Assembly (NCBI GenBank): GCA_009841725.1
Contig: VYGS01000040.1
Coordinates: forward strand, 1-35,552
From: Gammaproteobacteria bacterium
Lineage (GTDB): Bacteria > Pseudomonadota > Gammaproteobacteria > Arenicellales > Poriferihabitantaceae
Reading direction: 5' to 3'
Length of the DNA: 35,552 nt
Shown: positions 1-35,552 of the stretch, in pieces
Layout: each line of letters opens with the position of its first letter
How positions within the stretch are numbered: position 1 is the first letter of the stretch
Program-made: the position numbers and the translations under genes
The notes under the pieces: generated by a model
The model's database searches: none
What the model saw: the letters and a program-made list of their open reading frames with translations, nothing else
Told to the model about the DNA's origin: nothing

Positions 1-845
1 ATCTTGAACAGTGCGATCTCCTGTTCCTGAGCCTGCCGCATGGCCACGCCATGGAGTCGATGCACCGGTACCGGGAGCTGGCTCCGAAGATCATTGACCT
101 GAGCGGCGATTTCAGGCTCGATTCCGCTTCGAGCTACGAAAAATGGTATGGCCATCCGCACACCGCCGCCGACATGCTCGGCGATTTCGTCTACGGCATA
201 CCGGAAATCAACCGGGACCGGATCCGGACCGCCCGCTTCGTCTCGGGGGCGGGCTGCAATGCCACGGCAACGATTCTCGCACTTCGGCCGATCTTCGCCA
301 AGCGGCTGGCACGGCGCGCGGTCGTCGAGGTGAAGGCCGGATCCAGCGAAGGCGGCAACGCCTATTCGCTGGCAAGCCATCACCCGGAACGCAGCGGCGC
401 CGTCCGATCCTACAAGCCGACCGGGCACCGGCATGTCGCCGAAATGCATCAGGAGCTCGGGGAGGATGCCGAAATCCATTTCTCCGCCACCTCCATCGAA
501 ATGGTGCGCGGGATTCTGGCGACCGCCCACGTCTTTCTGGATGCGCCCATGTCGGACAAGGATGCCTGGACGCTGTTCCGGGAAGCCTATGGCGACGAGC
601 CTTTCGTGCGAATCGTCAAGGATCGAAGCGGCGTCTACCGCTATCCCGAGCCGAAGCTGCTGACCGGCACCAACTTCTGCGACATCGGTTTCGAGATCGA
701 TCCCCACAGCAATCGTCTGGTCGTGATGTCGGCCATCGACAATCTGATGAAGGGCGCCGCGGGCCAGGCCGTCCAGGCTTTCAACATCATGCACGGCTTC
801 GACGAACGGATCGCCCTGGACTTCACGGGCCTGCACCCGATCTAG
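1..845 (+). CDS. lysY: LysY/ArgC-like [LysW]-amino acid 6-phosphate reductase, 3' part
   Basis: NADPH-dependent reductase of the ArgC fold that turns an acyl phosphate into a semialdehyde. In the LysW system the substrate stays attached to the carrier protein. The reading frame is open to the left edge: codons from base 3 read LEQCDLLFLSLPHGHAMES, matching the conserved LPHG stretch of ArgC, so the ATG at 51 is internal and the N-terminal Rossmann part is missing. The catalytic cysteine is at bases 255-257 in GAGCNATATIL. This form resembles LysY of Thermus-type lysine synthesis rather than the PGCYPT form of ordinary ArgC. ASHHPER, KPTGHRH and the GAAGQAVQA stretch near the C-terminus are also typical. 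It is followed after 2 bases by the amidotransferase gene, so the two are probably co-transcribed. Assignment to LysY over ArgC rests on motif resemblance and on the neighbouring lysZ-like gene. Confidence 0.87.
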   Translation, partial: LEQCDLLFLSLPHGHAMESMHRYRELAPKIIDLSGDFRLDSASSYEKWYGHPHTAADMLGDFVYGIPEINRDRIRTARFVSGAGCNATATILALRPIFAKRLARRAVVEVKAGSSEGGNAYSLASHHPERSGAVRSYKPTGHRHVAEMHQELGEDAEIHFSATSIEMVRGILATAHVFLDAPMSDKDAWTLFREAYGDEPFVRIVKDRSGVYRYPEPKLLTGTNFCDIGFEIDPHSNRLVVMSAIDNLMKGAAGQAVQAFNIMHGFDERIALDFTGLHPI

Positions 846-847
846 CC

Positions 848-1510
848 ATGTGCCGCATGCTGCTGGCCGCAAGTCCGGGCAAGATCGACCCCAATCCGCA
901 TCTCGACGCGTTGCGGGAGATCGCGAAAACCAGCAAGGAGTACCAGGGGCACGGCTGGGGGTGCGCCTGGCTGGACCACGCATCCCGATGGAGGCTCTAT
1001 CACAACATCCTTCCGATCTGGGAGGACGCGGCATCGTTCGACAGCACGACCTGCTTCATCGCCCACGCCCGGAGCGCCTTTCGGGACGAGGGAATCGCCG
1101 TCGAGAACAACATGCCGTTCACGGACGGGGAGAAGGTGTTTGCCTTCAATGGCGAATTGCGGGGCGTCCGGATCAAGGCCGACGGGCGCATCGGCGCGGA
1201 GAAAATCTTCAACACCATTCGCCGCTTCGACAAGGGCCCAGCGCTTCGCGAGGCGGTCGAGCGGGGCGTGATGGTGATCAATCGGCGAACCCGGCACATC
1301 CGGGCCATGAATTTCATTCTCGCCGGCCGCCTCGGAATCCACGTCTGCAGCCAGTTCTCCGAGGATCCCGACTACTTCCAGCTGCGCGAAGGGGTGTGGG
1401 GCGATACCCGGATCGTCTGCTCGGAACCGTACGACCGTCCCGACATCAGCTGGAAGAGACTTAAGAACCACCGCATATTCTCATACCGGCTTGACGGAGG
1501 CCTTTCATGA
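848..1510 (+). CDS. Stand-alone class II glutamine amidotransferase-fold (Ntn hydrolase) protein in LysW operon
   Basis: A 220-residue protein with the N-terminal-nucleophile fold of class II glutamine amidotransferases. Met1 is followed by Cys2, the expected nucleophile after Met removal. Other family landmarks are HGWG (35-38), HAR (73-75), NNMPF (87-91) and the oxyanion-loop NG at 101-102. There is no synthase domain, so it resembles small proteins such as EgtC or YafJ rather than PurF or GlmS. Two usual features look changed: the residue before NG is Phe100, where His is common, and the SD(S/T)E segment appears as IGAE (115-118), losing the Asp that holds the alpha-amino group of free glutamine. 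The start at 848 follows the lysY stop by 2 bases, with no clear ribosome site, so translation is probably coupled. The 3' end overlaps lysZ by ATGA. The function is not known. It could supply ammonia, or it could hydrolyse a gamma-glutamyl amide such as the one linking a product to LysW. Confidence 0.85.
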   Translation: MCRMLLAASPGKIDPNPHLDALREIAKTSKEYQGHGWGCAWLDHASRWRLYHNILPIWEDAASFDSTTCFIAHARSAFRDEGIAVENNMPFTDGEKVFAFNGELRGVRIKADGRIGAEKIFNTIRRFDKGPALREAVERGVMVINRRTRHIRAMNFILAGRLGIHVCSQFSEDPDYFQLREGVWGDTRIVCSEPYDRPDISWKRLKNHRIFSYRLDGGLS

Positions 1511-2304
1511 TCATCATCAAGATCGGCGGGGGCGAGGCCATCAATCTCTCCGGCATCGTCCGGGACATCTCGACGATTTCCGGGCCGGTGTTGATCGTCC
1601 ATGGCGCCAACACGCTGAGGGACCGTGTCGCCGAAAGGATGGGATACGAAACGCAGGTGCTGACCTCGGTCTCCGGCTACACCAGCGTCTTTTCCGATCA
1701 AAACGCGATCGACGCCATCCTCATGGCCTACAGCGGACTGCGCAACAAGCGCATCGTCGAACTGTGCCAGCAGCACGGCATCAACGCGGTGGGGCTGACC
1801 GGCCTGGACGGGCGCATCGTCCAGGGCCGGAGAAACCGGGGAATCCGGGTGGTCGAGAACGGAAAGAAAATGATCCGGCGCGATTTTTCCGGGAAGCCCG
1901 CAACGGTCAACACCGGCCTTCTCGAGACGCTTCTGTCGAACGGGTACACCCCGGTCCTGACCATTCCGATCATGGACGAGGAAGGCAATGCCATCAACTC
2001 CGAGAATGACGACATTGTCTGCGAGCTGCAATCGGCGCTTGGTGCCGACATCGTGATCCAGCTGATCGAGGCTCCGGGATTCATGGATGAGATTGACAAT
2101 CCCGACAGCCTTGTTCCGACGCTGAGCGAGAACGAGCTTGAAGCGCGCGAGGAGGTCGCGAGCGGCCGAATCCGACGCAAGCTCAGGGCATTGCTGAAAC
2201 TCTGCCGTTCCGGCGGTTGCCGGATCATCATCGCGGACGGCCGGACCGACTCCCCGGTCAGCGATGCGCTGTCGGGAGCGGGCACCGTGATCCGCCATTC
2301 CTGA
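1507..2304 (+). CDS. lysZ: LysZ-like [LysW]-amino acid kinase (ArgB family)
   Basis: Amino-acid kinase that phosphorylates the side-chain carboxylate of LysW-bound aminoadipate or glutamate; LysY then reduces the product. The 265-residue length fits the family. KIGGG (5-9) and HGA (32-34) form the nucleotide and substrate loops. The segment from 101 to 130 carries many basic residues (R103, R108, R109, R111, R114, K120, K121, R124, R125), as in LysZ enzymes, where a positive patch grips the acidic carrier protein; ordinary ArgB is less basic here. The ATG at 1507 overlaps the preceding stop (ATGA), with a GGAGG ribosome site at 1496-1500. A 119-base gap separates it from lysJ. Whether the true substrate is aminoadipate or glutamate cannot be decided by eye. 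Confidence 0.87.
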   Translation: MIIIKIGGGEAINLSGIVRDISTISGPVLIVHGANTLRDRVAERMGYETQVLTSVSGYTSVFSDQNAIDAILMAYSGLRNKRIVELCQQHGINAVGLTGLDGRIVQGRRNRGIRVVENGKKMIRRDFSGKPATVNTGLLETLLSNGYTPVLTIPIMDEEGNAINSENDDIVCELQSALGADIVIQLIEAPGFMDEIDNPDSLVPTLSENELEAREEVASGRIRRKLRALLKLCRSGGCRIIIADGRTDSPVSDALSGAGTVIRHS

Positions 2305-2423
2305 CGCGATCAGCCCGGCGTTGCGAACGGTTTCGGGAGCCCTGTCAAAAATGAATCTCCCAAATCCGTCGAAAAATCATCAATAATTCCGAATTTGTAC
2401 CCGATATTGGCGGCTTGCAAGCG

Positions 2424-3572
2424 ATGACGGATCTGGAACACCGATACGGCCACCCCGTCTATCCGAAACGGGAAGTGGAAATCGTCCGGGGAGACGGGGC
2501 CCTGCTCTGGGATCAGGACGGCGGGGAGTATATCGATTGCGCGGCAGGTGTCGGTGTGGCCAACATCGGCCACGCCAATGCCGCGGTGGCCGAAGCCATC
2601 GGCCGGCAGGCGAAAACACTGGTGACCTGCCCGGGCATTTTCTACAACGATGTCCGGGGGCAGCTGATGGCCCGGCTCGTGTCGATCGCCCCGCCCGGGC
2701 TTGAGCGGGTGTTCCTTTGCAATTCGGGGACCGAGGCCATCGAGGCCGCGATCAAGTTCGCGCGGCTGACGACCGGCCGGGCCGGAATCGTGAGCGCAAT
2801 GCGGGGCTTTCACGGAAGGACGCTTGGCGCCTTGAGCGCCACCTTCAAGTATCGGGACGAGTTTGAACCGCTCCTGGCCGGCAACCGCTTCGTCCCGTTC
2901 AACAACCCGGACCGGCTCGCATCGAGCATGGATGACGATGTCGCCGCAGTCCTTCTGGAAATCGTCCAGGGGGAAGGCGGCATCCGGCCTGCCGACCCGG
3001 AATACATTCGTGCGGCCCGGGAACTGTGCGACCGGCATGGCGCGATGCTGATCGTTGACGAGGTGCAGACCGGATTCGGGAGAACCGGAAGAATGTTCGC
3101 CTGCGAGCACACGGGGGTCAGTCCCGACATCATGACTCTTGCCAAGGCCATCGCGGGCGGCGTACCGATGGGCGCGGTCCTGACTGCCGGACACATCGCG
3201 CCGGCAATCGGCAAGCACGGCTCGACATTCGGCGGAAATCCCCTGGCCTGCTCGGCGGCGCTCGCGTCCATTGGCTACATCGAGTCGCACGGACTGATCG
3301 GGAAGGCCGAAGCCGACGGCCTGTACTTCGCATCGCTGCTAAGGGATATCTCCTCGCCCCGAATCCGGGAAATCCGCCATCTCGGACTGATGATCGGCAT
3401 GGAACTCAAGTCCAAATCGAGGCCGGTTCTGGACGCTTTGCTGAAACGAAACGTGCTCGCCCTGTCCGGCGGGCCGACCGTCGTTCGATTGCTGCCGCCA
3501 CTGGTCATCACCCGGGAACAGATCGCGGCCGTGGCCCGGCGGATTGCCGACGCCCTGGACGAGACCGCCTGA
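2424..3572 (+). CDS. lysJ: LysJ/ArgD-like PLP aminotransferase
   Basis: Class III PLP aminotransferase of the acetylornithine/LysJ group (382 residues). It would convert the semialdehyde made by LysY into an amine, giving LysW-bound lysine or ornithine. The cofactor-binding landmarks are SGTEA (101-105), [11 protein letters not shown] (212-222) and the Schiff-base lysine K241 in [19 protein letters not shown] is also present. I place the start at ATG 2424. A TTG at 2415 in the same frame is possible but less likely. The gene ends the operon: the next gene, fadH, converges on it from the other strand 46 bases away. No lysK-like deacylase follows, so product release must depend on a gene upstream of the window, elsewhere, or on the amidotransferase-fold protein. 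Confidence 0.87.
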
Positions 3573-3618
3573 ACGGCCTTACTTCGATTGTCCAGACGGC
3601 CGACCTGCCGGGGCGGGC

Positions 3619-5685
<2,067 letters not shown>

Positions 5686-5791
5686 TCAGGCGGCGGCGCA
5701 GTGGGAGGCGGGAAATGCCGCTCGAGACAGCCAGGTTGGCGGTTGCTTCTGGAAAACCGGGCGGCAGGAAAGGTCCAGATGGCGTCTGGCA

Positions 5792-6754
5792 TCAAACCAG
5801 TCCGTCCGGGCTTCCGCGATACGCATTGTTGATGTGCCAGAGCAGGTGTTTTTCACCGGGATGGCTCGATTTTTCCCGGGGCAGGAAGGACAGGGGCTTC
5901 GAATCGAATCGCCCGAGCAGTTCATCGTTGCCCTCTCCTGCAGTCAGGCTGGATACATGCACCCTGAATCCCTCCGGCGAGATGGTAAAGGCGCCGGCGT
6001 CAAACAGCTTGTGATGGATGGCGCACAGGGCAAGGCCGTTTGGAACGACGGGCGGGCCGTTCTGTTCATGCCATCGGATATGCGCCGCCTCAAGTCCGAT
6101 CGTTTTCCTGTCCAGGCGGACTGAAAAACGGCACACCGCGCACTGATTTTCGTATGCATGGACCACCTTCCCACGGAAGGCCGGGTCCCTCACCCGCCTT
6201 CGGTTCCATTCGAATTTTTCAAACAGATCTTCAGGTTCATGTCCCCGCATGTCCTCATCGACCTCTATCCCCGCTGTTAGCAGTATTTCATCGTGAAGAG
6301 AGCGGGGGAAATAGGCCGACATGATCCCCCGGACAACGCGCATGGCGATATCGGGATTTCGGGAAAACACGTCATGATCCGGCTCCGTGAGGCCGCCGAA
6401 CCGCGCGGCGAGCGTCGAGGCCACAGGACGATTCCGCTCTGCGCCGCGAACCAGGTCCGGACGGTCGATTTCCCAAACGCCGTCGTTGGCGAGATGCCAG
6501 AAGGGCAGATGGGGCTTTATGGCTTTCGTATGGGGCGCGTAACGACTGAGCAGCGGCGAGAGACCCTTGCGGACCGTCTCGTAGGACATCATCCGACCCT
6601 CGCCCTTCAGGCATTTTCCGATTGCAAACAGGACCAGCAGGTATTTGTGAGGGGCCCTTCCTCCTCCCTGAAGAGGGGCCGTCTTCAGTTTCGTGAAGCG
6701 CCTGAGAATGTCCTCTTCCGGATCGGTTTCAGCACTCATGCTTTTTGATTGCAT
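5792..6754 (-). CDS. Phosphorothioated-DNA-binding HNH restriction endonuclease (type IV)
   Basis: A predicted modification-dependent nuclease of about 320 residues. The N-terminal part (ILRRFTKLKTA, RAPHKYLLVLFAIG, then PFWHLANDGVWE) matches the sulfur-binding domain of the ScoMcrA/SprMcrA type, which recognises phosphorothioate DNA. The C-terminal third is an HNH nuclease with a CxxC pair (CAVC), EAAHIRWHE, then NGLALCAIHHKLFD, which supplies the metal-binding His and Asn residues. The frame stays open upstream to 6850. ATG codons at 6754 and 6739 are the plausible starts, and neither has a strong ribosome site. No dnd or ssp modification genes are in the window, as expected for a type IV enzyme that restricts foreign modified DNA. 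The family assignment is from memory of conserved blocks; specificity is inferred. Confidence 0.8.
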   Translation of the reverse strand: MQSKSMSAETDPEEDILRRFTKLKTAPLQGGGRAPHKYLLVLFAIGKCLKGEGRMMSYETVRKGLSPLLSRYAPHTKAIKPHLPFWHLANDGVWEIDRPDLVRGAERNRPVASTLAARFGGLTEPDHDVFSRNPDIAMRVVRGIMSAYFPRSLHDEILLTAGIEVDEDMRGHEPEDLFEKFEWNRRRVRDPAFRGKVVHAYENQCAVCRFSVRLDRKTIGLEAAHIRWHEQNGPPVVPNGLALCAIHHKLFDAGAFTISPEGFRVHVSSLTAGEGNDELLGRFDSKPLSFLPREKSSHPGEKHLLWHINNAYRGSPDGLV

Positions 6755-6919
6755 CCTGAATATGACGCCTTGTTCAACGCGGCTAGCGTGATGACAAGGA
6801 TACCAGTCTCCAGGATTTTTTCCAGCCGATGTTCCGGTTCCTGATGTCATCGCGGCGGCGTCTGCCGCAGGAAAAAGGGAGATGCAGTCGGGCTCGGCTC
6901 ATGCCCTAGTGGGCGCGCA

Positions 6920-7831
6920 TCAGTCTCTCCAACGCCTGAGCCGTGCGGCGTTCGCGAGCTTGCGGGGCAACCGACCGTCGATAAACAACAGTCCTAGGCC
7001 GATGACCGCGGCACCGGCAATTTCATGCACGAATATCGGCTCGGCGAGGAACAGATTTCCGAGAAGCAGCGCCGTCACCGGGATCAGCAGAGTGACCAGC
7101 ATCACGTTGCTGGCGCCCGCACGGGCCAGGATTTCGAAGAAAACGACATAGGCGAGGGCGGTTCCGAACAGGGCGAGGGCGATGAGGGCAAGCCATGTTT
7201 GCATTCCCGGCATGGGCAGCGTCCACGGGGATTCGACGAGGGCCACCACCGCGGCCATAATGAGCGTCGAGGACAGCAGCTGGCAGGTCGCCGTCTTCAA
7301 CGGAGGAACGTCCATCAGGTGCCGGCGTCCCCACAGGGCGGCGAATCCATAGCTGAGCGCACCCGCCAGACAGAGGCCGATCCCGAGAAGGCGCGCATCG
7401 CCGGCGGCCATGTCCTGCAGACTGATGAGCATGATGCCGACAACTCCCAGCAACACGCCGGCCACCCGGCGCAGCGTCAACCGCTCTTCCCGGAACGACG
7501 CCATCACCAGGGCGGTGAACAGGGGGGTCATGCCGTTGATGATCGAGGCCAGGCCCACGCTGATCAGGGTCTGCCCCGTGTTCAGAAAGCTGAACGGCAA
7601 GGCATTGTTCAGCAGCCCCATCACCAGAAAGGGGATCCATCCGGACAGGCTGCGCGGCAATGAATGCCCCAGGATCAGCATCAGGCCAAGCAGCATCATT
7701 GACGCGAGTCCTACGCGGACCAGGGCCACGGTCAGAGGCGGCAGTTCGACCACGGCAACGCCGACAAAGAAAAAGGCACTGCCCCACAGTATGGACAGCA
7801 GCACCAGCAGTCCGCACTCGGCGGGGTTCAT
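6920..7831 (-). CDS. EamA-family (DMT superfamily) transporter
   Basis: Inner-membrane transporter of 303 residues with about ten hydrophobic segments arranged as two EamA repeats of five, the layout of RhaT/YdcZ-like drug/metabolite exporters. Landmarks are LLSILWGSAFFFVGVAV at the start, NNALPFSFLN in the first repeat and GTALAYVVFFEILARAGAS in the second. The ATG at 7831 has a CAGGAG ribosome site about 9 bases upstream. The frame continues open to 8098, but that extension is hydrophilic and unlike an EamA N-terminus, so I left it out. The substrate cannot be told from sequence. It occupies the position upstream of dnaA where many gammaproteobacteria carry rpmH-rnpA, so the origin flank is rearranged here. 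Confidence 0.88.
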   Translation of the reverse strand: MNPAECGLLVLLSILWGSAFFFVGVAVVELPPLTVALVRVGLASMMLLGLMLILGHSLPRSLSGWIPFLVMGLLNNALPFSFLNTGQTLISVGLASIINGMTPLFTALVMASFREERLTLRRVAGVLLGVVGIMLISLQDMAAGDARLLGIGLCLAGALSYGFAALWGRRHLMDVPPLKTATCQLLSSTLIMAAVVALVESPWTLPMPGMQTWLALIALALFGTALAYVVFFEILARAGASNVMLVTLLIPVTALLLGNLFLAEPIFVHEIAGAAVIGLGLLFIDGRLPRKLANAARLRRWRD

Positions 7832-8367
7832 CGTTTTCGGCTCCTGCACTTGGGCGTATCGGCTCCGTATCCGCGGATTGACGGCCCAATGATCGGCCCG
7901 TCTGAAGAGGTTCGGGAAACCGGGTCGGATGCAGGGAATTCTCTCGAAAGGATGCCCGAGAATGCCATCCGGCGGCTCCAGTCTCGCGGCCGCTTCTGGG
8001 CATGCGGTCCGCTCCCGGGCGGGATGCGCTTGCGGGAAACTCATTGTATCACTCCAGGCTGAATCCAGACGGTGGTGCCGATCACTTCGGAGGAACACCG
8101 CTCTGGTCTGATATTCTTGCTCTTGGCTGTGGATAAGTGCCTCCGTTTGAAATAGAATTGTCGGGACATGACAGGCATCATTCCGTACTTGATAGAATTC
8201 GGGTACGGTGGCTGGATCGCTGCATCCAGGACTGAGGATGGATGTGATGCTTGCAAAAACGGATTAAAAATAAATACTTGTAATTCAACAAGCTGTATTA
8301 TCAGTTCCGATTATTTGGTTTGGAGCAGGCGACGGCCAGTGTCCGGATCCCACAAGGCGAGTAAACA
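7832..8367. other. dnaA upstream region (536 bases, no gene)
   Basis: This gap between the divergent EamA and dnaA genes has no supported protein. The half near EamA is GC-rich and featureless. The half near dnaA is AT-rich, especially 8255-8310, and holds a perfect DnaA box (8128-8136), a pair of imperfect direct repeats (from 8147 and 8189) and a short CTGGAT/ATCCAG inverted repeat near 8213-8230. The dnaA promoter is probably here, but I could not place a -35/-10 pair with convincing spacing. rpmH, often divergent from dnaA, is absent. Confidence 0.6.
8128..8136 (+). promoter_or_regulatory. DnaA box upstream of dnaA
   Basis: TGTGGATAA is a perfect match to the DnaA-binding consensus (complement TTATCCACA). 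It lies 232 bases before the dnaA start and may serve autoregulation of dnaA or be an outlying origin box. Confidence 0.75.
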
Positions 8368-9705
8368 TTGACAGAAGATGTGTTTTGGCAGAACTGCCTC
8401 CAGAAATTGAGGGAAACCCTTCCGGAAAAAGACATCGATTCCTGGATCACGCTCCTGCACTATCACAAGAGGAATTCGGTGCTGAAACTGCTGGCTCCGA
8501 ACCAGTATGTGCTGGAACATATCCGCAATAACCTTCTTTCAGACATCCAGCGTTCCCTCGTCTCGCCCGATTTCGGGCTCAACGAGGTCCGGATCGACAT
8601 CGGGAGCTACGGGCTGGAGGCCGGGCCGCCGGACGAGACGGGCAAACCGCTCCAGGCGCCGGCTTCCTTCAACGTGAATGAGGAGAAGAATCGGCCCAAC
8701 AAGGCCTTCACATTCGAAAACCATATCGAAGGCAGTTCCAACCATGTTGCCCGGGCCGCCGCCTACCATGTCGGAAACAAGCCCGGCGTGTCATACAACC
8801 CTCTTTTCATCTACGGGGGCGTGGGACTTGGCAAGACCCATCTCATGCACGCAGCGGGCAATCTCATCATGGAGAATTTCTCGAACGCGAAGGTGCTCTA
8901 CATCACGTCCGAGCGTTTTGTCACCAATCTGATCAACGCGCTTCGAAACAACTCGATCAACGAATTCAAGAACTTCTATCGGTCGCTGGACACGTTGCTT
9001 ATCGACGATATCCAGTTCCTGGCCAGGAAAACAATGTCCCAGGAGGAGTTTTTCCATACCTACAACGACTTGCTTGAGGGAGACCGGCAGATCATCATCA
9101 CCAGCGACCGGATTCCGGTGGCAATCAATCACATCGACGAGAGGCTGATTTCCCGGTTCGGCGCTGGCCTCACGGTCCAGATCGAGCCCCCGGAGCTGGA
9201 GACCCGGGTGGCCATCCTTTCGAAAAAGGCCTTTGAGAAAGGCATCGACCTGCCCGAGAACGTGGCGTTCTTCATCGCCAATATCGTCCGTTCCAATGTT
9301 CGCGACCTCGAAGGCGCGCTGCAGCAGATCGCCGCCACGGCCCGGTTCACGCACAGCCCTGTCGATCTCAATCTGGCAAGAAAGACGTTCAAGGATCTGC
9401 TCACCCATCACCAGCAGCAGCTCAGCATCGAAAACATACAGCAGACCGTCGCCAAGTACTTCAATATCCGGATTTCTGACCTGTTTTCGAAGAGCCGGTC
9501 GCGGGCTGTCGCGCGTCCCCGGCAGCTCGCCATGTACTTCTGCAAGGAATACACGGACAACAGCTATCCGTCCATTGGAGACAAGTTCGGCGGCCGGGAT
9601 CACTCGACCGTCATTCATGCCTGCACACGCATACAGGAGTTGATTGATTCCGATTCGAAAATGCGGGAGGATTACGAGAACCTGAACAAGCTTTTCGGTG
9701 GTTGA
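8368..9705 (+). CDS. dnaA: Chromosomal replication initiator DnaA
   Basis: AAA+ ATPase that binds DnaA boxes and melts the origin (445 residues). Domain I (FWQNCLQKLRETLPEKDIDSW) is followed by a short linker. The AAA+ core has Walker A GGVGLGKT (150-157) and Walker B LLIDD (210-214). The C-terminal helix-turn-helix domain carries the DnaA-box recognition signature GGRDHSTVIHA. The start is TTG at 8368: an in-frame TAA at 8362-8364 excludes anything further upstream, and the only other candidate is GTG at 8380, which would trim domain I. AAGGCGAG at 8354-8361 can serve as the ribosome site. A TTG start on this dose-sensitive initiator would keep translation low. dnaN follows after a 257-base gap that looks like the origin. 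Confidence 0.97.
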   Translation: MTEDVFWQNCLQKLRETLPEKDIDSWITLLHYHKRNSVLKLLAPNQYVLEHIRNNLLSDIQRSLVSPDFGLNEVRIDIGSYGLEAGPPDETGKPLQAPASFNVNEEKNRPNKAFTFENHIEGSSNHVARAAAYHVGNKPGVSYNPLFIYGGVGLGKTHLMHAAGNLIMENFSNAKVLYITSERFVTNLINALRNNSINEFKNFYRSLDTLLIDDIQFLARKTMSQEEFFHTYNDLLEGDRQIIITSDRIPVAINHIDERLISRFGAGLTVQIEPPELETRVAILSKKAFEKGIDLPENVAFFIANIVRSNVRDLEGALQQIAATARFTHSPVDLNLARKTFKDLLTHHQQQLSIENIQQTVAKYFNIRISDLFSKSRSRAVARPRQLAMYFCKEYTDNSYPSIGDKFGGRDHSTVIHACTRIQELIDSDSKMREDYENLNKLFGG

Positions 9706-9778
9706 GCGGTTCCAAGGCCCGGGAAACGGGAGCATCCGGAACGGCCGTCATCACGATCGGACAACTCTGTTCGTGCTT

Positions 9779-9798
9779 TGTGGATAAAATGGGGATAA
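9779..9798 (+). promoter_or_regulatory. Pair of DnaA boxes
   Basis: TGTGGATAA at 9779-9787 is perfect. TGGGGATAA at 9790-9798 differs at one position and lies in the same orientation 11 bases on, about one helical turn. The tandem spacing suggests cooperative DnaA binding. Confidence 0.75.
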
Positions 9799-9931
9799 TC
9801 TCTGATAAATTCACAGTTCAGAAAACTATCAACATATGGGCGTGTTTCATACCGCGGATATGCACAGCGTCGTAAACAAGGATAAATATACATAATTATT
9901 TGATACTTAATGCTTTTTTATAACCTTTAAC

Positions 9932-9960
9932 ATATCCACAGATCCAACAACTACTACTAG
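9932..9960 (-). promoter_or_regulatory. DnaA box next to DnaA-trio-like run
   Basis: On the plus strand ATATCCACA (9932-9940) is followed by GATCCAACA and then the run ending at 9960 that contains three ACT repeats. On the other strand this reads as three 3'-GAT-5' trinucleotides beside a DnaA box, the arrangement described for the DnaA-trio element of bacterial origins. The dnaN start codon (9963) is only 2 bases away and has no Shine-Dalgarno sequence, so the element occupies the space where one would be. Confidence 0.5.
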
Positions 9961-9962
9961 AT

Positions 9963-11069
9963 ATGAAATTTGTTATCAATAGGAATACCATGTTGCCCGC
10001 ACTGTCGTTCGTAAGCAGCGTGGTGGAAAGGCGACAGACGTTACCGATCCTGTCGAACGTCTTCTTCAATATCGAGGATGGACGGCTCGTGCTGGTCGGT
10101 TCGGATCTCGAGGTTGAAGTAACACGGACCATTGATGGCGTGGAGTGCGAGAACGGCTCGTTTACCGTTCTGGCTCGCACTGTTACGGACATCGTGCGGA
10201 TGCTTCCCGATGACGCTCAGGTGTCTTTTTCATATGAAAATCGGGAGCTTTCGATCGAATCTGGAAAAAGCCGCTACAAACTCAAGACCCTGCCCGCGGA
10301 AGACTATCCGAGGATACAGACCGAGGAATGGGAGGAACGGTTCAAGGTCGAGGGAAAGATACTGAAGGCCATGCTTGAGAAAACGTCTTTCGCGATGGCC
10401 CAGCAGGATGTCCGGTATTACCTTAACGGCGTGTCGCTGTCTATGGGAGGAAACGAGCTCATGGCCACGGCTACCGACGGGCACCGGCTGGCCAGGACGA
10501 AGGTCCCGCTTGATGTGGATCTTGAAAACGAAAGGGAAATCATCCTTCCGCGCAAGGCCGTGTTTGAAATCAGCAAGATATTCGACGGCAACGAGGATTC
10601 CACGCTGACCCTGGAGTACTCGCGCAATCACATGAGGGTCACGGGCCCCGATACGGTACTGATCACGAAGCTGATTGACGGGAAGTTTCCGCAGTTCGAC
10701 GAGGTCGTCAGCATCGACGGCGACGCAACGGGTCTCAGTCTTGATCGCAGGAGCCTGATCGAAATGCTGAGCCGGGTATCCGTGCTGACCACGGACCGGT
10801 TCAAGGGTATCCGGATGATTCTGGGGGAAAACAGACTGAAGGTCACGGCCAACACGCCGGAACAGGAGCAGGCGGTGGAGGAAATGGAAGTCGAGTATGA
10901 CGGTCCCGAAATCCTGTGCGGCTACAATGTCATCTACCTGCTCGATGCCGCCAAAACGATCGAGACGGAGAAAGCCGACGTGCTGCTCGACGACAAGGGT
11001 CATATCTGCTATTTCAGGCAGCCGGGCGATGAGCATTCATTGTGGCTGGTCATGCCGATGAGAATCTGA
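9963..11069 (+). CDS. dnaN: DNA polymerase III sliding clamp (beta subunit)
   Basis: Ring-shaped processivity clamp of the replicase (368 residues, the usual length). The N-terminus MKFVINRNTMLPALSFVSSV, TDGHRLA in the middle and the C-terminal LWLVMPMRI, typical of gammaproteobacterial clamps (MPMRL or similar), identify it. It lies between dnaA and gyrB as in many genomes, but the recF gene that normally follows is missing. No ribosome-binding site is visible upstream of ATG 9963, where the sequence is taken up by the trio-like run. Confidence 0.97.
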   Translation: MKFVINRNTMLPALSFVSSVVERRQTLPILSNVFFNIEDGRLVLVGSDLEVEVTRTIDGVECENGSFTVLARTVTDIVRMLPDDAQVSFSYENRELSIESGKSRYKLKTLPAEDYPRIQTEEWEERFKVEGKILKAMLEKTSFAMAQQDVRYYLNGVSLSMGGNELMATATDGHRLARTKVPLDVDLENEREIILPRKAVFEISKIFDGNEDSTLTLEYSRNHMRVTGPDTVLITKLIDGKFPQFDEVVSIDGDATGLSLDRRSLIEMLSRVSVLTTDRFKGIRMILGENRLKVTANTPEQEQAVEEMEVEYDGPEILCGYNVIYLLDAAKTIETEKADVLLDDKGHICYFRQPGDEHSLWLVMPMRI

Positions 11070-11188
11070 TTCCGAAAACACGGCAGAACCCCCTATCCGC
11101 CGCATGGAGGACGGCCGCTTCCATCCTCCGCATCGCGTCGTGTCCGGAGCGCTTGTCCGCACGGCGCAACGATGTCCCGCCAGTCGAA

Positions 11189-11204
11189 TGTTTCACGTGA
11201 AACA
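11189..11204. promoter_or_regulatory. parS: parS site 1 (ParB binding)
   Basis: TGTTTCACGTGAAACA is a perfect palindromic match to the chromosomal parS consensus, and flanking bases extend it to an 18-bp palindrome (11188-11205). ParB/Spo0J loads at such sites near the origin for chromosome segregation. parA and parB are not in the window. Confidence 0.93.
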
Positions 11205-11325
11205 TCGCCGTTCCGCCCGACCCGCGGCCACCCAAATCCGGGTGCGGATGCGGTATAATGAGCCTTGCTGTTTTCCTGAATTCGATCCTTGAACGAGAAA
11301 AGTCTTTGGCGCGCACCGCGCGCAA

Positions 11326-11341
11326 TGTTTCACGTGAAACA
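11326..11341. promoter_or_regulatory. parS: parS site 2 (ParB binding)
   Basis: A second perfect TGTTTCACGTGAAACA, again extendable to 18 bp (11325-11342), placed 137 bases after the first. Two identical sites in one short gap are very unlikely by chance. Confidence 0.93.
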
Positions 11342-11381
11342 TGCTTTTCTGACAGCTCTCCCGCCATCCCTCGTTAATCCT

Positions 11382-11402
11382 GGAGAACGGGATCCGTTCT
11401 CC
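11382..11402 (+). promoter_or_regulatory. Perfect hairpin immediately upstream of gyrB
   Basis: GGAGAACGG (11382-11390) and CCGTTCTCC (11394-11402) form a 9-bp perfect stem with a GAT loop, ending 15 bases before the gyrB ATG. The left arm contains GGAG, the only ribosome-site-like sequence nearby. The hairpin could modulate gyrB translation, act as an operator, or attenuate transcription; the following TAATATTTGG is only weakly T-rich, so it is not a good terminator. Confidence 0.55.
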
Positions 11403-11405
11403 TAA

Positions 11406-13823
<2,418 letters not shown>

Positions 13824-13834
13824 GCGGCCGTCGG

Positions 13835-14392
13835 CTACTTGAATTCCTGCTTCGGCTTCGAAAACACGCGCTCGACCATGGGCCTGAAGAATTCGAGGTC
13901 TTTCGATTCGAAATCCGGATCAAAGCAGTTCTGGTCGTAGTTGTGGCAGAAGTGCACGCAGTCTTCATACCACCGGTGGGACTTGTGGATCTCCCGGGCA
14001 TGCCGATCCTTGCCGAAATGGTGGTTGTAGTAATAGGTCTGGAACAGCCCGTGGTGCTTGACAATCCAGTAGACGCGCTCTGATACGTAAGGGCGCAGTA
14101 TCGCCGCGGCCATTTCGCTGTGCGCGGCCGGGGCCAACGCATCGCCGATGTCGTGCAGCAGCGCGGCCACCACCATTTCTTCCGGTTCTCCGGCATCATG
14201 CGCCCGGGTTGCCGACTGAAGGGAGTGCTCGAGGCGGGTGATCCGGTAGCCCGGCAGAGTCTCCCCCAGTCCCGCCAGGGCCTTCATCAGGCGATCCGGG
14301 AGAGCGTGGATGTACTCCGTCTCAAGGTCCCAAAGGAAGGCATACTCCTCGGCCGTGCCATCTTCCATGCGCGTAAACTGAACCTGTTTCAT
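13835..14392 (-). CDS. HD-domain protein, PhnZ/MIOX-like candidate
   Basis: A 185-residue HD-domain protein. The conserved metal-site residues are visible as LEHSLQ (His56), LLHDIGD (His80-Asp81), His91 and KHHG (His113/114), with a later Asp-rich helix (YDQNCFD). The short spacing and the EHSLQSA...VVAALLHDIGD core resemble PhnZ and related mixed-valent di-iron HD oxygenases as well as predicted HD phosphohydrolases (COG4341-like). The sequence alone cannot tell a phosphohydrolase from an oxygenase. Its ATG overlaps the arsC-like stop (ATGA), so the two are co-translated. No phosphonate genes are near. Confidence 0.75.
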   Translation of the reverse strand: MKQVQFTRMEDGTAEEYAFLWDLETEYIHALPDRLMKALAGLGETLPGYRITRLEHSLQSATRAHDAGEPEEMVVAALLHDIGDALAPAAHSEMAAAILRPYVSERVYWIVKHHGLFQTYYYNHHFGKDRHAREIHKSHRWYEDCVHFCHNYDQNCFDPDFESKDLEFFRPMVERVFSKPKQEFK

Positions 14393-14748
14393 GGAGAATC
14401 CTCTTGCGTGATCAATGACAAAACCCGTTCCGGGGGGCGGCCGACGGCGGCCTTGTCCCCGGATACGACGATGGGGCGCTGCAGGAGGATCGGATGTTCG
14501 GCTATCGCCTCCAGAAGCACAGCCTCCGGCGAGTCGTCCGAAAGGCCGAGATCCTTGTAGGCCCGCTCCGTATCACGGATGATGTCGTGCGCCGTTCCCC
14601 CCAGTTTTTCAATAATTTCGCGCAATGCGGGGACATCCGGAGGATGGTCGAGATAGAGGATGACTTCCGGATTGACCCCGTGTTGCCCGAGCAGCGAAAG
14701 GGTCGCCCTCGATTTTGAACATCTCGGATTGTGGTAGATGCTTGTCAT
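14389..14748 (-). CDS. arsC: ArsC-family glutaredoxin-dependent arsenate reductase-like protein
   Basis: Small thioredoxin-fold reductase (119 residues) starting MTSIYHNPRCSKSR, with the catalytic Cys10 of the ArsC family in NPRCSKSR, and LLQRPIVV with the substrate-contacting Arg near 93. I chose ATG 14748 because the CxxS loop then sits at the usual position; the upstream in-frame ATG at 14769 adds seven unconserved residues. No arsR or arsB is adjacent, so an arsenate role is likely but not proven. It forms a tight pair with the HD-domain gene (4-base overlap). Confidence 0.87.
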   Translation of the reverse strand: MTSIYHNPRCSKSRATLSLLGQHGVNPEVILYLDHPPDVPALREIIEKLGGTAHDIIRDTERAYKDLGLSDDSPEAVLLEAIAEHPILLQRPIVVSGDKAAVGRPPERVLSLITQEDSP

Positions 14749-14879
14749 GACAGCCCCGTAATCGGTCATTCCGCCGAATCATATTCAATTCGGCAGGGCG
14801 CTGCAAGACAGTTCGGGAGGAGGCCCGCGCCCGATGCCGCTGGATGCAATGGCCGGAGGAAGCTCGGAGTGATAAAGAT

Positions 14880-14917
14880 AACCATTTGTTTTATATAAAT
14901 AGTTTATAAAAATGGTT
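14880..14917 (-). repeat. AT-rich inverted repeat downstream of mrcB
   Basis: AACCATTT (14880-14887) and AAATGGTT (14910-14917) form a perfect 8-bp stem around a strongly AT-rich 22-base interior that can pair further. It starts 26 bases after the mrcB stop on the minus strand. It could help end mrcB transcripts or be a protein-binding site; it lacks the GC stem and T-run of a standard intrinsic terminator. Confidence 0.35.
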
Positions 14918-14942
14918 CGCCATTGCCGAATCAGGTTTCCGG

Positions 14943-17258
14943 CTAACGGTTTTTGCTCTCGACCACCGTGCGGGCACACGGCGAGCGGGATTCGGGCTCG
15001 GTGTCCGGAACGAACGGAATGCGCACCCGGGAATCGCACCCGCTTCCCGCAAGCAGCCCGGTTTCGGGATCGATCTCGACATAGCGGAACCCGGCCTCGT
15101 CCGGGAGGGTTGTCGGTTCGAGATCGAGGTTGGCCATCAGGGTTTCCCAGACCCGCATGGCACCGCTTGATCCCGTCAATCCGGTCGACCGATTGTCGTC
15201 CCGCCCTATCCAGACCACCGCCAGAAGATTTCCGCTGTATCCGGCAAACCAGCTGTCCCGGAAATTGTTGGTTGTACCGGTTTTTCCGGCCAGATTCAGT
15301 CCCTCGGGAAATGTCCGGCCCAGTCCGGACGCGGTGCCGAACCGGACGCTCTGGCGCAGAATGTAGTGCACCAGTGCGGCGCTGGTTCGGGGGATCGTCT
15401 GGGCCTGTCTGACGGGAAAGCGGGCGACCGTGTCCCCTGCGGGATTCGATATCCGCGTCAGGGTGCGAAGCGGAACCAGGGAGCCGGCATTGGCGATGAC
15501 CTGATACATCTGTGCCATCTCGAGAGGGCTGTGCTGGCTGGCTCCGAGAAAGATGGACGGATACGGAGCGATATTGCGGACGATGCCGAGTTGTTTCATT
15601 GTCCGGATAACTTCCGGCATGTCCAGCGCCATTCCAAGATGCACGGCGGGCAGGTTGTACGAGCGGGCCAGAGCCTCAAACAGCGGAACCGACCCGCGAA
15701 ACTCGCTGTCGAAATTTGCCGGGGACCACTGTGTTCCGTCCTCCTGGGTGAGGGTGATCGGACGGTCGGGCAGCAGGGTGGCCAGCGTGTATCCGCGTCC
15801 GGGCTCCAGGGCAGTGAGGTAGACGGCCGGCTTGACCAGCGATCCGATCTGTCTCTCGATATCCGTCGCCCGGTTGAAGCCGGAAGCGTCCGCCCTGCGG
15901 TCCCCGACCACGGCGAGAACATTCCCGCTCGAAGGGTCGAGAACGATCACGGCACCCTGCAGGGCGCCGGCTGGAAGCTCCTTCCGGGCTTCCAGCTGAT
16001 CGAGAGTCCGGGACAGGGCATGCTGCGCAACATGCTGGATGTCCAGATCAATGGTGGTCTGCAGCCCCAGGCCGCTCGTGCGAAGAACCTCCTCGGAATA
16101 GTAGAGCCGAAGATGTCGCTGCAGATAGTCGAAAAAGGCCGGGAAGCGACTCAGTGTTTCCTGCCCGGGCGGAGTGACTCCGAGAGGCAGGCGCGCATAC
16201 TCTTCGGCCGCCCGTTTGCCGAGTGAGCCGAATTCCGCCAATTTGCGAAGGGTCAGATTCCGCCGGCCCAGGGCGCGCTCGGGATGGCGATGGGGGTTGT
16301 AGTAGGACGGGGCGGAGATGATGCCGGCAAGCAGGGCGGCCTCGTGGGGCCGAAGATCCCAGACCGGACGGCCGAAGTAGTGTTCGCTTGCAAGGGGAAA
16401 GCCGTGAATGGCGCGATTTCCGGACTGGCCGAGAAAGATTTCGTTCAGGTAGGCCTCGAGAATCTCGGTCTTGGTGTAGCGCAGCTCAAGAGCCACCGCA
16501 TACGCGGCTTCCTTGATCTTTCTCCTGAAGGTCTTCTCGGGAGTCAGGAACAGGTTCTTGACCAATTGCTGCGAGATCGTACTGCCGCCCTGTGCCACCT
16601 TGCCCTGGAGCAGATTCGACAATGCCGCACGCAGGATGGCCTTGGGGTTGACCCCGTGATGGGCGCTGAACTGGCGGTCCTCCATCACGAGCAGCGCATG
16701 CAGCAGGATTTCCGGCATCTGGTGCAGCTTGAGAGGAATGCGGTCCCGGTGGGGACCGAGCTGCAGGGTTCCGATCAGGGGCGATGCGAGACGGACGGAG
16801 GCCATGGATTGGCCGGTTCGTGCGTTGCTGAGGCCGGCAATCCGTCCGTTCTCGATCAGGATGCGTACTGCAATCGCGGAGTGGCCCGGTGTGTCGGCAT
16901 CGGGGGTCCTGCGAACAAAGACGTAAGCTTCCGGTCCGGCGATGGAATAGTCTCCGGGCTGCGAGATCCGGTCCGTTTCCCGGTACCCGTAACGGCCAAG
17001 CTTTCGGGCAAGGCGTACTGGCGTGATCCGGGTGCCCGTTTCGAATTCCAGCGCTCTGGCGTAGACATGGGCGGGTTCGGAATGCAGTCTTCCGTCCATG
17101 ATTGCGCGAATCTGGAAATCGATATAGAGCAGGGAAAGGAGTCCGGCCAACACGAAGACCAGCGAAAACCGGACCAGAACGTGGCGCAGAAAGAACCTCC
17201 GGGTGGCAGGCTCCGACGTCTTGTCGGCCTTGCGTTTTTTCCGCTTGTTACGACTCAA
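14943..17258 (-). CDS. mrcB: Penicillin-binding protein 1B (bifunctional transglycosylase/transpeptidase)
   Basis: Class A PBP that polymerises and cross-links peptidoglycan (771 residues). A basic cytoplasmic tail precedes one membrane segment (about 26-46). Residues around 62-140 (HVYARALEFETG...) look like the UB2H region that marks PBP1B and binds LpoB. The GT51 domain has EDRQFSAHHG (catalytic Glu193) and GGSTISQQLVKN (224-235). The transpeptidase has SLVK (Ser473), SYN (533-535) and KTG (659-661). The gene follows the DUF2007 gene by 21 bases and probably belongs to the same minus-strand transcription unit. Confidence 0.95.
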   Translation of the reverse strand: MSRNKRKKRKADKTSEPATRRFFLRHVLVRFSLVFVLAGLLSLLYIDFQIRAIMDGRLHSEPAHVYARALEFETGTRITPVRLARKLGRYGYRETDRISQPGDYSIAGPEAYVFVRRTPDADTPGHSAIAVRILIENGRIAGLSNARTGQSMASVRLASPLIGTLQLGPHRDRIPLKLHQMPEILLHALLVMEDRQFSAHHGVNPKAILRAALSNLLQGKVAQGGSTISQQLVKNLFLTPEKTFRRKIKEAAYAVALELRYTKTEILEAYLNEIFLGQSGNRAIHGFPLASEHYFGRPVWDLRPHEAALLAGIISAPSYYNPHRHPERALGRRNLTLRKLAEFGSLGKRAAEEYARLPLGVTPPGQETLSRFPAFFDYLQRHLRLYYSEEVLRTSGLGLQTTIDLDIQHVAQHALSRTLDQLEARKELPAGALQGAVIVLDPSSGNVLAVVGDRRADASGFNRATDIERQIGSLVKPAVYLTALEPGRGYTLATLLPDRPITLTQEDGTQWSPANFDSEFRGSVPLFEALARSYNLPAVHLGMALDMPEVIRTMKQLGIVRNIAPYPSIFLGASQHSPLEMAQMYQVIANAGSLVPLRTLTRISNPAGDTVARFPVRQAQTIPRTSAALVHYILRQSVRFGTASGLGRTFPEGLNLAGKTGTTNNFRDSWFAGYSGNLLAVVWIGRDDNRSTGLTGSSGAMRVWETLMANLDLEPTTLPDEAGFRYVEIDPETGLLAGSGCDSRVRIPFVPDTEPESRSPCARTVVESKNR

Positions 17259-17279
17259 GGTCGGGAATCGGGCAGGAAG

Positions 17280-17603
17280 TCAGGGTTGGTACGAGGATTC
17301 GGGAAGCAGACTGGCGTGACACTTCCAGCAGATCTCGAAGCTGTCGGGATTCGTCTCGCCGCATTCGCTGCACAGAATGTCATCCGGCGGCGGCTCGGCC
17401 GCATCGAACCGTTCGATCACCAGGGATGCGCGTTCGTGATCGAGGTCCCGCTTGATCCAGATTTCCGGCGGGCTGACCGGCAGTTCCCCCAGACCCGCAG
17501 ACAGGTTTCCCTGAAACAGCAGCGCCGGGATGTCGGCGTTCTCCAGCATGTCCAGCACCAGTTGGGCGTCCACCAGAGATTCGGCCTCGTAGACTTTCAA
17601 CAT
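17280..17603 (-). CDS. DUF2007 protein with C-terminal zinc ribbon
   Basis: A 107-residue soluble protein. The N-terminal part (MLKVYEAESLVDAQLVLDMLENADIPA...) is a DUF2007 domain, a ferredoxin-like fold sometimes called a putative signal-transducing protein. The C-terminal part has two CxxC pairs (CSEC and CWKC) that should hold a zinc ion. The start at 17603 follows the AI-2E transporter stop by 7 bases, and mrcB begins 21 bases after its end. Its role is unknown; its position suggests co-expression with envelope genes. Confidence 0.82.
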   Translation of the reverse strand: MLKVYEAESLVDAQLVLDMLENADIPALLFQGNLSAGLGELPVSPPEIWIKRDLDHERASLVIERFDAAEPPPDDILCSECGETNPDSFEICWKCHASLLPESSYQP

Positions 17604-17610
17604 GGCTGTT

Positions 17611-18672
17611 CTACGAGACGGCCTCTTTCCTCTGTTTGGGCCAGGCCACGATGATGGCATTGACGAGCGTGGCGAGCGGAATGGCAAAGAAGACGCCCCA
17701 CAGTCCCCACAATCCGCCGAAAAACAGAACGGCCACGATAATGGCGACCGGATGGAGGTTGACCGCCTCGGAAAACAGGACTGGAACCAGCAGGTTGCCG
17801 TCCAGCGCCTGAATGACAAGATAGGTCACGACCAGGGCGATGAACTCGCTTGACCAGCCCCACTGGGCCCAGGCAAAGATCATGACAGGCAGGGTCACGA
17901 CCGCGGCACCGATATAGGGAATCAGCACGGAAATCCCGACCAGGAAAGACAAAAGCACGGCGTATTTCAGGCCCAGATAGGCAAAGGCGGCCAGCGTGAC
18001 CCCCCAGACAATGAGGATTTCCCAGAATTTGCCGCGGACGTAGTTCGCAACCTGAATATCCACGTCCCTCCAGATCTGGGCGGCGAGTTCATGATCCTTG
18101 GGAACGAACCGGATCAGGTAGTTCAGAATCTTCTTCTTGTCCTTGACAAAGAAGAAGATCAGGATCGGCAACAGGATCAGGTAGATCATCAGGGTGATGA
18201 TGCTGGCGGCACCGGTGACGGAGATGCTGACCAGTTGCTGACCGTAATCGGTGAGCTGGACCCGGATTGCCGCGATCAGCTCTCTCACCTGCTCGATCGA
18301 GATCAACTCCGGATAGTGTTCAGGCAGTTGCATCAGCGCCACCTGACCACGGGACAGGAGGGTCGGGATCTGCTGGACCATTTCCGTCATCTGGTTGTAG
18401 AGCACCGGAAAGACCACGAGCACGGTGCCGATCACGAAGATGATGAATCCGAGATAGACGAAGCTGACCGCCACGGGCCTTGGAAAGCCGAACAGGGTGA
18501 AACGGCCCACCAGGCCTTCCAGGACGTAGGCGATCACGATGCCCGCGATAACCGGTGCGAGAATCGCTCCGGCGTAGGAGACGATAAGCACCGTCGCGAG
18601 CAGAAACAGCGTCAGAAAAACGATCTGGGGATTCGAGACCTGCTGCTTGAACCATTCGACGAAGTTGTTCAT
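17611..18672 (-). CDS. AI-2E family transporter (PerM-like)
   Basis: Integral membrane protein of 353 residues in the AI-2E/PerM family. It has about seven or eight hydrophobic segments, a large central hydrophilic region (about 95-160) and the family's C-terminal GISVLIPYIGAAVV and later GGLWGLWGVFFAIPLA segments. The substrate is not known; members include quorum-signal exporters and Na+/H+ antiporter-like proteins. I chose ATG 18672: AGGAGG lies 12 bases upstream, inside the end of the osmC-like gene, whose stop is at 18680. The longer open frame to 18774 overlaps that gene and is unlikely. Confidence 0.88.
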   Translation of the reverse strand: MNNFVEWFKQQVSNPQIVFLTLFLLATVLIVSYAGAILAPVIAGIVIAYVLEGLVGRFTLFGFPRPVAVSFVYLGFIIFVIGTVLVVFPVLYNQMTEMVQQIPTLLSRGQVALMQLPEHYPELISIEQVRELIAAIRVQLTDYGQQLVSISVTGAASIITLMIYLILLPILIFFFVKDKKKILNYLIRFVPKDHELAAQIWRDVDIQVANYVRGKFWEILIVWGVTLAAFAYLGLKYAVLLSFLVGISVLIPYIGAAVVTLPVMIFAWAQWGWSSEFIALVVTYLVIQALDGNLLVPVLFSEAVNLHPVAIIVAVLFFGGLWGLWGVFFAIPLATLVNAIIVAWPKQRKEAVS

Positions 18673-18679
18673 GTTTTCA

Positions 18680-19105
18680 TCACGCCTCCTTCTGCGGGAT
18701 GATCCGGACCGCATGCCGGATGCGCGCGGTGGATTCGAGCATCTTGCCCACGGAGCAGTACTTCTCGACGGCAAGGCCTACCGCGCGTTCGACCTTCGCC
18801 GAATCCAGCCGATGGCCCGACACGACAAAGGTCATCCGGATGTCGGAAAACACCGCCGGCACCGCGTCGGCGCGCTCCCCCTCGACCTCGATCCGGCAGT
18901 CGGATACCGGCTGCCTCATTTTTTTCAGCGTGGACATGACATCGATCGAGCTGCAGCCGGCCAGGGCCGCAAGCACCATCTCCATCGGGCGGGCCCCCCT
19001 GTCTTGTCCGCCCACGGTTTCCGAGCCATCGATTTCCAGCCGCTGGCCGCTTTCCGTGAACGCGGAAAAGTGCACGCCGTCATTGAGCCTCAGTTCAACC
19101 TTCAT
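18680..19105 (-). CDS. OsmC/Ohr-family protein (YhfA-like)
   Basis: A 141-residue OsmC-fold protein. Members act as thiol peroxidases against organic hydroperoxides using two cysteines. Here these are Cys51 in [10 protein letters not shown] and the one in EKYCSVGKM near the C-terminus, with the family's [10 protein letters not shown] helix between strands. It resembles the YhfA subgroup more than OsmC or Ohr proper. Its start overlaps the trpC stop by 4 bases. An osmC-like gene downstream of trpC is also seen in Pseudomonas, although there vfr lies between. Confidence 0.88.
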
Positions 19106-19899
19106 TGAAGAGTTCCGAAGAGGTCGACGAGTTTTGCGCCCGGATCCTCGGCGCGCATGAATGCCTCGCCCACCAGAAAGGCATGGATACGGTTCGCCCG
19201 CATCACCGCCACGTCGTACTTGCTGTGAATGCCGCTCTCGGTGACGACGATCCGGTCGTCCGGAATCGATTCCAGCAACGAGAGGGTGGTCTCGAGAGAG
19301 GTTTCAAACGTGCGCAGGTTGCGGTTGTTGATGCCGATAAGCCGACAAGGCAGGGTCAGCGCCCGCTCAAGCTCGGGCGCGTCATGAACTTCCACCAGCA
19401 CGTCCAGGCCATTTGCATGAGCGAGTTGCGCAAGTTCATGCAGGGCATGATCGTCAAGCGCCGCGACGATCAGCAGTATGGCGTCGGCGCCGATGAGCCG
19501 GGACTCGTGCACCTGGTACGGATGGATGATGAAATCCTTCCTCAGGACGGGCAGCGGACAGGCTGCCCGGGCCTCTTCGACGAACCGGTCGTGGCCCTGG
19601 AAATAGCGTTCATCCGTGAGTACGGACAGGCAGGAGGCGCCGGCCCGTGCATAGCTCAGCGCAATGGAGCCCGGGTCGAAATCTTCCCGGATGACGCCCT
19701 TGCTCGGCGATGCCTTCTTGATTTCGCAGATGACCGCGGGCCGACCCGAGGCAATCCGGTTCTCGATGGCATTCACGAATCCCCGGGGAGGCGGCACGGA
19801 CCGACTGCGATCAACCAGTTCATCAATCGGAAGGAACGAGGAGCGGTTTGCGACCTCGGCGGTTTTTGTCGAAATGATTTGGTCGAGGATATCCGGCAT
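19102..19899 (-). CDS. trpC: Indole-3-glycerol phosphate synthase
   Basis: TIM-barrel enzyme that closes the indole ring in tryptophan synthesis (265 residues, single domain without the TrpF fusion of E. coli). [10 protein letters not shown] carries the catalytic lysine, and [16 protein letters not shown] and [11 protein letters not shown] are strand-end signatures; VTESGI binds phosphate. The start at 19899 abuts the trpG stop at 19900 with no gap, and the end overlaps the osmC-like gene. trpD, usually between trpG and trpC, is absent. Confidence 0.96.
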
Positions 19900-20481
<582 letters not shown>

Positions 20482-20533
20482 TCCAAAAGCGCTCCGGAAG
20501 ACGAACGGCGGTCAGGACGGCCCGTGCAGGGGT

Positions 20534-21001
20534 TCAGCCCCTCAGCCACTGGACGAGGGCCTTGTCGGGATCGCCGATCTGGTCGACCGATTCGTACCAG
20601 AACCTCTCCCAGCCCTTTTCCGGAAGACTGGCGAACAGCATCAGGTTGAGCGGGTAGACCCCGCTGTCGGTGCATCGGCGGAAATCGTCACGAAACAGGA
20701 AAACGGGCTTCTCCCACGCCATTGCAAGGCCCAACTCGACCATGACGCCCTCGTCCGGAGGGCAGCCGTTGACCACCGCGAACAGGCCGTCGGCATCGCG
20801 GACATCGCAAAAGTCGGCCCGGGCGATGCGATAGGCCCACCCGGAGTCGGCCTTGTCGATCTGGTTGTTTCGGGCAAACGGCTCCCAGACCTCGGCGCCT
20901 GCGGCTTCCAGGGCCTCGACGAGCGACACCAGGGGCCCGTCACGCTGCTGTGCGGAGAATCCGTACGGGTTGGCCAGGTACAACGTCTTTTTCGAAGTCA
21001 T
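20534..21001 (-). CDS. Nucleoside 2-deoxyribosyltransferase-like protein
   Basis: A 155-residue protein of the nucleoside 2-deoxyribosyltransferase family, which swaps or hydrolyses the base on 2-deoxynucleosides. LYLANPYGFS at the start and the signature PPDEGVMVELGLA (81-93) with a candidate nucleophile Glu89 support this. Arg/Lys-poor flanks and the conserved KPVFLFRDDFR also fit. It lies between trpE and trpG, so it is an insertion into the trp neighbourhood; it has no clear link to tryptophan. It follows the membrane-protein gene by 20 bases. Confidence 0.8.
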   Translation of the reverse strand: MTSKKTLYLANPYGFSAQQRDGPLVSLVEALEAAGAEVWEPFARNNQIDKADSGWAYRIARADFCDVRDADGLFAVVNGCPPDEGVMVELGLAMAWEKPVFLFRDDFRRCTDSGVYPLNLMLFASLPEKGWERFWYESVDQIGDPDKALVQWLRG

Positions 21002-21021
21002 GATTGCAACTCAGTCGCTCG

Positions 21022-21471
21022 TTAAGGGTTCTTCGACCGATCCCCGTCCCGCACCAGGTGAAGGCCCAGGCTGACCGAAAGCAGGGGCACGGAAGCGTCG
21101 ATGAGGATCCACGTCATGGAGACGGTATCGCCCCCGGCCCCGGTGAAGCCGGGCATGAGGATGCTGAACCAGTTCCAGAAGAACAGGATGCCCACAAACA
21201 GGAAGCCGTACAGCTGTAGCGAGGCCGCGAGGAATTCGCGGGTCACGGCCGTATTGCCGTCTGTAGCGTCACAGGCCTTCTTTCTGGCATGGGCGCAGAT
21301 CACACCCAGCACGATGGCCAGGGCGGTCAACGGGTTGATCGCACTCCAGAGCGGGCTGTACGGATAGGCGTCGCTGGAGACGTGGTAGAGCGGTTCGACA
21401 ATCGTGTGAACCGCAACAATCGCACCGATAGCGATCAGTGCGATACCGATCAGGCGTTTACTCGTGTTCAT
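21022..21471 (-). CDS. Small integral membrane protein, unknown function
   Basis: A 149-residue protein with about four hydrophobic segments (roughly 7-25, 46-61, 86-106 and 117-139), so probably an inner-membrane protein. I do not recognise a family. It starts inside a short upstream reading frame (21458-21583) whose two ends are near-copies of this gene's own start and end, so it appears to be the surviving copy of a duplicated gene. It lies between trpE and trpG. Confidence 0.7.
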   Translation of the reverse strand: MNTSKRLIGIALIAIGAIVAVHTIVEPLYHVSSDAYPYSPLWSAINPLTALAIVLGVICAHARKKACDATDGNTAVTREFLAASLQLYGFLFVGILFFWNWFSILMPGFTGAGGDTVSMTWILIDASVPLLSVSLGLHLVRDGDRSKNP

Positions 21472-21583
21472 GTCTTGTTTCCTGTGTTTGAATGTGTTGT
21501 CTTGACAGGCTCCGCGTCAGATCAGGGCCCGGGCTGACCGAAAGTGCAAGCCCAATGCCGGTCAGGCGTCGTGTCGTGCTCAT
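21458..21583 (-). pseudogene. Collapsed copy of the adjacent membrane-protein gene
   Basis: A 41-codon frame whose ATG overlaps the trpE stop (ATGA). Its first residues (MSTTRRLTGIGLA) mirror the neighbour's start (MNTSKRLIGIALI), and the next ones (LSVSPGPDLTRS) mirror the neighbour's end (LSVSLGLHLVRD). At DNA level 21526-21544 matches 21063-21081 at 18 of 19 bases, and 21550-21583 resembles 21438-21471. About 120 internal codons appear to be deleted. It may still be translated, coupling trpE to the next gene. Confidence 0.6.
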
Positions 21584-23160
21584 GGTCTCGTCTCTTTCCG
21601 GGGCCGGGATGAATGGCATGCTTCCCCGTTTTGAGGGCGGCCGGACATGTCCGGCGCAGCCGGCACTTCCAGTTCCAGGGGCTTGTCGAGGCCCGCATTG
21701 ACCATGTCCGCTGCACGAAGTACGGCCCGTGCCTTGTTCATCGATTCCTGCCACTCTGCCAGGGGCTTCGAATCGGCCACGATGCCGCCGCCGGCCTGGA
21801 TATGGGCTTGGTTGTCCTTGATTACGGCGGTACGGATGGCGATCGCGGTGTCCATGTTGCCGTTCCACCCGATATAACCGATGGCGCCGGAATAGATGCC
21901 CCGCCGATGTGGCTCGAGCTCCTCGATGATTTCCAGGGCACGGACTTTCGGAGCGCCGGACAGCGTCCCGGCCGGAAATGTCGCGCGCAATACATCGACG
22001 GCATCCAGCTCTTTCTTGATCCGGCCGGTCACATTCGAAACGATATGCATGACATGGGAATATCGCTCGATCGTCATCATGTCCGTCACCGATACGCTGC
22101 CGGTCACGGAAACCCTTCCGACGTCGTTTCGCCCGAGGTCGATCAGCATCAGGTGTTCGGCGAGTTCTTTCGGATCGGCCAGCAATTCGGCAGCCAGACC
22201 GGCGTCTTCCTGTTCGGTCTGGCCCCGGTGGCGTGTCCCGGCGATCGGCCTCAGGGTGATCATCCCGTCTTCGAGCCGGACCAGAATTTCCGGGGAAGAT
22301 CCGGCGATGTGGAAATCGCCGAGATTGAAGTAGTACATGTAGGGGGAAGGATTGAGGGTGCGCAGCGCCCGGTACAGATCGACAGGCCTGCCCGGGTAGT
22401 CAAGGGCAAGCCGTTGTGACAGCACGATCTGGAAAGCATCGCCATCATAGATATACCGCTTGCACTTCTCGACAGCTTCAACATACTGTTTTTCAGGAAA
22501 ATAATACTGGCAATCCGGCTTTTGGGGTGGATCTGTCGAGTCGGTCGCGGCACGCTGTCGAGGCAGCGGTTCCCGCAGGCGATCGATCAGGGTGTTGAGG
22601 CGCAAGTGGCCCGTTTCCCATGCGTCTTCATCATTGGGGTCGGCATGAACCACCAGGTACATGCGCCCCCGAAGGTTGTCGAAGACCACGACTTCACTGG
22701 AGGCAAGCAGCAGAATGTCGGGAGTCTCGAGCGGATCGGGTACCGGATTGGCGCCCAGATGGGGTTCGATATACGAGATCGTGCTGTATCCGAAATAGCC
22801 GACCAGCCCCCCGGTGAACCGGGGTTCGCCGTACAGATCGGGCGACGCGTAAAGCGCCTTGAACTTGCGGACTTCTTTCAGGGGGTCGTCGCTGGAAAAC
22901 TCCGTGACGCCGGCATCGTCGATGATGCGGACAACGTGACCCCGAATCTCGAGGCGACGACTGCAGGCGAGACCGATGATTGAATAGCGGCCCCATTTTT
23001 CACCACCTTCGACGGATTCGAGAAGATAGGTCCAGGGTTCGTCCGCCAGCTTGAGGTAAGTGCTCAGCGGCGTATCGAAATCGGCCAGAAGTTCCCTGAT
23101 GAGCGGTACGCAGTTGTATCCCTGCTCACCAAGCGCCTGAAATTGTGTCTTGTCTAACAT
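21580..23160 (-). CDS. trpE: Anthranilate synthase component I
   Basis: Chorismate-using large subunit of anthranilate synthase (526 residues). The feedback-site motif LLES (46-49) indicates tryptophan inhibition. The catalytic domain has FQIVLSQR, GSSPEILVR, RPIAGTRHRG, LIDLGRNDVGRV, GTLSGAPKVRA and GAIGYIGWNG. The ATG at 23160 has no obvious ribosome site. The 5' leader contains hairpins but no tryptophan-rich leader peptide. trpG lies about 1.1 kb away, separated by inserted genes. rpe upstream matches the Pseudomonas-like order, but gph between them is missing. Confidence 0.97.
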   Translation of the reverse strand: MLDKTQFQALGEQGYNCVPLIRELLADFDTPLSTYLKLADEPWTYLLESVEGGEKWGRYSIIGLACSRRLEIRGHVVRIIDDAGVTEFSSDDPLKEVRKFKALYASPDLYGEPRFTGGLVGYFGYSTISYIEPHLGANPVPDPLETPDILLLASSEVVVFDNLRGRMYLVVHADPNDEDAWETGHLRLNTLIDRLREPLPRQRAATDSTDPPQKPDCQYYFPEKQYVEAVEKCKRYIYDGDAFQIVLSQRLALDYPGRPVDLYRALRTLNPSPYMYYFNLGDFHIAGSSPEILVRLEDGMITLRPIAGTRHRGQTEQEDAGLAAELLADPKELAEHLMLIDLGRNDVGRVSVTGSVSVTDMMTIERYSHVMHIVSNVTGRIKKELDAVDVLRATFPAGTLSGAPKVRALEIIEELEPHRRGIYSGAIGYIGWNGNMDTAIAIRTAVIKDNQAHIQAGGGIVADSKPLAEWQESMNKARAVLRAADMVNAGLDKPLELEVPAAPDMSGRPQNGEACHSSRPRKETRP

Positions 23161-23328
23161 CTATGATCATCACAAAGGGGGTGTGGCGGTTCGGGCCAGT
23201 CCGGCCCGAAAAAAGGAGGGTTCAGACAGTCCGGCTTCGCCAGGGAAGCGAGATGTACATCTCGCGAGCGGAGGGTTTGTTCGTGATGACAGGCATACTG
23301 GATTGACCATAGGCCAGAGGCATCCGCC
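23161..23328 (-). promoter_or_regulatory. Structured trpE leader
   Basis: This part of the trpE upstream region contains a perfect 8-bp hairpin (TTCGGGCC 23190-23197 with GGCCCGAA 23203-23210), a second small stem-loop near 23231-23244, and a perfect 18-bp palindrome (23248-23265, centred on TGTACA). The sequence AGTCCGGC occurs twice (23198-23205 and 23229-23236), so alternative pairings are possible. No tandem Trp codons are present in short frames here, so classical attenuation is unlikely. The T-run precedes rather than follows the first hairpin, so it is not a terminator. Confidence 0.4.
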
Positions 23329-23451
23329 TCATAACGGTTGCGATGATTCTACATACAGGACGAAAGAAAGGGAAGAGGGCGGAAATCGGGTGTGATATGC
23401 AAGCGTCGACCTACCTTGATCTGTCAGTGACGCTCTTTCGGCATCTTTCAT
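23329..23451 (-). pseudogene. Possible stub of a toxin gene coupled to AbiEi
   Basis: A 40-codon frame starting with an ATG that overlaps the AbiEi-like stop (ATGA), the usual junction between AbiEi-type antitoxin and AbiEii-type toxin genes. It starts MKDAERASLTDQG and soon ends, with no nucleotidyltransferase motif. It may be the remaining 5' end of a deleted toxin gene, or chance. Confidence 0.3.
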
Positions 23452-24071
23452 ACTGCGTTTCTTTGATCGGCCAGTGAACGAAAAATATCGGCAATCCAGG
23501 CCGGAGCATATCGAATATCATTCACCAGCTGCTTGCGAGCATCACCATCAAGCCGACGAGCAAGTTGTGCGATGATTTGCTGATCGACGTTCTTCCGGCC
23601 TAGGTGGCGCAATGCCTGGATCACCAGCCCGCTGATTTTTCCCGCGGTTGCCATATTACGGGGAGTCGTGTGCTTCAGTATGATCTGGCGGTTGCCAGCC
23701 TGGACAACTCGTGCACGGCCATCCGTCAAATAAACGGCCTTCATGGGAACCTGCGTAGAGAGCCCAAGCAAATTGGCTGCATAGGCCCCGGAAGGCTGAA
23801 GCCGGGCGGCATCGCGACCTGCAAGCGCGTTTGCGATATCCTCCGTCGATGGTTGCAGCGGGCCCAGTTGGGGATCGATTATCGGATAATCGTACAGCCC
23901 CCGGGCCAAATGGCGGATAAGACCGCTATCCTTATGCCGCATCAGTGCGAGATCGATAGCTTGGCGGGTGCCAAGATCGGTAAAACTGTCGGGCGTAAAA
24001 ATCCAGCCCCGGTTGCGTGCCTGAATCCGCCGGAGAATCTTGCTGTCAGTACTGTCTGCGTGTTTGCTCAT
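23448..24071 (-). CDS. AbiEi-type antitoxin-like protein (DUF6088-like)
   Basis: A 207-residue protein resembling the DUF6088/AbiEi antitoxin group: an N-terminal winged-helix-like region (KILRRIQARNRGWIFTPDSFTDLGTRQAIDLALMRHKDSG), the linker LARGLYDYP, and a C-terminal domain with AYAANLLGLSTQVPMKAVYLTDG. Such proteins repress their operon and neutralise an AbiEii nucleotidyltransferase toxin in type IV systems. No intact toxin follows; only a short overlapping frame. Upstream is an AT-rich leader unlike the GC-rich surroundings, which suggests horizontal origin. It sits between rpe and trpE, where gph is often found. Confidence 0.72.
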   Translation of the reverse strand: MSKHADSTDSKILRRIQARNRGWIFTPDSFTDLGTRQAIDLALMRHKDSGLIRHLARGLYDYPIIDPQLGPLQPSTEDIANALAGRDAARLQPSGAYAANLLGLSTQVPMKAVYLTDGRARVVQAGNRQIILKHTTPRNMATAGKISGLVIQALRHLGRKNVDQQIIAQLARRLDGDARKQLVNDIRYAPAWIADIFRSLADQRNAV

Positions 24072-24296
24072 AAATGAAAGAATAATATATACATTTTTCT
24101 TTCAAAATATAATGCTTTCAGAGCCTGACTGGGAGAATTCGGCGTCATCCGATTTCCCCGGTGCGATGTACATCATGTTGGAAATGGGTAACGGAACACC
24201 AAATGATCGCACCACTGTGCGACGGTTTTGCGCCAGACAAGGTGCGCCGGCAGATGGAGAAACTCGAGGCCGCGAACACCTCGATATGGCAGTTGG

Positions 24297-24986
24297 CTAA
24301 ACCCGCCCGAGTTCCGTACGCATCCGGGCGATCACCCCGTCATACCGGTTGGGGTCTTCGGCTCGACCGGCCCCGAAGATCGCGCTGCCCGCCACGAACG
24401 TATCGGCTCCCGCCTGTGCGATCTCGGCGATGTTGTCCGGGTGGACCCCGCCATCCACCTCCAGGCGGATCGGCAGACCGCTGTCATCGATGATCTGTCG
24501 TACCTGCCGGAGCTTTTTAAGAGTGCCGGAAATGAAGCTTTGCCCTCCGAACCCGGGATTCACCGACATGAGGAGCACCATGTCGATCTTGTCCAGAACA
24601 TAATCGAGACAACCAAGCGGCGATGACGGGTTGAATACCAGTCCCGATTTGCAGCCGTGGTCACGGATCAGCTGCAGGGTCCGGTCGACATGATCGCTCG
24701 CTTCCGGGTGGAAAGTGATGTAGGTTGCGCCCGCCCGGGCGAAATCGGGGACGATCCGGTCCACCGGCCGCACCATCAGATGGACATCGATCGGGGCGGT
24801 GATGCCGTGGTTCCGGAGCGCCTCGCAGACAAGCGGTCCGATCGTCAGGTTCGGCACATAGTGGTTGTCCATGACATCGAAATGCACGAAATCCGCCCCG
24901 GCGGCAAGAACGTTCTCGACTTCCTCGCCAAGCCGGGCGAAGTCGGCCGAGAGAATGGAGGGGGCAATCACGAAGTCCTGTGTCAT
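24297..24986 (-). CDS. rpe: Ribulose-phosphate 3-epimerase
   Basis: TIM-barrel metalloenzyme of the pentose phosphate pathway interconverting ribulose-5-phosphate and xylulose-5-phosphate (229 residues). It starts with [13 protein letters not shown] and has [16 protein letters not shown] with metal-binding His and Asp, [17 protein letters not shown], the catalytic Asp in LEVDGGV and the phosphate-binding GSAIF. ATG 24986 has GAGGA about 8 bases upstream. It follows the protease gene by 31 bases. Confidence 0.96.
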
Positions 24987-25017
24987 GCTGGTGTCCTCGA
25001 CAGATGTTTCCGATGGT

Positions 25018-26424
25018 CTAGCGCAGGTCCTGGATTGCCAGAAACAGCGGGTAGTTGTTTCTCAGCAACTTGATCAGCATGCGGTTCCCGGCTTCCCGAA
25101 CGGCCGCTTCCAGTTCCCGTGTGTTGGTGATTTTCTGCCGGTTTATGCTGAGAACGACGTCTCCTTCCAGGAGGCCCGACATGGAGGCCGGCGAGTCGGA
25201 CTCAATGCTTTCGACAACCACAACCGCACCGTATTCTTCGGAAGTGCTGTTGACGAACGAGGCGCCCTCGAACCGTTCGATTGTCGCCTTTCTTTCCGGT
25301 CCGTCCCCGTCATCGCCATTTAGCGACTTGATGACGACATCCCTGGAGTGCAGAATCCCGTCCCGGTAGTATTCGAGCACCACGGAAGTGCCGGGACGGA
25401 TCAGGCCGACGGCGTTTCGAAGATCGGAAGAGGAATGTACCGGATTGCCGCCCAGACTGATGATGACGTCGCCCTCCTTGAGGCCGGCCTCGTCGGCAAC
25501 GGTTCCCTCGACGATCTCGACGATCGCCGCGCCGGTCCGGCGGTTGAGATTGAGCGCTTCGGCAATTGACGGGGTCAGATCCTGTATTCGGACGCCGAGG
25601 ACACCCCGTTTCACATCGCCGTGTTCAACGAGCTGGGACATCAGGCTCATCGCCATGTCGATGGGGATGGACAGACCGATGCCGATACTGCCGCCGCTTT
25701 GCGAGAGAATGGCCGAATTGATGCCGACCAGCTCTCCGCGGAGGTTGACGAGGGCGCCTCCCGAATTTCCGGGGTTGATGGACGCGTCGGTCTGGATGAA
25801 ATCCTCGTACCCCCCGATGCCGAGACCGCTTCGGCCCAGGCCGCTGACGATCCCCGACGTGACCGTCTGGCTCAGGCCGAACGGGTTGCCGATGGCGACC
25901 ACGAAGTCCCCGACCCGGAGATTTTCGGAAACCCCGATCCTGATTTCCGTCAGGTTGTCCGGCTCAATCCGGATGACCGCGACATCGCTGGCCTTGTCGG
26001 AGCCGACCACCTCTGCGGTGAATTCCCGCCCATCCTCGGTCGTGATCAGGATCTCGTCCGCCCGGTCGATCACATGGTGGTTGGTCAGGATATGCCCCAG
26101 ACGTGCGTCCACGATGACCCCGGAGCCCAGGCTGCTGGAGCGGCGTCTCTGTTCCGGAAGATTGAAGAAACGGCGGTAGAGCGGATTTCTCAGGATCGGG
26201 TGATCGTCGTAGTCGATTTTCGTGGTGGTCGAGATATTGACGATGGCGGGCTGGATCTCCTCCAGCATGGGGGCGAGGCTTGGCAACTCGTCGCCCTGAA
26301 TGAGCGACGACAGCGTTCCGGTCGCCACGGGCGAGACCAGCACCGCAACCGCGAACCCCAGGCCGGCCAGAAGGGCCGGGACTCCCGTTTTTCGGCTTTT
26401 CCGGGCTGTCGACAGGCGGTTCAT
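25018..26424 (-). CDS. DegQ/MucD-like periplasmic serine protease (HtrA family)
   Basis: Envelope quality-control protease of 468 residues. An N-terminal hydrophobic stretch (about 15-35) acts as signal peptide or anchor. The trypsin-like domain has the catalytic triad His117 (TNHHV), Asp147 (SDVAV) and Ser221 (NPGNSGG). Two PDZ domains follow: one around 270-370 ([34 protein letters not shown]) and one at the C-terminus ([18 protein letters not shown]). The two-PDZ layout fits DegQ, DegP or MucD; the sequence does not decide among them. It begins 7 bases after the phyH-like gene and precedes rpe, so the three are probably one operon. Confidence 0.92.
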
Positions 26425-26431
26425 ACGAATC

Positions 26432-27277
26432 CTAGCGTGCGGTGAAGGCGTTCAGGCCGGGGGATCGATGTCCGTCCCGGCGATAGATGATCGGAAAGAA
26501 GCTCTCGTCCATCTCGGTGCTCCCGTATCGCTTGTAGCGGCTGTAGATCGGGCCGACATTTTCGGGATGGTAGCGGCTGTCCGAGGACATGCAGTGCGAA
26601 ACCACGGTGCGACGCGGTTTTCCGGAACTGTTGAGGCCCGAACCGTGCCACGTCTTGCCGTGATGAAACACCACATCCCCCGCATCGACTTCGATGGGAT
26701 CGATCCGGTATTCCTCGATGCCCAGATGTCTGGCCGTGTACTTGAGTGCCTCATGGTAGTCGTCCGGCGCGTGGAAGGCGAACTTCCGGGTCTGAAGCGG
26801 CCAGTGATTGGAATGGCGGACGTATTCAATCGTGCCGCCTTCCCTGCGGGTCGCTTCCAGCGCCATCCAGCAGGTGACCATGGAAGGGGGTTCCACCCAT
26901 TCCTGGTAGGTGTCGTCCTGATGGAAGCCGACTTCCCTGGCGCCGGGCGGCTTCCAGATCACGTTATCCTGATTGATACGGGTTCCGGGCCAGTCCATCA
27001 ACTCCGCGCAGGCCTGGCCGACCTGTTCGTCCAGCACCAGCCGTGCCACGGCGCGGTCCGATTTCCAGCCATTGCAGATCTGCCGGGTCAGACTCTCGTC
27101 GCTGGTGCCGAGTCTCCAGTTCCATTCGTCCGGCTGCAGTCCGGTCTCGAAATCGCCCCGAAACAGCCGATCGAATCGCGACCGGGCCTCATCGACCCGT
27201 TCAATCGGATTGAAATTCCTGACGATGAGGTAACCGTTTTCCTTGAATTCCGATATTTGTTCGGGGCTCAGCATCAT
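26432..27277 (-). CDS. Phytanoyl-CoA dioxygenase (PhyH) family protein
   Basis: Non-haem iron, 2-oxoglutarate-dependent oxygenase (281 residues). The iron ligands are visible as His119-x-Asp121 (FHQDD) and the distal His211 in TWHGSG; Arg222 or Arg223 probably grips 2-oxoglutarate. The N-terminus (LSPEQISEFKENGYLIVRNF) is typical of the family. The substrate is unknown; PhyH members hydroxylate lipids, ectoine and many natural products. It is divergent from sthA across a 175-base gap and leads the protease-rpe operon. Confidence 0.88.
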   Translation of the reverse strand: MMLSPEQISEFKENGYLIVRNFNPIERVDEARSRFDRLFRGDFETGLQPDEWNWRLGTSDESLTRQICNGWKSDRAVARLVLDEQVGQACAELMDWPGTRINQDNVIWKPPGAREVGFHQDDTYQEWVEPPSMVTCWMALEATRREGGTIEYVRHSNHWPLQTRKFAFHAPDDYHEALKYTARHLGIEEYRIDPIEVDAGDVVFHHGKTWHGSGLNSSGKPRRTVVSHCMSSDSRYHPENVGPIYSRYKRYGSTEMDESFFPIIYRRDGHRSPGLNAFTAR

Positions 27278-27452
27278 GGCGGCCGGGTCTGTCTGGGTCC
27301 GATGAACCGGGTGAATTCACCGGACAAATCCTTCAAATGCGCGGAAAAGGCAACAGAGATCAAATTGAACGGCAGATTTGCTATTATGTCGCATAACACC
27401 CGATCAATCAACGACACGCCCCGGTTGGGACTTGTCTGGCCGGCCAGGAATC
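27278..27452. promoter_or_regulatory. Divergent promoter region between phyH-like gene and sthA
   Basis: Both neighbouring genes start outward from this 175-base gap, so it must hold promoters for each strand. The stretch 27340-27400 is relatively AT-rich (AAATTGAACGG; GCTATTATG), with a possible extended -10 TGCTATTAT at 27379-27387 for sthA. No operator repeat is obvious. Confidence 0.4.
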
Positions 27453-28850
27453 ATGCGGAAATTCGATGTCATCATTATCGGCAGCGGTCCGGCGGGCAAG
27501 ACCGCCGCAATCCAGGCCGCCAAGCTCGGCAGGCATGTCGCGATCATCGACGGCATGGCCAGTGTCGGCGGCGTGTGCGTGCATACCGGGACCATCCCGA
27601 GCAAGACCCTGCGCGAGACCGTGCTGAACCTGACCGGCTGGAGGGAACGGGGGTTTTACGGGCGTGCATACCGGGTGAAATCCGACATCCAGGCCGCCGA
27701 CCTCATGCAGCGGCTGAGCCTGACGTTGCAGAACGAGGTCGATATCCAGCAGGATCACCTGGTGCGCAACGGGGTGCAGATTGTCCAGGGCTTCGCCCAT
27801 TTCATCGACGGGGAGACGATCGGCGTCGACACCTCCCGCGGCGATACCGTCATCCTGAAAGCCGAACGGTTCATCATCGCGGTCGGCACCCGGACCTACC
27901 GGCCCGACCATGTGCCGTTCAATGGCGAAACCGTGATCGATTCGGACGAGGTGACGTGCATGCAGAAACTGCCGCGCACCCTGACCGTGATCGGGGCTGG
28001 CGTGGTGGGCGTCGAATACGCCACGATTTTCAAGACGCTCGACATCAATGTGACGCTGATCGAGCCCCGGGACACCATGCTGGACTTCATGGACCAGGAA
28101 ATCCTGATGCATTTCAGGCACGAAATTGTCGACAGCGGCCTTCGCCTGCAGTTCGGGCAGAAGGTCAAGAGCATCGAGACCCGAAAAAGCGGCAGCTGCA
28201 TCGTGACTCTGGAGAACAACCGGGCGATTGCCTCCGACATGGTCCTGTTCGCCGCAGGCCGGGTCGGAAACACCGACAAGCTCGGGCTCGACAGCATCGG
28301 GATTGAAGTCGACCATCGGGGGCGCCTTGCCGTCAACGACCGGTTCCAGACCAGTCGGCCCAATATCTATGCCTGCGGGGACGTGATCGGCTTTCCCAGC
28401 CTGGCGTCCACTGCGCTGGAGCAGGGGCGCATCGCGGTTCTGGACGCCTTGGACGAGAAATCGTACAAGAAGCCCGAGTACTTTCCCTACGGAATCTATG
28501 CCGTGCCGGAAATGTCCACCGTGGGGATGTCCGAGGAGGAGGTGATCCGACGGAAAATTCCCTACGAAACCGGGCTGGCCCAGTTGCGAGAAACGTCGCG
28601 CGGCAAGGTGATGGGCCTTCGCTCGGGCGTTCTGAAGGCGATATTTTCGACCAAAACCCGGCGCCTGCTCGGCGCCCACATTGTCGGAGAGGGCGCGACC
28701 GAACTGATCCACATCGGCCAGGCGGTGCTGACCCTGAAAGGCACGATGGACTACTTCCTGGAGAACGCCTTCAATTATCCGACGTTGGCCGAAGCCTACA
28801 AGGTGGCGGCCCTGCATGCGCACAATCGGATGATGGCGCTCGAATACTGA
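27453..28850 (+). CDS. sthA: Soluble pyridine nucleotide transhydrogenase (Si-specific)
   Basis: FAD enzyme that moves reducing equivalents between NADPH and NAD+ (465 residues). The N-terminal FAD motif is VIIIGSGPAGKTAAIQAA. The loop that in dihydrolipoamide dehydrogenase holds a CxxxxC disulfide reads GGVCVHTGTIPSK, so the second Cys is Thr, as in SthA enzymes. The NAD(P) motif is VIGAGVVGVEYA, and the FAD-binding ACGDVIG and the C-terminal dimerisation domain (LLGAHIVGEGATELIHIGQ) are present. The start is ATG 27453; the open frame extends upstream to 27378 without homology. Confidence 0.96.
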   Translation: MRKFDVIIIGSGPAGKTAAIQAAKLGRHVAIIDGMASVGGVCVHTGTIPSKTLRETVLNLTGWRERGFYGRAYRVKSDIQAADLMQRLSLTLQNEVDIQQDHLVRNGVQIVQGFAHFIDGETIGVDTSRGDTVILKAERFIIAVGTRTYRPDHVPFNGETVIDSDEVTCMQKLPRTLTVIGAGVVGVEYATIFKTLDINVTLIEPRDTMLDFMDQEILMHFRHEIVDSGLRLQFGQKVKSIETRKSGSCIVTLENNRAIASDMVLFAAGRVGNTDKLGLDSIGIEVDHRGRLAVNDRFQTSRPNIYACGDVIGFPSLASTALEQGRIAVLDALDEKSYKKPEYFPYGIYAVPEMSTVGMSEEEVIRRKIPYETGLAQLRETSRGKVMGLRSGVLKAIFSTKTRRLLGAHIVGEGATELIHIGQAVLTLKGTMDYFLENAFNYPTLAEAYKVAALHAHNRMMALEY

Positions 28851-28870
28851 AACGATCCAATGGCAATCCG

Positions 28871-29155
28871 ATGAGCTTTCTGAAAAACCTGTTTGCATCC
28901 TCCCGGCCCGCTCCGAGCCAAAAGGAGGTGGAAATCTACAAGGGATTCAGGATCCAGCCCTGCCCGAGCAACCGCTCTCACGGCTGGACCACGGAGGCGA
29001 TCGTCACGATGGAGAAGGACGGCACCACGCAGACGCACAAGTTCATCCGGGCCGACATCTCGTTCAACCGGGACGACGCGGTCCAGCTGTCGCTGACCAA
29101 GGCGCGGGCGATGATCGACCAGATGGGAGAGCGGATCTTCCGGGACCCGCGATAG
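28871..29155 (+). CDS. HlyU-family protein
   Basis: A 94-residue protein of the HlyU (PF10115-like) family: a short N-terminal leader (MSFLKNLFAS), then EVEIYKGFRIQPCP and KFIRADISFNRDDAVQLSLTKARAMIDQMGERIF. The family is named after a so-called transcriptional activator but its molecular function is not established, and Vibrio HlyU itself is an ArsR-type regulator. It starts 20 bases after sthA, so the two are probably co-transcribed. Confidence 0.8.
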   Translation: MSFLKNLFASSRPAPSQKEVEIYKGFRIQPCPSNRSHGWTTEAIVTMEKDGTTQTHKFIRADISFNRDDAVQLSLTKARAMIDQMGERIFRDPR

Positions 29156-29189
29156 CGATCGTCCGGGCCGAGCCATCGGCCAAGACGGT

Positions 29190-29376
29190 GTAATGGTCTG
29201 CGGCTGTGCTTACTTTCCATTACGACGTTGGCGCAACCTATCGCTATTTTGCCGACCTTGATGTAGAGGTTCTGAAGGTCGCTGGACATGAGCCTTGTCC
29301 GCCCTCCCTTCTTCCTGTGCCTCTTCGTCGAAGAGAACGCGGAACTGCCGGAATGCTACTTCGGGCTCATGTCCAG
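29190..29376. repeat. Nested inverted repeats in hlyU-vapC gap
   Basis: Three perfect inverted repeats lie here: GTAATGG/CCATTAC (29190-29196 and 29217-29223); a 13-bp pair CTGGACATGAGCC (29282-29294) with its complement at 29364-29376; and a 15-base palindrome CTCTTCGTCGAAGAG (29321-29335) in the middle of the latter. The right arm overlaps the end of the vapC-like gene. This could be the remnant of a small mobile element or a bidirectional termination structure. I could not identify an insertion-sequence family. Confidence 0.4.
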
Positions 29377-29783
29377 GGATTAATCACTTTCGCACCCATG
29401 TCATGGAATGGAGCCGTGTCGCGGGTGACGATGCAAAATCCGGCCGCAATTGCAATGGCTGCTATTGCCGAATCGGCGAATCCGACCTGCCGTCCGTTGC
29501 GCTGCGCGGCCGCCGCCCGATCCGAGAAAACCTGTGCCGCCGGGTCGTCGAGATACTTTATTCGTCCACCAAACAGCTTGTAAACGGTTTCATCGATACG
29601 GCTTTCAAGGTTCCGTCTTCGCGGACCCGGTTCCAGAAGGGCCGCACCGAATCTCAATTCCATGACTGTGATTATCGGCAGCCACAGCGAATCCAAGTCC
29701 TGATTGTTCAGCCATTCCATAAGTCCGGCATTGGGCCGAGGTTTCATGGTTTCGGAAACGACATTGGTGTCAAGCAGGATCAT
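29367..29783 (-). CDS. PIN-domain toxin (VapC/FitB-like)
   Basis: Ribonuclease toxin of 138 residues. The acidic PIN-domain active site is visible as Asp5 (LLDTNVVSE), Glu42 (VMELRFG), Asp104 (GFADSAIAA) and Asp122 (TRDTAPF). The C-terminal VINPW is typical of FitB-like members. Its ATG overlaps the antitoxin stop (ATGA), the standard toxin-antitoxin arrangement. Confidence 0.9.
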   Translation of the reverse strand: MILLDTNVVSETMKPRPNAGLMEWLNNQDLDSLWLPIITVMELRFGAALLEPGPRRRNLESRIDETVYKLFGGRIKYLDDPAAQVFSDRAAAAQRNGRQVGFADSAIAAIAIAAGFCIVTRDTAPFHDMGAKVINPWT

Positions 29784-30019
29784 TCAAACGATGCCGCGTC
29801 GATATCCGAATGATCACGCTCGAAGGATACTCCGTCAAGGTTGGCATCTTTCCAGATAGATTGGAGCAGGTCACCCGGGCGCAGGCGGTCGGCAGGAAAA
29901 AGCCCCCGCCGCAGAAGACTCCGTGCCAGCGCCTCGGCACTCTTTCCCTGGGCCCGGGCCTGAGTCTTGAGAGCCCGGTGGACCTCGTCGGGAAGTTGCC
30001 GTATGGTAATTTGTGCCAC
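29780..30019 (-). CDS. FitA/VapB-like antitoxin
   Basis: A 79-residue antitoxin. The N-terminal ribbon-helix-helix (QITIRQLPDEVHRALKTQARAQGKSAEALARSLL) binds DNA and the C-terminal tail blocks the PIN toxin. I chose GTG at 30019 as start because the protein then begins directly at the DNA-binding strand and GGAGA lies about 7 bases upstream. The ATG at 30064 would add 15 unconserved residues and overlap the operator. Confidence 0.86.
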   Translation of the reverse strand: MAQITIRQLPDEVHRALKTQARAQGKSAEALARSLLRRGLFPADRLRPGDLLQSIWKDANLDGVSFERDHSDIDAASFE

Positions 30020-30047
30020 GATGTGTCTCCAGAATGGTTGATAAAAA

Positions 30048-30074
30048 TGATAGCGTTTATTCAAAATGCTATCA
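30048..30074. promoter_or_regulatory. Operator of the toxin-antitoxin operon
   Basis: TGATAGC (30048-30054) and GCTATCA (30068-30074) form a perfect inverted repeat with a 13-base AT-rich spacer, 29 bases upstream of the antitoxin GTG. This is the expected binding site for the FitA-like ribbon-helix-helix repressor and probably overlaps the promoter. Confidence 0.7.
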
Positions 30075-30156
30075 AGTGGCTTGGCTCACATTGTTCCATG
30101 TGACAGATTTGCAGCCCTTGTCGGATTTTCCCGGATGTTTTCGGACAGTTCATAAA

Positions 30157-30234
30157 TGGTGCCGAAGGCGGGACTCGATCCCGCGTGGATCTCTCCACCA
30201 CCTCCTCAAGCATAACATCCCTACCACTTCTCTA
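30157..30234 (-). pseudogene. Degenerate tRNA-Leu (intact 3' half, broken 5' half)
   Basis: On the minus strand the 3' end reads as a T-arm (GCGGG/CCCGC stem), acceptor strand CTTCGGC and an encoded ACCA. A variable arm GTGG...CCAC marks a class II tRNA, and CTTGAGGA suggests a GAG leucine anticodon. The 5' half does not fold: the acceptor 5' strand pairs only in its last four bases, the D-arm is shortened and the anticodon stem is unpaired. T-loop position 54 is A instead of the nearly invariant T. Preserved 3' ends of this kind are typical attachment-site copies left by integrative elements; leuX of E. coli has nearly the same terminal CTTCGGCACCA. Confidence 0.65.
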
Positions 30235-30537
30235 TGGGCTTTCTGCCTTCCCCGGCCAAATGAGGTTCAGAGCCCGGTCAAACCGGTGATCATCCGTACG
30301 GCGATTGGTCCAGCGGCATGGAGAGGTTGGCACACTCTGGCGAATCTCACCATTTCATCTTCCCCCGCAACTCCCTTCATCCCGCCTTGACTGAGAAGCA
30401 TGCCCGAGGTGTCGGTCAAGGCGAGTCAAGACAAATGGCCGCGTAAAGCACAACAATATTGAGCGATAGCAATAGGGCACAATTGGTGCGACAATAGGCG
30501 GCCAGAATGGAGTCGCGAAAATGCCCGAAGTGCATTG

Positions 30538-30572
30538 GCCGGCCGAAGCACATGAACAGGCTTTCGGCCGGC
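30538..30572 (+). promoter_or_regulatory. GC-rich hairpin upstream of mlaA
   Basis: GCCGGCCGAA (30538-30547) and TTCGGCCGGC (30563-30572) form a perfect 10-bp stem with a 15-base loop, ending 38 bases before the mlaA start. No T-run follows, so a simple terminator is unlikely; it may affect mlaA expression or stop read-through from upstream. Confidence 0.4.
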
Positions 30573-30610
30573 GACGGCAAAGAACCCACACTACTTCTCT
30601 CGCTCTTTGA

Positions 30611-31396
30611 ATGATCAGCCGGATACTGAAAGAACCCTTGCCCCAATTGCGTTTGGTTTCCCTGTTTCGTCTCATCCTGTCGGCTGTGCTGGTCCTGTCA
30701 CTTGCCGGATGCGCAACGAGCGGCTCCCGGAGCCCGGACTATGATCGGTTCGAGGGCGTCAATCGTTCCATTCACCGGTTCAACATGGCGGGAGACCGCG
30801 TGTTGTTCAGGCCGCTTGCCCAGATCTACGACGATGCCCTGCCCGACCCGGCCAAGACCGGCATCCGCAATGTCTTCAACAATCTCTGGGAGCCCGCGAC
30901 CGTCGTGAACGACCTGCTTCAGGGCAAGCCGGCAATGGCGGGCCGGGACATGATGCGCTTTGTGATCAACACGACATTCGGAATTTTGGGCCTGTTCGAT
31001 GTGGCGCACATTTTCGGTCTTCCGAGACGCGAAGAGGACTTCGGCCAGACCCTGGCGGTCTGGGGCGTACCGTCAGGGCCCTACGTCGTGCTGCCGTTTC
31101 TCGGGCCGAGCACGCTTCGAGACACGTTCGGCACGGTCGTGCGCTCGGTGTATACGGATGCGCTGGCCTATGCCGAGTCTCCGGATCGGGAATATGCCAC
31201 GGTGCTTCGGATCATCTCGGGCCGAGCAAGGCTTTTGCCGGCAGACGACATTCTGGCAGCGCAACCGGACCAGTACCTGTTCATCCGGGAGGCGTGGACC
31301 CAGCAGCGCAATCTTCTCATTCATGACGGTCAGGGCGTATCCGATGATCCCGAAAATTCGGAAGAAGGTCTGATCAAAGATCTGCTGGAAGAATGA
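30611..31396 (+). CDS. mlaA: MlaA (VacJ) outer-membrane lipid-asymmetry lipoprotein
   Basis: Outer-membrane lipoprotein that removes misplaced phospholipids from the outer leaflet and passes them to the MlaC shuttle (261 residues). The lipobox LSLAGC ends a signal peptide at about residue 34. DRFEGVNRSIHRFN, NNLWEPATVVNDLLQG and FGQTLAVWGVPSGPYVVLPFLGPSTLRDTFG are family hallmarks. The start ATG 30611 lacks an obvious ribosome site. The other mla genes are not in the window. Confidence 0.94.
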   Translation: MISRILKEPLPQLRLVSLFRLILSAVLVLSLAGCATSGSRSPDYDRFEGVNRSIHRFNMAGDRVLFRPLAQIYDDALPDPAKTGIRNVFNNLWEPATVVNDLLQGKPAMAGRDMMRFVINTTFGILGLFDVAHIFGLPRREEDFGQTLAVWGVPSGPYVVLPFLGPSTLRDTFGTVVRSVYTDALAYAESPDREYATVLRIISGRARLLPADDILAAQPDQYLFIREAWTQQRNLLIHDGQGVSDDPENSEEGLIKDLLEE

Positions 31397-31489
31397 TCGG
31401 CAGGAAAAGTCAGGAAGACATTGCCGGAGCGGGATCGGCCGTTTCCGCAAGACCTGCCGCAGGGGTGGCAGGCTGAGACGGGAAGCGTC

Positions 31490-32308
31490 ATGGCCATATT
31501 CGCCATCGGGGACATCCAGGGATGCGTGATGCCTTTGGAACAGCTGCTTGATCGGGTTGAGTTCGATCCGGGAAAGGACCAGTTGTGGCTGACGGGCGAT
31601 CTCGTCAACCGCGGCCCGAATTCGTTGGCTACCCTGCAGCTGATTCGGAGTTTCGGAGATTGCGTGGTGTCGGTTCTCGGCAATCACGACCTGCATTTTC
31701 TCGCGGTGGCCTCGGGCGTCCAGAGGCCGCGGCGAGGCGATACCCTGACGACCCTGATGAAGTCTCCGGAGCTGGACGAGATCGTGCACTGGATCAGGCA
31801 TCTCCCGCTCATGCATTGCGACAGTTCCGTCAAGGCGATCCTGGTGCATGCCGGCATCTATCCCGGCTGGAGCCGCAAGCAGGCTCTGGCCCGCGCATCC
31901 GAAGTCGAGACCGTCCTGAGGAGCGACGATTATGTTGACTTCATCCGGTCGATGTACGGGAACCGCCCCTCGAAGTGGAGCCCGGATCTGGCCCGCAAGG
32001 ATCGGCTCCGGTTTATTGTCAACACCTTTACGCGGATGCGCTACTGCGACCGCAAGGGCAATCTCAACCTGGCGCAGAAAGGTCCCCCGGGATCGCAGCC
32101 GAAACGCTATCGTCCCTGGTTCGAGCACGACGGCGTCAAATGCCGGAGTTGGAGAATCGTTTTCGGGCACTGGGCCTCTATGGGATGCCATCAGATGGGG
32201 CGGTTCATCAGTCTGGACAGCGGATGCGTATGGGGCGAGAGGTTGACCGCGGCCCGGCTGGACGAACGGTTCTACGCGCCGATGTGGCACATCGGGTGCA
32301 CCCGATGA
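31490..32308 (+). CDS. apaH: Bis(5'-nucleosyl)-tetraphosphatase (symmetrical)
   Basis: Metallophosphatase that splits Ap4A into two ADP, and in enterobacteria also removes Np4 caps from RNA (272 residues). The PPP-family metal motifs are GDIQGC, GDLVNRGP and GNHDLH, followed by HAGIYPGWS. I chose ATG 31490, preceded by GGGAAG; the frame is open to 31421 but lacks homology. It starts 93 bases after mlaA. Confidence 0.95.
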   Translation: MAIFAIGDIQGCVMPLEQLLDRVEFDPGKDQLWLTGDLVNRGPNSLATLQLIRSFGDCVVSVLGNHDLHFLAVASGVQRPRRGDTLTTLMKSPELDEIVHWIRHLPLMHCDSSVKAILVHAGIYPGWSRKQALARASEVETVLRSDDYVDFIRSMYGNRPSKWSPDLARKDRLRFIVNTFTRMRYCDRKGNLNLAQKGPPGSQPKRYRPWFEHDGVKCRSWRIVFGHWASMGCHQMGRFISLDSGCVWGERLTAARLDERFYAPMWHIGCTR

Positions 32309-32396
32309 ACGCTCTCGCCCGCGGTCCAGAGTGCGCCAATTGGCAGGGCCCGGCGATTGCATTATCCTTTGCTTCAAGAGACACCTGAGTAGCCGC

Positions 32397-33674
32397 ATGC
32401 AGAATCTCCTGGATTTCATTGCCGATTCCCCGACGCCTTTTCATGCCGTGGCGAACATTTCGCACAGGCTGGAATCGGCCGGATTCAGACGCCTGGAAGA
32501 AGGGGAGGCGTGGCAGATTGCGGAGCCGGGCGATTATTTTGTGACCCGGAACGACTCGTCGCTGATCGCGATGCGGCTTGACCGCATCAGCGGCGAAACC
32601 GGTTTTCGCATGATCGGGGCGCATACGGACAGTCCGTGTCTGAAGATCAAGCCGAATGCCACGAACTGCAGCAACGGCTATGTCACTCTGGCGGTCGAAG
32701 TCTATGGTGGTGCCCTGCTCAATCCGTGGTTCGACCGCGACCTGGGAGTGGCCGGGCGGGTTACCGTAAAGACCGCCTCCGGGGCGATGACTTCCCTGCT
32801 TTTGCGAATCGACGAGCCGGTCGCGTTCATTCCCAGCCTCGCGATCCATCTGGATCGCAAGGCCAACGAGCAGAAAAGCGTGGACCGGCAGAAGCACCTG
32901 CCGGCGGTGATGCTTCGAAGCGACGACGGAAAATACGATTTCCACACGTTGCTGAAGAGCTGGCTGTGCCGGGCCTATCCGGAGCTGGACATCGACAGGG
33001 TCCTGTCGTTCGAGTTGTCCCTGTACGACTGCCAGCCTCCCGCCGCTGTCGGCCTTGGAGGGGAATTCATCGCCTCGGCGCGGCTGGACAACCTGCTGAG
33101 TTGCCATGGCGCGGTCGAAGCACTGCTGTCCGCCGGCGGGCGAGCCAACCGGTTGATCGTCCTCAATGATCACGAGGAGGTGGGCAGCGCCTCGTCGAGC
33201 GGCGCCGCGGGCCCGTTTTTGGCGTCCGTTCTGGCCAGGCTCTGCAGGGACGAGGAAACCCTGTCCCGTTCGCTCGAGCATTCCATGCTGGTCTCCGCGG
33301 ACAATGCCCACGGGGTGCATCCGAACTTCGCCGAGCGCCACGAACCCGGCCATCGGCCGCTCATCAACGAAGGGCCGGTCATCAAGATCAACCACAACCA
33401 GAACTATGCCACCAACAGCGAGAGCGAGGCGCTGTTTCGGGCCGTCTGCGAACTGAACGGCATCAAGCACCAGTCCTTTGTCGTGCGCAGCGACCTCGGG
33501 TGCGGCTCGACCATCGGCCCGATTACCGCCACGCGGGTGGGCGTGCGGACGGTCGATGTCGGCGTCCCCCAGCTGGGCATGCATTCGATCCGGGAACTTG
33601 CCGGGGTCAAGGACCAGCAGTATCTCGCCGATGCGCTTCGGGGATTTTTCGAATATCCCGACTGGCCCTTCTAG
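32397..33674 (+). CDS. apeB: M18-family aminopeptidase (aspartyl aminopeptidase-like)
   Basis: Zinc aminopeptidase of the M18 family (425 residues), a dodecameric cytosolic enzyme that removes N-terminal acidic or other residues. The metal and catalytic residues appear in GAHTDSP (HxD), NDHEEVGS (two Glu), SADNAHGVHPNF and RSDLGCGSTIGP. I chose ATG 32397, since the N-terminus MQNLLDFIADSPTPFHAVANI then matches the family. Its stop codon overlaps that of the converging gluQ gene in the palindrome CTAG. Confidence 0.94.
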   Translation: MQNLLDFIADSPTPFHAVANISHRLESAGFRRLEEGEAWQIAEPGDYFVTRNDSSLIAMRLDRISGETGFRMIGAHTDSPCLKIKPNATNCSNGYVTLAVEVYGGALLNPWFDRDLGVAGRVTVKTASGAMTSLLLRIDEPVAFIPSLAIHLDRKANEQKSVDRQKHLPAVMLRSDDGKYDFHTLLKSWLCRAYPELDIDRVLSFELSLYDCQPPAAVGLGGEFIASARLDNLLSCHGAVEALLSAGGRANRLIVLNDHEEVGSASSSGAAGPFLASVLARLCRDEETLSRSLEHSMLVSADNAHGVHPNFAERHEPGHRPLINEGPVIKINHNQNYATNSESEALFRAVCELNGIKHQSFVVRSDLGCGSTIGPITATRVGVRTVDVGVPQLGMHSIRELAGVKDQQYLADALRGFFEYPDWPF

Positions 33675-34657
33675 CTTTCCGTCCCGGTGCCGGCCGGATC
33701 GCGCGTGCGAAGCAGGTTCTCGCGAAAGCGCGGCATCGTCAGGCCGCGGAGCAGTTCCCGACAGTTTGTCGGACTGACGGCCCCGACAAGCCCGGCGCTG
33801 AACGCAAGCTCGCCGAGGAGCCGTTCCGGCGAGCCGTCGCGGCGTTTCCATTCCTCGAGAGAGTCCGAGCCGTCCCGCTTGGCCATGCGCCGGCCGTGCC
33901 GGTCGCGCATGAGGGACACGTGCAGGAAACGGGGGCGCGTGAATCCCAGCGCATCGAAAAGCGCCAGCTGGCGCGGCATCGAACCGATCAGGTCGTCGCC
34001 CCTTACAATGTCGGTCACGCCCATCAGTCCGTCATCCACGACGGTCGCGAACTGATAGGCGTACAGACCGTCCCGGCGCCTGACCACGAAGTCCCCGACC
34101 GTCCTGTCCAGCGACTGTGTCGCCGGCTCGGACAATTCGTCCCGGGAGGTGATCTTGAGGCCGCGGGTCAGGAAGCGCCAGGAGACGGGCTGCTCCATCG
34201 GGCCGGCCACGGGCGGCGGGTTGGCCGGAGGGCGGCAGGTGCCCGGATAGACCGGTTCCGTCTGGCCCAGATTGGGAGCGCTCTGTGCCCGCCGGACATC
34301 CTTGCGCGAACAGATGCAGGGAAAAACGCGGCGGCGGTCCGTGAGCCGCTTGAACCATGCGTCGTAGAGACCGGTTCGCTCGCTCTGCAGATAGGGTCCG
34401 TGGTCGCCGCCGATGTCCGGACCCTCGTCCCAGTCGATCCCGAGCCATCGCAGGTCCGAGATGATTTGCCCGATTGCGCCCGGCTTGTTTCGGGGCGTGT
34501 CCAGATCGTCGATCCGCAGGATGAAGCGCCCGTTTGCAAGGCGTGCATGTAGCCAGGCCAGAAGCGCCGTCCGGAGGTTGCCGAGATGCAGGCGCCCGGT
34601 CGGACTCGGCGCATACCGGCCCCGGTACGCCGGATCATTTTCCGTGTCGGTGTCCAT
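33671..34657 (-). CDS. gluQ: Glutamyl-Q tRNA(Asp) synthetase
   Basis: Truncated glutamyl-tRNA synthetase paralog (328 residues, without an anticodon domain) that attaches glutamate to queuosine in tRNA-Asp. The class I motifs are RYAPSPTGRLHLGN (HIGH-like) and RRMAKRDG (KMSK-like). The zinc site is visible as CICSRK and later YPGTC. The ATG at 34657 follows the exported-protein gene by 66 bases. In enterobacteria gluQ is next to dksA; here it is near rng instead. Full-length GltX is excluded by size. Confidence 0.93.
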   Translation of the reverse strand: MDTDTENDPAYRGRYAPSPTGRLHLGNLRTALLAWLHARLANGRFILRIDDLDTPRNKPGAIGQIISDLRWLGIDWDEGPDIGGDHGPYLQSERTGLYDAWFKRLTDRRRVFPCICSRKDVRRAQSAPNLGQTEPVYPGTCRPPANPPPVAGPMEQPVSWRFLTRGLKITSRDELSEPATQSLDRTVGDFVVRRRDGLYAYQFATVVDDGLMGVTDIVRGDDLIGSMPRQLALFDALGFTRPRFLHVSLMRDRHGRRMAKRDGSDSLEEWKRRDGSPERLLGELAFSAGLVGAVSPTNCRELLRGLTMPRFRENLLRTRDPAGTGTES

Positions 34658-34723
34658 GGAATCAGGCGGAGATGCCGGGCGGGGATCGGGGGCCTCGGGG
34701 CGATGCGCAGCAGCGTATCGGCC

Positions 34724-35110
34724 TCAAGGGTTTTCGATCACTTCCAGCACAAGCCGGTCCGGCGCTCCGGAGCCCGGCAACAGGACGAGGTACTGTCGAG
34801 GGACTCCGAACGCCGTCATCCAGTCCGCGACCGACTGCGCCCAGGCCCGCCCCGTCTCGCCGCCCGGAAAACGGATTTCGACAACGGCTTCGCCGGTCTC
34901 GTCGAACGCCTTCAGGATTTCCCTGATCTGGGGCAGGGCAAGAATCTGCGGTCCGAGTTCCGGCTCGGGCCATTCTCCCGCGAGAATGACTTCCCGGTGC
35001 TGGCGGAATGCCTCGGCAGGGTGGGGCGGCAGTACGACCAGCCACGCCAGCAAGACCGGTATCACCCACCGGAATCGGCCTCGCCGGAGCGTCAGGCTGC
35101 GGCCGGTCAC
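34724..35110 (-). CDS. Small exported protein, unknown function
   Basis: A 128-residue protein with a clear signal peptide: basic start (RSLTLRRGRFR), hydrophobic core (VIPVLLAWLVVLP) and a likely cleavage after AEA near residue 34. The mature part of about 94 residues has EVILAGEWPEPELGPQILALPQIREIL and a predicted alpha/beta pattern, probably periplasmic. I do not recognise a family. Its ATG overlaps the rng stop (ATGA), so it is translationally coupled to RNase G. Confidence 0.75.
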   Translation of the reverse strand: MTGRSLTLRRGRFRWVIPVLLAWLVVLPPHPAEAFRQHREVILAGEWPEPELGPQILALPQIREILKAFDETGEAVVEIRFPGGETGRAWAQSVADWMTAFGVPRQYLVLLPGSGAPDRLVLEVIENP

Positions 35111-35552
35111 GAGAACACCACCTCGTACTGCTCAGGATCGAGAAGCGGATCGACCTGCAGGGTGATGCTCGCCCGGATGAAGCTTTCCAGGTCGGAAACG
35201 CCCGAGGCCTCCTCCTCCATCAGCAGGTCGACCACCTTGGGGGAGGCGGTGACCAGGAAGGACGATGCGCTGAATTCCTTGGAGGTTCGCATGATTTCCC
35301 TGAATATCTCGTAGCAGACCGTATGGGGGGACTTGAGCGTGCCGCGGCCCTGGCAGGTGGGGCAGGGCTGGGTGAGCACGTGGAGCAGGCTGTCGCGGGA
35401 CCGCTTGCGCGTGATCTCGACCAGACTCAACGATGTCATTTCGCTGACCGAGGTTCGGCAGGGGTCCCGCTGCAACTCCCGCCTCAGCATCCGCATCACC
35501 TGTTCGGAATGCTCGTGCAGGGACATGTCGATGAAGTCCACGACAATGATGC
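35107..35552 (-). CDS. rng: Ribonuclease G, C-terminal part (cut by window edge)
   Basis: C-terminal 148 codons of the RNase E/G family. The frame stays open to the edge (IIVVDFIDM...). Conserved blocks are VDFIDM, with the metal-binding Asp, LVEITRKRSRDSL and the Zn-link CPTCQGRG, where the two cysteines bind zinc between subunits. After the Zn-link only about 80 residues remain, which fits RNase G; RNase E would have a long disordered tail. RNase G processes 16S rRNA 5' ends and degrades some mRNAs. Confidence 0.93.
   Translation of the reverse strand, partial: IIVVDFIDMSLHEHSEQVMRMLRRELQRDPCRTSVSEMTSLSLVEITRKRSRDSLLHVLTQPCPTCQGRGTLKSPHTVCYEIFREIMRTSKEFSASSFLVTASPKVVDLLMEEEASGVSDLESFIRASITLQVDPLLDPEQYEVVFS

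Follow-up and report, generated by a model that had tools for sequence, protein, structure and literature searches.

The two identical parS palindromes that lie between dnaN and gyrB in the window, that is, in the whole stretch of 35,552 nucleotides analysed here, probably represent an ordinary ParABS centromere with an inherited position: a pair of sites that was once embedded in recF and was kept after the surrounding gene had been lost. The palindrome, ATGTTTCACGTGAAACAT, is perfect over 18 bp and occurs at 11188..11205 (site 1) and at 11325..11342 (site 2), no strand being assigned to either, with a start-to-start distance of 137 bp; both copies match the parS consensus TGTTTCACGTGAAACA without a mismatch, so that the positions and the consensus match reported in the preliminary description are confirmed. 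According to the order of genes read from their Pfam domains, the pair sits directly after dnaA (8368..9705, + strand; PF00308/PF08299) and the sliding clamp gene dnaN (9963..11069, + strand; PF00712/PF02767/PF02768), and it is followed by gyrB (11418..13823, + strand; PF00204 and others), for which we take the ATG at 11418 while the mechanical open reading frame starts with TTG at 11409. The gap between dnaN and gyrB (11070..11417, + strand) is the former place of recF, of which no remnant is detectable. The gap between dnaA and dnaN (9706..9962), which lies about 1.4 kb away from the two palindromes, is likely oriC and holds DnaA-box-like sequences at 9779, 9790 and 9932, the number of such boxes in the window being not above chance. 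Upstream of dnaA there is also a gene for an HNH endonuclease (5792-6850, - strand; PF13391).

When the window was scanned with the 16-mer consensus allowing up to three mismatches, two matches were obtained in total, and they are the palindrome pair. Other perfect 16-bp palindromes are found in the window at 19909, 21640, 23249 and 32291, and all of them differ in sequence. The genome is a metagenome-assembled one of 2,611,800 bases (2.61 Mb) in 168 contigs, 94% complete, and throughout it the perfect 14-mer parS, GTTTCACGTGAAAC, is found exactly only at the two sites of the window; the next-best matches have two mismatches and occur at 11 further places, versus three for the backwards control. 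Further parS sites might be present in the unassembled DNA. The same genome encodes one protein with a ParB_N domain, a full-length ParB with ParB_N, HTH_ParB and ParB_C domains, and the neighbour of its gene encodes a ParA-type ATPase, in the order rsmG-parA-parB on a contig of 6.8 kb (C87). Thus, the genome-wide count of parS and the location of parAB, which had been proposed as checks, are now at hand, and the lack of a ParB homologue, which had been named as a refutation, does not apply, for both ParA and ParB are encoded. In relatives that carry both loci on one contig, the distance between the parS locus and parB is about 10 to 100 kb. The window pair therefore shows the consensus, the presence of ParA and ParB in the genome, the place near the origin and the conservation in relatives by which parS sites are recognised, and, judged from sequence, the palindromes would be bound by ParB as parS sites of a chromosomal centromere.

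How general is such a pair in the order to which the window belongs? The dnaN-gyrB region was read in 46 relatives, 43 of which have dnaN and gyrB adjacent, and sites with up to two mismatches were counted as parS-like. Exactly two such sites are found in 39 of the 43 intact gaps, three in one, one in another and none in two, and the spacing of the pair ranges from 23 to 1568 bp within the order. In genus g3 the two sites of a genome change alike, with CATGTG appearing twice in G020 and CATATG twice in G014, and in G017 of the same genus the two sites bear mirror-image changes; such joint changes are expected if one protein reads both sites. The two loci without sites in the gap belong to family f11, in which a single parS-like site is located near parB instead, and in G166, too, the sites are near parB rather than in the gap. 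DnaN of the two f11 loci (L119 and L120) is very divergent, with about 30% identity, and their lone parS lies 2-3 kb from parB.

The place which is empty in the window was described before as the space usually held by recF, and this holds: recF is absent here and is present in this gap in relatives of the class. In those relatives the sites lie within recF itself. They were first seen in named recF-bearing genomes, namely Pseudomonas, Halomonas, Alcanivorax, Haliea and Xanthomonadales, and then scanned across Gammaproteobacteria, each family being represented by one genome; two sites are found in 71 of the 89 recF-bearing loci scanned and three in seven. Site A and site B are separated by about 620 bp, mostly 606-654 bp, and all but 3 of 152 recF sites share the same reading phase. 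Placed by alignment of the RecF protein, independently of the DNA motif, site A is located in the RecF motif DWGxFHV[EK] and site B in a C-terminal xFHV[EK], and the sequence there is an exact parS in 85 of 102 genes at site A and in 76 of 102 at site B. The recF of E. coli K-12 has four mismatches at site A and three at site B, and the E. coli family is stated to be without par genes (PMC3909081); recF genes from other classes of the phylum (n=17) have at least four mismatches at both sites. In G156 (locus L349) both recF sites read GTTTCATATGAAAC and methionine replaces valine in both RecF motifs, a coordinated parS variant with consequences at the protein level; the same variant also occurs in G014, in a gap without recF.

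The codons used at these sites point to selection at the level of DNA. Histidine is encoded by CAC in 153 of 154 cases at site A and 143 of 145 at site B (296/299 pooled) versus 41% in the rest of recF, and valine by GTG in 150 of 154 and 144 of 145 (294/299 pooled) versus 34%. Glutamate at the two sites is encoded by GAA in 247 of 249 cases versus 51% elsewhere in the gene, the following codon begins with C in all 299 cases versus 28%, and the preceding codon ends in G in 298 of 299 versus 29%. An unbiased scan over 345 RecF columns placed seven of the eight columns with the strongest codon constraint in sites A and B, and the eighth is a C-terminal column that is filled in few sequences. Binomial statistics on these counts treat the sequences as independent and ignore their shared ancestry; given the size of the effect, selection on the DNA of sites A and B is nevertheless hardly in question.

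Loss of recF is not restricted to the window's own genome, in which RecF (TIGR00611) gives no match over the cut-off anywhere. Among 60 genomes of the order, sampled from 12 families, only two have RecF over the cut-off, and these are read as contamination, with the gene lying on separate contigs and each time beside a second copy of dnaN. Since RecF is missing across the sampled order, its absence is a property of the lineage and not an assembly gap. Remnants of recF were sought in the dnaN-gyrB gaps of the order, including that of the window, and only noise-level matches were obtained. In a tree of DnaN and GyrB, the window's order is placed in one clade with the recF-less G169, G116, G141, G182, L175 and L181, which is consistent with a single old loss. 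The recF-less G070, which kept two parS sites in a dnaN-gyrB gap of 249 bp, clusters with genomes that have recF, and a tree constrained to place it in the main clade is rejected (AU p 0.02). Thus, losses of recF that left both parS sites in place occurred at least twice. In two other recF-less genomes, G087 and G172, one site is found, which is the sole one in the respective genome; for G172 an AU test of a separate loss gave p 0.25, by which independence is not demonstrated. The process of loss can be seen under way in G168 (locus L330), where the space between dnaN and gyrB still holds a frameshifted remnant of recF; its site A differs from parS by one base, and site B is lost. Site B decayed here together with recF, so retention is not universal. 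G168 is a small genome on a single contig, in which a chromosomal ParB is present and an exact parS is found nowhere.

These observations can be put together in the following scenario. In the ancestor, both parS would have lain within the reading frame of recF, locked to the codons of two RecF motifs, as they do in most present-day Gammaproteobacteria. The gene would then have been deleted in the lineage of the window, and both sites would have been retained because, as we propose, they carried the segregation function. Once outside a reading frame, their spacing would have been free to drift, to 137 bp in the window. By analogy with the ParABS family, CTP-dependent ParB dimers would load at both sites and then spread, ParA would move the origin region, and SMC, if present, would be loaded. 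The best reading, drawn from position, number and phylogeny and not from flanking homology, is that the sites in the gap are descendants of the recF sites, site 1 of site A and site 2 of site B. With recF gone, the window does not have two parS at fixed recF codons, the mark of a recF-embedded pair, and its own pair is classed as a proposed descendant of such pairs, not as a present member.

Like the ParABS systems of Caulobacter and Bacillus subtilis, the one considered here consists of the same palindrome, ParA and ParB, with the palindrome placed near the origin. In those two bacteria parS is located elsewhere near the origin and does not form a conserved pair at the dnaN-gyrB locus; the natural parS of Caulobacter is about 8 kb from ori, unlike the window pair. 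The closest likeness is to parS1 and parS2 of P. aeruginosa, which are also two sites near oriC at the dnaN-recF-gyrB locus, and whose location within recF has already been published (PMC5521831, PMC3909081). Both sites of Pseudomonas recF genes are at the codons common to other Gammaproteobacteria. In Pseudomonas, however, recF is intact and the spacing is about 630 bp, whereas in the window the gene is gone and the spacing is 137 bp; and P. aeruginosa has eight more putative parS, while no other perfect parS is seen in the window's genome. One origin-proximal parS is reported to be enough for segregation in P. aeruginosa (PMC4368675). Neither a class-wide pair in recF, nor the codon constraint on it, nor its persistence once the gene was lost was found in the open-licence papers searched, and all three are therefore regarded as new only provisionally.

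If this account is true, the main origin-proximal centromere pair of the class has for a long time been part of the sequence of a gene for DNA repair, where it constrains RecF codons and even adjacent amino acids, and it persists without the surrounding gene once recF is gone. Some conserved residues of RecF might then reflect the centromere rather than the function of the protein, and positions of parS would become predictable in most uncultured Gammaproteobacteria. There would also be a natural counterpart to the ectopic-parS hot spot at recF-gyrB in Caulobacter (PMC5815017), which shares its neighbourhood with the window pair; that hot spot consists of artificial transposon insertions in an alphaproteobacterium with a natural parS cluster elsewhere (PMC5815017). 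It might even be that both the location between dnaN and gyrB, with or without recF, and the presence of parS in two copies are functional requirements, linked for example with the initiation of replication, the supply of gyrase or the loading of SMC, a tentative thought that we consider possible but not probable. If so, the pair would be held at this locus class-wide, fixing amino acids of RecF and surviving in place when recF is lost. Recurrent loss of recF offers ready comparisons on position, number of sites and spacing.

Could the sites in the gap have arisen anew after recF was lost, by selection for a parS near the origin? The recF flank around the window sites does not survive, and parS can relocate, as the sites near parB in family f11 and G166 indicate. 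Against this stand the count of exactly two sites in almost all families of the order and also in the separately recF-less G070, the same number as in recF of their relatives, and the placement of the sites in the gap and at no other point, although the gap makes up very little of the origin region; we consider a new origin unlikely. That the palindromes serve another factor, such as a transcriptional regulator of gyrB or a Noc-like paralogue of ParB, is conceivable insofar as binding of ParB to the window sites is a prediction, but they carry the exact parS consensus of ParB, the genome has a sole ParB_N protein and the two sites vary jointly, which makes this highly improbable. Chance palindromes are a negligible explanation: in shuffled windows a mean of 0.09 matches with up to three mismatches is expected, against two perfect ones observed, none of 100 shuffles gave two matches, and the conservation across the order refutes it.

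A descent from recF-embedded sites also bears on the idea, raised in the preliminary description, that the place in front of gyrB could link spreading of ParB with transcription of gyrB; in a fuller form of this idea, the sites would precede gyrB in order that ParB controls its expression and segregation is tied to supercoiling. A TATAAT hexamer at 11254..11259 (+ strand), between the two parS sites, is possibly the -10 element of gyrB; it has no recognisable -35, and a promoter scan of the dnaN-gyrB gap of the window did not find a full sigma-70 promoter, which counts against such regulation. In P. aeruginosa, gyrB goes down about 2-fold under excess ParB, while parB-null and parS-null mutants raise only PA0010-PA0015 and not gyrB/PA0004 (PMC5521831). 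Likewise, ectopic insertions of parS in Caulobacter favour the recF-gyrB surroundings for unexplained reasons, but transcription of gyrB is unchanged by parS inserted nearby (PMC5815017). Moreover, recF-bearing genomes have the sites within recF, outside any promoter gap of gyrB. Placement in front of gyrB is thus not supported as a sign of a link between ParB and gyrB, and the position would be explained by inheritance from recF; regulation of gyrB as the reason for the position seems quite unlikely to us, and regulation at the native level of ParB is a possibility which the P. aeruginosa and Caulobacter analogues do not support. Closer to the gene, 15 nt upstream of the gyrB ATG, there is a terminator- or attenuator-like hairpin at 11382-11402 (+ strand), composed of GGAGAACGG-GAT-CCGTTCTCC with a perfect 9-bp stem and a 3-nt loop and followed by TAATATTT.
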